Assembly: GCF_000378245.1 (NCBI RefSeq)
Contig: NZ_KB899493.1
Coordinates: 248,001 to 312,000 of the forward strand
From: Aromatoleum toluclasticum ATCC 700605
GTDB taxonomy: Bacteria > Pseudomonadota > Gammaproteobacteria > Burkholderiales > Rhodocyclaceae
Direction: 5' to 3'
DNA length: 64,000 bases
In this document: piece by piece, positions 1 through 64,000 of the stretch
Numbering within the stretch: position 1 is the first letter of the stretch
Layout: every line of letters starts with the position of its first letter
Notes under the pieces: generated by a model
Databases searched by the model: none
What the model saw: only the letters and a program-made list of their open reading frames with translations
Told to the model about the DNA's origin: nothing
Translations under genes and position numbers: made by a program

Positions 1-310
1 CATAAGTGTGGATGCCGAACTGCCACGCGACGAAGAGCGCGCCGATCACGATGACCTGCCCGATCGCGCCGGCCATCTTCGGCTTCAGGTGATCGACCAG
101 CACGCCCATCAGGATGCGCAGGATCGCGCCGGCCAGCACCGGCACCGCGACCATCAGGCCTTTCTGCGCGTGATCCAGGCCGAGGTCCTTGGCGATCTGC
201 ACGCCCAGCGGCCCGAGGATGACCCACACCATGAAGGCCAGGTCGAAGTACAGGAAGGAAGCCAGCAGCGTCGGCGGGTGTCCGGCCTTGAGGAAGGATT
301 TCTTGTCCAT
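1..310 (-). CDS. MFS nitrate/nitrite transporter, N-terminal part (cut by window edge)
   Basis: The reading frame starts at an ATG at 310 and runs off the left edge, so only about 103 residues are visible. The start reads MDKKSFLKAGHPPTLLASFL, followed by a hydrophobic stretch with the F-M-V-W-V-I-L-G-P-L-G pattern near residues 27-37, and later ILRILMGVLVDHLKPK, matching the first helices and the G-x-L-x-D/R-x-x-x-R/K loop of NarK/NasA-type major facilitator transporters. It is the last visible gene of the cobA-nirB-nirD series, separated from nirD by 135 bp filled by a palindromic repeat. Import of nitrate (or nitrite) for assimilation is inferred from family and context. Confidence 0.85.
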   Translation of the reverse strand, partial: MDKKSFLKAGHPPTLLASFLYFDLAFMVWVILGPLGVQIAKDLGLDHAQKGLMVAVPVLAGAILRILMGVLVDHLKPKMAGAIGQVIVIGALFVAWQFGIHTY

Positions 311-341
311 TGGTACAGCTCCGAAATACGAATGCGGCGAT

Positions 342-439
342 GTAGGGCGGGAGGAGCGAAGCGCATCCCGCCACGCGGCGGTCGGGTGGGGCTTGACGGT
401 CCGATTTGCGGGATACGCCTTCGGCTCCTCCCGCCCTAC
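342..439. repeat. Palindromic intergenic repeat, copy A
   Basis: A left arm beginning GTAGGGCGGGAGGAGC is followed by GAAGCGCATCCCGCC; a right arm ends GGCTCCTCCCGCCCTAC. The arms are inverted complements, so the element can fold into a long stem. Related copies occur at 9418, 10099, 14215 and 42144, all in gaps between genes. Confidence 0.85.
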
Positions 440-445
440 GTTCCA

Positions 446-781
446 TCAGACTTTCAGCAACACCCGGCCGCCCTCGACCTTCACCTCGAAGGACTTCGTG
501 CAGCCCACATCCGGCGCGACCGCGCTGCCCGAGTCGAGCTCGATCTTCCAGCTGTGCAGCGGGCAGGTAACCTGCCGCCCATGCACGATGCCCTGCGACA
601 GCGGGCCCTGCTTGTGCGGGCACTTGTCGTGCAGCGCGAAGACCTCGTCGTCCGCGTTGCGGAAGATCGCGATGTCCCCGCCGCGCGCCGCCTTCACGAC
701 GCGCGAACCGAGCACGGGGATGTCCTCGACGGCACAGATGTCCTTCCAGCCGGCGGCGACGCTGATTTCAAGGGTGTTCAT
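446..781 (-). CDS. nirD: Nitrite reductase [NAD(P)H] small subunit, Rieske type
   Basis: The 111-residue product is the small partner of the NirB assimilatory nitrite reductase. It has a Rieske [2Fe-2S] signature: C-P-H in DKCPHKQGPLSQG and C-P-L-H in VTCPLHSWK, near residues 53-77. Some NirD proteins (for example that of E. coli) lack these ligands, so here the subunit probably carries a cluster and takes part in electron transfer. It lies 15 bp downstream of nirB, in the same operon. Confidence 0.93.
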   Translation of the reverse strand: MNTLEISVAAGWKDICAVEDIPVLGSRVVKAARGGDIAIFRNADDEVFALHDKCPHKQGPLSQGIVHGRQVTCPLHSWKIELDSGSAVAPDVGCTKSFEVKVEGGRVLLKV

Positions 782-796
782 CGATTCGCTCCCGTC

Positions 797-3253
797 TCAG
801 GCTTCAAGGATTTCGAATTCGCGGCGCACCGCGGGCACGGCCTCGGCGGCGTAGCGCTCGGCCCACGGGTCCTTCGCGTCCTGCAGCGCGTACAGCAGCC
901 GCTCGAACAAGGCCTTGCGGTTCTCGGCGTTCTCCAGCACGTGCTTCTTCACGTGCTCCAGACCCACGCGCTCGACGTAATGGACGGTCCGCTCGAGGTA
1001 GTAACCCTCTTCGCGGTAGAGCTGCAGGAAGGCGCCCGAGTACTCCATCACTTCCTCGCGCGTCGCGACCTTGCACAGGAACTGCGCCACTTCCGTCTTG
1101 ATGCCGCCATTGCCGGCGACATAGAGCTCCCAGCCCGAATCGACGCCGATCACGCCGACGTCCTTGATGCCGGCCTCGGCGCAATTGCGCGGACACCCGC
1201 TCACCGCGAGCTTCACCTTGTGCGGGCTCCACATGCCGAAGAGCATCTTCTCCAGGTCGATGCCCATCGACATCGAACGCTGCGTGCCGAAGCGGCAGTG
1301 CTCGGCGCCGACGCAGGTCTTCACCGTGCGGATGCTCTTGCCGTAGGCGTGGCCCGAAGGCATGCCGAGGTCCTTCCACACGTTCGGCAGGTCCTCCTTC
1401 CTGATGCCCAGCAGGTCGATGCGCTGGCCGCCGGTGACCTTCACGGTCGGCACGTGATACTTCTCGGCAACCTCGGCGATGCGCTTCAGCTCCGCCGGCG
1501 TCGTCACCCCACCGAGCATCTGCGGCACGACCGAATAAGTGCCGTCCTTCTGGATGTTGGCGTGCGCGCGTTCGTTGATGAAGCGGCTCTGCGGATCGTC
1601 CTTCGCCTCGTGCGGCCAGGTCGAGATCAGGTAGTAGTTGAGCGCCGGGCGGCAGGTCGAGCAGCCGTTCGGCGTCTTCCACGACAGCGTTTCCATCGTC
1701 TCGGGGATGGTCAGCAGCCTGTGGTCGCGGATCGCCTTCCTCACGTCGCCATGCGACAGCTCGGTGCAGCCGCACACCGCCTTGTCGTGCGCGCTCACCG
1801 CCTGATAGGCCCCCCCGACCGTCGACGCCAGGATCTGCTCGACGAGCCCGGTGCAGGAGCCGCAGCTGGACGCGGCCTTCGTGTGCTTCTTGACCTCGTC
1901 CAGCGTGAACAGGCCCTTCTCCTTGATCGCCTTGACGATGGTGCCCTTGCACACGCCGTTGCAGCCGCACACCTCGGCCGTGTCGGCCATTGACGCGGCC
2001 CGGTTCTCGCCCTTGTGGCCGGCGTCGCCCAGATGGTTCTGACCGAACATCAGGTGGTCGCGGATCGCATGGATGTCCTGGCCGTCCTTCATCAGCTGGA
2101 AGTACCACGAGCCGTCCGCAGTGTCGCCGTACAGTACCGAACCCACGATGCGGTTGTTCTTGATGACGATGCGCTTATAGACGCCGCCCTGCTTGTCGTG
2201 CAGCACGATGTCCTCGGTGTCCGCCCCGCCCGAGAAGTCGCCCGCCGAGAACACGTCGATGCCCGTCACCTTGAGCTTGGTCGAGGTCACCGAGCCCTCG
2301 TAGCGGCCGATGCCGAAGTTCGCGAGATGGTTCGCCGCGACCTTGCCCTGCTCGAACAGCGGCGCGACCAGACCATAGGCGATGCCGCGGTGCGCGACGC
2401 ACTCACCGACCGCATACACGCGCGGGTCGGTCACGGTCTGCAGCGTGTCCGAGACGTGGATACCGCGCACACGGCCCGTGCCGCAGTAGATGCCGGCCGA
2501 TTCCGCCAACGCGAAATTCGGGCGGATGCCGGCCGCGACGACGACGAGGTCGGCCGGAATCTCCATGCCGTCCTTGAAGCGCACCGCGGACACGCGTCCA
2601 CTCTCGCCCCGCACCAGCGCCTCCGTCTGCTTTGACAGCAGGAAGTTCATCCCCTTCGCTTCGAGCGAAGCCTGCAGCATGTCGGCGGCCGGCTTGTCGA
2701 GCTGGCGCTCCATGATCCAGTCGGCCAGATGCACGACCGTCACGCTCATGCCGCGCAGCATCAGGCCGTTCGCGGCTTCCAGGCCGAGGAGGCCCGCGCC
2801 GATCACGACCGCGTGCTTGTACTGCGTCGAAGCTTCGATCATCGCCTCGGTGTCACCGATGTCGCGGTAGGCGAGCACGCCCGGCAGGTCCGCGCCGGGG
2901 ATCGGCGGGATGAAGGGCGTCGAACCAGTCGCGATAAGCAGACGGTCGTACTCGGCTTCCGTGCCGTCGGAGGCGATGACCTTGCGCTTGGTGCGGTCGA
3001 TCTTCGTCACCATCTTGCCGGCGTGCAGCGTGATGGCGTTGTCGCGGTACCAGTCGAGATCGTTGAGCATGATCTCGGGCAGCGTCATCTCGCCCGCGAG
3101 CACCGGCGACAGCAGGATGCGGTTGTAGTTGCCGTGCGGCTCGGCGCCGAACACCGTGATGTCGTACAGGTCCGGTGCGAGCTTCAGCAGCTCTTCGAGC
3201 GTGCGGCAGCCGGCCATGCCGTTGCCGATCATCACGAGTTTCATCTTTTTCAT
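797..3253 (-). CDS. nirB: Nitrite reductase [NAD(P)H] large subunit
   Basis: The 818-residue cytoplasmic enzyme reduces nitrite to ammonium. Visible in order: an FAD-binding motif GNGMAGCRTLEELL near residue 10; an NAD(P)-binding GAGLLGLEAANG near residue 150; two BFD-type [2Fe-2S] cysteine clusters (CGCNGVC near 429 with CGSC, and CGCTE near 493 with CSTC); and the sirohaem/[4Fe-4S] site C-V-G-A-E-H-C near 644 with SGCPRNC near 688. A GGAG box lies 6 nt upstream of the ATG at 3253, which supports this start over the ATG three codons later. It follows cobA by 11 bp, consistent with co-expression of the enzyme and of sirohaem synthesis. Confidence 0.97.
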   Translation of the reverse strand: MKKMKLVMIGNGMAGCRTLEELLKLAPDLYDITVFGAEPHGNYNRILLSPVLAGEMTLPEIMLNDLDWYRDNAITLHAGKMVTKIDRTKRKVIASDGTEAEYDRLLIATGSTPFIPPIPGADLPGVLAYRDIGDTEAMIEASTQYKHAVVIGAGLLGLEAANGLMLRGMSVTVVHLADWIMERQLDKPAADMLQASLEAKGMNFLLSKQTEALVRGESGRVSAVRFKDGMEIPADLVVVAAGIRPNFALAESAGIYCGTGRVRGIHVSDTLQTVTDPRVYAVGECVAHRGIAYGLVAPLFEQGKVAANHLANFGIGRYEGSVTSTKLKVTGIDVFSAGDFSGGADTEDIVLHDKQGGVYKRIVIKNNRIVGSVLYGDTADGSWYFQLMKDGQDIHAIRDHLMFGQNHLGDAGHKGENRAASMADTAEVCGCNGVCKGTIVKAIKEKGLFTLDEVKKHTKAASSCGSCTGLVEQILASTVGGAYQAVSAHDKAVCGCTELSHGDVRKAIRDHRLLTIPETMETLSWKTPNGCSTCRPALNYYLISTWPHEAKDDPQSRFINERAHANIQKDGTYSVVPQMLGGVTTPAELKRIAEVAEKYHVPTVKVTGGQRIDLLGIRKEDLPNVWKDLGMPSGHAYGKSIRTVKTCVGAEHCRFGTQRSMSMGIDLEKMLFGMWSPHKVKLAVSGCPRNCAEAGIKDVGVIGVDSGWELYVAGNGGIKTEVAQFLCKVATREEVMEYSGAFLQLYREEGYYLERTVHYVERVGLEHVKKHVLENAENRKALFERLLYALQDAKDPWAERYAAEAVPAVRREFEILEA

Positions 3254-3264
3254 GGCGGGCTCCT

Positions 3265-4032
3265 TCAGGCAGCGCGGGAAGCGAATTCGGTGAATGCGGG
3301 GACAGCGTCGGCGATGCGGGCTTCGGCGTAGGCCGCGACCTCGCCGATGACGATCAGCGCGGGCGCGGGCAGCGCGGCCTCGCGGGCGCGTTCGGCGATG
3401 TCGGCGAGCGTGCCGACCACCTGCTGCTGCGTCGGCAGCGTGCCGTGGGCGATCACCGCGGCCGGCGTCGCACAGGACAGACCGCCCGCGGCGAGGCGCC
3501 CGGCGATACGCGGGAGCGCGCCGAGTCCCATGTAGATCACCAGCGTCGTGCCGCTCTTCGCCAGCGCCGACCAGTCCGGTTCAGTGCCGTCCTCGGTGTG
3601 ACCGGTCACCATCGTCACGCCGAAGCAGTGCGCGCGATGCGTCACCGGGATACCGGCCGCGCCCGCGACCGCGACGCCGGCGGTCAGGCCGTGGATCACC
3701 TCGACCTCGATGCCGAGCGCGCGCAGGTAATCCATCTCCTCGCCGCCGCGCCCGAACACGAAGGGGTCGCCCCCCTTCACGCGCGCCACGGTCAGGCCAC
3801 GGCGGGCGTAGCGCGCCATCGCGCGATGGATGAACTCCTGCGCCGCCGACTTCATCCCCGCGCGCTTGCCCACGCGCAGCACGCGCGCCGTCGGTTTCGC
3901 CAGCGCCAGCACTTCGTCCGTCACCAGCGCATCGGCCAGCAGCACGTCGGCCTGTCCGATGGCGCGCGCCGCGCGCAGCGTCAGCAGGTCTGCAGCTCCG
4001 GGGCCGGCACCGACGAGAAACACCTTGGCCAT
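3265..4032 (-). CDS. cobA: Uroporphyrinogen-III C-methyltransferase
   Basis: The 255-residue product contains the tetrapyrrole methylase signatures VGAGPGAADLLTLRA near the N-terminus and RVKGGDPFVFGRGGEE near residues 83-98. It methylates uroporphyrinogen III at C2 and C7 with S-adenosylmethionine to give precorrin-2, the sirohaem precursor. It is the single-domain form, without the CysG oxidase/ferrochelatase half. As first gene of the operon ahead of nirB it supplies the nitrite reductase cofactor. Its expression should depend on the sigma-54 promoter and antitermination leader just upstream. Confidence 0.93.
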   Translation of the reverse strand: MAKVFLVGAGPGAADLLTLRAARAIGQADVLLADALVTDEVLALAKPTARVLRVGKRAGMKSAAQEFIHRAMARYARRGLTVARVKGGDPFVFGRGGEEMDYLRALGIEVEVIHGLTAGVAVAGAAGIPVTHRAHCFGVTMVTGHTEDGTEPDWSALAKSGTTLVIYMGLGALPRIAGRLAAGGLSCATPAAVIAHGTLPTQQQVVGTLADIAERAREAALPAPALIVIGEVAAYAEARIADAVPAFTEFASRAA

Positions 4033-4056
4033 GATCGTTCTCCACTTCGTAAGGCG

Positions 4057-4117
4057 AAAAAAAACGGCGCCACGTCGCCCCCGGGAACTGGGTTCCCGAA
4101 GAAACGACGGACGCCGT
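4057..4117 (-). terminator. Leader terminator of the cobA-nirBD operon
   Basis: On the minus strand an ACGGCG arm (4112-4117) pairs with CGCCGT (4064-4069). CGTCG/CGACG inner arms and a GGGAAC/GTTCCC inner hairpin extend it, and it is followed by a run of eight T. The 5' arm is shared with ANTAR hairpin 2, so the two folds exclude each other: NasT binding should free transcription into cobA. Confidence 0.8.
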
Positions 4118-4169
4118 TGTCCGCATGCCCTGCATCAAGCATTTCAAGCCGGAGCCTCGTTGCCCCGGC
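4109..4169 (-). ncRNA. NasT-responsive two-hairpin leader (cobA-nirBD)
   Basis: On the minus strand, hairpin 1 (4148-4169) has an 8-bp stem and the loop AACGAG; hairpin 2 (4109-4122) has the stem GGAC/GTCC and the loop AACGGC. Both hexaloops have A at position 1 and G at position 4, the known recognition rule of ANTAR proteins such as NasT. Hairpin 1 starts only a few bases after the expected start of transcription from the sigma-54 promoter at 4185-4200. Confidence 0.85.
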
Positions 4170-4184
4170 CTACGGACTCCTTAT

Positions 4185-4200
4185 CGCAAGATGGGTGCCA
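4185..4200 (-). promoter_or_regulatory. Sigma-54 promoter of cobA-nirBD
   Basis: The minus strand reads TGGCAC-CCATC-TTGCG, with the required GG-N10-GC. Transcription would start near 4174, just ahead of the antitermination leader. Confidence 0.8.
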
Positions 4201-4289
4201 GCCCCCACATTGAGACGTAAGCTATTATTTTTAAATCGATTATCCTCGCACCAGCGAGGAAGACCCGGGCACAAGGGGGCGGGACGCAG

Positions 4290-4304
4290 GCACCATATCG
4301 GTGC
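4290..4304. promoter_or_regulatory. NtrC-type binding site upstream of cobA
   Basis: GCACC-ATATC-GGTGC is a perfect match to the GCAC-N7-GTGC dyad of NtrC. It lies 90 bp upstream of the -24 box, and a further half site (GCACC) is at 4320. Confidence 0.7.
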
Positions 4305-4459
4305 ATGGCGCATGATGCTGCACCACAACATAGCGCCCCCGGCAAGAATGGCGGGAGAAGGATCAGGATTGATCCGGCCTGCGGCAAGGCACCGCAGGCA
4401 CGCGCAGAGGACGGGCGATCGGCGCACGACACCCCCTGCGGGGGCGCCGCGACGCGGAA

Positions 4460-5830
4460 TTACGCGAAGATCACGATATCGGACGCATCCAGATCGGCCA
4501 TCCGGCCGGTCACGATGCCGAGCAGGACCGGCGCGGCGCCGTCCCCGTTGCCATCCTCGTCGTAGTAGAGCTTGCCCGACGCCGTATCGTAGATCAGGAA
4601 ATCGTCCACGCCCGTCTCGTTCGAGCTGGCACCGCTCAACCCGCTGCCCTTGACGAAGTTCGTCGCGGTAAATCCGGCGAGGGACTGGAACTCGTTCGCG
4701 TCGAAGCCCAGCTTGTCGACGGTTGCGTCGAAATCATTGATGCGATGCACCGTCGCCTTGGTCACCTTCGTGCCGTCCTGCTTGAACACCGTGGTGCTGG
4801 GCGGCGTGAACAGCGTGTCGAACACGAAGGTGTCGCTGCCCGCGCCACCCCAGACCTTGTCCGCCCCCTCGCCGAGGAAAATCAGGTCGTCACCGGCGCC
4901 GGTCTTGATCGTATCGTTGCCCGACGCGGCCACACCATCTTCCGCATAGTAGCCGTCCGGATCGATGATGTCGTTGCCGGCACCGGTGGTAATGATGTCG
5001 TCACCCGAACCGCCCAGCACGACGTTGTTGCCGTCGCCGGCACGCACGTTGTCGTTGCCGGTGCCCGAGGCGATGAAATCGTCGCCGCTGCCTGCAGTGA
5101 TGCGATCGGCGCCGTCGTTCTCGTCAATCAGGCCGACCTCGGCAAAGACCGCGTTGCTGCCATTACCGGCATCGACTTTGTCGTTGCCCGTACCCATGTA
5201 GATGATGTCGTCGCCGTCGCCCGCCTTGATCGTGTCGTTGCCGGCATTGCCGTCGATGACGTCATCGCCCGTGGTGCCAACCAGCTTGTCGTTGCCGACA
5301 GTGCCGATCAGGCCGTCCCACTCGACGACCGACCACAGCAGATTCGAACCGTCGAGGTCGTTCCACTGCCCGGCCGCGCCGAGACCGCCGGCCGGCGCCG
5401 GCCACCTGCCCGTCGCGATGGCGAGGAAGTCCTGCGCGCCGCCGAAATCGTCCGGCTCGCTGCCGAGGCTGCCGGAGCCCCAGTTCTGGTAGCCCGCCCC
5501 AAGCAGTCTGCCGTCCAGCCACTGCCAACTGCCCTCGCTTTGCACGTCCGAAGCTCCGAGCCAGAGATAGCTCGCGCCGCCGCCGTCCGCGGCTGTCGTT
5601 GCCCCCTTGGCGACCGAAGCCTTCAGATTCTTCAGGATCGCGACATTCTCGGCGCTGGAGTCGATCATCGACAGGTAGGACGGCACGATCATCGCCCCGC
5701 CTCCCGCTGCCTCCAGTCGGCCGCCATCGCTCCATGCGAGTCCCAGCGCATTCGCCGAGGCATCGCCCCACGTCAGCGGGGCTGTCTCGATCTCGTAGGT
5801 GTGTCCGCTGTAGTAAAAGTGCATTGCCAT
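4460..5830 (-). CDS. C-type lectin-like / RTX calcium-binding repeat protein
   Basis: The product has 456 residues. Residues about 15-175 look like a C-type lectin-like domain (YLWLGASDVQSEGSWQWLDG, NWGSGSLGSEPDD, GQWNDLDGSNLLWSVVEW). Residues about 178-345 carry RTX-like nonapeptides (GNDKLVGTTGDD, GNAGNDTIKAGDGDD, GSGDDFIASGTGNDN, GGAGSDTFVF). There is no N-terminal signal peptide, so type I secretion through a C-terminal signal is the family expectation, with folding on external calcium. No type I export genes are nearby. It lies between the two nitrate operons on the same strand, but nothing shows a role in nitrate use; an extracellular or adhesive role is inference. Confidence 0.8.
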   Translation of the reverse strand: MAMHFYYSGHTYEIETAPLTWGDASANALGLAWSDGGRLEAAGGGAMIVPSYLSMIDSSAENVAILKNLKASVAKGATTAADGGGASYLWLGASDVQSEGSWQWLDGRLLGAGYQNWGSGSLGSEPDDFGGAQDFLAIATGRWPAPAGGLGAAGQWNDLDGSNLLWSVVEWDGLIGTVGNDKLVGTTGDDVIDGNAGNDTIKAGDGDDIIYMGTGNDKVDAGNGSNAVFAEVGLIDENDGADRITAGSGDDFIASGTGNDNVRAGDGNNVVLGGSGDDIITTGAGNDIIDPDGYYAEDGVAASGNDTIKTGAGDDLIFLGEGADKVWGGAGSDTFVFDTLFTPPSTTVFKQDGTKVTKATVHRINDFDATVDKLGFDANEFQSLAGFTATNFVKGSGLSGASSNETGVDDFLIYDTASGKLYYDEDGNGDGAAPVLLGIVTGRMADLDASDIVIFA

Positions 5831-5977
5831 CGCAGTTATTCTCCGGTTCCGGGCGTGGGAGATGATAACCGCGCATCATTGCCTAGTCACCCGTATGTCG
5901 TGACATGCGCCGCACGGCCGCACCGAAGAACGCAAGCGCAGGAGGAAGGCAGCGCCCTCCTCCCGGCGAGGCGCCGC

Positions 5978-6769
5978 TCACGCCGCGCGTTTCAGCTGCT
6001 TCTTGTAGAGGAAATCCAGCACCGCCGCGCGGCAGTGCGCGAACTCCGGTTCCTCCGCCAGCGCCAACCGGTCGCGCGGCCGCGCGAGCTTCACGTCGAG
6101 GATCTCGCCGATGGTCGCCGCCGGCCCGTTGGTGAGCATCACGACGCGATCCGATAGAAGCACCGCCTCATCGACGTCGTGCGTCACCATCACCATCGTC
6201 GCCTTCGTCGCCGCGACGATCTTCACCAGTTCGTCCTGCAGCGTCGCGCGCGTCAGCGCGTCGAGCGCGCCGAAGGGCTCGTCCATCAGCAGGATGCGCG
6301 GCTCCATCGACAACGCGCGCGCGATGCCGACGCGCTGCTTCATGCCGCCCGAGATCTCGTGCGGGAACTTCGTCTCGGCGTGCGTGAGCCCGACCAGCGC
6401 GAGCGCGTCCTGCGTGCGCTGCTTGAGCCTCGCCTTGCCCTCCTTCGCGCCGAACACGCGGTCCACCGCGAGATGGACGTTGTCGTAGCAGGTCAGCCAG
6501 GGCAGCAGCGAGTGGTTCTGGAACACCACCGCGCGTTCCGGGCCGGGGCCGGCGATTTCTCGCCCGTCGCACAGCATCACGCCGGAAGTGGGGCGGGTGA
6601 GCCCCGCGATCAGGTTCAGCAGCGTCGACTTGCCGCAGCCCGAGTGCCCGATGAGTGCGATGCTCTCGCCCTCGTGAATGTCGAGATTGATACCCTGCAG
6701 CGCCGTGAAGGGGCCATTCTTCGTGCCGAACACCTGCCCGACGTTCTCGATCCGTACGATTTTCTTCAT
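5978..6769 (-). CDS. nrtD: Nitrate ABC transporter, ATP-binding protein
   Basis: The product has 263 residues. It shows Walker [10 protein letters not shown] (near 45), Q-loop region [11 protein letters not shown], the signature [15 protein letters not shown], Walker [13 protein letters not shown] and the switch histidine in [10 protein letters not shown]. This is the nitrate/sulfonate/bicarbonate ABC subfamily (NrtD, SsuB, TauB). The ATG at 6769 is preceded by GGAGGAG at 6 nt. It follows the permease gene nrtB closely. The C-terminus has no NrtC-like solute-binding extension. Nitrate is inferred as substrate from operon context and the NasT leader. Confidence 0.9.
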
Positions 6770-6787
6770 GATGATCTCCTCCACCAC

Positions 6788-7726
6788 TCAGCGGTTTTCG
6801 TAGTTGAAGCGCCGCGCTACCAGCATCAACGCCTGCTCGAGGACCAGGCCGACGATGCCGATCACGAAGATCGCGATGATGATGTGCTCGACCTTGAGGT
6901 TGTTCCACTCGTCCCACACCCAGAAGCCGATGCCGACGCCGCCCGTGAGCATCTCGGCGGCGACGATCACCAGCCACGCCGTGCCGATCGACAGACGGAT
7001 GCCGGTGAGCATGTAGGGCAGCACCGCCGGGAACAGGATCTTCGTGAACACCTTCCATTCCGACAGGTTCAGCACGCGCGCAACGTTGAGGTAGTCCTGC
7101 GGCACGCGCGTGACGCCCTGCGCGGTGTTGAGGATCATCGGCCAGATCGAGCAGATGAAGATCGTCCAGGTCGCGGCCGGGTCGGCGCGCTGGAACACCA
7201 GCAGGCCAATCGGCAGCCACGCCAGCGGCGACACCGGGCGCAGCAGGCTGATGATGGGGTTCATCATCTGCGACAGCACCGCGAAGCGCCCCAGCAGAAA
7301 GCCGGCCGGGATGCCGACCAGCGCCGCGATGCCGAAGCCGACGGCGACGCGCTGCAGGGACGCCAGCACGTTCCAGCCTATGCCCTGGTCGTTCGGGCCG
7401 GCCTGGTAGAAGGGGTCGGCGAAGATCGTCACCGCCGCGTCCCAGGTCTTGCCCGGGCTCGGGATGCCGCCCCCGTTCATCGTCGCCAGATGCCACAGGC
7501 CGACCAGCAGCGCGAGCCCCGCCAGCGGCGGCAGCACCGCCCCGGCGAGCGCGCGCAGCCAGCCCCTCAACGCCGCCCCGGCGCCGTGCCTCGCCCGCGC
7601 CGCAGCGCTGCGCACCGTCTCCCCCTTGCCTGCCGCCGGTCGCGCGGCCTTCAGATCCACCACTTTCGCGTCGCTCTCGTCGGCCGCCGGAGCCGGCGCC
7701 ACGCCCATCGTCGCTGTCGCGCTCAT
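6788..7726 (-). CDS. nrtB: Nitrate ABC transporter, permease
   Basis: The product has 312 residues. After a charged Ala-rich cytoplasmic N-terminus of about 50 residues come about six membrane segments (VLPPLAGLALLVGLWHLA, VAVGFGIAALVGIPAGFLLG, IIIAIFVIGIVGLVLEQA). The cytoplasmic EAA loop reads RVLNLSEWKVFTKILFPAVLPY. The ATG at 7726 (MSATATMG) lies 14 bp after the nrtA stop. The same frame stays open far upstream, but that part is the shadow of nrtA. It is the inner-membrane channel of the NrtABD transporter. Confidence 0.9.
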   Translation of the reverse strand: MSATATMGVAPAPAADESDAKVVDLKAARPAAGKGETVRSAAARARHGAGAALRGWLRALAGAVLPPLAGLALLVGLWHLATMNGGGIPSPGKTWDAAVTIFADPFYQAGPNDQGIGWNVLASLQRVAVGFGIAALVGIPAGFLLGRFAVLSQMMNPIISLLRPVSPLAWLPIGLLVFQRADPAATWTIFICSIWPMILNTAQGVTRVPQDYLNVARVLNLSEWKVFTKILFPAVLPYMLTGIRLSIGTAWLVIVAAEMLTGGVGIGFWVWDEWNNLKVEHIIIAIFVIGIVGLVLEQALMLVARRFNYENR

Positions 7727-7740
7727 CGCCGGTCCCCCGC

Positions 7741-9000
7741 TTACGCCCGCACCTTGAACGACCCGGCATACTTCGCCGGATCCCTGCCGTCCCACACCGT
7801 GCCGTCGATCAGCTTGTGGCTGCGCATGTCGCTCTTCGGCAGCGGCACGTTCGCCGCGGTGGCGGCCTGCTTGTAGATGTCGATGCGGTTCACCTGCTTC
7901 GCGACCGCCAGGTAATCGACGTCCTTGTCGAGCAGACCCCAGCGCCGGTGCTGCGTCAGGAACCACATGCCGTCCGACAGGTAGGGGAAGTTCACCGCCC
8001 CGTCGTTGTAGAACTTCATGTAGTTCGGGTCGTCCCAGCTCTTGCCCAGGCCGTTGGAATAGCGCCCGAGCATGCGTTCGAGAATCACGTCCATGTCGGT
8101 GTTCACATAGGACTTCTGCGCCACCGTCTCCGCCGTCGTGCGCCGGTTCGGCAGCGACGCGTCGATCCAGCGCCCGGCCTCCAGGATGGCGGCGGTGAGC
8201 GCGCGCGCCGCGTTCGGATGCTTCGCGACCCAGTCCGCGGTCGTCCCCAGCACCTTCTCCGGGTGATCGGTCCAGATGTCCTGCGTCGTCACCGCGGTGA
8301 AGCCGACCCTGTCCATGATCGCGCGGTTGTTCCACGGCTCGCCGACGCAGAAACCGTCCATGTTGCCCACGCGCATGTTCGCGACCATCTGCGGCGGCGG
8401 CACGGTGATGACCTTCACGTCCTTCATCGGGTTGATGTCGTGCGCCGCCAGCCAGTAGTACAGCCACATCGCGTGCGTGCCGGTCGGGAAGGTCTGCGCG
8501 AAAGTGTATTCACCCGGCTTCGCCGTGATCAGCTTCCGCAGCCCCGCGCCGTCGGTCACCCCCTGCTCCTTCAGCTTGCTCGCGAGCGTGATCGCCTGGC
8601 CGTTGTTGTTCAGGCTCATCAGCACTGCCATGTCCTTCTTCGGCCCGCCGATGCCCAGATGCACGCCATACACCAGCCCGTACAGCACGTGCGCCGCGTC
8701 GAGCTCGCCCGACACCAGCTTGTCGCGCACCGACGCCCAGCTCGCCTCCTTGCTCGGGATGATCTTGATGCCGTACTTCTCGTCGAACTTCTGCACCGCC
8801 GCCATCACGACCGACGAGCAGTCCGTCAGCGGGATGAAACCGACGCGGATCTCCTTCTTCTCCGGCGCATCCGAGCCTGCCGCCCACGCGCCGCCGCCCA
8901 CGCCCAATCCCGTCGAACCCATCATCGCCGCTCCCGAAAGCGCCACCGTCCGCCGCACGAACTCCCGTCGCGACATGCTCTTGTCCTCGAACGCACTCAT
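7741..9000 (-). CDS. nrtA: Nitrate ABC transporter, periplasmic binding protein (Tat signal)
   Basis: The product has 419 residues. It begins MSAFEDKSMSRREFVRRTVA, with a twin-arginine motif (S-R-R-E-F) and a hydrophobic stretch ending near AWA, so it should be exported folded by Tat. The rest is a CmpA/NrtA-type solute-binding fold (IRVGFIPLTDCSSVVMA, FCVGEPWNNRAI). The ATG at 9000 is chosen because AGGGAG lies 6 nt upstream; the open frame extends further into the leader but has no ribosome site there. The cytoplasmic nitrate sensor NasS belongs to the same family but lacks a signal peptide, so this is the transporter protein rather than NasS. Confidence 0.9.
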   Translation of the reverse strand: MSAFEDKSMSRREFVRRTVALSGAAMMGSTGLGVGGGAWAAGSDAPEKKEIRVGFIPLTDCSSVVMAAVQKFDEKYGIKIIPSKEASWASVRDKLVSGELDAAHVLYGLVYGVHLGIGGPKKDMAVLMSLNNNGQAITLASKLKEQGVTDGAGLRKLITAKPGEYTFAQTFPTGTHAMWLYYWLAAHDINPMKDVKVITVPPPQMVANMRVGNMDGFCVGEPWNNRAIMDRVGFTAVTTQDIWTDHPEKVLGTTADWVAKHPNAARALTAAILEAGRWIDASLPNRRTTAETVAQKSYVNTDMDVILERMLGRYSNGLGKSWDDPNYMKFYNDGAVNFPYLSDGMWFLTQHRRWGLLDKDVDYLAVAKQVNRIDIYKQAATAANVPLPKSDMRSHKLIDGTVWDGRDPAKYAGSFKVRA

Positions 9001-9020
9001 CTTCATCTCCCTGCAGGCCG

Positions 9021-9086
9021 AAAAACGAAAACGGCGCACATCGCCCGCAGCGAATCGCGAGGATTCCGCCACAGGGATGGACGCCG
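9021..9086 (-). terminator. Leader terminator of the nrtABD operon
   Basis: On the minus strand ACGGCG (9081-9086) pairs with CGCCGT near 9030-9036 and CATC with GATG inside; a TTTTCGTTTTT tail follows. The 5' arm is shared with ANTAR hairpin 2, as in the cobA leader. Confidence 0.72.
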
Positions 9087-9119
9087 TTGTCCGTAGCTTG
9101 CACGACCCCGACATTGGGG
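9079..9119 (-). ncRNA. NasT-responsive two-hairpin leader (nrtABD)
   Basis: Hairpin 1 (9106-9119) is CCCC-AATGTC-GGGG and hairpin 2 (9079-9092) is GGAC-AACGGC-GTCC on the minus strand. Both hexaloops have A1 and G4. Hairpin 2 is identical to that of the cobA leader. Confidence 0.85.
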
Positions 9120-9168
9120 CCGGTCAATCCGTCGTCGAACCGCCATTGATCCGACTCGGATCTCCTTT

Positions 9169-9184
9169 AGCAGGGGCTGTGCCA
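9169..9184 (-). promoter_or_regulatory. Sigma-54 promoter of nrtABD
   Basis: The minus strand reads TGGCAC-AGCCC-CTGCT (GG-N10-GC). Transcription would start near 9158, giving a leader of about 160 nt. Confidence 0.72.
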
Positions 9185-9274
9185 GAGGCAGGAGAAAGCT
9201 CGGAAACCCTTTCGCACAGGGCCTTCCGTCCCACGATGAAGGAGGACGAACGGGTATCCCGGGGGTCCGAGGGC

Positions 9275-9289
9275 GCACTATTGCAGTGC
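9275..9289. promoter_or_regulatory. NtrC-type binding site upstream of nrtA
   Basis: GCAC-TATTGCA-GTGC matches the NtrC dyad and lies about 91 bp upstream of the -24 box, the same spacing as at cobA. Confidence 0.65.
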
Positions 9290-9324
9290 ACCAAGAAGGG
9301 CTTTCGCACCAATGGCGCGCGCCA

Positions 9325-9420
9325 GGACCGGTACGGTGTAGGACCGGTACGGTGTAGGACCGGTACGGTGTAGGACCGGTACGGTGTAGGGCGGGTGCGG
9401 TGTAGGGCGGGTGCGGTGTA
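9325..9420. repeat. Six tandem 16-bp repeats
   Basis: There are four copies of GGACCGGTACGGTGTA followed by two of GGGCGGGTGCGGTGTA, running directly into a half copy of the palindromic repeat family (9418-9449). The unit resembles the GTAGGGCGG end of that family, so the array may have grown from it by slippage. Confidence 0.9.
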
Positions 9421-9449
9421 GGGCGGAAGGAGCGCAGCGCATCCCGCCA
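9418..9449. repeat. Palindromic intergenic repeat, half copy B
   Basis: Only the left arm is present: GTAGGGCGGAAGGAGC followed by GCAGCGCATCCCGCC. It sits at the 3' end of nasT. Confidence 0.75.
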
Positions 9450-9467
9450 CGGCCGTCCCGAGAATGG

Positions 9468-10043
9468 CTACAACAGGTACTTCGCCATGTCGATGAGATC
9501 CTGCGCGACCGCCGCCATCGGCTTCGCGCGCTCCATCGCCAGCTTGCGCAGCGTCGCGTAGGCCTCGGCCTCATCCAGCCCGCGCGACTTCATCAGCAGG
9601 CCCTTCGCGCGGTCGATCAGCTTGCGCTCCGAGAGCTTCTTCGTCGCCGCCGCAAGCTCGCTGCGCAGCGCCTGATGCTCCTCGAAGCTCGCCACCGCCA
9701 CGTCGATCACCGGCTTCAGGCGCTGCGGATCGAGGCCGTCCACGACGTAGGTCGACACGCCCGCCTTCACCGCCGCGCGTATCGTCTCCTGGTCGCCTTC
9801 CTGCGCGAAGATGATCACCGGCCGCGGCATCTCCGCGTTCATCACCGCGAGGTTCTCCAGCGTGTCGCGCGACGGCGCATCCGTCTCGATCAGGATCACG
9901 TCCGGCCGGATCGCCTCGATCTGCGCCGACAGGTCCGACGAAGACGCGAGCACCGCCGCCACCTGATGACCGGCGAGCGCCAGCCCGGCACAGATTTCCG
10001 CCGCCCGGGCACGTGATTCATCGATGACGAGTACGCGAAGCAT
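9468..10043 (-). CDS. nasT: Nitrate-responsive antiterminator, ANTAR response regulator
   Basis: The product has 191 residues. The N-terminal receiver-like domain begins MLRVLVIDESRARAAEI and keeps an acidic residue at the expected site (DVILIETDAP). The C-terminal ANTAR RNA-binding domain (about 135-190) has the typical ERKLIDRAKGLLMKSRGLDE helix pair. The ATG at 10043 gives the normal family length. Its two likely targets, leaders with A1/G4 hexaloops, lie upstream of nrtA and cobA. The usual partner NasS, which holds NasT inactive without nitrate, is not encoded beside it, so the nitrate signal must come from elsewhere or from another protein. Confidence 0.9.
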   Translation of the reverse strand: MLRVLVIDESRARAAEICAGLALAGHQVAAVLASSSDLSAQIEAIRPDVILIETDAPSRDTLENLAVMNAEMPRPVIIFAQEGDQETIRAAVKAGVSTYVVDGLDPQRLKPVIDVAVASFEEHQALRSELAAATKKLSERKLIDRAKGLLMKSRGLDEAEAYATLRKLAMERAKPMAAVAQDLIDMAKYLL

Positions 10044-10054
10044 GTCGAAGATTA

Positions 10055-10070
10055 TGCAAGATCCGCGCCG
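10055..10070 (-). promoter_or_regulatory. Possible sigma-54 promoter of nasT
   Basis: The minus strand reads CGGCGCGGATCTTGCA, which satisfies GG-N10-GC but lacks the leading T. The -12 element is only about 13 nt from the nasT start codon, leaving almost no leader, so this may be chance. Confidence 0.3.
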
Positions 10071-10098
10071 CCGTGAACCGGAAAACGGAGACGCCCCC

Positions 10099-10197
10099 GT
10101 AGGGCGGGAGAAAGCAAGTGTATCCCACCGATCCCGCCGTGATGCCGGGCGCAACCGACGGAACCCCGGACGAGCGGCGGGACTTCATCCCGCCCTG
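10099..10197. repeat. Palindromic intergenic repeat, diverged copy C
   Basis: It begins GTAGGGCGGGAGAAAGC and ends with GGCGGGACTTCATCCCGCCC. The arms have more mismatches than in copies A and E. It fills the gap between nasT and rlmB. Confidence 0.65.
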
Positions 10198-10240
10198 CTG
10201 ACGCCGAAGCCGCTCACACGACCATGCCAGGTCGCCGCGC

Positions 10241-11047
10241 TCAGCCGCCGCGCTGACGCCGCGCCTCGAACAGGCAGATGCCGCTCGCGACCGACACGTT
10301 GAGACTCTCGACCGTCCCAAGCATCGGGATCTTCGCCAGCTCGTCGCAGGTCTCGCGCGTCAGCCGCCGCAGCCCCTCGCCTTCGGCGCCCATCACCCAC
10401 GCGACCGGACCCTTCTGGTCGATCTCGTACACCGACTTCTCGGCCTCGCCCGCAGCGCCCACCACCCACACGCCGGCTTCCTGCATCTCGCGCAGTGCGC
10501 GCGCGAGGTTGGTCACCGTGACGTAGGGCACCGAATCGGCCGCGCCGCTCGCGACCTTCACCGCCGTCGCGTTGAGCCCGACCGCGCGGTCCTTCGGCGC
10601 GACCACCGCGTGCGCGCCCGCCGCGTCCGCGACGCGCAGACAGGCGCCGAGGTTGTGCGGATCCTGCACGCCGTCGAGCACCAGGATCAACGCGTTCTCT
10701 TCCAGCACGTCGAGCACGTCGGCGAGCTTGAGGTCGCGGCTGCGCGCATCGACGCGCGCGATGACGCCCTGATGGCGCCGCGTGCCGACCATGCCGTCGA
10801 GGCGGTCGGACTCCGCCTGAATCATGCGCACCTTCTGCGCCTCGGCCAACCGTACGACGTCCTTCGAACGCGCATCGGTCCGGCTCGACGACAGGTACAG
10901 CTCGAACACCGCCTCGGGGTCGCGGCGCAGTTTGCCCAGCACGGCATGGAAGCCGTAGATCAGGCGCGACTCGGTGCGCCCGCCGGCGGGCGCGTCATCG
11001 TTGCCCGGCTGCTGCGGGCGGGAACGGCTTGTAGGTTTGTTAGCCAC
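10241..11047 (-). CDS. rlmB: 23S rRNA (guanosine(2251)-2'-O)-methyltransferase
   Basis: The 268-residue SPOUT methyltransferase has an N-terminal RNA substrate-binding domain (LIYGFHAVLGKLRRDPE, about 30-105). Its catalytic domain includes the knot motifs LVLDGVQDPHNLGACLR, AWVMGAEGEGLRRL and IPMLGTVESLNVSVASGI. It methylates G2251 in the 23S rRNA peptidyl-transferase P loop. It overlaps the end of rnr by 8 bp, the usual rnr-rlmB pairing in proteobacteria. Confidence 0.95.
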   Translation of the reverse strand: MANKPTSRSRPQQPGNDDAPAGGRTESRLIYGFHAVLGKLRRDPEAVFELYLSSSRTDARSKDVVRLAEAQKVRMIQAESDRLDGMVGTRRHQGVIARVDARSRDLKLADVLDVLEENALILVLDGVQDPHNLGACLRVADAAGAHAVVAPKDRAVGLNATAVKVASGAADSVPYVTVTNLARALREMQEAGVWVVGAAGEAEKSVYEIDQKGPVAWVMGAEGEGLRRLTRETCDELAKIPMLGTVESLNVSVASGICLFEARRQRGG

Positions 11048-13973
11048 GGCGTTTCACTTTCCTGGAGGATCCTGCTGTTTCGTTGTTCGTTTCGGCCGCT
11101 GCGGGCTTCTTCGCCCGAGGTGCCTTCGCCGCTTTCACGGCCTTGACCTCTTTCCCGGGCGAGACGTCGCCCGCATCTTCCGCAGTCTTGGGCGCCGTTG
11201 CCGTCACCGTCTTCGCGGCCTTCACCGCTTTCGCTGCCTTAGACCCGCTCGGCGCCGGCGCAGGCACGGACGCCGCCTTCGCGCCCTTCTTCGCCCGCGC
11301 GACGGGCTTGACCGCTTCCGCCGGAGCCGGCCCAACGGCCTTCACCGCGTTCGCGCGCTTTCCGGCGCCGGCAGCCTTCACTTCCGGAGGCGCTTTCGCA
11401 GCCTGCTTCGCCTGCTTCGCCTGCTTCGCCTTCGCCGCCGTCGCGTCGGCCTTGTCCGCGACATCCGTATGCACCGGGCGAGCCGCGGGCTTGGGGGCCG
11501 CCTTCCCGGCCTTTTTCGCGCCCTCTGCCTTTGCCGGCTTCACCGCCACGGGACGTTCATCGACGGTCGGCGCTTCAGCCACAGCCACCGTTGCCTTGGC
11601 CTTCACGGCCTTGCGAGCGCCTGAAGAGGCCCTGGACTTGCCCGTCTTCTCCGCCGGCTCGATCACCACCGCTGCCGCGACGACGGCCTCCGGGGCCTTC
11701 GCCCCCTTGTCCTTCGCAGTCTTGCCTGCCCGCTCGGTCGCCCGCTGCGCGCCTTCGATCAGCCGGAAGTCGATCTTGCTCGTCTCGAGATCCACCCGGA
11801 CGACCTGCACGCGCACGCGATCCGACAGGCGGTGGCGCACGCTGGTGCGCTCGCCGGCAAGCTCGTGGCGCGTCTCGTCGAAGTGGAAATAATCGCTGCC
11901 GAGGTCCGAAATATGGACCAGCCCTTCGATGAAAATGTCGTCGAGGGCGACGAAGAGGCCGAAGGGTACCACCGCCGACACGCTGCCGGAAAACTCCGCA
12001 CCGACCTTGTCCTGCATGTAATAGCACTTCAGCCACGCGACGACATCGCGCGTCGCGTCGTCCGCGCGCCGCTCGGTCGACGAGCAGTGCAGGCCGATCG
12101 CATCCCAGTCGCCGGCCGCGTAGAGACGGTTCTCCAGCGCCGCCTTGATCGAACGATGCACCAGCAGGTCGGGATAGCGGCGGATCGGCGACGTGAAGTG
12201 GGTGTAGGCCTCGTACGCCAGGCCGAAGTGCCCGACGTTGTCCGGGCTATACACCGCCTGGCGCAGCGAGCGCAGCATCACCGTCTGCAGCAGTTGCGCG
12301 TCCGGCCGGTCCTTGACCTTCTCCAGCAGCTTCGCGTAGTCGCCCGCCTTCGGATCGTCACCTCCGCCGACGCCGAGCCCGAACTCCGCGAGGAAGCCGC
12401 GCAGCTTTTCCAGCTTCTCCGGCGTCGGGCCCTCATGCACGCGGTACAAGGCCGGGTGTTCGCGTTCCTGCAGGAATTCCGACGCACACACGTTCGCAGC
12501 GAGCATGCACTCCTCGATCAGGCGGTGCGCGTCGTTGCGCACCTCGGGCACGATGCGGTCGATCTTGCCCGTGTCGTCGAAGATCATGCGCGTCTCGGTC
12601 GTCTCGAAATCGATCGCACCGCGCTTCGCGCGCGCCTTCAGCAGTACGCGGAACAGCTTGTCGAGGTTTTCCAGGTGCGGCAGCAACGCGCCGACCGTAT
12701 CCAGCGCGGCCTTGTCCTTGTCGTACAGGGCCGCCGCGACCTGGTTGTAGGTCAGGCGGGCGTGCGAGAACATCACCGCCGGGTAAAAGCGGTAGGCCTT
12801 GATTTCCCCCGTCGGGCCGATGCTCATGTCGCACACCATGCACAGGCGCTCGACCTGCGGGTTGAGCGAACACAGGCCGTTGCTCAGCTTCTCGGGCAGC
12901 ATGGGGATCACGCGCCGCGGGAAATACACCGAATTGCCGCGATCCTGGGATTCCACGTCCAGCGCACTGCCCGGCTGCACATAGTGCGACACATCGGCGA
13001 TCGCGACGATCAGGCGGTAGCCGCGTCCCTGCCGCTCGCAATACACCGCGTCGTCGAAATCCTTCGCCGTTTCGCCGTCTATCGTCACGAGCGGCAGCTT
13101 CGTGATGTCCTCGCGCCCCGCCCAGTCCTTCCTGCGCACGGCGGCCGGCAGCTTGCGCGTCTCGGCCTTCGCCTCGGAAGAGAACTCGAACGGCAGCTCG
13201 TGCTTGCGCAGGGCGATCTCGATTTCCATGCCCGGATCCGCGTAGTTGCCGAGCACCTCGATCACGCGGCCGATCGGTTGCGCGAACTTGGTCGGTTGTT
13301 CGATCAGCTCGACGGTGACGACCTGGCCCGGCAAGGCCTTCTTGCCCCCCGGCGCCACCAAGATGTCCTGCGCGATACGCCGGTTCTCCGGTACGACCAC
13401 CTGCACCCCATGCTCGTTCAGCACGCGGCCGACGATGCGCGTGTTTGCGCGCTCCAGCACCTCCACGACCTTGCCCTCGGGACGGCCGCGACGGTCGAGG
13501 CCCGTGATGCGGACGATCACGCGATCGCCGTGCAGCACCTCGCGCATCTCCTTCGGACCGAGGAACACGTCGGGCTGAGCGTCGTCGCGGATCAGGAAAC
13601 CGAAACCGTCCGCATGTCCCGACACGCGCCCGCGAATCAGATCGGCCTTGTTCGGCAGCAGGTAGGCATCGCGCCGGTTGCGCAACAGCTCGCCGTCGCG
13701 CTGCATCGCGCGCAGGCGACGCTCGAAGAGTCCCGCTTCGTCCGGACTCACGTCGAGCGCGGCGCACAGCTCCTGCAAACTCATGGGCACGCCCTGCTCG
13801 GCGAGCGTCTGTTGGACGTATTCCCGACTCGGCAGGGGGTGATCGTACGTGGCGGACTCCCGCTCGTAGAACGGATCGGCACTGCGGACGGGGCTGGGTT
13901 TGCGTTGGCTGCCACCTGCTGCGGCCTTGGGCGTTTTCCCTTTTTCTTTTTTCATTGTTTTACTCGTTGACAT
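11040..13973 (-). CDS. rnr: Ribonuclease R
   Basis: The 977-residue 3'-5' exoribonuclease has an N-terminal winged helix (about 50-110), cold-shock OB domains, and a catalytic RNB domain with DGETAKDFDDAVYCE near residue 300 and RYPDLLVHRSIKAAL. An S1 domain (SGSVSAVVPFGLFVALDD) starts near 658. From about residue 745 to the end the protein is a very long Lys/Ala/Pro-rich tail, longer than the short basic tail of E. coli RNase R. Start uncertain: ATG at 13973 overlaps the -35 box of the divergent tRNA gene, and ATG at 13955 (MKKEKGKTPK) is an alternative. Neither has a strong ribosome site. Confidence 0.95.
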   Translation of the reverse strand: MSTSKTMKKEKGKTPKAAAGGSQRKPSPVRSADPFYERESATYDHPLPSREYVQQTLAEQGVPMSLQELCAALDVSPDEAGLFERRLRAMQRDGELLRNRRDAYLLPNKADLIRGRVSGHADGFGFLIRDDAQPDVFLGPKEMREVLHGDRVIVRITGLDRRGRPEGKVVEVLERANTRIVGRVLNEHGVQVVVPENRRIAQDILVAPGGKKALPGQVVTVELIEQPTKFAQPIGRVIEVLGNYADPGMEIEIALRKHELPFEFSSEAKAETRKLPAAVRRKDWAGREDITKLPLVTIDGETAKDFDDAVYCERQGRGYRLIVAIADVSHYVQPGSALDVESQDRGNSVYFPRRVIPMLPEKLSNGLCSLNPQVERLCMVCDMSIGPTGEIKAYRFYPAVMFSHARLTYNQVAAALYDKDKAALDTVGALLPHLENLDKLFRVLLKARAKRGAIDFETTETRMIFDDTGKIDRIVPEVRNDAHRLIEECMLAANVCASEFLQEREHPALYRVHEGPTPEKLEKLRGFLAEFGLGVGGGDDPKAGDYAKLLEKVKDRPDAQLLQTVMLRSLRQAVYSPDNVGHFGLAYEAYTHFTSPIRRYPDLLVHRSIKAALENRLYAAGDWDAIGLHCSSTERRADDATRDVVAWLKCYYMQDKVGAEFSGSVSAVVPFGLFVALDDIFIEGLVHISDLGSDYFHFDETRHELAGERTSVRHRLSDRVRVQVVRVDLETSKIDFRLIEGAQRATERAGKTAKDKGAKAPEAVVAAAVVIEPAEKTGKSRASSGARKAVKAKATVAVAEAPTVDERPVAVKPAKAEGAKKAGKAAPKPAARPVHTDVADKADATAAKAKQAKQAKQAAKAPPEVKAAGAGKRANAVKAVGPAPAEAVKPVARAKKGAKAASVPAPAPSGSKAAKAVKAAKTVTATAPKTAEDAGDVSPGKEVKAVKAAKAPRAKKPAAAETNNETAGSSRKVKRRG

Positions 13974-13994
13974 TCAAAATTTGGCGCTTATAAT
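13967..13994 (+). promoter_or_regulatory. Promoter of tRNA-Leu copy 1
   Basis: TTGACA (13967-13972), a 16-bp spacer and TATAAT (13989-13994): perfect sigma-70 boxes. A GC-rich stretch before the tRNA resembles a stringent discriminator. The -35 box overlaps the upstream candidate start codon of rnr. Confidence 0.85.
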
Positions 13995-14005
13995 GCGCGG
14001 CTCTT

Positions 14006-14090
<85 letters not shown>

Positions 14091-14101
14091 GTTCTACAGG
14101 A

Positions 14102-14126
14102 AAGCCGACCTTGTGTCGGCTTTTTT
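14102..14126 (+). terminator. Terminator after tRNA-Leu copy 1
   Basis: AGCCGAC, a short loop, GTCGGCT and then a T run. Confidence 0.85.
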
Positions 14127-14214
14127 GTTGCCGATCGCCGACCGATCCCGCGACGAGGCTGCAGCGGGACGACACGGCTCCCGCCACTCCGGGGGTCGCC
14201 TTCCCGAACCGCCA

Positions 14215-14247
14215 GTGGCGGGATACGCTGCGCTGCTCCCGCCCTAC
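14215..14247. repeat. Palindromic intergenic repeat, half copy D
   Basis: Right arm only: GTGGCGGGATACGCTGCGC followed by TGCTCCCGCCCTACG. It lies between the two tRNA genes. Confidence 0.7.
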
Positions 14248-14263
14248 GATGACCGAATCCCTC

Positions 14264-14292
14264 TTGGCCATCCGCAAACAAGTCGCTATAAT
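14264..14292 (+). promoter_or_regulatory. Promoter of tRNA-Leu copy 2
   Basis: TTGGCC (14264-14269), a 17-bp spacer and TATAAT (14287-14292). The 5' flank of the tRNA (TATAATGCGCG-CTCTT) is nearly the same as at copy 1, so the duplication included the -10 region. Confidence 0.75.
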
Positions 14293-14302
14293 GCGCGCTC
14301 TT

Positions 14303-14387
<85 letters not shown>

Positions 14388-14395
14388 TATCCAGG

Positions 14396-14428
14396 CAAAA
14401 GCCGGTCGAAAGACCGGCTTTTGCTTTT
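14396..14428 (+). terminator. Terminator after tRNA-Leu copy 2
   Basis: AAAAGCCGGTC-GAAA-GACCGGCTTTT followed by T-rich sequence. Confidence 0.85.
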
Positions 14429-14503
14429 TGTGCTGCCCGTTCGAACCGGCCACATTCGCCAGCACCGAACCCCGCCCCGCGAACGGCAACGCTGCCCGAC
14501 GAC

Positions 14504-14527
14504 GCACCCGCCGGAACCGGCGGGTGC
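14504..14527. repeat. 24-bp perfect inverted repeat downstream of purA
   Basis: GCACCCGCCGG-AA-CCGGCGGGTGC. It is a strong hairpin at the 3' side of purA but lacks a T run on either strand, so it may stabilise the mRNA end rather than terminate alone. Confidence 0.6.
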
Positions 14528-14586
14528 ACGGGGCCGGTCGGTGCCGACCCCGGGTCGTTCAGCGTTTCCGTACCCGTCAAGCCCGC

Positions 14587-15897
<1,311 letters not shown>

Positions 15898-15902
15898 TTA
15901 CT

Positions 15903-17066
15903 TCATTCTCCCTGAAGCGCCCCGACCGTCCAGCGGCCGTCACGCTCGATCAGTTGCCGGTCGCAACCGGCCTCCTTCCAGCTTCCTTCATGTCCCGGCA
16001 GGGCCGTCATCACGACCTCTCCCTGCGCACGCAGTTGCGCGACCGCAACCTGCAGAGCCTCATTCGCGACTGCCGGCGCAAGGATGGCGCCCGGCTCGGT
16101 CGCATCGGGCAGATGCAGGGCCAGCTCGCGCAGGTCGAGGCTGAAGCCCGTCGCCGGCCTGGCGCGGCCGAATGCCTGACCGATACTGTCGTAGCGCCCG
16201 CCGAGCGCAAGTGCAGCGGGCGAGCCGCTGCCGTAGGCTGCGAACACCACTCCGTTGTGATAGTGGTAGCCGCGCAGATCGGCAAGGTCGAAACTGATCG
16301 GCAGGTCCGCGAGCGCAGCCGCGAGCGTGCTCAAGTCATCGAGCGCGGCGCGGATCTCGGGCTCGTCGGGCAGGCAGCGGCGCGCCTCGTCCAGCACGTC
16401 TGCGCCGCCATACAGCGCCGGCAAGGCCAGCAACGCCGAACGCGCCGGCTCCGCAACGTCAGCCAGCAGCTCGCGCAGGCCCGGCACGTCCTTCGCCTGC
16501 AACAGGTCGAAAAGCTCCTCCTCGCGCTCCGGCACCATCCCGGCACGAGCAGCGAGCACACGGAACAGGCCGACATGCCCCAGATCGATGCGGCTGGCCG
16601 GCACTTCCGCGAGGCGCATCACTTCGGAGAGCAGGCGCACGATCTCGATGTCGGCGTCGATGCCGGCATGGCCGTAAAGCTCAGCACCGAGTTGAAGAGG
16701 CTCGCGCGTAGCGGTGAGCGTCGAAGGCAGTGCGTGCAGCACGCTGCCGCAGTAACACAGGCGCGACACCCCCGCACGGTTGAGCAGGTGCGCGTCGATG
16801 CGGGCGACCTGCGGCGTCATGTCGGCACGCACGCCCATCGTCTTGCCCGACAACTGGTCGACCAGCTTGAAGGTGCGCAGCTTGAGATCCTGCCCTGCCC
16901 CGGTGGTCAGCGAATCGAGGTATTCGAGCAGCGGCGGCACGACCAGCTGGTAGCCATGGCTGCGGAAGGCGTCGAGCAGGCGCCGGCGTAGGCGCTCGAG
17001 CTTTTCGGCTTCGGACGGCAGCGCGTCCTGGATGTGATCGGGAAGAACCCAGCGCATGATACTCAC
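15903..17066 (-). CDS. hisZ: ATP phosphoribosyltransferase regulatory subunit
   Basis: The 387-residue product is a paralogue of class II histidyl-tRNA synthetase ([63 protein letters not shown]) without the complete tRNA-charging motifs. HisZ partners the short HisG to make the first enzyme of histidine synthesis. The frame can start at a GTG (17066) that overlaps the stop of the DUF2065 gene (GTGA), or at the ATG three codons later (17057). Confidence 0.93.
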
Positions 17067-17248
17067 GAGAACAGAAACAGCAGCACCACGCCGATCAGCA
17101 TCGAGGTCAGTCCGATGAAACGGATCTGGCCGTCGGCCATGTGCGCGAGCCGCAAAAAAGTTTCGCGCCAGGCGGCTGGCGCGACAAAGGGCAGGATGCC
17201 TTCGATCACCAACATCAGTGCGAAGGCCATCAAAAGCTTGTTGCTCAT
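17063..17248 (-). CDS. DUF2065 family small membrane protein
   Basis: The 61-residue protein has two hydrophobic segments ([20 protein letters not shown] and [19 protein letters not shown]) joined by a short polar loop. This matches the DUF2065 (YjeT) family, which is regularly found just after hflC. Its function is not established. The stop overlaps the hisZ start and the gene follows hflC by 4 bp. Confidence 0.88.
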
Positions 17249-17252
17249 GAGC

Positions 17253-18134
17253 TCAGTTCTTCTTGCCTCCGCCGGAATCCTTCATGAACCTGAAGAACTC
17301 AGAGCTCGGATCGACGACCATCACGTCGTTCTTGTTCGCGAAGCTTTCTCGATAAGCCTCGAGGCTGCGGTAGAAGGAATAGAACTCGGGGCTCTGGCCG
17401 TAGGCTTGAGCGTAGGTCGCCGTGGCCTTGGCGTCGCCGCCACCCTTGACCTGCTGCGCCTCTCGGTAGGCTTCCGCGATGATGACCTCGCGCTGGCGAT
17501 CGGCGTCGGCACGGATCTTCTCGGCGATCGCACCGCCCTCGGATCGCAGTTCGTTGGCGACGCGCTTGCGCTCCGCTTCCATGCGGCGATAGACGGACTC
17601 GGACACTTCGAGCGGCAGGTCGACACGCTTGAGGCGCACGTCGAGGATCTGCACGCCGATCTTGCGCGCATCCTGGTCGGCACGAGTGCGCATGTCTTCC
17701 ATGATCTTGTCGCGCGCACCGGACACGACGTCATGCACCGTACGGCGGCCGAACTCCTCGCGCAGGCCCGCATTCACGGTCTGCAGCAGCCGGATGCGCG
17801 CACGCGCCTCGTCACCCGCAACCGAAACGTAATAGAGCTGGGGATCGACGATACGCCACTTCACGAAGTGGTCGACCAGCACGTTCTTCTTCTCGGCGGT
17901 GATGAAGCGCTCGGGCTCCGGCGTATCCATCGTCAGGATGCGGCGGTCGAAGTAACGCACGTTCTGGATCATCGGCCACTTGACGTTCAGGCCCGGCTTG
18001 TCGATAACGTCCTTGACCTCACCGAGCTGGAACACCACGGCGAACTGCCGCTGGTCCACGGTGAACAGCGTCATCGAGGCAAGTACTGCGATCAGCAGCA
18101 GCACACCGGCGAAAATCGGCATCTTGTCACGCAT
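17253..18134 (-). CDS. hflC: Protease modulator HflC
   Basis: The 293-residue protein has one N-terminal membrane anchor (MPIFAGVLLLIAVLASMTLF) and a periplasmic SPFH/band-7 domain (FAVVFQLGEVKDVIDKPGLN; EFGRRTVHDVVSG). With HflK it forms the large complex that surrounds and restrains the FtsH protease. Its start codon overlaps the hflK stop by one base. Confidence 0.96.
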   Translation of the reverse strand: MRDKMPIFAGVLLLIAVLASMTLFTVDQRQFAVVFQLGEVKDVIDKPGLNVKWPMIQNVRYFDRRILTMDTPEPERFITAEKKNVLVDHFVKWRIVDPQLYYVSVAGDEARARIRLLQTVNAGLREEFGRRTVHDVVSGARDKIMEDMRTRADQDARKIGVQILDVRLKRVDLPLEVSESVYRRMEAERKRVANELRSEGGAIAEKIRADADRQREVIIAEAYREAQQVKGGGDAKATATYAQAYGQSPEFYSFYRSLEAYRESFANKNDVMVVDPSSEFFRFMKDSGGGKKN

Positions 18135-19396
18135 CAGCGCTCTCCCCGTTCACGATCGCGCACCATCGCGTCGCGGCTGCGTGAATCCGTCGAACTATCG
18201 GCCCGCGGCGCGGGTGCGGGAGTTGCGGGACCGGACGCCGCCGTGGGGGTCGCGTCATGCGCCCCCTGCGTGGCAGCGCCCTGCATCAACTTGTCGAGCG
18301 GCATGAACAGGAGGTTGCCGTTGCCCTTCGCATCGACCATGACCTTGCTGGTTTTCGACATAACCTGCTGCATCGTTTCGAGATACAGACGCTCGCGGGT
18401 CACTTCAGGCGCGCGCCGGTACTCGGACAGGATCTGCGTGAAGCGGCTCGCGTCGCCTTCCGCGTTCGCGACCACGCGGGCCTGGTAGGCGTTGGCTTCC
18501 TCGATCAGACGCGAGGCCGTGCCGCGCGCGCGCGGGATGACGTCGTTGGCGTAGCCCTCACCCTCGTTGCGCAGGCGCTCGCGGTCCTGGCCAGCCTTGA
18601 CCGCATCGTCGAACGCGGCCTGCACCTGCTCGGGCGGCTGGGCGTTCTGCATCGTCACGCGGCTGATCTGGATACCCGTGTCGTAGCGGTCGAGGATCTT
18701 CTGGATCGATTCGTGCGCCGAGGAGGCCATCTGCTCGCGCCCCTCATAGAGCACGAAGTCCATCTTGCTCTTGCCGACGATCTCGCGCATCGCGGATTCG
18801 GCCGCCTGCATCACCGACTCGTCCGCATAGCGGTTGTTGAACAGGTACTTCTCCGGGCTCGTCAGCACGTACTGCACCGCGAACTGGATGTTGATGATGT
18901 TCTCGTCATCGGTGAGCATCAGCGCTTCGCGCAGCATCTTGTTGCGCTCGGAACCGCGATAGCCGACCTCGACGGTGCGGACACCGGTCAGGTCGACGAC
19001 ATCACTGCTCTCGATCGGATACGGCAGGCGCCAGCGCAGGCCCGGATCGGTGGTCTCGACATATTTGCCGAAGCGCAGCACGACGCCGCGCTGGTTCGCA
19101 TCGACGATGTAGAAACCGCTCGCCAGCCAGATCACGGCGATCAGGCCCAGCAGCGCGCCAATGCCGCCACCGAACTGCCTGAACGAGAGCTGCGGGAACT
19201 GCGGTCCGCCACCGTCGCCACCTCCGCCGCCGCGCGGTCCGCGCTTGCCGCCGAGCATGCCTGACAGTCGCTGATTGAAATCGCGCCACAGGTCCTCGAG
19301 GTCGGGAGGCCCCTGATTGCCTCCGCGCCTGTCGTCGCCGCGCTTGTCGTCGCCATTCCCCTGGTTGTTACCCCAGCGTGGATCGTTGAGAGACAT
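18134..19396 (-). CDS. hflK: Protease modulator HflK
   Basis: The product has 420 residues. A Gly/Asn/Asp-rich cytoplasmic start is followed by a membrane helix (IGALLGLIAVIWLASGFYIV, near residues 85-105) and an SPFH domain (VVLRFGKYVETTDPGLRWRLPYPIE). The C-terminus is Pro/Ala-rich. The ATG at 19396 (MSLNDPRWGNNQG) is preferred because it has an AGGCG box and matches the family start. It lies 14 bp after hflX. Confidence 0.96.
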   Translation of the reverse strand: MSLNDPRWGNNQGNGDDKRGDDRRGGNQGPPDLEDLWRDFNQRLSGMLGGKRGPRGGGGGDGGGPQFPQLSFRQFGGGIGALLGLIAVIWLASGFYIVDANQRGVVLRFGKYVETTDPGLRWRLPYPIESSDVVDLTGVRTVEVGYRGSERNKMLREALMLTDDENIINIQFAVQYVLTSPEKYLFNNRYADESVMQAAESAMREIVGKSKMDFVLYEGREQMASSAHESIQKILDRYDTGIQISRVTMQNAQPPEQVQAAFDDAVKAGQDRERLRNEGEGYANDVIPRARGTASRLIEEANAYQARVVANAEGDASRFTQILSEYRRAPEVTRERLYLETMQQVMSKTSKVMVDAKGNGNLLFMPLDKLMQGAATQGAHDATPTAASGPATPAPAPRADSSTDSRSRDAMVRDRERGER

Positions 19397-19410
19397 TAGA
19401 ACGCCTGTAA

Positions 19411-20571
<1,161 letters not shown>

Positions 20572-20606
20572 GGAGGAACTTGGCGTCCATGGGGCGCCGC
20601 GGGGAC

Positions 20607-20852
20607 TCAGCTATTGCCGTCACCCGAGTCCTGTTGCTGGATGTTGACCGGACGTGCGGGCACGACGGTCGAAATCGCGTGCTTGTACACCATCTGGGTG
20701 ACGGTATTCTTCAGCAGCACGACGTACTGGTCGAAGGATTCGATCTGGCCCTGCAGCTTGATGCCGTTGACCAGATAGATCGCCACGGGGACATGCTCCC
20801 TGCGCAGGGTGTTCAGGAACGGGTCTTGTAGAAGTTGCCCTTTGTTGCTCAT
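20607..20852 (-). CDS. hfq: RNA chaperone Hfq
   Basis: The 81-residue protein starts [20 protein letters not shown], with the Sm1 motif ([20 protein letters not shown]) and the Sm2 motif YKHAIS. The C-terminus is short and polar. It forms a hexamer pairing small RNAs with mRNAs. The open frame extends upstream to 21506, but the conserved start at 20852 is clear; the upstream part is the shadow of der. Confidence 0.97.
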
Positions 20853-20950
20853 TTTCAAACCTCGAGGCTGCGTTTTATTGTGAATGTAAAGGATTTCATG
20901 CTGCACTGCCACATTTGTACACGCAATCGATCCCGGTGCGGAGTTGGAAT

Positions 20951-22279
20951 CTAATCTTTGCCAATATACGGATTGTGCGAGGTGCGGAATTGTATCCGCA
21001 ACGGCGTGCCCTGCAGTTTGAACGCCTCCATGAACGTGCGTTCCAGGAAGCGCACGTAGGATGCGGGTATCTGGTCCAGGGCGGCGCCGTGGATCACCAC
21101 GATCGGCGGGTTGTTGCCGCCCTGGTGGGCGTAACGCATCTTCGGCCGGAACATGCCGCTGCGCGGCGGCGCCTGCTTCGCGAGCGCGGTCTGAAGGGTA
21201 CGGGTCAGACGCGGCGTCGACAGGTTCACCATCGCCGCAGCGTAGGCGGAATCGACCGATTTCATGACCGCGGCGACGCCTGCGCCCTTGAGGGCGGAGA
21301 TGTAATGGAAACGTGCGAAGGACAGGAAGCCCAGCTTGTGCTCGATGGCGCGCTTGATCAGTTCGCGGCGGTAGTCGTCCACGCTGTCCCACTTGTTCAC
21401 CGCAACGACCAGGGCACGCCCCGAATCGAGGATGAAGCCGGCGATGTGGGCGTCCTGGTCGGAGATGTCCTGGGACGCATCGAGCACCAGCACGACGACG
21501 TTGCACTGCTCGATCGCCTGCAGCGTCTTGATGACGGAGAACTTCTCGACGGCCTCGAAGATCTTGCCGCGGCGGCGCAGGCCGGCGGTGTCGATGAGCG
21601 TGTAGTTCCGGCCTTCGCGCTCGAACGGGACCGCGATGGCGTCGCGCGTCGTGCCCGGCATGTCGAAGGCAATGACGCGCTCCTCGCCGAGCAGGCTGTT
21701 CACGAGCGTCGATTTGCCGACGTTCGGGCGGCCGACGATGGCGATGCGCGGGCCGCGGCCCTCGGCCTCTTCCGGCTCTTCGTCGAGCGGGAACTCGCCG
21801 AGCACCATGTCGATGAGCAGCTTGACGCCGTCGCCGTGGGCGGCCGACACCGGCAGCGGCGCACCGAGGCCGAGCGCATGGAAGTCGGCGGCGACGATGC
21901 TGCGCTCCATGCCCTCGGCCTTGTTCACGACCAGATGCACGGGGCGCCCGGCGCGACGCAGGCGCGCGGCGATCTGCTCGTCGTGCGGCGTCAGGCCGGC
22001 GCGGCCGTCGACGAGGAACAGCAGCACGTCGGCTTCGGCGATCGCCTGTTCGGCCTGACGGGCCATCTCGTGCATGATGCCGCTCTTGGCGACCGGATCG
22101 AAGCCGGCGGTGTCGACGACCAGATAATCGCGGTCGCCGACGCGGCCGATGCCGTAGTGGCGGTCGCGCGTGAGGCCAGGCTGGTCGGCGACGAGGGCGT
22201 CGCGCGTGCGCGTGAGTCGGTTGAACAGCGTCGATTTACCGACGTTGGGGCGACCGACGAGGACGATGGTGGGTTTCAA
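20951..22279 (-). CDS. der: GTPase Der (double-Era)
   Basis: The 442-residue protein has two G domains in tandem: [18 protein letters not shown] with DTAGF and NKAEG, then [18 protein letters not shown] with [10 protein letters not shown] and NKWDS. A C-terminal KH-like domain follows. It acts in 50S ribosome assembly. The start codon is TTG (22279), giving the conserved [13 protein letters not shown] start; no in-frame ATG lies nearby. Confidence 0.96.
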
Positions 22280-22293
22280 GCGCTCATTCCCGC

Positions 22294-23436
22294 TTAGCGG
22301 GCCTCATACACATGGATGCCGCCATCGCGCGTCTGGACGACGAAGCCGTCGCGCCCGAAACGGCGCGGGTCGGCGGTAACGGAGCTGCTGTCGGCGCGGG
22401 TGCGCGCGGCGAAGCTGCCGTCCTCGCGCTTGAGCAGGTGGACATAGCCTTCGAAGTCGCCGACCGCGACGAAATCACCGACGATCAGCGGGCGCGACAG
22501 CACGCGGCGCGCCAGCGTGTCCTGTTTCCACACGTTCGCACCGCTGGAGCCGTCGAGCGCGTGGACTGCATCGTTGTCGTCGGTGATCACGACGAAACGG
22601 CTGTCGCGATCCATGCCGACGCTGCTGGAGAAATCGCGCGACCACAGCGCATTGCCGTTGGTGGCGTCGAAGCACGCGGCACGCCCTTGGTAGGCGACGG
22701 CGCACAGTTCCTTGCGGCCTATCACCGGCGTTCCGGCGACGTCTGCGACGCGCTCGAGTTCGGTCGCGCCCTTGGGCGTCGCGACAGTCAGCTCCCAGAG
22801 CTGGCCACCGTTGGCGAGGCTCACCGCCACGAGCTTGCCGCCAGGGTAGCCGGCCACGGCGGCCGGACCTTCCAGCGTGACACCGGCAAAGCTGCGCAGC
22901 GACAGCGGCGGCGTCGCGCGCTGGAACACCCACTTGCGCGAGCCGGTGGCAGCATCCAGGCCGATGAGGCGGCTGTCCGAGGAGCGCACGACGACGATGG
23001 CGTCTCCCACCGCGGGGGCGGCGAGCACTTCGGCACCGATCGCGGCACGCCAGCGCTCGGCACCGTTCGCCGCGTCGAGCGCGACGACCTCGCCGGCCGT
23101 GGTAGCCACGACCGCGAGCTTGCCGTTGCTGCCCACGCCTGCGGACAGGCGCTTGGCGGCATTGACCGTCCACACGGCCTTGCCGTCCTTGAAGCGCGCG
23201 ACGGCGCCGTCGTGGGCGGCGGCATAGACGTCCTCACCGACGACCGCGGGCTGGAACACGTAGGGGCCGGACTTGCCGATGCGCGCCTGCCACAGCGGGC
23301 GCAATTCGACCGAGGCCTTGAAGTCGGGCAGTTTGGCCGGCTTCGGTCCCGATTCGGCAAAGGGGTTGAGCGAGGAGCAGCCGGCAAGCAGTGCCAGCGA
23401 GGCCGCGAGGGCAAGCGCGGTGAACGGTCGCTTCAT
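22294..23436 (-). CDS. bamB: Outer membrane assembly lipoprotein BamB
   Basis: The 380-residue protein has a lipoprotein signal peptide with the lipobox L-A-G-C (residues 17-20) and then PQQ-like beta-propeller blades ([60 protein letters not shown]). It is a subunit of the BAM complex that inserts outer membrane beta-barrels. It sits 3 bp after yfgM and 14 bp before der, as in many beta- and gammaproteobacteria. Confidence 0.94.
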
Positions 23437-23439
23437 CGC

Positions 23440-24087
23440 TCAGCCCTCCAGGGCTTGCTGCTTGACGCGAATGACTTCGCGCAGGGTTTCGCTGCCGTCG
23501 GCGCCTTCCGCCGCCAGCGCATCGAGCGCAGCCTGGTAGGCACTGCGGGCCTCGGCGGGCTTGCCGCTCGCCGCCAGCACGTCGCCGCGGAGGTCTTCGA
23601 AGCGCGCCTTCAGGGCCGGGGCCGGAGCGTTCGTCAGCTGCGCAAGCGCCTGGTCGTAAGCGCCCTCGTCGAGCAGCACGGCGGCAAGGCGCAGGCGGCC
23701 GATGTCCTTCAGCGCGGGGTCGCTGCCCTTGGCAAGCAACCATTCGAGCTGGGCGCGGGCGTTCTTCGCATCGCCCTTGTCGATCTGCACGCCGGCCGAG
23801 GCCAGCGCAGCCAGTTCCGCATAGGCGGATGAGGGGAATTTTTCGATCAGCTGGCCGGCGGCTTCACGCGTCTTCTGCGCGTCGCCCTTCATCATCGCCT
23901 GCTCGAGCGCGAAGTACAGCGCACCAGCGTCGCCGGCCTGCCGGTTCTTGTAATACTGGAAACCCTGCCAGCCGACGGAGGCCAACGCGGCAGCCACTGC
24001 GATCGCAGTCACCAGATTGCCGTACCGGACCCACCAGGCCTTCAGCTCGGAAATCTGTTCCTGCTCTTCGAGGTCATACACTGCCAT
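23440..24087 (-). CDS. YfgM-like tetratricopeptide membrane protein
   Basis: The 215-residue protein has a cytoplasmic N-terminus ([19 protein letters not shown]), one membrane helix ([19 protein letters not shown], residues about 29-47) and a periplasmic TPR-like helical domain. YfgM in E. coli is an ancillary SecYEG partner linked to periplasmic chaperones. It overlaps the end of hisS by 14 bp and runs into bamB. Confidence 0.9.
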
Positions 24088-25393
24088 CGTTTTCCTCTTC
24101 TTCTTCAGTAAATAGACATTCGGCGACGACGTCGCCGAGGGCTTCGAGGGCGACGCGCTGCTGGCCGCCAGGACCGCGCAGGGGCTTCAGGCCGACCTCG
24201 CCCGCCGCGGCCTCGTCGTCGCCGATGACGACAGCGAGCTGCGCGCCACTGGCGTCGGCCTTTTTCATCTGCGACTTGAAGCTGCCGCCACCGCAATGGG
24301 TGAGCACCGCGAAACCGTAGCCGCGCAGCGCCTCAGCCGCACGGAAGGCGAGGCGCTGGGCCTGCTCGCCCATGTGCACGACGTAGACGTCGGGTTGGGC
24401 GCGTTCGATCTCGCCGCCGCCCTCGCGCCACAGAGCCAGCAGGCGCTCGACCCCCATCGCGAAACCCGCCGCCGGGGCGGACTTGCCGCCGAGTTGCTCG
24501 ACCAGCCCGTCGTAGCGGCCGCCCGCGCACACCGTACCCTGGGCACCGAGCCGCGTCGTGACCCATTCGAACACGGTGCGGTTGTAGTAGTCGAGGCCGC
24601 GCACCAGGCGCGGGTTGATGCGGTACGGGATGCCGGCATCCTTGAGCAGGGACTGCACACCGTCGAAGTGCCTGAGCGACTCCTCGCCGAGGAAGTCGAT
24701 CAGCTTCGGTGCCGCCTCGACGAGCTCCTGCAGCTCGGGGTTCTTGGTGTCGAGGATGCGCAGCGGGTTGGTGTGCAGGCGGCGCTTGCCGTCCTCGTCG
24801 AGGCGATCCACGTGCGCGGACAGGTAGGCGATCAGCTCGGCACGGTGGCTCGCACGCTCCTCGCTCGACCCCAGCGAGTTGAGTTCGAGCCTGACGTCCT
24901 CGAGCCCGAGGTCGTCCCACAGGCGCGCGCACATCAGGATGTGCTCGGCGTCGATGTCGGGACCGTCGAAGCCCAGCGCCTCGACGCCGATCTGGTGGAA
25001 CTGGCGGTAGCGGCCCTTCTGCGGGCGCTCGTGACGGAACATCGGCCCGTGGTAGTACAGGCGCTGTGCGCCCGTCGCCAGCATCTTGTGCTGGATCGCG
25101 GCACGCACGCACGAGGCGGTGCCTTCGGGTCGCAGCGTCAGGAGCTCGCCATTGAGGGCGTCCTCGAAGGAGTACATCTCCTTCTCGACGATGTCGGTGA
25201 CTTCGCCGATCGCGCGCTTGAACAGCGGCGTGGGCTCGACGATGGGCATGCGGATCGGGCGGTAGCCGTAGCTGCGCAACCAGTCGCGCACGATGTCTTC
25301 GAAATGTTCCCAGGCCTCGGCGTCGTCGGGCAGGATGTCGTTCATCCCGCGCACGGCCTGCAGCGTCTGCATTACAGGTTTCTTTTCAGTCAT
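24074..25393 (-). CDS. hisS: Histidine--tRNA ligase
   Basis: The 439-residue class II synthetase has motif 1 around [17 protein letters not shown], motif 2 [19 protein letters not shown] (near residue 110), the histidine-specific [29 protein letters not shown], and motif 3 [12 protein letters not shown]. The C-terminal anticodon-binding domain is present. It lies 11 bp after ispG. Confidence 0.97.
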
Positions 25394-25404
25394 AGGTGGA
25401 CGGT

Positions 25405-26661
<1,257 letters not shown>

Positions 26662-26667
26662 TTCAGC

Positions 26668-27690
26668 TCACTCCAGGGTGAATCTTGCGACACTGACGCG
26701 TACGTGCGGCTTCAGGTCGTACGGCTTGCCGCGGTAGTCGAGGGACACCTGTCTGGCGTTGCCGACGACCAGCGCGAAGGGCGGCTTGCCCTGCACGGTG
26801 CGCGAGCTGCCGGCGCCATTGACACCCGAATAGACGATGGAACCGCGCGCATCGCGCACCTCGATCCACGATTCGCCTTCGAAACGGAACACGATGTGCT
26901 CGACGCCCTCGGCGGGCGCTGCGGCCGGAAGCGCGGTAGCGGCCGGCGCCGTTGCAACCGGTGCCGTAGCTTGTGCGGCGGGAGCTGCCGGCGGGACGCC
27001 CGGCGCGGCCGCGGGGGCCGGCGCAGGAAGTGCTGCCACAGAAGCTGCTGCAGCGGGAGCACCCGCAGGCGCGGCTGCCGGCGCAGGCATTGCCGGCGCT
27101 ACCGGGGTGGCAACCGGAAGCGAGGGCACGACACCACTCGCGGCGAGCGCGGATTCCGACACCTGGCCTTGCGGCGCCGCTGCGGCGCTGGTCACGGCGG
27201 GAGTCAACGGCGCTGCCGATTCGACGACGCCTTCTGCGACTTCGGCATTCTCCGCAGGCATGCGGAACCAGTCGAAGTACCAGCCCACGAGCACGACGAG
27301 CAGGAGCGCACCGGCGATCAGCCCGACGGGGATCTGCATCGAACGCCCGCCGCTGCCGCTGGGCATGACGCCTATGGCATTCGATACCGGCGCGAGTTCC
27401 ACGGTTTGCGGCATGACGTCGGACTCGAAGGCGGCAAGCACGGCCGCCGGATCGACACCGAGATAGCGGGCATAGTTGCGCAGGAAGCCGCGCGCAAACG
27501 CCGCGCCGGGCAGGAGATCGAGCCGCCCCGCCTCCATCGCCTCGATCTGCCGGCTGGTCAGCTTGAGGGAATGCGCGACGTCGCTTGCCGTTTCGCCGCG
27601 GATTTCGCGCAACTGCCGAAGTTGCGCGCCCATCTCGGCAGCCAGGTCGGACGATGCCGCCTCCTGCCGGTCCAGATGCACTTCTGTCAC
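26668..27690 (-). CDS. rodZ: RodZ-like helix-turn-helix membrane protein
   Basis: The product has 340 residues. A cytoplasmic HTH domain (LRQLREIRGETASDVAHSLK, about 25-100) is followed by one membrane helix (LIAGALLLVVLVGWYFDWF, about 122-140), a long Ala/Pro-rich periplasmic linker, and a C-terminal DUF4115 beta domain (EGVEHIVFRFEGESWIEVRD). RodZ links MreB to the cell-wall elongation machinery. The start overlaps the end of the pilF-like gene by 4 bp. The order pilF-rodZ-ispG-hisS is conserved. Confidence 0.88.
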   Translation of the reverse strand: MTEVHLDRQEAASSDLAAEMGAQLRQLREIRGETASDVAHSLKLTSRQIEAMEAGRLDLLPGAAFARGFLRNYARYLGVDPAAVLAAFESDVMPQTVELAPVSNAIGVMPSGSGGRSMQIPVGLIAGALLLVVLVGWYFDWFRMPAENAEVAEGVVESAAPLTPAVTSAAAAPQGQVSESALAASGVVPSLPVATPVAPAMPAPAAAPAGAPAAAASVAALPAPAPAAAPGVPPAAPAAQATAPVATAPAATALPAAAPAEGVEHIVFRFEGESWIEVRDARGSIVYSGVNGAGSSRTVQGKPPFALVVGNARQVSLDYRGKPYDLKPHVRVSVARFTLE

Positions 27691-28487
27691 TCGTAATTTC
27701 CCTGAATCATCGTCTGGTATTCGGGACTGTCGGCGAAGCGGCCGCGCAGCTGTGCCGCGTAGCTGGCTTCGGCGTCACGGTTGCCCAGGCGGCGCGCGGT
27801 GCGCAGTCCCAGCCACACCGATTGCGGCGTCGGTTCGCCCTGCTGGTGCAGGTCGACCAACAGGGCGCTCGCGACGTTGTAGACACCGCGCCGGTATGCG
27901 ATGCCGGCGAGCTGGTAGATCGCCTGACGGTTCGCCGGATCGGCCTGCACGGCGCGGCGGAACTCCGCCTCCGCCGCAGCGTCGTCGCCTTGGCGCAGAT
28001 GGCACAGGCCCGCGTTGGTGTAGGGCCGCGTCGGGGTGCGGTAATACGGGTTGCGCGCCGACGAGGCGAGGCGCGCCAGGCCGTCCTGCGGGTTGCCGTT
28101 GAGACACTGGAACCAGCCGAAACTGTTGTTGAATTCCGGGTCGTTGGGCGCGATCTCGAGCGCTCGCCTGAAGTTCTCGCGCGCCGAGTTGGGATCGTCG
28201 ATGGCCATGTACACGAGCCCTATCAGGTGATAGGCCGGCGCGTAGCTGGACTGACTCTGCAGCGCCACGCGCGCTTCGTCGAGCGCCACGGCGTAGTTGC
28301 CGAGCTGCAGGTATGCCGCACCCAGCTCGGCGTGCACCTTGGCCGTCGCCTCGCCCTTGCCCGACACCGGCGTGTCCGCCACGGGACGATCCGCGAGCGG
28401 CGTGCCGGCGGCGTTCATGGTGGCGTTGCAGCCGGCAAGCGCCAGCACCAAGAGCGGAAGCGACAGCTTCACGAAGAGCCGGGTCAT
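27687..28487 (-). CDS. pilF: PilF/PilW-type TPR lipoprotein
   Basis: The 266-residue protein starts [20 protein letters not shown], with the lipobox L-A-G-C. It carries about five tetratricopeptide repeats ([40 protein letters not shown]). PilF pilots the PilQ secretin to the outer membrane for type IV pili. The ATG at 28487 overlaps the rlmN stop (ATGA); the frame stays open to 28946, but that part is the rlmN shadow. Confidence 0.9.
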
Positions 28488-29617
28488 GCACGATCCTCCA
28501 TCGGTTTGACAAGGCGAACGGTACGGCGCGTGCGGTCCTGAACCTGCCCCGCGAGCTGGCCGCACGCGGCATTGACGTCGTCGCCGCGGGTCTTGCGGGT
28601 GGTCGTGACGATGCCCGCATCGATCAGGATACCTGCAAAGCGGCGTATGCGTTCGGGCTGGGAGCGGTCGAACCCGGAATTCGGGAAGGGGTTGAACGGA
28701 ATCAGGTTGAACTTGCACGGCACGTCGCGCACGAGGGCGACGAGCGCGCGCGCATGCGCGTCGGAGTCGTTGACGCCGTCGAGCATGACGTATTCGAAGG
28801 TGACGAAGTCGCGCGGGGCGCGTTCCAGATAGCGCCGGCACGCGGCCATCAGCTCGCGCAGCGGGTACTTCTGGTTGATCGGCACGAGGCGGTCGCGCAG
28901 CGCGTCGTCGGGCGCATGCAGCGACACGGCGAGCGCGACCGGGCATTCGTCGCGCAGGCGGTCCATCGCCGGGACGATGCCGGAGGTCGACACGGTGACG
29001 CGGCGGCGCGACAGACCGTAGGCGTGGTCGTCGAGCATCAGGCGCAGCGCGGTGACGACGTTGTCGAAGTTCGCGAGCGGCTCACCCATGCCCATCATGA
29101 CGACGTTGCTGATGACGCGGCCGTTATCCGGCTCGCCCTCGGCGTCCTTCGCGCCGGCCGGCGTCGAGGTGCCGCCCAGCAGCTTGTTCGCGAGCCACAG
29201 CTGGCCGATGATCTCGGCGGCCGAGAGGTTGCGGTTGAAGCCTTGCTTGCCGGTCGAGCAGAAGGCGCAGTCGAGCGCGCAACCGGCCTGCGACGAGATG
29301 CACAGGGTGCCGCGATTGGTCTCGGGGATGAATACGGCCTCGACCGCGTTCGCGCTGCCCACGTCGAGCAGCCACTTGCGGGTGCCGTCGGCGGATACGG
29401 TGTCGCGGATGGCTTGCGGCGGGCGGATGCACGCCTCCTGGGCGAGCTTCGCGCGCAGGCTCTTCGCGACGTCGGTCATGTTGTCGAATTCGGTTTCGCC
29501 GAAGCGGTGCATCCAGCGCATCACCTGGCGCGCGCGGAAGGGCTTCTCGCCGCGCTCGGCAAACCAGGCGACGAGGCCGTCGACGTCGAAATCGAGCAGA
29601 TTGACCGGTGTTTCCAT
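28484..29617 (-). CDS. rlmN: Dual-specificity RNA methyltransferase RlmN
   Basis: The 377-residue radical SAM enzyme has the cluster motif C-A-L-D-C-A-F-C in [20 protein letters not shown] (near residue 110), [13 protein letters not shown], and a conserved cysteine near the C-terminus (NAACGQL). It methylates C2 of A2503 in 23S rRNA and A37 in some tRNAs. It follows ndk, as in many proteobacteria. Confidence 0.96.
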
Positions 29618-29645
29618 GTATTTCCTGTGCTGCCCTCAAAATGCA

Positions 29646-29679
29646 ATCGGCCCGCGACGCACGAAGTGCGCGGGCCGAT
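29646..29679 (-). terminator. Hairpin after ndk
   Basis: On the minus strand ATCGGCCCGCG pairs with CGCGGGCCGAT around a 12-nt loop that can itself pair, followed by TTGCATTTTG. It is a probable terminator or attenuator between ndk and rlmN. Confidence 0.6.
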
Positions 29680-29702
29680 GCGCGGGCGTAGCCCTGAGAG
29701 GC

Positions 29703-30128
29703 TTAGCGGGCGTAAACGTTCATTCCGGGGAAGAAGAACGACACCTCGACCGCGGCGGTTTCCGGCGCGTCCGAACCGTGAACGGCGTTGGCGTCGATCG
29801 AATCGGCGAAGTCGGCGCGGATGGTGCCCGCAGCGGCCTTCTTCGGGTCCGTGGCGCCCATCAGGTCACGGTTCTTGGCGATGGCATTCTCGCCTTCGAG
29901 GACCTGGATCATCACCGGGCCGGAAATCATGAAGGACACCAGATCCTTGAAGAAGGGGCGCTCCTTGTGCACGGCGTAGAACTGGCCGGCCTCACGCTCG
30001 GACAGGTGCACCATCTTCGAGGCGATGATCTTCAGGCCCGCATCCTCGAAGCGCTGGTAGATCTTGCCGATCACGTTCTTGGCGACGGCGTCGGGCTTGA
30101 TGATGGACAGGGTGCGTTCGATAGCCAT
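29703..30128 (-). CDS. ndk: Nucleoside diphosphate kinase
   Basis: The 141-residue enzyme equilibrates NDPs and NTPs. It has the start [20 protein letters not shown] and the active-site histidine in [12 protein letters not shown] (near residue 117). The start at 30128 is chosen by family alignment; the frame is open further upstream. Confidence 0.97.
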
Positions 30129-30287
30129 TTGAAAAAACTCCGGTTTGAATCGGTCAGCGAAAAATTGGGCGCAAAAAGCGTAGCTCGTGATTCTAGCAGT
30201 TTTTCTTGACAGGCTCCCAGCGCACCGAAAACGGCACGCCTGCCTCAGCCCCGTCAGACAGTCGCTTTTTTTGCACTGCAGCAAGCG

Positions 30288-30303
30288 TGGCGCGCTTCTT
30301 GCG
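30288..30303 (+). promoter_or_regulatory. Sigma-54-like promoter of nifA
   Basis: TGGCGC-GCTTC-TTGCG (GG-N10-GC). The ATG of nifA lies 27 nt after the -12 element. It differs by one base from the minus-strand promoter of the gene at 32045-32614. No TGT-N10-ACA or NtrC dyad was found upstream, so the activator is unclear. Confidence 0.55.
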
Positions 30304-30329
30304 GAAGACCATGGCACAAACAGGGAAAT

Positions 30330-31982
<1,653 letters not shown>

Positions 31983-32044
31983 CGGTGGATTGCTTCGATC
32001 CGCCCGCGCCCGGGGGCTCCGTAGGTGGGTGGCTCGTGGGCCGC

Positions 32045-32614
32045 TTAGACGGGGCGGTTGTCCGCGACCTTGACCGGTCCCATCTCGGCGAGCGCCTGCG
32101 CGTACTCGACGCGCGGGAAGCCGCCGCCGATTTTCGCGGCGGCGTCGACGATGACGTCGATCTTGGCTTCCGGGGACATCTTCTTGAGGTCGCCCTTTTC
32201 GAGGTACAGCAGGTCGAGGAGCTCGTTGTAGACGGTCGCCTCGTCGAGCGGCAGGACGTGGAAGCTGACGCCGTCGAGGTCGAGCAGGTATTTCTTCGAG
32301 ATGTCGACGTTGCCGGCGAAGATGAAATACTTGCCCGCCGGGACGAGCGCGGCACCGAAGGTGGCGCGGACTTCGTCGAGGTGGGCGAGCGAATCGACGT
32401 GCAGGGCGAGGAAGCTCACGGCTTCGCCTTCGACGGCGAGGATGACCTGGTCGGCCTTGATCTCGGGGGGACGCTTTTCACCGGCGAGCGAGGGCGGGAA
32501 CTTGAGGCCAAGTTCGCCGCGGAAGCCGTAGCGGGCGGTCTTGCCGGTGGGGCCGGAGAAGGTGGGTGACAGGAGCTTGCCGTCGAGGGCGCTGAACAGG
32601 GTCGGCGTGGTCAT
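32045..32614 (-). CDS. Uncharacterised protein, predicted NifA/sigma-54-controlled
   Basis: The 189-residue protein is not recognised. It starts MTTPTLFSALDGKLLSPTFS and has no signal peptide, membrane helix or cysteine. Alternating hydrophobic stretches (ADQVILAVEGEAVSFLALHV; KYFIFAGNVDISKKYLLDL) suggest an alpha/beta soluble protein; the last third looks helical. It is divergent from nifB. A sigma-54 promoter (32665-32680, minus strand) lies 51 nt before the start, and the only NifA site in the gap (32825-32840) is palindromic and can serve both directions. This predicts co-expression with nitrogenase. With no cysteine it is unlikely to hold an Fe-S cluster alone. A role in nitrogenase cofactor assembly or protection is a guess. 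Confidence 0.8.
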   Translation of the reverse strand: MTTPTLFSALDGKLLSPTFSGPTGKTARYGFRGELGLKFPPSLAGEKRPPEIKADQVILAVEGEAVSFLALHVDSLAHLDEVRATFGAALVPAGKYFIFAGNVDISKKYLLDLDGVSFHVLPLDEATVYNELLDLLYLEKGDLKKMSPEAKIDVIVDAAAKIGGGFPRVEYAQALAEMGPVKVADNRPV

Positions 32615-32664
32615 GTTGGATCTCTCGTGCAGTGACAGTGGGTAAGGCGGTTCAGCCACCTTTC

Positions 32665-32680
32665 CGCAAGAAGTGCGCCA
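32665..32680 (-). promoter_or_regulatory. Sigma-54 promoter of the uncharacterised gene
   Basis: The minus strand reads TGGCGC-ACTTC-TTGCG (GG-N10-GC), 145 bp from the NifA site. Confidence 0.65.
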
Positions 32681-32824
32681 CGGCGCTGGGCGAGGTCGGG
32701 GCCGGCACGCAAGGCCTTGTCTTGTCTGGCCTTTCCGCGCCCGGACGACGGTTTGCGCGTGCGGCGCGCGGGCTGCTGCAACGACGGCGCAGGGACGACA
32801 TTCCGGACATCGACGCGACATTGC

Positions 32825-32840
32825 TGTCGCAGATGCGACA
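32825..32840. promoter_or_regulatory. NifA upstream activator sequence, shared by divergent genes
   Basis: TGT-CGCAGATGCG-ACA, a full TGT-N10-ACA site and a near-perfect palindrome. It is the only such site between the uncharacterised gene and nifB, 70 bp from the nifB -24 box. Confidence 0.8.
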
Positions 32841-32909
32841 TCGCGCCGCAGAGTCGATGCGGTCAATATAGTTCTTTATTTTCAATCTATTGCGTCGATA
32901 TGGCGGCAC

Positions 32910-32925
32910 TGGCACAGGCATTGCA
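32910..32925 (+). promoter_or_regulatory. Sigma-54 promoter of nifB
   Basis: TGGCAC-AGGCA-TTGCA, a perfect -24/-12 consensus. The start codon lies about 77 nt downstream. Confidence 0.88.
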
Positions 32926-33001
32926 GTGATCCCCGCAGACGCTGCGCGGCGTGCATTCGCGCCGTTGCGGCCTGATGGACCACTGCGAAGGGAGTTCCCC
33001 C

Positions 33002-34504
33002 ATGTCACCGCAAGGCCTCGTTGTGCCCGAAACCCCTGCCCGCAAGATCATTCCGCTCGCCGTCGCGGGAACGGCCGCGTCGCGCGCGGGCGGCTGCGGC
33101 ACCGCGACCAAGGGCGGCTGCGGGTCGGGCAGTTCCGCCGGATTGCCGCAGCATGTGCGCGACCGCGTCCACGACCATCCCTGTTACAGCGCGGAGGCGC
33201 ACCACCACTTCGCGCGCATGCACGTGGCGGTGGCGCCGGGCTGCAACATCCAGTGCAACTACTGCAACCGCAAGTACGACTGTGCGAACGAGAGCCGGCC
33301 GGGCGTCGTATCGGAAAAACTGACGCCTGAGCTGGCGGCGAAGAAGGTGCTCGCGGTGGCCGCGCAGATTCCGCAGCTGTCGGTGGTGGGCGTGGCGGGT
33401 CCGGGCGATGCACTGGCGCTGCCGGAGAAGACGTTCCGCACCTTCGAGCTGATCCGGAAGGCCGCGCCCGACATCCGGCTGTGTCTGTCGACGAACGGGC
33501 TGGCCCTGCCCGATCACGTCGATCGCATCAAGGCGCTGGGCGTGGACCACGTGACGATCACGATCAACATGATCGATCCGGAGGTCGGCGCACTGATCTA
33601 TCCGTGGATCTTCTTCGAACACAAGCGCCGGCGCGGGCTGGAGGCGGCGCGCATCCTGCATGAACGGCAGATGCAGGGACTGGAGATGCTGGTGGCGGCC
33701 GATGTGCTGGTGAAGGTCAATTCCGTGATGATCCCGGGGATCAACGACCGCCATCTCGCCGAGGTGAACGCGGCGGTGAAGTCGCGCGGCGCCTTCCTGC
33801 ACAACATCATGCCGCTGATCTCGGACCCGGCGCACGGCACGCATTTCGGCCTGACGGGGCAGCGCGGGCCGACGCCGGCGGAGCTGAAGGCGCTACAGGA
33901 TGCGTGCGAGGGCGAGATGCAGATGATGCGTCACTGCCGCCAGTGCCGCGCCGATGCGGTGGGGATGCTGGGCGAGGATCGCGGCGCGGAGTTCACGTCG
34001 CAGAACATCGACGCGATCGCGGCCGGGGTCGATGCGGCGGCGGTTGCCGAGTCGCGTGCGGCCTATCGCAGCTTCGTCGAGCGCGAGCGCGCGGACCAGA
34101 GCGATGCGGCGGAGGCGGCGCGGGCGCAGCTCGGGACAACGGCCGAGACGCGGCTGGTGGCGGTCGCGACCAAGGGGTCAGGGCGGATCAACCAGCATTT
34201 CGGCCACGCCGAGGAGTTCCAGGTGTACGAGGTGTCGGCCGCGGGCGCGAAGTTCGTCGGTCATCGCAAGGTATCGCTGTACTGCCAGGGCGGTTACGAC
34301 GATGACGAGGCGCTGCCTGGGATCGTCGAAGCGCTGGCCGGCTGTGGCGCGGTGTTCGTCGCGAAAATCGGCCACTGTCCGCGCAAGGATCTCGCGGCGG
34401 CGGGCATCGCCGCGGTCGAGGACTATGCGCATGAATACATCGAGGCTTCGCTGATCGACTGGTTCGCGAAGTCGGTCGCGGGCGCCGCCGACATCGCAGC
34501 CTGA
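33002..34504 (+). CDS. nifB: Nitrogenase cofactor biosynthesis protein NifB
   Basis: The product has 500 residues. The N-terminal radical SAM domain has [15 protein letters not shown] near residue 80, plus the further conserved cysteines and histidines that bind the K-cluster units ([28 protein letters not shown]). A C-terminal NifX-like domain (about 380-490) follows: [20 protein letters not shown]. NifB makes NifB-co, the 8Fe-9S-C core of FeMo-co. The ATG at 33002 has AGGGAG at a suitable distance. It heads a nifB-hesB-nifZ-nifT operon under NifA. Confidence 0.97.
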
Positions 34505-34517
34505 AGGAGGATCGAAC

Positions 34518-34910
34518 ATGTGCGTGACCCTGACCCCCACCGCCGCCAGCTTCATCAAGCGCATCGTGCGCCTGAGTGGCGGCAACGCCGACAGCGGCTT
34601 CAGGCTGTCCGTGAAACCCGGCGGCTGCTCCGGCTTCGATTCGAACTTCACGGTCGAAGCCGCACCGGCCGACGGTGACGCAGTGATCGAACAGCTCGGC
34701 GCGCGCCTGTTCCTGACCGGAGACAGTTGTGCGCTGCTGCGCGGTTACACGGTCGATTTCACCGAGAACAGCGCCGACAGCCGGCTGAGTTACCGCAGGG
34801 AGGGCGCGCCGGAGGTCTGTGGCTGCGGGTCCGGCGCCGGCCCCCGGGCGGCGGGCGAGGCGGTCGCGGTGACGTTCTTCAAGCCCGGCACCGGCTGCAC
34901 GAAGGGATAG
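34518..34910 (+). CDS. HesB/IscA-family Fe-S carrier in the nif operon
   Basis: The product has 130 residues. IscA-like features: VKPGGCSGFDSNF with the first ligand cysteine (near residue 37) and the C-terminal VCGCGSG pair. There is an extra tail of about 25 residues beyond the usual IscA end, with one more cysteine (GTGCTKG). It has a strong ribosome site (AAGGAGG) and follows nifB by 13 bp. It probably supplies or carries Fe-S clusters for nitrogenase assembly, a role inferred from family and position. Confidence 0.88.
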   Translation: MCVTLTPTAASFIKRIVRLSGGNADSGFRLSVKPGGCSGFDSNFTVEAAPADGDAVIEQLGARLFLTGDSCALLRGYTVDFTENSADSRLSYRREGAPEVCGCGSGAGPRAAGEAVAVTFFKPGTGCTKG

Positions 34911-34919
34911 GAGGCGATC

Positions 34920-35252
34920 ATGTCCGCACGCGACTCCGACATCGTCGAACTCGACGGGCCGCCGGCCTTCGATTACGGCGAGAAGGTCATCTCGCGGAAG
35001 AACGTCAGGAACGACGGCACCTTCCACGGCCGCGAGATCGGTGACGTGCTGGTGAACAAGGGCGATGTCGGCTACGTGAAGAGCATCGGCAGCTTCCTGC
35101 AGCAGTTCTACATCTACGGCATCGACTTCGTCGACCGGGGCTACGTGGTGGGCATGAAGGGGCGCGAACTGCGCTCGCTCGATGCACCCTCCTCGGGCAC
35201 CTGCGGCGAGGACGAAGCGATCCATTTCGACGAAGAGGAAACGATGCGATGA
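34920..35252 (+). CDS. nifZ: Nitrogen fixation protein NifZ
   Basis: The 110-residue protein shows the NifZ family core FDYGEKVISRKNVRNDGTF, LVNKGDVGYVKSIGSFLQQF and GYVVGMKGRELRSL. NifZ helps mature the P-clusters of the MoFe protein. It lies 9 bp after the HesB-like gene, and nifT overlaps its end by 4 bp (ATGA). Confidence 0.93.
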   Translation: MSARDSDIVELDGPPAFDYGEKVISRKNVRNDGTFHGREIGDVLVNKGDVGYVKSIGSFLQQFYIYGIDFVDRGYVVGMKGRELRSLDAPSSGTCGEDEAIHFDEEETMR

Positions 35253-35461
35253 AAGTCACCGTGCGCAAGGAAACGGCCGGCCACTATTCGATCTACGTGG
35301 CGAAGAAGGACCTCGAGGCGCGCATCGTGAGCGCCGAGCAGCCGGCGATCTGGGGCGGCAAGGTGGAGCTCGACAACGGCTGGACGCTGGAGATGCCGGC
35401 GATGGCGGCCGACACCCGGCTGCCTATCACCGTCGAGGCGCGACGGCTCGGCGAAGGCTGA
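35249..35461 (+). CDS. nifT: NifT/FixU family protein
   Basis: The 70-residue protein MKVTVRKETAGHYSIYVAKK has the conserved E-x-x-x-I-W-G-G-x-x-x-L-x-N-G-W pattern. NifT has no firmly established function and is usually dispensable. It is the last gene of the nifB operon. Confidence 0.92.
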   Translation: MKVTVRKETAGHYSIYVAKKDLEARIVSAEQPAIWGGKVELDNGWTLEMPAMAADTRLPITVEARRLGEG

Positions 35462-35489
35462 GACGCCCGCGCAGCGGCCAACGCGCCGC

Positions 35490-38400
35490 TCAGTCGCCGT
35501 CGAACGACAAGGCCCGGCCGGCCGCCAGCAGCGCCGCGTACTCGGCCGCCGGCACCGGCCGGCTGAACAGGAATCCCTGCATCTCGTCGCACGCGTTGGC
35601 GCGCAGGAAATCGAGCTGCGGGCGCGTTTCGACGCCCTCTGCGACCACCGTCAGATCCAGGCTGTGGGCGAGCCCGATGACCGCGCGGCAGATCGCCGCA
35701 TCTTCGGGGTCGCTCGCGATGTCGCGCACGAAGGCGCGATCGATCTTCAGCTGGTCGATGGGAAAGCGCTTGAGATAGGCGAGGCTCGAATAGCCGGTGC
35801 CGAAATCGTCGAGCGCGATGCAGATGCCGATCGTGTTGAGCTCGCGCAGCATCGCAATCGCCCGGTCGACGTCGTGCATGACCGTGCTTTCGGTGATCTC
35901 GAGTTGCAGGCAGTGCGGGTCGAGGCCGGCCGCCGCCAGGGCAGCGTGCACCGTCTGCGGCAGATTCTCCTGGCGGAACTGGCGGGCCGAGAGGTTGACC
36001 GCGACGGGCGGCACGGCGAGCCCCTCGGCGATCCAGGCAGCCTGCTGACGACAGGTTTCGCGCAGCACCCATTCGCCGAGCGGCACGATCAGCCCGGTAT
36101 CCTCGGCGACGGGGATGAAGTCGGCCGGCGAGACCATGCCGCGCTCGGGATGTTGCCAGCGGACCAGGGCCTCGGCGCTGGTCACCCGGCCATCGCCCAG
36201 GCTGACCTTGGGCTGGTAGAACACCCGCATCTCGCCCTTGTCGATCGCGCTCCGCAGCGCGCTGGCCAGCGCGAGCTGCGCGGTGACCCGCTGGTTCATC
36301 TCCGGCGAGTAGAAGCGGAAGGCGTTGCCGCCCGCGGTCTTGGCGTTGTGCATGGCGATGTCGGCGAATCCGAGCAGGGCTTCGGCGTCCTGTCCGTCGC
36401 GCGGGAAAAGGCTAATACCGAGACTTGCAGTCGAGTACACCCCGTGGCCGGCGATATCGAGCGGCGCAGCGACATCCTCGAGCAGCCGCCCCACCAGCGG
36501 CGCGACATCCGCGACGGCGGCAAGGTCGTCCAGCAGGATCGCGAATTCGTCGCTGACCAGGCGCGCGACGGTATCCCCGTTGCGCAGCGGCCCCTGCACG
36601 CGGCGTGCGGTCTCCTTGAGCAGAGTGTCGCCGCGGGCCTGGCCCAAGGTGTCGTTGATGGCCTTGAAGCGATCGAGGTCGAGCAGCACGACCGCAACCG
36701 CCCTCCCGTTGCGCCGGGCATGTACCAGCGCCTGATCGAGGCGGTCACGGAACAGGTGGCGGTTGGCGAGCCCGGTGAGCGTGTCGTAGTGCGCCTGGTG
36801 GGCGAGCTCGCGTTCGGCGCGCTGGCGCGCATCGCGCTCGCGCAGGCTGCGCAGGCCGTAGGCCAGGTCGTTGGCGAGTTCCTCGAGCAGGGCCACCTCC
36901 TGCAGGTCGAAGGCGTCACGCTCGCTGGCGTAGATGTTGAGCGCGCCGACCGTTCGTCCGGCCGCAGTCAGCGGCAGTGCGATGCTCGAGGTGAAGCCGC
37001 GGCGCAGCGCCTCGGCACGCCACGGCGCATAGGCCGGGTCGCCGGGGATGTCGATGCAGGTTTGCGTGGTGCCCAGCCGGATCGCACGGCCCGTCGGCCC
37101 CTGGCCCGAGGGGACGTCCGCCCAGCTCACGTCGAGCGTGCGCAGGTAGTCCGCGCCCACGCCCGCAGCAGCCGCGGGGTGCACCGAACGGGCGGGATCG
37201 TCGAGCGCAAGGCCGACCCATGCCAGCCGGTAGCCGCCATGTTCGACGATGTGGCCACAGACGGTTTCGAGCAACTCCCCCTCATCCTGCGCACGCACCA
37301 GCGTTTCATTGCACAAGGTGAGCATGCGCAGGGTACGGTTCAGGCGGCGCAGCTCGTTCTCGGCACGCACCTGCGCCGAGATGTCGCGCACGGCGGCGAT
37401 GACCTGCGTCGCGCCGTCATGCGCCATGACGGCCCTGCTGATGTCGGCCGGGAACTCGCTGCCGTCGCGCCGCCGCGCGAAGATGCCGGGGCGGCGCATG
37501 CCGATCACATCGGAATGCGGCGTCCGGTGATAGTCCGAACGCTGGTCCGAATGTTGTGCCCGGAAACGTTCGGGCACGAGAACCTCGACCGTCTGGCCGA
37601 GCAGGTCGCTGCGCGGGTAGCCGAACAGCATCTCGGTGCGCGCGTTGACCATCGTGATGCGACCGGCGGCGTCGGTGATGACGATGCCGTCGGCGGCCGA
37701 CTCGAGGATGCTGCGGAAACGCTCCTCGCTGGCGCGCAGGGTGCGTTCCGCCTGGCTGCGTTCATCGACTTCGCGCAGCAGCGCCGCGTTGCTGGAGGCC
37801 AGTTCGGTGCTGCGCTGCGCTTCGCGCCGCTGCGCCGCCTGCAAGGCTCCGGCCATGTCGTTGAGGGCGACGTTGAGCGTCGCGAACTCGTCGCCGCCGT
37901 CGCTGCGCAGGCGCACACCGAGATCGCCCGCCGCCAGGCGCTGCGCGAAGGTCATCGTCTGCCCGATCGAGCGCCGGATGCTGCGCGAGAAGAAATATCC
38001 GATGGCCAGGCCGAGCGCGGCCGCAAGCGCTGCGATCATGAGCAGGGCCGTGCCGGCGAAGTGTTCGAAGCCCAGCAGCTCCTCGCGTGTGCTTGTAGCG
38101 CGGCCGCTCGCATGGGCGTGCAGGCGCTGCAACTGCGACTCGATTTCATGCACCGCCTCGAGATACTTCTCGCGGGTCGTCTCGAGCTCGTCGCGGACCG
38201 CTACGTAGGCCAAGAAGGCCTCTCGATAGTCGTGCAGCGCAACGGCGAACGCGCTGCGCAACGCGGCCGGCAGGGACTCGCCTGCGACCGCGACGGCAAA
38301 GCGCTCGCCCGCATCAGCGAAACGCCGGGCGTGGAGCGCGCTGTCGGTGATCATGTAATCCTTCTCGAACCGCCGCATCGCGAACAGATCCGCGCGCAAC

Positions 38401-38951
38401 CGATGCGCTCCGGCAGGAATCAGCGCCTCGATGCGGTGCGCGGCCGCGCGCAGCGTACCGGCCAGGCCGTCGTCACGGCGGCCGAGCTGCCCCTGCAGCG
38501 CGGCCGCAGCGAGGAATTCCTTCTCGAAGCCGATGGCAGCAGCCTCGATCTGCCGCACTTCGTTCCGCACGTCGGCTTCGCGCGCGAGCGCCCCGATCGC
38601 CGCCACATGCTCGCGCAGCGTCTCGAGGTTGGTGCGCACGAGCGTCACATAGCGCGAGCGGCTCTCCTCATAGCCCAGCACGGGCACCGCAAGCAGAAAG
38701 TCCTTCTCGTAGCGGCGCGCCCGGAGCAGCGCATGATTGGCGAGCAGGCTCAGTTCGGCGATCCTCAGTTCGACCGCGAAGTGTTCCTCGAACAGCGTCC
38801 CGATCCGGCGATGGCTGGCCAGCGAGGCGATTCCGACAGCCAGGGTGATTGCCACCAGCAGCGCGAAGCCTATCCTCAGGCGCGCACCGAGGCTCAGCTG
38901 GGCTAACGTCCCGGGCAGGGAGCCGCCGCGTCCGGGGAGCTTGCTCGCCAT
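35490..38951 (-). CDS. Membrane GGDEF-EAL protein with PAS and GAF domains, probable c-di-GMP phosphodiesterase
   Basis: The product has 1153 residues. Membrane helix about 26-45; periplasmic helical sensor to about 300; second helix (FAGTALLMIAALAAALGLAIGYF); HAMP about 325-380; PAS about 410-530 (SAADGIVITDAAGRITMVNA); GAF about 550-690; GGDEF about 710-870; EAL about 885-1140. The cyclase motif is degenerate (LVSDEF instead of GGDEF). The EAL domain keeps EALVRW, NLSARQF, ITES, DDFGTGYSSLAYL, KIDRAFV and VVAEGVET, so it should hydrolyse c-di-GMP. It follows a periplasmic binding protein gene by 4 bp, which may provide the ligand signal. It lies between nifT and draG but shows no nif promoter. 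Confidence 0.92.
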   Translation of the reverse strand: MASKLPGRGGSLPGTLAQLSLGARLRIGFALLVAITLAVGIASLASHRRIGTLFEEHFAVELRIAELSLLANHALLRARRYEKDFLLAVPVLGYEESRSRYVTLVRTNLETLREHVAAIGALAREADVRNEVRQIEAAAIGFEKEFLAAAALQGQLGRRDDGLAGTLRAAAHRIEALIPAGAHRLRADLFAMRRFEKDYMITDSALHARRFADAGERFAVAVAGESLPAALRSAFAVALHDYREAFLAYVAVRDELETTREKYLEAVHEIESQLQRLHAHASGRATSTREELLGFEHFAGTALLMIAALAAALGLAIGYFFSRSIRRSIGQTMTFAQRLAAGDLGVRLRSDGGDEFATLNVALNDMAGALQAAQRREAQRSTELASSNAALLREVDERSQAERTLRASEERFRSILESAADGIVITDAAGRITMVNARTEMLFGYPRSDLLGQTVEVLVPERFRAQHSDQRSDYHRTPHSDVIGMRRPGIFARRRDGSEFPADISRAVMAHDGATQVIAAVRDISAQVRAENELRRLNRTLRMLTLCNETLVRAQDEGELLETVCGHIVEHGGYRLAWVGLALDDPARSVHPAAAAGVGADYLRTLDVSWADVPSGQGPTGRAIRLGTTQTCIDIPGDPAYAPWRAEALRRGFTSSIALPLTAAGRTVGALNIYASERDAFDLQEVALLEELANDLAYGLRSLRERDARQRAERELAHQAHYDTLTGLANRHLFRDRLDQALVHARRNGRAVAVVLLDLDRFKAINDTLGQARGDTLLKETARRVQGPLRNGDTVARLVSDEFAILLDDLAAVADVAPLVGRLLEDVAAPLDIAGHGVYSTASLGISLFPRDGQDAEALLGFADIAMHNAKTAGGNAFRFYSPEMNQRVTAQLALASALRSAIDKGEMRVFYQPKVSLGDGRVTSAEALVRWQHPERGMVSPADFIPVAEDTGLIVPLGEWVLRETCRQQAAWIAEGLAVPPVAVNLSARQFRQENLPQTVHAALAAAGLDPHCLQLEITESTVMHDVDRAIAMLRELNTIGICIALDDFGTGYSSLAYLKRFPIDQLKIDRAFVRDIASDPEDAAICRAVIGLAHSLDLTVVAEGVETRPQLDFLRANACDEMQGFLFSRPVPAAEYAALLAAGRALSFDGD

Positions 38952-38955
38952 GGCA

Positions 38956-39954
38956 CTAATCCACGTAGGGGACGAAGTCGAGCTGCCGGATCAGCCCGGT
39001 CACGCTCGACGACATCGCGAACTCGATGAATTCGCGTGCCAGCCCTCGCGGCAGGCCCCGGGTCACGAGGGTCAGCGGCCGCGCGATCGGGAAATCCCCC
39101 TTGCGCACGCTGCGGCTGCTGGCGTCGATGCCATCGACCGCAACCAGCCGGACCGGTTGACCGGCCTCCACGGCCCGCTCGGCCTCGCCGATCGACATGA
39201 ACACGATCGCGCCGCGGTCGCCGGCCACCGCCTGCAGGCGCTGCCGGTTGTCGGTGAGGATGTTGGCTGCGGGAACGGCCGCATAATCGATGCCGAAATG
39301 CCTGGCGAAGAGTTCGGACGAACTGCGCCCCTGCTCCGAAGCGAGGATGCGGATCGGCCGGTCCTCGCCGCCCACGGCGCGCCAGTTGCCGATCCGCCCC
39401 CGATAGATGGCGGAGATCTCGCCCGAACTCAGGTTCCTGACCGGATTGTCGCGGTGGAGCACCAGCGACACCCCGTCGCGGGCGATCGGCACCCCGACCA
39501 GATCCGTCTCGCCCTCCGGCAGCGCGCGCGAGAACATTGCAATATCGGCCTGCGCGTCACGCAAGGCCTGCAGCCCCCGATCCGAGCCCAGGGGGCGGAC
39601 GTCGACGACGACGTCCGGACGCCGCTCGCGAAAGCGTTCGGCGATCGCCTTGACCAGCGGGCTCATCCTGCCGGAACCTGCGATGACGAGCGCGTTGCGC
39701 GAGCCCTGGGCACCCTGTGGGCCTGACGTCAACGGCGCGGCCGACAGGGCCGGCCCGACCGCGCACACGGCAAGCAGCGCACCGATGAGCAGCCCGCTGC
39801 CGCCGGTGGCAGACGGCCCGCCGCCGATCACGGCACGCCCACTGCAAACGGCTCGCCCGGCCACGCGTCGAAACCACTCGACACCGGCCGCAAGGGCGTG
39901 CGCGCATCCGCGCCGAGGCATTTGCCCCCCTGCCGCGGAGCTGATCGATTCCAT
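38956..39954 (-). CDS. PstS-like periplasmic substrate-binding protein
   Basis: The product has 332 residues. A hydrophobic signal segment lies unusually far in (LLIGALLAVCAVGPALSAAP, about 55-74), so the true start may be downstream of the ATG at 39954. The mature part is a PBP-like fold of the phosphate-binding type (LVIAGSGRMSPLVKAIAERF; DIAMFSRALPEGE; LSSGEISAIYRGRIGNWRAVGG). No ABC permease genes are nearby. Its 4-bp spacing from the GGDEF-EAL gene suggests it acts as a periplasmic sensor for that protein rather than in transport. Confidence 0.82.
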   Translation of the reverse strand: MESISSAAGGQMPRRGCAHALAAGVEWFRRVAGRAVCSGRAVIGGGPSATGGSGLLIGALLAVCAVGPALSAAPLTSGPQGAQGSRNALVIAGSGRMSPLVKAIAERFRERRPDVVVDVRPLGSDRGLQALRDAQADIAMFSRALPEGETDLVGVPIARDGVSLVLHRDNPVRNLSSGEISAIYRGRIGNWRAVGGEDRPIRILASEQGRSSSELFARHFGIDYAAVPAANILTDNRQRLQAVAGDRGAIVFMSIGEAERAVEAGQPVRLVAVDGIDASSRSVRKGDFPIARPLTLVTRGLPRGLAREFIEFAMSSSVTGLIRQLDFVPYVD

Positions 39955-40100
39955 CGGGAATGTGTGCAGTTGTTTCAGAGTCCGGCGAGTCTAGTGCAAT
40001 CGGCATGGGCGGGCAATTCCGGGCCGATACACCCACCTTCGCATCCTGCCGCCCGGCGCGCGATCGGGATGTCGCGCCCGCGCCACGCGCCTCGGCGCGG

Positions 40101-41003
40101 TCATGCGCCCTGCAGCGCGAGCAGCCCGTCGACCTGACGCTCGATCGCGTGCCTTACCTCGGCGTCGAGACGCTTCAACCAGCGCGCGGGGATCGCCCCG
40201 ACGCCATAGTGCGCCCCCGCCAGCATTCCGGCGATCGCGCCCGTCGTGTCGGCGTCGCCGCCGTAATTCACGGTGCGGATCAGGCAGGATTCGAAGCTGT
40301 CGGTGGCGAAGAAGGCGTGCAGCACCGTCTGTACCGTGTCGACGACGTAGCCGGTCGCACGCTTAGGGTAGGGATCGAAGCGGAACTGGCGGTGCGCCGC
40401 GACCAAGGCCTTGGCGTGCTCACGCAGCTGCGCGAGCTTGTCGCGCCAGTAGCCACCGGCGAGCAGATCCGCGAGCATGCGCGCAAAGCACAGCGTCGCG
40501 GCGTCGGACAGCGGGTGGTTGTGCGTGACGTGGGCCTGCTCGACGACGCAGCGGGAAAGGAGGTCGGGGTCGCGGAAGGCGAACAGGATCGCGGGCAGGA
40601 CGCGCATCAGCGCGCCGTTGCCGGCGTCCCCGTCCGAGAAGGGCGATTCGAGCGAGCCGTCGCAGCCGTAGCGCTGGAGGCCGCGGCGGCAGGTGTTGCC
40701 GACGTCGATCGGCTTCGATTTCAGCCACGCGAGCCAGTGGCGCGCGATGTTGGCGAGATCCCACCCGCCCGCCTCGAGAATCGCCGCGCCGAGCGCGAGC
40801 GACATCTGCGTGTCGTCGGTGACCTGGCCGGCCCTCAGCCTGAGCCAGCCGCCGCCGACGATGTCGCGCAGCTCGCCGTACTGGTGGCGGATCTCCGAGG
40901 GGGTGAGGAATTCCACCGTGGCTCCCAGCGCATCGCCTACGGCCAGCCCCAGGTAGGCGCCCAGTGCGCGTTCGCGCAGGGTCGGCTCGATGGCGTTCGT
41001 CAT
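40101..41003 (-). CDS. draG: ADP-ribosyl-[dinitrogen reductase] hydrolase DraG
   Basis: The 300-residue ADP-ribosylglycohydrolase has the metal-binding motifs GDALGATVEF (near 23), TDDTQM (near 62) and NYGGDADTTGAIAG (near 240). It removes ADP-ribose from NifH and so reactivates nitrogenase. Its ATG overlaps the draT stop by 4 bp (ATGA), giving a tight draT-draG unit. Confidence 0.95.
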   Translation of the reverse strand: MTNAIEPTLRERALGAYLGLAVGDALGATVEFLTPSEIRHQYGELRDIVGGGWLRLRAGQVTDDTQMSLALGAAILEAGGWDLANIARHWLAWLKSKPIDVGNTCRRGLQRYGCDGSLESPFSDGDAGNGALMRVLPAILFAFRDPDLLSRCVVEQAHVTHNHPLSDAATLCFARMLADLLAGGYWRDKLAQLREHAKALVAAHRQFRFDPYPKRATGYVVDTVQTVLHAFFATDSFESCLIRTVNYGGDADTTGAIAGMLAGAHYGVGAIPARWLKRLDAEVRHAIERQVDGLLALQGA

Positions 41004-41833
41004 AAGGTCGCCATCCTGACACGATACTCGCCGCCGAGCACGAGCATCTCGCCCTCCCCGCGCAGCAGCGGGCCCGGCATCAGGGCGTTGCAGTAGACGA
41101 GCTTGCACAGCGGCACCTCGACTTCGAGGATGGTGTCGCCGAACTGGTCGGCGATGTCGCGCCGTGTCGTGAACGAGACAAGGTTGTTCTGCCGCGCGAT
41201 GGCCTCGCGCGCGCGGCCGGGCCTGCCGTCCGTGCGCGGCAGCCAGGCGACGACCTGGTGCTCGCCGAAGTCGTTCACGCCGCGGTACAGCGTGAGGTGG
41301 CGGCGGCCGGGATACAGCCAGCGCCGGAACATGTGTTGGGCGTATTCGTACAGCAGGTCGAGCTGCGCATGGATGCAGTTGTTGTGGAAGCGCGCGTGCA
41401 TCTTGTCCTCGACGTAGGCCATCCACGCTGCGGACGGGTAGCGGCCGAGCACCTCCTTGTGGAAGGTGGGGTGCAGGCCGAAGCGCGACTCCGCCCAGCC
41501 CTTGAGCACCGCAGCTTCGCGGCCGCTGGCGTCGAAGCCCCAGCCGCGCAGCAGGCGCAGATAGCTCGCGCGGTAGCGCTTGCGGCCGGCGGCGTCGTGT
41601 TCGCGCGGCAGGTCCAGCTCGAACACCGTGCGCATGTAGATCTGGAAGGCGAGCACCGCCTCGTCGACCGTGGTCGCATCGTCGAGCATCGCGAACAGCG
41701 TGCCGTTGGTTTCCCGCACGCCGTGGATGTGCAGCGCGAGCGGATGGTCGCTGAACGCGACGCTCGCAATCAGGCCCGTCGGGATGCCGACGAGGTTGGT
41801 CGAGTGGCCGGCGACGGCGCGCGTTTCAGTAAT
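41000..41833 (-). CDS. draT: NAD(+)--dinitrogen-reductase ADP-D-ribosyltransferase DraT
   Basis: The product has about 277 residues. It inactivates NifH by ADP-ribosylating its arginine when ammonium rises or energy falls. The DraT core is clear (NNCIHAQLDLLYEYAQHMF, LTLYRGVNDFGEHQ, NNLVSFTTRRDIADQFGD). The first ATG/GTG/TTG in frame is a GTG at 41719, but the conserved DraT start GHSTNLVGIPTGLIAS is encoded upstream of it. The frame there has no ATG, GTG or TTG back to a stop. An ATT at 41831-41833, overlapping the fmdB-like stop (ATTACTGA), would give an N-terminus of normal length, so an ATT start is proposed. A sequencing error is the alternative. Confidence 0.9.
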   Translation of the reverse strand: MTETRAVAGHSTNLVGIPTGLIASVAFSDHPLALHIHGVRETNGTLFAMLDDATTVDEAVLAFQIYMRTVFELDLPREHDAAGRKRYRASYLRLLRGWGFDASGREAAVLKGWAESRFGLHPTFHKEVLGRYPSAAWMAYVEDKMHARFHNNCIHAQLDLLYEYAQHMFRRWLYPGRRHLTLYRGVNDFGEHQVVAWLPRTDGRPGRAREAIARQNNLVSFTTRRDIADQFGDTILEVEVPLCKLVYCNALMPGPLLRGEGEMLVLGGEYRVRMATL

Positions 41834-42032
41834 TGCTGAAATGGCCTTCGCGCCTCGCCTGTGCCCGCGCCTGTTTCACGAGTTCGCGCGATTGGGGCGG
41901 CGCGGCAGGCGCGGACACCAGCTTTTCGAGCGAGGTTCCGCCGCAGTGCGGGCATGGGGGCGTGTCGCCAGCGCGCACGAGCATCTCGAAGGTCCGGTCG
42001 CAGGCGGGGCAGCGGTAGTCGAAGATGGGCAT
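41826..42032 (-). CDS. FmdB-family zinc-ribbon protein
   Basis: The 68-residue protein MPIFDYRCPACDRTFEMLV has two C-x2-C knuckles (CPAC and CPHC) typical of the FmdB/CxxC_CxxC_SSSS family of putative regulators. The family function is not settled. It overlaps draT, so it is probably co-translated with the draTG pair. Tandem sigma-54-like motifs lie 37-70 bp upstream. Confidence 0.85.
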   Translation of the reverse strand: MPIFDYRCPACDRTFEMLVRAGDTPPCPHCGGTSLEKLVSAPAAPPQSRELVKQARAQARREGHFSNY

Positions 42033-42068
42033 GATCGTTCCATTGGGTTTGTCGGCTCCGCCCTAATG

Positions 42069-42102
42069 CGCAAGAACGATGCCATCGGCAAGAACGATGC
42101 CA
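42069..42102 (-). promoter_or_regulatory. Tandem sigma-54-like promoters of fmdB-draT-draG
   Basis: On the minus strand TGGCATCGTTCTTGCC (42087-42102) and TGGCATCGTTCTTGCG (42069-42084) lie 18 bp apart, each with GG-N10-GC. They form an 18-bp direct repeat, and a partial third copy (CTTGCAGA) lies just upstream. Confidence 0.6.
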
Positions 42103-42124
42103 TCTGCAAGAGCGGCGATCGTGA

Positions 42125-43402
<1,278 letters not shown>

Positions 43403-43428
43403 ACGGGCGCACTTACAGGAGATCCGTT

Positions 43429-44898
43429 ATGAGTGCGGCAACGTTGGAAAAGTCGGATGACAAGACGCGCGAGGTTGCGCAAACCCGGGCGTTGATCGAC
43501 GAGGTGCTCGAGGTCTACCCCGAGAAGGCGGGAAAGAAGCGCGCCAAGCACCTCAACGTGTATGAGGAAGGCAAGCCCGACTGCGGCGTGAAGTCCAACA
43601 TCAAGTCGCTACCCGGCGTGATGACGATCCGCGGCTGTGCCTACGCCGGCTCGAAGGGCGTGGTGTGGGGCCCGATCAAGGACATGGTGCATGTGAGCCA
43701 CGGCCCGGTCGGCTGCGGCCAGTATTCGTGGGCCACCCGCCGCAACTACTACAACGGCACGACCGGCGTGGATGCCTTCGGCGCGATGCAGATCACGTCC
43801 GACTTCCAGGAGAAGGACATCGTCTTCGGCGGCGACAAGAAGCTCGACAAGCTGGTCGACGAGATCACGCAGGTCTTCCCGCTCGCGAAAGGCATCTCGA
43901 TTCAGTCGGAGTGCCCGATCGGCCTGATCGGCGACGACATCGAGGCGGTATCGAAGAAGAAGTCGAAGGAGATCGGCCTGCCGATGGTGCCGGTGCGCTG
44001 CGAGGGCTTCCGCGGCGTGTCGCAGTCGCTCGGCCACCACATCGCCAACGACGCGATCCGCGACTGGGTGTTCGACAAGGCGGACTACGAGCAGCCCTTC
44101 GAATCCACGCCCTACGACGTCGTGCTGATGGCCGACTACAACATCGGCGGCGACGCGTGGAGCTCGCGCATCCTGCTCGAAGAGATGGGCCTGCGCGTGA
44201 TCGGCCAGGGCACGGGCGACGCGACGTTGAAGGAAATCGAGATGATGCCGCGCGCGAAGCTGCTGCTGCTGCACTGCTACCGCTCGATGAACTACATCGC
44301 GCGCCACGTCGAGGAGAAGTACGGCGTGCCGTGGTTCGAGTACAACCTCTTCGGGCCGACCAAGATCGCCGAAAGCTTGCGCGGCATCGCGGCCTTCTTC
44401 GACGACACGATCAAGGAGAAGGCCGAACAGGTCATCGCCAAGTACACCGCGCTGTCGCAGGCGGTGATCGACAAGTACAAGCCGCGCCTCGCGGGTAAGA
44501 AGGTGATGCTGTACGTCGGCGGCCTGCGCCCGCGCCACGTCGTCGGCGCCTACGAGGACCTGGGCATGGAAGTCGTCGGCACCGGCTACGAGTTCGGCCA
44601 CGGCGACGACTACCAGCGCACGACCCACTACGTGAAGGACGGCACGCTGATCTACGACGACGTCTCGAGCTTCGAGCTGGAGAAGTTCGCCGAGAAGATC
44701 CGCCCCGACCTGATGGCTTCGGGCGTCAAGGAAAAGTACATCTTCCAGAAGATGGGCATCCCCTTCCGCCAGATGCACAGCTGGGATTACTCCGGCCCCT
44801 ATCACGGCTTCGACGGCTTCGCCATCTTCGCCCGTGACATGGACATGGCGATCAACTCGCCGGTTTGGGGCATGACCAAGGCCCCCTGGAAGAAATAA
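43429..44898 (+). CDS. nifD: Nitrogenase molybdenum-iron protein alpha chain
   Basis: The 489-residue protein carries the P-cluster ligands Cys70 ([11 protein letters not shown]), Cys96 ([11 protein letters not shown]) and the cysteine of [11 protein letters not shown]. The FeMo-co ligands are the cysteine in [12 protein letters not shown] and the histidine in [14 protein letters not shown]. Length and motifs indicate the Mo-type enzyme; there is no VnfG/AnfG-like delta gene. The ATG at 43429 is preceded by CAGGAGA. Confidence 0.98.
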
Positions 44899-44909
44899 GG
44901 AGCACGACC

Positions 44910-46439
44910 ATGCCTCAATCAGCTGAAAAGGTCCTCGACCACGCCGGTCTGTTCAAGGAACCGGAATACCAGGAGATCTTCGAGCGCAAGAAGGACTTCG
45001 AAGGCGGCTGCGGCGCGGCCAGGGTGCAGGAGATCGCCGACTGGACGAAGACCGCGGAATACCGCGAGATCAACTTCAAGCGCGAAGCCCTCGTCATCAA
45101 CCCCGCCAAGGCCTGCCAGCCGCTGGGCGCGGTGCTGTGCGCGTCCGGCTTCGAAGGCACCCTGCCCTACGTGCATGGCTCACAAGGTTGTGTGGCCTAC
45201 TTCCGCTCGCACTTCAACCGCCACTTCAAGGAACCGTGCTCGGCGGTGTCCGACTCGATGACCGAGGACGCGGCGGTGTTCGGCGGCCTCAACAACATGG
45301 TCGACGGCTTGGCCAACGCGCATGCGCTGTACAAGCCGAAGATGATCGCGGTGTCGACGACCTGCATGGCCGAAGTCATCGGCGACGACCTCGACGCCTT
45401 CATCAAGACCGCCAAGCAGAAAGGCTCGATCCCCGAGGACTTCCGCGTCCCGTTCGCGCACACGCCCTCCTTCGTCGGCAGCCACGTCACCGGCTACGAC
45501 AACATGCTCAAGGGCTTCCTCACGAGCTTCTGGGACGGCAGGACGCGCGCCGAAGTGTCGACGCCGACGATCAACATCAACGGCGGCTTCGACGGCTACT
45601 GCGTCGCCAACAACCGCGAGCTGAAGCGGATGATGAAGGAGATGGAGGTCGAGGCCACCATCATCTCGGACCCGTCCGAGGTCTTCGATACCCCCACCGA
45701 CGGCGAATTCCGCATGTACGCCGGCGGCACCACCGCGGCGCAGATGGAGGCGGCGCTGAATGCGAAGGGCACGGTCTTCATGCAGGGCATCTCGGCAGCC
45801 AAATCCGCCGAGTACGTCGAGAAGGCTGGCCAGAAGAGGGTTTCGCTCAACTGCCCGGTCGGCGTCACCGGCACCGACGCCTTCCTGATGGCGGTGTCCG
45901 AGCTCACCGGCCAGCCCATCCCGGCCTCGCTGGAGCTCGAACGCGGCCGGCTCGTCGATGCGATCGCCGACTCGCAGGCCCACCTGCACGGCAAGCGCTT
46001 CGCACTGTTCGGCGACCCCGACATGCTGCTGGGCCTCACCGCCTTCCTGCTGGAACTGGGCGCCGAGCCGGTGCATATCCTCTGCACCAACGCGACCAAG
46101 GAGTGGACCGAGAAGATCAACAAGCTGCTCGCCGCCAGCCCCTTCGGCAAGGACGCCAAGGCCTGGCCGGGCAAGGACCTTTGGCACATGCGCTCGCTGC
46201 TGGCCACCGAGCCGGTCGACTTCCTGATCGGCAGCTCGCACGGCAAGTACCTCGAACGCGACATCGGCACGCCGCTGATCCGCATCGGCTTCCCCATCTT
46301 CGACCGCCACCACCACCACCGCTTCCCGATCTGGGGCTACCAGGGCGGCCTGAACGTCCTCGTGAAGATCCTCGACAAGATCTTCGACACGCTGGACGCG
46401 CAGACTGAGGGAACGGCTAGCTTCGACCTGGTGCGCTGA
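44910..46439 (+). CDS. nifK: Nitrogenase molybdenum-iron protein beta chain
   Basis: The 509-residue partner of NifD has the P-cluster ligands in [31 protein letters not shown] and [12 protein letters not shown]. The length is at the short end for group I NifK. The ATG at 44910 follows a ribosome site (TAAGGAG) that overlaps the nifD stop. A strong terminator follows about 110 bp later. Confidence 0.98.
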
Positions 46440-46545
46440 GGAGGACAGCATGCCCACGGTCTGCCAGGCCGCGAGCATCGTGAAGTTTTGAACGGCTGAA
46501 ACCCGCTCACGGCATCCGGCGATCTCTCCACGTCGGATGCCGCTC

Positions 46546-46573
46546 CGGCCCGCTCGCAAGGCGGGCCGTTTTT
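46546..46573 (+). terminator. Terminator of nifHDK
   Basis: GGCCCGC-TCGCAAG-GCGGGCC followed by GTTTTT, about 110 bp after the nifK stop. Confidence 0.82.
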
Positions 46574-46699
46574 GTCTGGCGATGGACCGGGGCCAAGGTC
46601 AGGAGGCAGCTTTTTCCGGTTCTGAAACGGGGACGGGGTTACGCGACCACGATATGCCGTTCGACACGCTCAGGGCGAACGGGAGTCTGGATTGCAGCC

Positions 46700-47404
46700 T
46701 CAATAAGCAAGGGGTCCCAACGCACCGACCAGGCCGCTCAGGTCGGCCACTTCCAGGTGCGGTTTCTCGACGTGCGGCCACGCGGCCTGCCCGCGATTCA
46801 CCCACGCCGCCTGCATGCCCGCGTTACGTGCCCCCAGCACATCCAGAACCATGTCGTCGCCCACGTGCAGCACCTCGTGCGGCTGCACGCCCACGGCTTC
46901 GGCTGCGACCTGGAAGATGCGCACGTCCGGCTTGGACACGCCCACCTTGAGCGCCGCGACGCTGGCGACGAAGTACGGCGCCAAACCCACGCGCGCGAGA
47001 TCGGCGTTGCCGTTGGAGATGCTCACCAGCGGAAAACGCGCGGCCAGGAATTCCACCGCGGGGAGCGCGTCGGGAAAGAAGCTCACGTTGTGGCGTTCGG
47101 TGATGAAGGCGTCGAAGGCGGGGCCGGCCAGCGAGGGGTCGTCCCCCGCGCTCGACAGCGCCACGCGGATCGACTCGTGGCGCAGCGCCGTCATGTCATG
47201 GGCGAGGTCGGGACGCTGTAGTTCCACGGCGTCGCGGATCTCGCGCAGCGCGCGGGGGCTCGCATACATGGCTGCCGTCGCGGGGGCGTTGCTCACGAGC
47301 CATTCGTGCAGCACCTTTTCCGCGCGATCGATGGTGGGCCAGATGGGCCACAGCGTGTCGTCCAGATCCAGCGAGACGGCTTTGATTTGTTTCAGGTTCA
47401 GCAT
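46700..47404 (-). CDS. HAD-superfamily hydrolase
   Basis: The product has 234 residues. The four HAD motifs are present: I SLDLDDTLWP (near 12), II VSISNGNADL, III GVSKPDVRIF and IV HVGDDMVLDVLGARNAG. The cap domain is helical (subfamily I). It is a phosphatase-like enzyme of unknown substrate. It converges on the nifHDK terminator and is not part of the nif operon. Confidence 0.9.
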   Translation of the reverse strand: MLNLKQIKAVSLDLDDTLWPIWPTIDRAEKVLHEWLVSNAPATAAMYASPRALREIRDAVELQRPDLAHDMTALRHESIRVALSSAGDDPSLAGPAFDAFITERHNVSFFPDALPAVEFLAARFPLVSISNGNADLARVGLAPYFVASVAALKVGVSKPDVRIFQVAAEAVGVQPHEVLHVGDDMVLDVLGARNAGMQAAWVNRGQAAWPHVEKPHLEVADLSGLVGALGPLAY

Positions 47405-47632
47405 GCGCTCAATGGTACCTGAGCGGGGCGCTGCGCTCACGTTCGGGCAGTAACAGTGCGTCAGGAACGGACCTCCGTTGCAAGCCCGCCGACAAACACA
47501 AGGGGCAGAAAGGTCGGCTGCGGAGGTTCCCGAGCCCCGCCCGAGACCCCGGTGGCGACGAAGGCGCGTCTCGAGTCCGTGCGCATCGAGATGTTCGACC
47601 GCCACCGCCGCCACGAGCATCGCACCCGAGCC

Positions 47633-48538
47633 TTAGTCGAGCTGATCTTCAAACAGCTCGCCCACGAATTTCACGAACGCGCTGATCTTCGCGGGCTGGT
47701 GGCGGCTTGGCGGATAAAGGATCGATATCGGAGGGCCGGGCGCCGACCAGTCTGCCAGGATAGGCACCAGGATTCCTTTCGCAAAGTAGCGCTGCAGCGA
47801 GAGGGAGAAAAGCTGGACCACGCCGCCGCCGGATATGGCCGCATCGATCAAGGATTCGGCGTGATTGATCCAGATGCGGGCTTCGGGCATCTGCTCGAAC
47901 GCTGCATCGCCCTTGCTGAAGTACCAGGGGACGGGTTGCCCCGAAGTCGGTTGCAGAAAACCGATCTGCGGATACCTCGCCAGATCCTGCGGCACCGCCG
48001 GGGTGCCATGCCTGGCCAGAAAATCGGGCGATGCGCAGCACACATAGCGCGTCCGGTGAAGCGTCTTCGCCACACGCGCCAGATCCTTCAACTCCCCGAC
48101 ACGGATGGAGACATCCACCCCAGCCGCTTCGGGTGCGAGAACCTGATCGCCAAGCGTCATTCTCACCGTCACTTCGGGATAAAGCTCTGCAAAACGAGGC
48201 AATGCCGGAGCGATATACATGCGCCCGATGGCGGTGGGAACGTCCACCCGAAGTACCCCCTGGGGTACGACCTTCGCCCCCCGCAAGCCCTCTTCCAATT
48301 CCCCGAGTCCATCGAGCAGGTCGCGGGCCCGCTCGTAGCACGCCCGACCCTCGTCGGTCAGCGAGAGTTTGCGCGTCGTCCGGTTGAGCAGCCGCACGCC
48401 CAGATGGCCTTCCAGATTCGTAAGGTGGTTGGTCACCGAGGAATTCGACATATCGAGATGCCGGGCAGTGCGACTGAAGCTGCCCATTTCGACAATGCGG
48501 CAAAAGACCCGCAACGCCTCGAAACGATCGATGGACAT
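47633..48538 (-). CDS. LysR-family transcriptional regulator
   Basis: The 301-residue protein has an N-terminal winged helix (MSIDRFEALRVFCRIVEMGS; HLDMSNSSVTNHLTNLE) and a LysR substrate-binding domain (about 90-300). The ATG at 48538 gives the normal family start; the frame is open further upstream without family similarity. It points away from the GbsR-like gene. No target is evident beside it. Confidence 0.9.
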   Translation of the reverse strand: MSIDRFEALRVFCRIVEMGSFSRTARHLDMSNSSVTNHLTNLEGHLGVRLLNRTTRKLSLTDEGRACYERARDLLDGLGELEEGLRGAKVVPQGVLRVDVPTAIGRMYIAPALPRFAELYPEVTVRMTLGDQVLAPEAAGVDVSIRVGELKDLARVAKTLHRTRYVCCASPDFLARHGTPAVPQDLARYPQIGFLQPTSGQPVPWYFSKGDAAFEQMPEARIWINHAESLIDAAISGGGVVQLFSLSLQRYFAKGILVPILADWSAPGPPISILYPPSRHQPAKISAFVKFVGELFEDQLD

Positions 48539-48857
48539 TTTCGCGATAATCAAAAGAATGATGTCAATTATTCTATATTTAACGCAGCACCAACGATCAT
48601 CGGAATCCGCTCCGCGACGGGTCGAAAGACCAATGACAAGTCCTTCGCCGGAGCGGCCCATGTACCGGCGAACTCTTGAATCAAGGCGATCGACGAGCGC
48701 TTCGGGCGCCATCCGCATCGCAATGCGGCGGTCGGCAGGGAGTCGACGCGGGGGCAAGGGAGAGCGTCACCCACGCCCCTTGCACGGTCGGTGCCCACGG
48801 CGGCACGTCAAGTCGGTGCGGACGATCGAGAGTCGAACCCATGCTGCGAACTTCTTA
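48539..48857. other. Intergenic region between lysR-type gene and gbsR-like gene
   Basis: No gene seen. The first 60 bp next to the LysR gene are AT-rich, unlike the surroundings, and probably hold its promoter. The rest is GC-rich without recognisable sites up to the palindrome at 48858. Confidence 0.6.
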
Positions 48858-48894
48858 TTTCTGTCTTGACAGAAATTACAGACAACTCTAGATT
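48858..48894 (+). promoter_or_regulatory. Operator and promoter of the gbsR-like gene
   Basis: The perfect palindrome TTTCTGTCTTGACAGAAA (48858-48875) contains the -35 box TTGACA (48866-48871). A 17-bp spacer leads to TAGATT (48889-48894). The start codon at 48901 is only 6 nt after the -10 box, so the transcript should be leaderless. A protein on the palindrome would block RNA polymerase. Confidence 0.78.
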
Positions 48895-48900
48895 TACCGC

Positions 48901-49428
48901 ATGGAACTCAAGCCGATCGCAGAAAGATTCATCCTCCACTGGGGCGAAATGGGCTCGCGCTGGGGCGTCAATCGCACTGTCGCGCAGATCCACGCGCTGC
49001 TCTACCTCGCCGGCCGGCCGATGGATGCGGAAGAAATTGCCCTTACGCTGGGTGTCGCGCGCTCGAACGTCAGCAACAGCCTGAAGGAGTTGCAGAGCTG
49101 GCGCCTCGCACGCGTGGTGCATCTGATGGGCGACCGCCGCGACCACTTCGAAACGTCCACCGATATCTGGGAACTGTTCAAGCTGATCGTCGAAGGCCGC
49201 CGCCAGCGCGAGATCGACCCGACGATTTCGGTGCTGCGCGACTGCCTCGGCAACCCGGCGATCGGCGACGAAGACACCGGCACCGAGCAGCGCATCAAGG
49301 AGACGCTCGAGTTCATCGAGGTGCTGACGACCTGGTCGGAGGAGATGCTGCGACTGCAGCCCGAAACCCTGATGAAGGCGATGGGAGTCGGCGCGAAGAT
49401 CAGCCGCGCAGTCAGAAGGAAGGACTGA
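48901..49428 (+). CDS. GbsR/MarR-type transcriptional regulator
   Basis: The 175-residue protein has a winged-helix domain about 25-95 (AQIHALLYLAGRPMDAEEIA; LGVARSNVSNSLKELQSW) followed by a helical C-terminal dimer region, as in GbsR/YvaV proteins. The palindrome overlapping its own -35 box, repeated before the next gene, suggests it represses itself and the cluster at 49524-53376. The inducer is unknown. A terminator follows it. Confidence 0.87.
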   Translation: MELKPIAERFILHWGEMGSRWGVNRTVAQIHALLYLAGRPMDAEEIALTLGVARSNVSNSLKELQSWRLARVVHLMGDRRDHFETSTDIWELFKLIVEGRRQREIDPTISVLRDCLGNPAIGDEDTGTEQRIKETLEFIEVLTTWSEEMLRLQPETLMKAMGVGAKISRAVRRKD

Positions 49429-49448
49429 ACCGACGACAAGGTCCGGCG

Positions 49449-49471
49449 CGGGCAGCGATGCCCGTTTTTTT
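49449..49471 (+). terminator. Terminator after the gbsR-like gene
   Basis: CGGGCA-GCGA-TGCCCG followed by seven T. It separates the regulator from the second operator. Confidence 0.85.
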
Positions 49472-49481
49472 GAGGCATTAA

Positions 49482-49518
49482 TTTCTGTTTTTACAGAAAC
49501 AACCGTCATTCGAGTAAT
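49482..49518 (+). promoter_or_regulatory. Second operator and promoter, before the DCC-protein gene
   Basis: TTTCTGTTTTTACAGAAA (49482-49499) matches the first operator except in the centre. TTTACA at 49490-49495 occupies the same place within the palindrome as TTGACA does in the first. A weak -10 (AGTAAT, 49513-49518) is 17 bp later, and the ATG at 49524 is 6 nt beyond, again a leaderless layout. Confidence 0.68.
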
Positions 49519-49523
49519 TAATC

Positions 49524-49970
49524 ATGGAAAGATATCCGATCACCATCTTCCACGACGGCAATTGCCCAATCTGTCGTCTGGATATCGCGAATCTCCGGTC
49601 GCGCAACGACGAGGGGCGTCTGCGTTTCATCGACATTGCCGCACCGGGGTTCGACCCCCGGCCCTACGGCATGACGCGGGAGGAGTTCGCTTCGCAGATT
49701 CGAGCGCAACTTCCCGACGGCAACCTGATCACGGGCATGGAGGTGTTTCGCCGCGCTTACCGCGCCGTCGGTCTCGGCTGGCTCATCGCCCCGGCCAACT
49801 GGGGGCCGCTGAAGGTTCCGGCCGATGCGCTCTACCGCTTCTTCGCCCGTCACCGTCCAACGATTTCGCGTCGCTTCGGCGGCCTGCTCGAAGCGCTCGC
49901 CGCCTGCCAGGCAGAGCGCCGTGGCCGCGCCTGCCGGTCGGGCCGATGCGCAGTTCCCGGCCGGCACTAA
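49524..49970 (+). CDS. DCC-family (DUF393) thiol-disulfide oxidoreductase-like protein
   Basis: The 148-residue protein begins MERYPITIFHDGNCPICRLD, with the D-x-x-C-x-x-C signature (HDGNCPIC) of the DCC/DUF393 family, predicted to have a thioredoxin-like fold. No signal peptide, so a cytoplasmic location is likely. The C-terminal Cys/Arg-rich end (AACQAERRGRACRSGRC) is unusual. It is the first gene of the cluster behind the second operator. Confidence 0.87.
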   Translation: MERYPITIFHDGNCPICRLDIANLRSRNDEGRLRFIDIAAPGFDPRPYGMTREEFASQIRAQLPDGNLITGMEVFRRAYRAVGLGWLIAPANWGPLKVPADALYRFFARHRPTISRRFGGLLEALAACQAERRGRACRSGRCAVPGRH

Positions 49971-49981
49971 CGGAGACGCAG

Positions 49982-50098
49982 ATGAAGACTATCGTGTTGA
50001 TCGCGCCGGAAACCACCGCCCCGGTGAGGACGGCCCCGGATGATACTTTCGCTGGCCAACGGGCATCGGCGCGGGGGGCCATGCCATGCGAGTCCTGA
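49982..50098 (+). CDS. Possible small open reading frame (38 codons)
   Basis: MKTIVLIAPETTAPVRTAPD and 18 more residues, with GGAG six bases upstream. It lies between the DCC gene and the epimerase gene, overlapping the latter by 13 bp. No family is recognised. It may be a leader for translational coupling or not a gene. Confidence 0.3.
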   Translation: MKTIVLIAPETTAPVRTAPDDTFAGQRASARGAMPCES

Positions 50099-51357
50099 TC
50101 CTTGGCGCTCGCGGCTTCATCGGGGCCTCGCTTGCCGATGCCTTCACCGCCGCGGGCCACACGGTCGTCAAGGCCGTGCGCCAACCGGTTGCGCCCGACG
50201 AAATCGCGATCGACTTCGCCTCCGACCACGACCCGGCCGACTGGGGTGCATTCATCGCGGGCGTCGACGTCCTCATCAACGCCGTCGGCATCATCGTGGA
50301 GACCGCGGCGCAGCGCTTCGACGTCATCCATACCGCAGCGCCGGTGGCGCTGTTCGAAGCCTGCGTCGCGGCCGGCACGCGAGCGCCACGGGTGATCCAG
50401 ATTTCTGCGCTCGGCGCCGACAGGGGCGACTCGAGCTACTTCCTCACTAAGCGCGCCGCCGACGAGGCGCTGATGAGCCTGCCGCTCGACTGGCAGGTTC
50501 TCCGGCCGGCACTCGTTTTCGGCGAAGAAGGCCAATCTGCACGGCTCTTTCTCACCCTTGCCAGCCTGCCGCTTCTACCGCTTCCGGGCGGTGGCGAGCA
50601 GCCGCTGCAACCGGTGCATATCGACGACCTCACCGACGCCGCGTTGCGCCTCGCCGATCCGGCCACGCCGGCACGGCAGTGCATCGAACTCGCCGGGCCG
50701 GCCCCGCTCACCCTGCGCGACATCCTCCTCGTTTACCGGCGTGCGCTCGGCTTGCCTCCGACCGGGCAGTTCGCGATCCCGACGCCGCTCATGGCGATCG
50801 CCGCGGCCATTGCGGATCGCATTCCCGGCGCGCTCTTCAACCACGAAAACTGGCGCATGCTGCAAGCAGGAAATACCTGCGCCCCCGATGCGCTCGCCGC
50901 GGCGACGCGCCTGCTCGGCCATGCGCCGCGCTCGATCGAGCGCTTCATTGCGCCCGAACGTTCGGCCGATCTGCGCCGCCGGGCGCTCGACAGCTGGCAT
51001 GGCCTCTTGCTGCGAGTAGCGCTCGCCATCATCTGGTTCGTCACCGCGATCGTCAGCGCCGGCGCGTACCCGCAGGCCGACAGCCTGGCCCTGCTCGCCC
51101 GCGTCGGCCTTGCCGGCGTCCCGGCGTTCGTCGCGCTCTACGGTGCCGCCGCGCTCGACTTCGCTTTTGGCGTCGCCACCCTGTTCAGGCCCGGTCGGCG
51201 CCTGTGGCTGGCGCAGGCGGGCCTCGTTCTCGCATATACCGCGATCATCGCCTTCGCGCTCCCGGAGTTCCTTGTCCATCCCTTCGGCCCGATCACCAAG
51301 AACCTGGCCGTTCTCGCAATCCTGATCGTCCTCCATTCACGCGAGGTTTCGTCATGA
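50086..51357 (+). CDS. NAD(P)-binding epimerase/dehydratase-like protein fused to a DoxX-like membrane domain
   Basis: The product has 423 residues. Residues 1-290 are a Rossmann SDR-like domain (MRVLILGARGFIGASLADAF with G-x-x-G-x-x-G; Y-F-L-T-K as the Y-x-x-x-K pair near 122-126). Residues about 305-423 form four membrane helices (LLLRVALAIIWFVTAIVSAG; VGLAGVPAFVALYGAAALDF; LAQAGLVLAYTAIIAFALPE), similar to the DoxX-like C-terminal part of known SDR-DoxX fusions. It probably acts at the inner membrane on a lipid or other hydrophobic substrate (inference). Its stop overlaps the next start (ATGA). Confidence 0.85.
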   Translation: MRVLILGARGFIGASLADAFTAAGHTVVKAVRQPVAPDEIAIDFASDHDPADWGAFIAGVDVLINAVGIIVETAAQRFDVIHTAAPVALFEACVAAGTRAPRVIQISALGADRGDSSYFLTKRAADEALMSLPLDWQVLRPALVFGEEGQSARLFLTLASLPLLPLPGGGEQPLQPVHIDDLTDAALRLADPATPARQCIELAGPAPLTLRDILLVYRRALGLPPTGQFAIPTPLMAIAAAIADRIPGALFNHENWRMLQAGNTCAPDALAAATRLLGHAPRSIERFIAPERSADLRRRALDSWHGLLLRVALAIIWFVTAIVSAGAYPQADSLALLARVGLAGVPAFVALYGAAALDFAFGVATLFRPGRRLWLAQAGLVLAYTAIIAFALPEFLVHPFGPITKNLAVLAILIVLHSREVSS

Positions 51358-51824
51358 ACACCTACCTGATCCTGAAGACCCTCCATATCGTCTCCTCGGT
51401 CTTCCTTGTCGGCACCGGTTTCGGTACGGCTTTCTACCTCTTCTTCGCCAACCGCTCCGGCTCGGTCGAATCGATCGCCGTCGTCTCGCGTCTCGTCGTC
51501 CGCGCCGACTGGTGGTTCACCACGCCGGCCGTGATCATCCAGCCGGTCACCGGCCTCCTGTTGATGGAACTCGGCGGCTGGCCGCCGACAGCGCCCTGGC
51601 TGCTGGTCTCGTTCGCGCTGTTCGCGCTCGCCGGCATCTGCTGGCTACCGGTCGTGTGGCTGCAACTCAGGATGGCGCGCACCGCGTCGGCGGCCAGCGC
51701 TGCGGGCGGCGCGCTGCCGCATCCCTACTGGGCCGACGCAAGGCGATGGGAGCGCCTCGGCTATCCGGCGTTTGCGGCGATGGCGGCCGTCTACTTCCTG
51801 ATGGTCGTCAAGCCAGGTTTCTGA
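51354..51824 (+). CDS. DUF2269 family integral membrane protein
   Basis: The 156-residue protein has about four hydrophobic helices (LKTLHIVSSVFLVGTGFGTA; WWFTTPAVIIQPVTGLLLME; WLLVSFALFALAGICWLPVV; AFAAMAAVYFLMVVKPGF). It carries the conserved H of K-T-L-H-I near the N-terminus and R-x-D-W-W-F-T-T-P, as in DUF2269 proteins. Function unknown. It is translationally coupled to the SDR-DoxX gene. Confidence 0.85.
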   Translation: MNTYLILKTLHIVSSVFLVGTGFGTAFYLFFANRSGSVESIAVVSRLVVRADWWFTTPAVIIQPVTGLLLMELGGWPPTAPWLLVSFALFALAGICWLPVVWLQLRMARTASAASAAGGALPHPYWADARRWERLGYPAFAAMAAVYFLMVVKPGF

Positions 51825-51858
51825 ACCGGTCATTCCGTCCTCACATCAGGAGTTCGCC

Positions 51859-53376
51859 ATGCGCATTCTGTTGATCAATCCACCATATCGCGCCCTTACG
51901 ATTCACGGCATGGGGCCGCAGGTGCCCCTGGGAATGTTGTCCATCGGCGGCCCGTTGATCGACGCGGGGCATGACGTTGCCCTGCTCAACGCCGAGCAGG
52001 CGATGCTGAGCGAGACCGAGATCGTCCGGCGCGTGCACGCTTTCGCGCCCGACGTTGTCATGACGGGACATAGCGGCTCGAGCCCCGCCCATCTGACCGT
52101 GCTGCGCATGCTGTCGGCCATCAAGAAGGCGGCCAGTCACCTCGTCACCGTCTATGGCGGCGTGTACCCCAGCTTTCACGCACAAGCCATTCTGGAGACC
52201 GCCCCTCAGGTCGATATCATCGTCCGTGGCGAGGGTGAAGCGGTGGTGGTTCGCCTGGCCGAAGCCTTGGCCGCCAGGCAAGAGCTGACCGGAGTGGACG
52301 GCATTTCCAGTCGCGACGAACATGGGCGCATTTTCGAGACGCCGTCAGCGCCGGTCATCCGCGACCTCGATGCCTGCCGGGTCGCCTGGGAACTGATCGA
52401 CGACTGGGATCGCCATCGCTGCTGGGGTCTGGGCCGCTCGGCAATCATCCAGTTCTCGCGCGGTTGTCCTCACCGGTGCAGCTATTGCGGTCAACGGGAG
52501 TTCTGGGTGCGCTGGCGGCACCGCGACCCGGTCCGCCTGGCCGACGAGATCGCCATGCTGCATCGCCGCCACGGCGTGAATTTCATTACCTTTGCCGACG
52601 AGAATCCAACCACGAACGTCAGACAATGGCGGCGATTCCTCGAGGAGATGTCGGCGCGTGCGGTCCCGGTAGCGCTCACCGCGGCAATGCGCGCCAGCGA
52701 CATCTGTCGCGATGCCGAACTGTTGCCGCTTTACCGGAAAGCGGGCTTTTGCGCGATATTGGTCGGCATCGAGACCACCGACGCGACGATCATCGAGCGT
52801 GTCGGCAAGGACTCCAGCGCGACCGTCGATAGCGAGGCGATCCGGCTCCTGCGCAAGAACGGAATCATCGCCATCGCCACGCATGTCGCCGGCTTGGGCG
52901 ACGAAGGGTGGATCAGTCGCTGGCGTGCCTTCCGCGGCATGGTGCGCTACGACCCGGACCTGGTGAACGTCATGTACGCGACACCCCACGACTGGACCCG
53001 GTTCGGCGCCGAAACAGCCCACCTCGACGTCGTCGAACCGGATATGAGCCGCTGGGATTTTCGTCACCAGGTGCTCAAGACCTCGCGCCTGAAACCCTGG
53101 CAACTGTTTCTGGCCGTCAAGCTCACCGAACTCGCACTACATATCCGGCCGCGCGTACTGTGGCGCACGGCCTTCCACCCCGATGCGGAAATGCGCCGAC
53201 AACTACGCTGGTGTTTGTGGAACGCGGCTAAAGTATGGCGGGCAGAAATCGTTGATTTCAAATGTTTCGGGCGGACTGCGAAATCTCGTTTTGCTCGTAC
53301 CGGCGAGTCGCAGTTCTTCAATTCAGGTCGTACCGTGACGCGAGGAACGGGGTGCGGTCACACCCGTTCCGCATGA
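51859..53376 (+). CDS. B12-binding radical SAM protein, BchE-like
   Basis: The product has 505 residues. The N-terminal cobalamin-binding Rossmann domain is about 1-140 (MRILLINPPYRAL; MTGHSGSSPAH). The radical SAM motif C-P-H-R-C-S-Y-C lies near residues 203-210, within FSRGCPHRCSYCGQREFW. The sequence after it (FWVRWRHRDPVRLADEIAML; VNFITFADENPTTN) resembles BchE, the anaerobic Mg-protoporphyrin monomethyl ester cyclase. No other bacteriochlorophyll gene is in the window, so the substrate may differ. The last 30 residues look low in conservation. It lies 34 bp after the DUF2269 gene and is probably in the same GbsR-controlled unit. Confidence 0.85.
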   Translation: MRILLINPPYRALTIHGMGPQVPLGMLSIGGPLIDAGHDVALLNAEQAMLSETEIVRRVHAFAPDVVMTGHSGSSPAHLTVLRMLSAIKKAASHLVTVYGGVYPSFHAQAILETAPQVDIIVRGEGEAVVVRLAEALAARQELTGVDGISSRDEHGRIFETPSAPVIRDLDACRVAWELIDDWDRHRCWGLGRSAIIQFSRGCPHRCSYCGQREFWVRWRHRDPVRLADEIAMLHRRHGVNFITFADENPTTNVRQWRRFLEEMSARAVPVALTAAMRASDICRDAELLPLYRKAGFCAILVGIETTDATIIERVGKDSSATVDSEAIRLLRKNGIIAIATHVAGLGDEGWISRWRAFRGMVRYDPDLVNVMYATPHDWTRFGAETAHLDVVEPDMSRWDFRHQVLKTSRLKPWQLFLAVKLTELALHIRPRVLWRTAFHPDAEMRRQLRWCLWNAAKVWRAEIVDFKCFGRTAKSRFARTGESQFFNSGRTVTRGTGCGHTRSA

Positions 53377-53444
53377 ATTTCCACACCGGCCGCGGTTTGA
53401 CCCGGCCGGCCCGTCCGGAATCGCTCCATGCTAGGGAGTCGCCC

Positions 53445-53981
53445 ATGTACCAAGAGATCCTGGAATTCTGGTTCGACGAGATTTCCCCCGCGCAGTGGTG
53501 GAAGAAGGACGCCGCTTTCGACCGCCTGGTCGCCCAACGCTTCGGCGAGGTGCATGCGCAGGCGGCGCGCTGCGAGCTGTCCGGGTGGCGCGGGAGTGCC
53601 GCCGGGCGGCTGGCGGAGGTGATCGTGCTGGATCAGTTCTCGCGCAACATGTTCCGCGATTCGCCAGAAGCCTTCGCCTGCGACGCGCTGGCATTGGCAC
53701 TGGCGCAGGAGGCGATTGCGGCAGGGGCGGAGCAGGCGCTGCGGCCGGTAGAGCGCAGCTTTCTGTACATGCCCTTCATGCACAGCGAGTCGCTGGAGAT
53801 CCATGAAATGGCGGTGCGGCTTTTCGAGCGCAACGGCATCGCGGACAACCTGGACTCGACCCGGAGGCACAAGGCGATCATCGAGCGCTTCGGGCGCTAT
53901 CCGCATCGCAATGCGATTCTGGGAAGGGCGTCGAGCGCGGAGGAGATCGAATTTCTGAAGCAGCCGGGTTCGCGCTTCTGA
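53445..53981 (+). CDS. DUF924 family protein
   Basis: The 178-residue protein MYQEILEFWFDEISPAQWWK has the family motifs VIVLDQFSRNMFRDSPEAFA, ALRPVERSFLYMPFMHSES and RRHKAIIERFGRYPHRNAIL. The fold is helical (TPR-like); biochemical function is unknown. The ATG at 53445 has AGGGAG upstream. It may be independent of the cluster before it. Confidence 0.9.
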   Translation: MYQEILEFWFDEISPAQWWKKDAAFDRLVAQRFGEVHAQAARCELSGWRGSAAGRLAEVIVLDQFSRNMFRDSPEAFACDALALALAQEAIAAGAEQALRPVERSFLYMPFMHSESLEIHEMAVRLFERNGIADNLDSTRRHKAIIERFGRYPHRNAILGRASSAEEIEFLKQPGSRF

Positions 53982-54036
53982 ACCCGGCTGCTTCGACCCG
54001 CCGCAGAGGGCGGGGCGTTCGGCGACGGCAGGGCGA

Positions 54037-55044
54037 TCAGAGGATCATCTTGCCGACGTACCACGCGCCGCCGGCGATCAGCGCGCTGCACGGGATGGTG
54101 AGGATCCACGCCCACACGATGCTGCCGGCGACGCCCCAGCGCACGGCCGAGACCTTGCGCGCGGAGCCGACACCGACGATGGCGCCGGTGATGGTGTGGG
54201 TGGTCGACACAGGGATGCCCAGCGCGGTGGCGAGGAAGAGCGTGATCGCGCCGCCGGTTTCAGCGCAGAAGCCGCCGATGGGCTTGAGCTTGGTGATGCG
54301 CTGGCCCATGGTCTTGACGATGCGCCAGCCGCCGAACATCGTGCCGAGGCCGATGGCGAGGTAGCACATGACGATGACCCAGGTCGGCACGGGGTCGGAG
54401 CTCTGGCTGATGCCGGCGGCGATCAGGAGCATCCAGATGATGCCGATGGTCTTCTGCGCGTCGTTGCCGCCGTGGCCGAGGCTGTACAGCGAGGCCGAGA
54501 GGAGCTGCAGGCGGCGGAACCACTTGTCGACCTTGCGTTGCGGGGTTCGGAAGCATATCCACGACACCGCGACCATCAGGATCGATCCGAGCAGGAAGCC
54601 CAGCAGCGGCGACACGAGGATGAAGGCGACGGTCTTGATGAGTCCGCTGGCGAGCAGCGAGCCGAAGCCGCCCTTGGCGACCGCGGCACCGACCAGGCCG
54701 CCGATCAGCGCGTGCGAGGAGCTGGACGGGATGCCGTAGTACCAAGTGATGATGTTCCACGCGATCGCCCCGACCAGTGCGCCGAACACGACGACGTGGT
54801 CGACGACCATCGGGTCGATGGTGCCCTTGCCGATGGTCGTCGCCACCTTCAACTGGAAGATGAAGATTGCGACGATGTTGAAGAACGCCGCCCAGGCGAC
54901 CGCCTGGTGGGGCTTGAGCACGCCGGTCGAGACGACCGTCGCGATCGAGTTAGCCGCGTCGTGGAAGCCGTTCATGAAGTCGAACAGCAGGGCCAGCGCC
55001 ACGAGGAACATCACCGTGGCGAGGCCGATCTCCATAGTTGCCAT
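54037..55044 (-). CDS. pit: PiT-family inorganic phosphate transporter
   Basis: The 335-residue inner-membrane carrier has about ten helices and the two PHO4 signature repeats GFHDAANSIAT (near 26) and GHGGNDAQKTIGII (near 195). It is a low-affinity, ion-coupled phosphate importer. It lies 23 bp after the DUF47 gene, its usual partner. Confidence 0.94.
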   Translation of the reverse strand: MATMEIGLATVMFLVALALLFDFMNGFHDAANSIATVVSTGVLKPHQAVAWAAFFNIVAIFIFQLKVATTIGKGTIDPMVVDHVVVFGALVGAIAWNIITWYYGIPSSSSHALIGGLVGAAVAKGGFGSLLASGLIKTVAFILVSPLLGFLLGSILMVAVSWICFRTPQRKVDKWFRRLQLLSASLYSLGHGGNDAQKTIGIIWMLLIAAGISQSSDPVPTWVIVMCYLAIGLGTMFGGWRIVKTMGQRITKLKPIGGFCAETGGAITLFLATALGIPVSTTHTITGAIVGVGSARKVSAVRWGVAGSIVWAWILTIPCSALIAGGAWYVGKMIL

Positions 55045-55067
55045 GTTGTTTTCCGGGAGATCGCTGG

Positions 55068-55706
55068 TCAGGAGTTTTCGAGCACGACGGACTCGAGGAT
55101 CTTGGCGACGTCCTTGCAGCGATCGGTGACCGATTCGAGCAGTTCGTAGACGCCCTTCATCTTCAGGACCACGCGGACGTCCGGCTCCTCGCGGAAGAGG
55201 CCCGACAGCGCCTTGCGCAGGACGCGGTCGGCATCGGATTCGAAGCCGTCGATTTCGTGGCAGATGCGCAGGATCTCGCGGCCGTTGTCCATGTTGGACA
55301 GCAGCACGACCGCGGCGCGCACGCTCTCGGCGCAGGACAGCGAGAGCTCGGCGATGCGCAGGGCGTCCTCGGTGACTTCGACGATGTCGTACAGCGAGAC
55401 GGTCTCGGCGACGTCCTGGATGGTGTCGAGCACGTCGTCCATGTGCGAGATGAGCTGATGGATTTCGTCGCGGTCGAGCGGCGTGATGAACGTGGAGTGC
55501 ATCAGCGCCATCACGTCGTGGTTCAGCTTGTCCGCACGGGTCTCGATCTCGTCGATGTCGGCAGTGGCCTTCGCCGTCGCCGATGCGTCCTTTCCGACGG
55601 CCTGCATCAGCACGACCAGGGCCTTGGCGCCGGCCACGATCTCGTCTGCATGGGAGTTGAAAAGGGTGAAGAACTGACCCTCACGGGGCATGAAGCGGGA
55701 GAACAT
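55068..55706 (-). CDS. DUF47 family PhoU-like accessory protein of the Pit transporter
   Basis: The 212-residue all-helical protein begins MFSRFMPREGQFFTLFNSHA and has E-x-x-A-D-x-L-N-H-D (EIETRADKLNHDVMALMHST) and ITPLDRDEIHQLISHMDDVLD. DUF47 proteins resemble PhoU and modulate the neighbouring Pit carrier. It is the first gene of the pair. Confidence 0.93.
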   Translation of the reverse strand: MFSRFMPREGQFFTLFNSHADEIVAGAKALVVLMQAVGKDASATAKATADIDEIETRADKLNHDVMALMHSTFITPLDRDEIHQLISHMDDVLDTIQDVAETVSLYDIVEVTEDALRIAELSLSCAESVRAAVVLLSNMDNGREILRICHEIDGFESDADRVLRKALSGLFREEPDVRVVLKMKGVYELLESVTDRCKDVAKILESVVLENS

Positions 55707-55923
55707 GGTTGTTTTTGCCTGGCGGCCGCATGGAGTTAGGGCGCGATTTTACCAGCGGAAACATCCCTGTAATGTGCCGTGCGTAAATTCAGCCTGGAAT
55801 CCCCCATTGCGGGTCCATGCGCCCACTGTGGACGGTCGGGACGGGAGCGGCCTCGCGCGCCCTGCCCGTCCGGACGCCCGACGGCAGTTCACATGCCGAT
55901 CGGAACATTCCGGCGCGTGCGGC

Positions 55924-56433
55924 CTACATGCGCCGGCCGAAGGCCTTGCCGATAGCCTCGACGGCTTCCGGGCTGTCCCACTCCTTCGCACCGAACACTT
56001 TCTGCACGACCTTGCCGTCGGCGTCGACCAGCACCGTGAGCGGAATGCGGTCGGCGCCGAGCATGTTCTCGAGCGCGAGCTGGCGGTCGATGAAGTGCGG
56101 GAAGCTGGTCTTCGCCTGGGTGAGGAAGGCCTGGGCGCGCTCGGGGTAGTCGTCGATGGAGATGCCGATCACGTTGAACTGCTTGCCGTAGCGCTTCGAC
56201 AGGCGCTCCAGCGATCCCATCTCGGCGAGACAGGGCGGACAGTAGCTCGCCCAGACGTTGATGATCAGCGGTTTGCCGCGATAGTCGCCAAGCAGCTTCG
56301 AGCCGGTGGTGAGGCCCTGCATCGGCATCTGGCGCAGGGTGCCGCCTTCGGGGACTTCGCCCGGCGTGGCGAAGGCGGAGCCGGACACGATGGCGGCGAG
56401 GCACAGGGCGAGGGAGACGAGGGCTTTCTTCAT
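55924..56433 (-). CDS. TlpA-like periplasmic thioredoxin-family protein
   Basis: The 169-residue protein has a signal peptide (MKKALVSLALCLAAIVSGSA, cleavage near AFA) and a TlpA/ResA fold with the active site WASYCPPC (near residue 66) and the cis-proline loop RIPLTVLVD. It likely reduces periplasmic disulfides or serves cytochrome c maturation. The start at 56433 is set by the signal peptide. No partner is seen beside it. Confidence 0.9.
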   Translation of the reverse strand: MKKALVSLALCLAAIVSGSAFATPGEVPEGGTLRQMPMQGLTTGSKLLGDYRGKPLIINVWASYCPPCLAEMGSLERLSKRYGKQFNVIGISIDDYPERAQAFLTQAKTSFPHFIDRQLALENMLGADRIPLTVLVDADGKVVQKVFGAKEWDSPEAVEAIGKAFGRRM

Positions 56434-56530
56434 GTTGGCGCAGGATCGGAAGCGCGGCGCGGTGCGCCGGAAAACGAGAGCATAGCAGGGCGGAGGAAGC
56501 TCGGACACGGCGGCGGGCCGGTGCTTTTCC

Positions 56531-56604
56531 GTGGGAGCGGCTTCAGCCGCGAATGGGCGGTATCGAAGGGGGCGCGGCCGATTCGCGGCTGAAGCCGCTC
56601 CCAC
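56531..56604. repeat. REP-like inverted repeat upstream of nifE
   Basis: Arms of 24 bp (GTGGGAGCGGCTTCAGCCGC-GAAT and its complement) flank a 26-bp centre. The right arm ends 9 bp before the first NifA site of nifE. The arm sequence resembles REP-type elements known in pseudomonads and other proteobacteria. Confidence 0.85.
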
Positions 56605-56612
56605 AGCGTCTG

Positions 56613-56651
56613 TGTCGCTTCCTCGACAAATTGGTTGTCGCGAGTTCGACA
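56613..56651. promoter_or_regulatory. Two NifA upstream activator sequences of nifE
   Basis: TGT-CGCTTCCTCG-ACA (56613-56628) and TGT-CGCGAGTTCG-ACA (56636-56651), 23 bp centre to centre and so about two helical turns apart. The nearer one is 60 bp before the -24 box. Confidence 0.85.
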
Positions 56652-56710
56652 GCGGCCGCGATGCGGTCGCACGCCCGTCGCAAGTCTTTGATTTTGCGTG
56701 ATGCCAGGTC

Positions 56711-56726
56711 TGGCATCGATCGTGCA
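56711..56726 (+). promoter_or_regulatory. Sigma-54 promoter of nifE
   Basis: TGGCAT-CGATC-GTGCA (GG-N10-GC); the nifE start codon lies 54 nt downstream. Confidence 0.82.
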
Positions 56727-56779
56727 ACGGTTTCCCCGCCCCCCGACACCCGCGCCACGAGCGCACACAGGAAACCGAC

Positions 56780-58183
56780 ATGAGCGCACTAAAACAGAGA
56801 ATCGACAGCCTGCTGATCGAGCCCGGCTGCGCGACGAACCAGGCGAAGAGCGACAAGGCGCGCAAGGAGGGCTGCAAGAAGCCGCTGACGCCCGGCGCGG
56901 CGGCGGGCGGCTGTGCCTTCGACGGTGCGAAGATCGCGCTGCAGCCGGTGGTGGACGTCGCCCACCTGGTACATGGACCGATCGCGTGCGAAGGCAATTC
57001 GTGGGATTCGCGCCACGTGTATTCGTCCGGCGCGCAGACCTACCGCACGGGCTTCACGACCGACATGGCGGAGTTCGACGTCATCTACGGCGGCGAGAAG
57101 CGCCTTTACCGCGCAATCAAGGAGATCATCGACAAGGTGAATCCGCCGGCGATCTTCGTGTACCAGACCTGCCTGCCGGCGATGATCGGCGACGACGTCG
57201 AGGGCGTGTGCCGCGCGGCGAGCGCGAAGTTCGGCACACCGGTGATCCCGGTGAACGCCCCCGGTTTCGCGGGCAGCAAGAACCTCGGCAACAAGCTGGG
57301 CGGCGAGGCGCTGCTCGACCACGTCGTCGGCACGCTGGAGCCGGAATACACGACGGCCTGCGACATCAACCTGATCGGCGAATACAACGTCGTCGGCGAG
57401 TTGTGGCAGGTGAAGCCGCTCTTCGACGCGCTGGGCATCCGCGTGCTGGCGAGCTTCTGCGGCGACGCACGCTACCGCGACATCGCCGGCTCGCACCGCG
57501 CGAAGGCGGCGATCATGCTGTGCTCGCAGGCGCTGATCAACATCGCGCGCAAGATGCAGGAGCGCTACGACATCCCCTTCTTCGAGGGCAGCTTCTACGG
57601 CATCGCGGACATGTCGGACTGCCTGCGCAAGATCTCCGCCTTGCTGGTGACGAAAGGCGCCCCTGCGGATCTGCCGGCGCGCGCCGAGGCACTGATCGCG
57701 CGCGAGGAGGCGCGCGCGTGGGCACGGCTGGAAAAGTACCGTGCGCGGCTCGCGGGCAAGCGCGTGCTTCTCTTCACCGGCGGGGTGAAGTCGTGGAGCG
57801 TGGTGTCGGCGCTGCAGGAGGTGGGCATGGAGATCGTGGGCACCTCGATGCGCAAATCGACGCAGGGCGACCGCGCCAAGGTCGTCGAGATCATGGGCAC
57901 CGACGCGCACATGTTCGACGAACTTCCGCCGCGCGAGATGTACCGGATGCTGAAGGAGTCGCAGGCCGACGTGATGCTCTCGGGCGGGCGCTCGCAGTTC
58001 GTCGCGCTGAAGGCGAAAACGCCATGGGTCGAGATCAACCAGGAGCGCCATCACGCCTACACGGGCTACGACGGGGTCGTGAATCTCGTCGCCGAGATCG
58101 ACAAGGCGCTGCATAACCCGATCTGGTCACAGGTGCGGCAGCCGGCGCCGTGGGAACAGCCCGAGGGCTGGGGCGCGGCGTGA
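56780..58183 (+). CDS. nifE: Nitrogenase FeMo-cofactor scaffold NifE
   Basis: The 467-residue NifD-like scaffold subunit has HGPIACEGNSWDSRHVYSSG, VYQTCLPAMIGDD, the N-terminal cysteines (GCKKPLTPGAAAGGC) and DINLIGEYNVVGELW. It lacks the FeMo-co histidine site of NifD. NifEN matures NifB-co to FeMo-co. It stands alone: the next gene is a convergent kinase gene whose stop is only 3 bp away, so nifE cannot be co-transcribed with nifN unless read-through crosses that gene. Confidence 0.96.
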   Translation: MSALKQRIDSLLIEPGCATNQAKSDKARKEGCKKPLTPGAAAGGCAFDGAKIALQPVVDVAHLVHGPIACEGNSWDSRHVYSSGAQTYRTGFTTDMAEFDVIYGGEKRLYRAIKEIIDKVNPPAIFVYQTCLPAMIGDDVEGVCRAASAKFGTPVIPVNAPGFAGSKNLGNKLGGEALLDHVVGTLEPEYTTACDINLIGEYNVVGELWQVKPLFDALGIRVLASFCGDARYRDIAGSHRAKAAIMLCSQALINIARKMQERYDIPFFEGSFYGIADMSDCLRKISALLVTKGAPADLPARAEALIAREEARAWARLEKYRARLAGKRVLLFTGGVKSWSVVSALQEVGMEIVGTSMRKSTQGDRAKVVEIMGTDAHMFDELPPREMYRMLKESQADVMLSGGRSQFVALKAKTPWVEINQERHHAYTGYDGVVNLVAEIDKALHNPIWSQVRQPAPWEQPEGWGAA

Positions 58184-58186
58184 ACG

Positions 58187-61075
58187 CTACCGGGCCGGCG
58201 CCTCGGACGCCGGCAGCGCCGTCGACAGCGCTTCGATCAGGTCGGAGAGCGCGCGCACGGCGCGGTCGCGGGCTTCTTCGATGTCCGCCGCAGGGGCGCC
58301 CTCGTGGATGCACCGTTCGAGTTCGGCCGCGATTTCCTGCAGCAGCGCCGCGCCGATCTGGCCCGCCAGCCCTTTCAGCGAATGGGCGAGGCGCTCGGCC
58401 GCAGCGAGGTCGCCACCAGCGAGGGCGGCGTCCAGGCGCGCGGTGAAATCCCCGTAGCCGGTGACGAACTTGCGCAACAGGGAGAGATAGAAGTCTTCCT
58501 TCCCCATCAGGCGCCGCACGCCGAGATCGGGATCGAGGCCGGGAACCCGCCTGAGCCGCGCGAGGATGGCGCACGGCGCAGCGGATGGCGCCCCCGGCAC
58601 ACCCGGGGCGCTGGCGGCCGATGCGTCGGCGCGCGGGGCGACCCAGCGCAACAGCGCGGCCCACAGGCGATCGGGGTGGATCGGCTTGGCGAGGTGATCG
58701 TTCATCCCCGCCTCGATGCACCGTTCGCGATCGCCCGACATGGCGTTGGCGGTCATCGCGACGATGGGCAGGTCGGCGCAGGCAGGTAGCCGGCGGATCG
58801 CACGCGTCGCGGTCACGCCGTCCATCACCGGCATCTGCATGTCCATCAGCACGAGGTCGTAGCTGCACTGCTGCACACGCTGAACCGCTTCCTCGCCGTT
58901 TTCGGCGATATCGACGCGGAAGCCCGCGGCGCCCAGCAACTCGCTCGCCACCTCCTGGTTGAGCTCGTTGTCCTCGACGAGCAGCAGGCGGGCGCCGCGG
59001 ATCGCGGCAAGATCGGTCGGCGCTTCGCCGGTGGCGGCATGCGCCTTGGCTGGCCGCAGGACGCCATCGAGCAGCCGGATCGCGGTGTCGAACAGCGCGG
59101 AAGCGGTCACCGGCTTGAGCAGGATGTCATCGACGCCGGCGCCGACGGCCGCGCGCACGACATCCTCGCGCCCGTAGGCGGTGACGACGATGCGCACGGG
59201 CAGCCGCGGCAGGCCGAGCTGGCCGATCGCGCGCGCGGCGGCCACGCCGTCGAGTCCGGGCATCTGCCAGTCGAGCAGGACGATGTCGTAGGGCTCGCCG
59301 GCCTGCGCCGCGCGCTCGACTTCGACAAGGGCCGCGCGCCCGCAGTCCACGGCATCCACGTGGAAGGTCATGCAGCGCATCATCTCGGCGAGCACGTCGC
59401 GCGAGCTGAGGTTGTCGTCGGCGACCAGCGCACGCAGGCCGCGCAGGTCCGGGGCGGGCATGAGCAGGTGCCCCTCGGAACGGCCGATGCCGAGGCGGCA
59501 GGTGAACCAGAAGGTGGAACCAGCGCCCGGCTTGCTGTCGACGCCGACGCTGCCGCCCATCATGCCGGCGAGCCGCTTGCTGATCGCAAGCCCCAGCCCC
59601 GTGCCGCCGTACTTGCGCGTGGTCGAGGTGTCCGCCTGCTCGAAGCTGCGGAACAACCGCCCGCGCTGCTCGTCGTCGATGCCGATGCCGGTGTCGCGCA
59701 CTTCGAAGCGCAGCACGACGTCGCCGTCCTCGAAGCTTTCGCGCCGGATGCGCAGGACGATCTCGCCGCGGTCGGTGAACTTGACTGCGTTGTTGGCGTA
59801 GTTGAGCAGGATCTGGCTGATGCGCAGGGGGTCGCCGATGAGGCTCGCCGGCACGTCGGACGCGAGGTCGATGACCAGTTCGAGGCCCTTCGCGTTGGTT
59901 TTCTCGACGATCTGGGCGCCGACGTCGGCGACGGTCTTCTCGAGGTCGAAGTCGATGTGCTCGATGACGAGCTTGCCGGCCTCGATCTTGGAGAGGTCGA
60001 GCACGTCGTTGATGATGCCGAGCAGGTGCTGGCTGGACGCGAGGATCTTCTCGAGGTAGTCGCGCTGACGCGCGTCGAGCTGCGTGCGCAGGGCGAGGTA
60101 GGTCATGCCGATGACGGCGTTCATCGGCGTGCGGATCTCGTGGCTCATGTTGGCGAGGAAGTCCGACTTGATGCGTGCGGCGTCCTCGGCGAGCGCGCGG
60201 GCCTTCTGCATCCGCTCGATGGCTTCGAATTCGGCGGAGATGTCGTCGACGACCCAGACCGAGCCCTTGCGGCGGTCCGACAGATCCACGGCCGTGCCGG
60301 TCAGGCGCGCCCAGAACAGCGTGCCGTCGCGGCGCATGAGCTGCTGCTCGCGCCGGTGCGATTCGCCACGCCAGATCGCGGTGTACACCGGCTCGCCGCC
60401 TGCTGCGTGCGCGTCCTCGTCAGGGTACCAGACCGCCGTGCGTTGCCCGACGAGCCCGCCATGCGGCCAGCCGAACATTTCGTGCAGGCGCCGGTTGCAG
60501 CGCACCAGCACGCGGTCCTTGATCAGGGCGATGCCCGAGGTCGCGGTGTCGAAGATCGCCTGCTGCTCGGCGTTGGCTTCGCGCAGCGAGGCGCTGACCG
60601 CGGCCAGTTCGGCGGTGCGCTCGGCGACGAGGCCTTCGAGCCGCTCGCGGTACTCCGCCAGCTCGCGCTGCGCCTGCTTCTGCTCGGTGATGTCGGTGAG
60701 CACCGAATGCAGCAGCGCGCGCTCGCCGTCGTGGATCACCGTGACCAGCGTGTCGACTTCGACCAGCGTGCCATCGCCGCGCACGTGCTCCCATTCGAAG
60801 CGCCCACCGCCGTCGGCAAGCGCCCGCCGCGACATCTCCTCCGCGAGCACGCTGGAAGGCTGGCCGTCCGGCTGCAAGGGCGGCGAGATGTCGCTGGGGC
60901 TGCGGCCGAGGAGGCGGTCGAGGCGGTCGAGGCGCAGGAGGTCGAGCGCCGCGCGGTTGGCGGCGATGAAGCGGCCGTCCTCGACGAGCACGATCGCATG
61001 GCGCGCGTCCTCGAACAGCATGTGGAAACGCGCCTCGCCGGCGGGCGAGCGGACTTCGACGCGGCCGGACATCAT
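58187..61075 (-). CDS. Cytoplasmic hybrid sensor histidine kinase (PAS-PAS-HisKA-HATPase-REC-REC-HPt)
   Basis: The product has 962 residues. PAS about 15-130 (MLFEDARHAIVLVEDGRFIA), short coiled coil, second PAS about 165-290, HisKA with the phospho-His in FLANMSHEIRTPMNAVIGM (near 312), HATPase with NAVKFTDRGEI, DTGIGI and KYGGTGLGLAIS, REC1 about 545-665 (Asp in IVLLDWQMPG), REC2 about 690-810 (Asp in LVLMDMQMPV), and HPt about 865-950 (AHSLKGLAGQIG). No membrane helix. The start is ATG 61075 or 61072; the frame stays open to 62914 but that part is the nifN shadow. No partner regulator is nearby. A sensing role tied to nitrogen fixation is suggested only by position between nifE and nifN. 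Confidence 0.92.
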   Translation of the reverse strand: MMSGRVEVRSPAGEARFHMLFEDARHAIVLVEDGRFIAANRAALDLLRLDRLDRLLGRSPSDISPPLQPDGQPSSVLAEEMSRRALADGGGRFEWEHVRGDGTLVEVDTLVTVIHDGERALLHSVLTDITEQKQAQRELAEYRERLEGLVAERTAELAAVSASLREANAEQQAIFDTATSGIALIKDRVLVRCNRRLHEMFGWPHGGLVGQRTAVWYPDEDAHAAGGEPVYTAIWRGESHRREQQLMRRDGTLFWARLTGTAVDLSDRRKGSVWVVDDISAEFEAIERMQKARALAEDAARIKSDFLANMSHEIRTPMNAVIGMTYLALRTQLDARQRDYLEKILASSQHLLGIINDVLDLSKIEAGKLVIEHIDFDLEKTVADVGAQIVEKTNAKGLELVIDLASDVPASLIGDPLRISQILLNYANNAVKFTDRGEIVLRIRRESFEDGDVVLRFEVRDTGIGIDDEQRGRLFRSFEQADTSTTRKYGGTGLGLAISKRLAGMMGGSVGVDSKPGAGSTFWFTCRLGIGRSEGHLLMPAPDLRGLRALVADDNLSSRDVLAEMMRCMTFHVDAVDCGRAALVEVERAAQAGEPYDIVLLDWQMPGLDGVAAARAIGQLGLPRLPVRIVVTAYGREDVVRAAVGAGVDDILLKPVTASALFDTAIRLLDGVLRPAKAHAATGEAPTDLAAIRGARLLLVEDNELNQEVASELLGAAGFRVDIAENGEEAVQRVQQCSYDLVLMDMQMPVMDGVTATRAIRRLPACADLPIVAMTANAMSGDRERCIEAGMNDHLAKPIHPDRLWAALLRWVAPRADASAASAPGVPGAPSAAPCAILARLRRVPGLDPDLGVRRLMGKEDFYLSLLRKFVTGYGDFTARLDAALAGGDLAAAERLAHSLKGLAGQIGAALLQEIAAELERCIHEGAPAADIEEARDRAVRALSDLIEALSTALPASEAPAR

Positions 61076-61352
61076 GCTCGACCGACTCCGTTCGCGGCAG
61101 CGGGGAAGACTGCGATTCGCATGGGACGGCCGACAGGCATCCGATAGACGGGCATCTGCGCTCCTCGTGTCCTGAATTTGACGTTCATCGACGTGCGTGC
61201 CGGAGGCCGGGCACGGCCGGATGGGTGCGTCCTCGCGGGGCGGGCCGGGTAGCGGCGCACGGCTCCAGCCAGCCGTCATCATACCGCGGGCGGCCCTGAT
61301 TGCCGTGCGGGATTGCCGCCCGGAACGGCCTGCAGCCGCGCTGCACGGGTTG

Positions 61353-61368
61353 TGTGGCGCTTGCGACA
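61353..61368. promoter_or_regulatory. NifA upstream activator sequence of nifN
   Basis: TGT-GGCGCTTGCG-ACA (TGT-N10-ACA), 86 bp before the -24 box. Confidence 0.82.
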
Positions 61369-61453
61369 GGTTCGTGTCGGACATCCGCCAAAGCCGTTCC
61401 CGCACGATCCGGCGCCGCGGCCATGTGCCTGTTTTTGCGGGAGTATGTACCTC

Positions 61454-61469
61454 TGGCACCGTTCCTGCT
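61454..61469 (+). promoter_or_regulatory. Sigma-54 promoter of nifN
   Basis: TGGCAC-CGTTC-CTGCT (GG-N10-GC); nifN starts 33 nt downstream. Confidence 0.82.
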
Positions 61470-61501
61470 GTGCAGTGCTCGTACCCTTTCGAGCACGCAT
61501 C

Positions 61502-62890
61502 ATGGCCACGATCATTCCCGGCAGGAAAGCCTGCACGACGAACCCGCTGAAGATGAGCGCACCGATAGGCGCCGCGCTGGCCTTCCTCGGCATGGACCGC
61601 GCGCTGCCCTTGCTGCACGGCTCGCAGGGCTGCACGGCCTTCGGGCTGGTGCTGTTCGTGCGCCACTTCCGCGAGACGATTCCGCTGCAGACGACCGCGA
61701 TGAACGAGGTCACGACCATCCTCGGCGGCCTGGAGAACATCGAGCAGGCGCTGCTGAACATCAAGAAGCGCGCCAACCCGGCGCTGATCGGGATCTGCTC
61801 GACCGGCATCACCGAGGCCAAGGGCGACGACGTCGCGGGCTTCCTGAAGCTGATCCGCGACAAGCATCCGGAGCTCGCCGGCACGGAGGTCGTCTACACC
61901 TCGACGCCGGACTTCGTCGGCGGCTTCTCCGATGGCTGGGCGAAAGCCGTCAGCGCGATGGTCGACGCCCTGGTGCCGCCGACCAAGGTGCGCACGCCGT
62001 GGCAGGTGAACATCCTCGCCGGTTGCCACCTGACGCCGGGCGACATCGAGGAGATCCGCGAGACGGTCGAAGCCTTCGGCCTCACGCCCATCGTGCTGCC
62101 GGACCTCTCGGGCTCGCTCGACGGCCACATCCCGGAGACCTTCCTGCCGCACACGCTGGGCGGCACGCGCCTCGCGGACGTGAAGCGCATGGGCGCCTCG
62201 GCGATCACGATCGCGATCGGCGAGCAGATGCGCCCGGCCGCGGCGCTGCTGGAGAAGAAAGCCGGCGTGCCCTTCCGCGTGTTCGAGCGCCTCACCGGGC
62301 TTGCCGCCTGCGATGCCTTCATCGCGCTGCTGTCCGACCTGTCCGAACAGGACGTGCCGCTGAAATACCGCCGCCAGCGCAGCCAGCTGCAGGACGCGAT
62401 GCTCGACGGCCATTTCTACTTCGGCGAGCAGAAGGTCGCGATCGCCGCAGAGCCGGACCTGCTGTTCGCGCTGTCGCACTTTTTCGCCGACATGGGGGCA
62501 ACGGTGAGCTGCGCGATCGCGCCGCAGGACGCGCCGGTGCTCGCGCGCGTGGCGGCGGAGACGGTGCGCATCGGCGACCTGGGCGATTTCGAGGAGCACG
62601 CCGCCGGCTGCGACCTGCTGGTCACCCATTCGCACGGCCGCCAGGCCGCGGCGCGACTGGGCATCCCCTTCTGGCGCGCCGGCTTGCCGACCTTCGACCG
62701 ACTGGGCGTCGCGCACAAGGTTTCGGTCGGCTATCGCGGCACGCGCGATCTGATCTTCGAGGTGGGCAATGTCTTCATGGAGCAACTGCACGCGCATGAA
62801 CAGCACGTCACCCCCGCCAGCCTGCGGCCCGACCTCCACCGAGCCGGCCCCGCGCCGGCCGTGGATGCGCCGGCTCGCGCTGGTCACTGA
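61502..62890 (+). CDS. nifN: Nitrogenase FeMo-cofactor scaffold NifN
   Basis: The 462-residue NifK-like partner of NifE has KACTTNPLKMSAPIGAALAF, LHGSQGCTAFGLVLFVRHFR, ILGGLENIEQALLNI and STGITEAKGDDV. The C-terminal 30 residues (after MEQLHAHEQH) are Pro/Ala/Arg-rich without family conservation. It has its own NifA site and sigma-54 promoter and leads nifX and two accessory genes. Confidence 0.96.
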   Translation: MATIIPGRKACTTNPLKMSAPIGAALAFLGMDRALPLLHGSQGCTAFGLVLFVRHFRETIPLQTTAMNEVTTILGGLENIEQALLNIKKRANPALIGICSTGITEAKGDDVAGFLKLIRDKHPELAGTEVVYTSTPDFVGGFSDGWAKAVSAMVDALVPPTKVRTPWQVNILAGCHLTPGDIEEIRETVEAFGLTPIVLPDLSGSLDGHIPETFLPHTLGGTRLADVKRMGASAITIAIGEQMRPAAALLEKKAGVPFRVFERLTGLAACDAFIALLSDLSEQDVPLKYRRQRSQLQDAMLDGHFYFGEQKVAIAAEPDLLFALSHFFADMGATVSCAIAPQDAPVLARVAAETVRIGDLGDFEEHAAGCDLLVTHSHGRQAAARLGIPFWRAGLPTFDRLGVAHKVSVGYRGTRDLIFEVGNVFMEQLHAHEQHVTPASLRPDLHRAGPAPAVDAPARAGH

Positions 62891-62912
62891 TTCGCCATTG
62901 GGAGAACTCGGC

Positions 62913-63341
62913 ATGAAAGTCGCCTTTGCAACGGAGAACCTGATCGACGTGGACGCCCACTTCGGCTGGGCGAAGAAGATCGCGATCTACGAAGTGCAGC
63001 CGGACGCAAGCCGGCTGGTCGAAGTCGTCGAGTTCGCCGGCGATCTCGCCGAGGACGGCACCGAGGACAAGCTCGTGCCCAAGCTCGACGCGGTGCGCGA
63101 TTGCGCGATGCTGTACGTGGCGGCGATCGGCGGCTCGGCGGCGGCCAAGGTCGTGAACCTGCGCGTGCATCCGGTGAAGGTGGCGAACCCGCAGCCGATC
63201 GCGACGATCATCGAGCGCCTGCAGGAGGTGCTCAAGGGCACGCCGCCGCCGTGGCTACGCAAGGTGCTGCTGAAGGGCCGCGAGCGCAGCTTCGATTTCG
63301 ATGCGGAGCATGACGCCGCGAGCGAGGCCGAACATGCCTGA
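62913..63341 (+). CDS. nifX: Nitrogenase cofactor carrier NifX
   Basis: The 142-residue protein MKVAFATENLIDVDAHFGWA has the NifX/NifY/VnfX fold (KKIAIYEVQPD; PVKVANPQPIATIIERLQEV). It binds NifB-co and VK-cluster intermediates and shuttles them to NifEN. The ATG at 62913 has GGGAGA upstream. Its end overlaps the next gene by 8 bp. Confidence 0.94.
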   Translation: MKVAFATENLIDVDAHFGWAKKIAIYEVQPDASRLVEVVEFAGDLAEDGTEDKLVPKLDAVRDCAMLYVAAIGGSAAAKVVNLRVHPVKVANPQPIATIIERLQEVLKGTPPPWLRKVLLKGRERSFDFDAEHDAASEAEHA

Positions 63342-63807
63342 CGCCCTCGCCCCCGACGAGGCGGCCGTCGTCATCGCCGCATCGCCCTTCCTCGCGGAGC
63401 TGGTCAAGCTGATCCGCGCCCAGGACACCTTCGGCCGGCGCGAGCACAAGAGCGATGCCGACATCCTCAAGCCCTTCGTCGTCGACAAGGCCGCGCGCAA
63501 GCTGATCTCCATCATCGACGATCCGGGCCCGGAGGTGATGGCGCGGGTGGAACTGTTCTACAACGCCGCCGGCCTCGCGATCGAGCGCCGCACGGGGCTC
63601 ATCGCGACACCGACGATCAAGCTCAACCACGAAGGCTTCGGCCGCGCGATGCTGACGACGGGGCGCCTGATCGTGTTCTCGAAATACCACCGCGACATCC
63701 ACCGCTTCGGCTTCGACACGCTGCAGGCGCTCGCCGAAGCCGGCGACCGCATCGTCGGCGAGGCGGCGGAGCTCATCGGCCGCTTCCCCGAGATCGCGAA
63801 TTTCTGA
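63334..63807 (+). CDS. NifX-associated nitrogen fixation protein (DUF269)
   Basis: The 157-residue protein matches the DUF269 family found directly after nifX: FLAELVKLIRAQDTFGRREH, GLIATPTIKLNHEGFGRAML, RLIVFSKYHRDIHRFGFDTL. The family is almost confined to diazotrophs, and its exact role is unsettled. The start overlaps the nifX end. Confidence 0.92.
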   Translation: MPDALAPDEAAVVIAASPFLAELVKLIRAQDTFGRREHKSDADILKPFVVDKAARKLISIIDDPGPEVMARVELFYNAAGLAIERRTGLIATPTIKLNHEGFGRAMLTTGRLIVFSKYHRDIHRFGFDTLQALAEAGDRIVGEAAELIGRFPEIANF

Positions 63808-63818
63808 GGTGAACATCG

Positions 63819-64000
63819 ATGACGAGTGATGAACTGAAAGCGCTGGTGAAGAAGCTCAACGCGCAGGCGACCCAGGCCAAGATGGACCTGCACGACCTGT
63901 CCGAGGAACTGCCGATTGGCTGGGAGCGCATCCCCGAGCAGGCGCAGAAGACTTTCGAGGCCTACGCGAAGCTCGCCGAAGCGCGTACCCGGCTGGCCGC
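63819..64000 (+). CDS. CCE_0567-type small nif protein (DUF683), cut by window edge
   Basis: The first 60 residues are visible: MTSDELKALVKKLNAQATQA, then KMDLHDLSEELPIGWERIPE and AYAKLAEARTRLAA. This matches the short helical-hairpin DUF683 family, which regularly follows the DUF269 gene in nif operons. It lies 11 bp after the DUF269 gene and the frame is open at the right edge. Confidence 0.88.
   Translation, partial: MTSDELKALVKKLNAQATQAKMDLHDLSEELPIGWERIPEQAQKTFEAYAKLAEARTRLA

Follow-up and report, generated by a model that had tools for sequence, protein, structure and literature searches.

An unusual C-terminal tail and no recognised fold in a new family of NifA-controlled candidate accessory proteins of nitrogen-fixing Proteobacteria

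Gene X, located between nifA and nifB of Aromatoleum toluclasticum ATCC 700605, encodes a member of a new family of NifA-controlled candidate accessory proteins, whose tail is unusual and whose fold is not recognised. Its dedication to diazotrophs and its control by NifA rest on sequence statistics and on published expression, and its molecular function is one that we infer: X would serve nitrogenase as a dedicated accessory protein, from a family so far undescribed among nitrogen-fixing Proteobacteria, and would bind either a component of the enzyme or a maturation factor. We give this proposal an even chance of being right. Oxygen protection, Clp-linked turnover, partnership with DraT and a role as an enzyme are all ranked below it.

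In the window, the whole stretch of 64,000 nucleotides that was analysed, gene X encodes a 189-residue protein on the minus strand (32045..32614; ATG at 32614, TAA at 32045-32047), between nifA (30330..31982, plus strand), with which it is convergent, and nifB (33002..34504, plus strand). The program-made list of open reading frames (ORFs) gives X a longer form of 273 residues, starting at an upstream TTG. The ATG is the better start, since a Shine-Dalgarno-like GAGAGA, read from the sequence (32621..32626, minus strand), is located 6 nt before it, homology begins at it, and the sigma-54 site of X lies between both starts. The protein contains no cysteine and ends in EMGPVKVADNRPV-COOH. The nifA product shows 49% identity to an annotated NifA over 561 columns (E 2e-176), and the nifB product reaches 652 bits with TIGR01290, above the curated cut-off, and 67% identity to an annotated NifB; nifB starts with an ATG in frame with a longer ORF at 32951-34504. 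Downstream of nifB are a HesB/IscA-type gene (34518..34910, plus strand; 45% identity to an annotated iron-sulfur assembly protein, E 2e-24) and nifZ (34920..35252, plus strand; 66% identity to an annotated NifZ, E 2e-41), the names of window proteins having been checked only against annotated proteins. Since the same genome contains nifH (window 42542-43366) and a DRAT gene (window 41015-41800), X sits in a nif region. The gene is under purifying selection, with a dN/dS of 0.07-0.14 against five close Aromatoleum-type relatives and of about 0.3 against Azospira. Beside the nifB-hesB-nifZ group, window positions 35490-38951 contain the gene of a 1153-residue protein which looks to be of the GGDEF/EAL signalling type, and response-regulator/GGDEF-like ORFs are also found near X in several other genomes.

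The gap between X and nifB shows three control elements. The sigma-54 (-24/-12) promoter of X, TGGCGCACTTCTTGCG (32665..32680, minus strand), has the form GG-N10-GC with nine of the 11 consensus letters, and that of nifB, TGGCACAGGCATTGCA (32910..32925, plus strand), is perfect, with 11 of 11. Between them is the only TGT-N10-ACA in the gap, TGTCGCAGATGCGACA (32825..32840), a palindrome with perfect 7-bp arms, which is the NifA upstream activator site (UAS) common to X and nifB; it is about 145 bp from the X promoter and 70 bp from the nifB promoter. The consensus letters for sigma-54 sites and for the UAS are general knowledge. The original prediction, which had claimed a cysteine-free 189-residue ORF, a GG-N10-GC promoter aimed at it and a single palindromic UAS serving nifB as well, is confirmed on all these points. 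Neither control element of X is rare when taken alone: the whole window contains eight TGT-N10-ACA motifs against 4.8 expected, and 208 sigma-54-like sites with up to three mismatches against 235 expected, the X site having two mismatches. They stand above chance because they are conserved, the UAS and both promoters being kept in four of five aligned Aromatoleum-type relatives; the gap of A. evansii differs. By its sequence, X therefore carries the two marks of the NifA and sigma-54 regulon, a -24/-12 promoter and a UAS at working distance.

The same elements recur across the family. A sigma-54 site is located 25-110 bp before the start of X in 44 of 69 loci (4.27 expected), and a sigma-54 site and a UAS occur in order in 30 (0.08 expected), ratios which overstate the number of separate events, as related loci are not independent by descent. 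Within the 400 bp upstream of the 69 genes, a good sigma-54 site toward X is present in 39 (3.3 expected) and TGT-N10-ACA in 32 (3.2 expected). Expected counts were computed from dinucleotide shuffles, and the start of the match was taken as the start codon in loci of the class and phylum samples. The 69 loci omit the duplicates L019-L021, the loci L013, L071 and L074, which were without upstream sequence or fetched otherwise, and second or weak matches of genomes G011, G094, G122 and G060; one locus included, L063, has just 93 bp upstream. Seventeen X loci have none of the core nif genes within seven ORFs; of these, 14 show a sigma-54 site (0.94 expected) and seven show both elements (0.00 expected); this set represents 17 of 19 such contexts, some of which adjoin NifZ-, SIR2- or hemerythrin-like genes, outside the core nif list. 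In the remaining loci no sigma-54 site stands immediately before X; some of these have X behind other genes, so that its transcription may start farther upstream. A natural test of whether a NifA-type promoter stays with X is offered by A. evansii (L002), in which a 492-codon ORF separates X from nifB: there, and in A. toluolicum, X has its own, different sigma-54 site and UAS. The X gene and its NifA/sigma-54 promoter thus travel together.

The occurrence of X was compared with that of nifB (TIGR01290, counted at E <= 1e-60) in three samples, all of Pseudomonadota. The family sample (150 genomes, searched with alignment A2) contains 33 genomes with X, 65 with nifB, 63 of these over the curated cut-off, and 32 with both; the class sample (369 genomes, alignment A3) contains 11, 32 and 11, and the phylum sample (398 genomes, alignment A3) 13, 43 and 13, respectively. 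X is accordingly present in 32 of 65 genomes with nifB versus one of 85 without a nifB match in the family sample (Fisher p 2e-13), in 11 of 32 versus none of 337 in the class sample (p 3e-13) and in 13 of 43 versus none of 355 in the phylum sample (p 4e-14); in the class and phylum samples scoring was limited to eight or nine candidates per genome for X and to four for nifB, so that absences there are lower-bound statements. As the genome of the window is in all three samples, these are 55 distinct X genomes, and 54 of them contain nifB, the marker used for diazotrophs. The only one without a nifB match, G089, has a completeness of 79%, and both promoter elements precede its X gene. The phylogenetic profile against nifB, which had been suggested as a check, thus places X almost exclusively in genomes with nifB, and homologues are not common in putative non-diazotrophs, in agreement with the earlier view of X as a candidate for an undescribed nitrogen-fixation component. 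No X was found in 33 of 65, 21 of 32 and 30 of 43 genomes with nifB (family, class and phylum samples); as it is missing from half to two thirds of them, nitrogenase as such does not need X. As far as sampled, X would be dedicated to nitrogen fixation, yet it is not universal in it. In the phylum sample, X is present in 13 of 23 genomes whose NifB match has at least 599 bits and in none of the 20 below; a link between X and NifB size was set aside, as the cut was chosen afterwards, it concerns this sample only, and G109, in the family sample, contradicts it by having X with a partial NifB match of 531 bits.

Expression together with nitrogenase, claimed for X in the original prediction, is seen in published tables for relatives of X, and for relatives only (PMC8305402, PMC4926349, PMC6515984). 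Paraburkholderia phymatum has two such genes: Bphy_7752, which belongs to the family by sequence, and its twin Bphy_7807, assigned through 199 of 202 residues identical to Bphy_7752. In nifA-mutant nodules they show log2 fold changes of -11.54 and -11.11, compared with -10.05 for nifD, -9.83 for nifB and -7.40 for nifH (PMC8305402), although separate read counts of two near-identical copies are uncertain. Both are the largest numeric drops among the rows of Table 1 examined, in a table in which some genes are without reads in the nifA mutant and hence have no number (PMC8305402). In Bradyrhizobium diazoefficiens, bll1754 is assigned to the family by gene order only, that is, by its place and orientation between the Rieske-like blr1753 and blr1755. 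It shows a value of -4.8 in nifA-mutant nodules, and the nifH-mutant column is empty for it (PMC4926349); its protein has a log2 fold change of 6.2 in microoxia, close to NifD (6.0) and NifE (6.2), and in bacteroids its transcript level is raised 120.9-fold (PMC6515984). Three observations count against the accessory protein: bll1754 is not marked as a NifA+RpoN1 target in the table concerned (PMC6515984), the RpoN motifs named in the part of the P. phymatum study consulted are those of nifE, nifV, nifB, nifH1 and nifH2 and not of Bphy_7752 (PMC5979394), and the Tn-Seq results consulted for A. olearius, a strain in which X is uncertain, include many depleted nif genes and name no such gene (PMC9769520). 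The transcript and protein tables list these relatives as 'hypothetical protein', in rows without name or function (PMC8305402, PMC4926349, PMC6515984). The open-licence literature, in which subscription journals are mostly missing, contains genes of the family in tables, and no name, function or study of them was found there.

A core nif gene is located within seven ORFs of X in 55 of 74 contexts, a count which includes close relatives and overlapping records. Contexts were read with a simple ORF finder and BLAST labels, by which a DRAT gene in L106, found in a separate search, was missed. X is transcribed divergently from nifHDK (for example in L075, L079 and L096), from nifB (in the window, L004 and L011) or from hesB-nifS (L112 and L129), and in L081 it follows a PPIC-type, NifM-like gene. 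In P. phymatum one X gene stands beside each of the two nifH genes, and the second nifH with its near-identical divergent X (Bphy_7807/7808; L116, NC_010627.1 581506-583435) forms a duplicated nifH-X unit. Genome G011 (L076, L119) carries nifB twice and X twice, with one X gene per tail type. The order SIR2_2 - X - hemerythrin recurs in L080, L089, L091 and L122, and also in L084, whose third gene is not labelled hemerythrin; the SIR2_2 - X group stands behind DRAT in L084, L089 and L091. A SIR2-like protein recurs in a nifT-DegT-SIR2-2Fe2S group of Paraburkholderia and Methylococcus.

Such neighbours invite two other explanations. X could shield nitrogenase from oxygen in concert with the products of neighbouring genes, namely truncated haemoglobin, hemerythrin or Rieske-type proteins, and would then be alike in purpose to the Shethna FeSII protein: genes for a group II truncated haemoglobin and a Rieske protein are among its neighbours, and hemerythrin genes are directly downstream of X in L080 (PF01814), L089, L091 and L122. 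These neighbours, however, are not constant, the conserved positions of X include no metal or haem ligand, and oxygen use does not separate genomes with X from those without, as COX1 is present in 42 of the 43 phylum-sample genomes with nifB and G518, the one without it, has X; we regard oxygen protection as quite unlikely. The second explanation assigns X, with the SIR2-like protein, a share in the reversible ADP-ribosylation of the Fe protein by DraT. In operons resembling the draT and hemerythrin operons of the Azoarcus type, some X genes of the distant clade lie between SIR2-like and hemerythrin genes and some behind draT: L089 shows the order DRAT - SIR2_2 - X - hemerythrin, in L091 a response-regulator/GGDEF gene is inserted behind DRAT in an otherwise equal order, and in G745 X is about 50 bp upstream of DRAT, measured between match edges. 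In A. olearius, azo0536 is described between draT and dcrH1 in the portion of the report consulted (PMC8467165), and we suspect that it is X. Occurrence points the other way, with DRAT in seven of 13 nifB genomes with X versus 20 of 30 without X (p 0.50). No DRAT match was obtained in six of the 13 genomes with X, including G544 and G700, whose gene order is as in Bradyrhizobium; dependence of X on DraT was therefore rejected, and a share in the DraT switch is highly improbable.

The sequence of X gives no match above cut-off in Pfam, NCBIfam or PHROG, and no Pfam family even at E <= 10. Ten diverse relatives are likewise without a match in Pfam and NCBIfam, none of the ten matching a nif family at E <= 1, and one relative has no match in PHROGs. 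PDB sequences, queried both with X and a 56-row profile, contain no convincing relative, and a pattern search of viral contigs found none. The NCBIfam matches of X to ArgT (E 0.005, 16 of 440 cut-off bits) and NanR (E 0.027), and its PDB matches to lysine/arginine/ornithine-binding proteins (E 0.23 and above), were dropped as chance. The original prediction could not place the protein in a family, and profile search and structure prediction, which it had proposed, leave it there: the model is confident and matches no fold. Relatives found by tblastn and profile searches belong to Aromatoleum, Azospira, Oryzomicrobium and Sulfuricella, among others, and are also encoded on plasmids of Paraburkholderia, Cupriavidus, Bradyrhizobium and Methylococcus. 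A tree of 62 members, rooted at the midpoint, shows two clades of 32 and 30 members with support 1.0. AlphaFold models of one member per clade (the first prediction used 56 of the 62 aligned sequences) show a compact, predicted alpha/beta domain with pLDDT 93.2 and 93.8 and an identical order of elements.

The 62-row alignment shows three invariant positions, R32, G33 and K144, and four nearly invariant ones, N102, E131, K140 and K151, with no conserved cysteine. E131, K140, K144 and K151 are placed in C-terminal helices of the model and could also mark an enzyme. X would then be an enzyme of metabolism or of nucleic acids that the nif regulon has recruited, and the fold search with the confident model, although it gave no match but only weak ones, includes several nucleases among these (McrC, EcoT38I, BbvCI and Can2). 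The catalytic pattern of PD-(D/E)XK nucleases consists of an acid and an E-x-K on central strands. The conserved columns do not show this pattern. We consider a recruited enzyme most improbable.

The family also has a constant end: all 76 members inspected (62 aligned and 14 further) terminate in [R/G]-[P/A]-[V/I/L]-COOH. This conserved C-terminal end is a new observation. In both AlphaFold models it belongs to a tail predicted to be disordered (pLDDT 59 and 46). In genome G060 (L122, around 11430-11930) X is split over two frames, by a frameshift or a sequencing error, and the end reads HGAI. A conserved end in a disordered tail could be read by a Clp-type AAA+ unfoldase, X being an adaptor for Nif proteins or a timed substrate. 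A ClpA-like AAA+ gene is located directly before X in three loci of one genus (L085 by Pfam; L086 and L124 by BLAST label), clpX, clpP and lon are present on the Methylococcus nif plasmid, and ClpX2 reportedly controls NifB and NifEN in Azotobacter vinelandii. Signals at protein termini are established for ClpX in the part of the literature consulted (PMC5415555). Nevertheless, few X contexts show a Clp gene nearby, the sigma-54 site for X stands between the ClpA-like gene and X, and any partner with a pocket for the C-terminus would yield equal conservation; turnover through Clp is very unlikely.

The accessory protein that we favour would be made alongside nitrogenase and would carry no metal, the latter because X has no cysteine and none is found among the conserved positions. 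Both clades keep one confidently predicted alpha/beta domain and a flexible tail with the common end. X may attach to a component of nitrogenase or to a maturation factor, which it would stabilise or help to assemble; the tail would serve as a docking signal, its free carboxyl end entering that partner. A bolder version, which we judge unlikely, is that X founds a new class of nitrogenase biogenesis factors with an unseen fold and a disordered C-terminal address label which one conserved partner would read, be it a subunit of nitrogenase, a maturase or an unfoldase of the Clp type; if true, diazotrophic Proteobacteria would use an undescribed C-terminal signal system in the assembly or turnover of nitrogenase. 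With a shared tail and a confidently predicted domain, the function of X is testable at once. The accessory needs of nitrogenase in respiring nitrogen fixers are of practical importance for moving fixation into other hosts. None of the libraries searched contains a profile for this family, which is common to Aromatoleum, Azospira, Paraburkholderia, Cupriavidus, Bradyrhizobium and Methylococcus, includes members expressed like nitrogenase genes, and often has its own NifA promoter.

In its proposed role X is likened to NifW, NifZ or NafY. Like NifW- and NifZ-type proteins, it is small, belongs to nif clusters and is missing from some diazotrophs; unlike them in sequence, X and the ten relatives match neither family in Pfam and NCBIfam. 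The two distributions overlap weakly: NifW is present in nine of the 13 genomes with X versus 10 of the 30 without (p 0.046).
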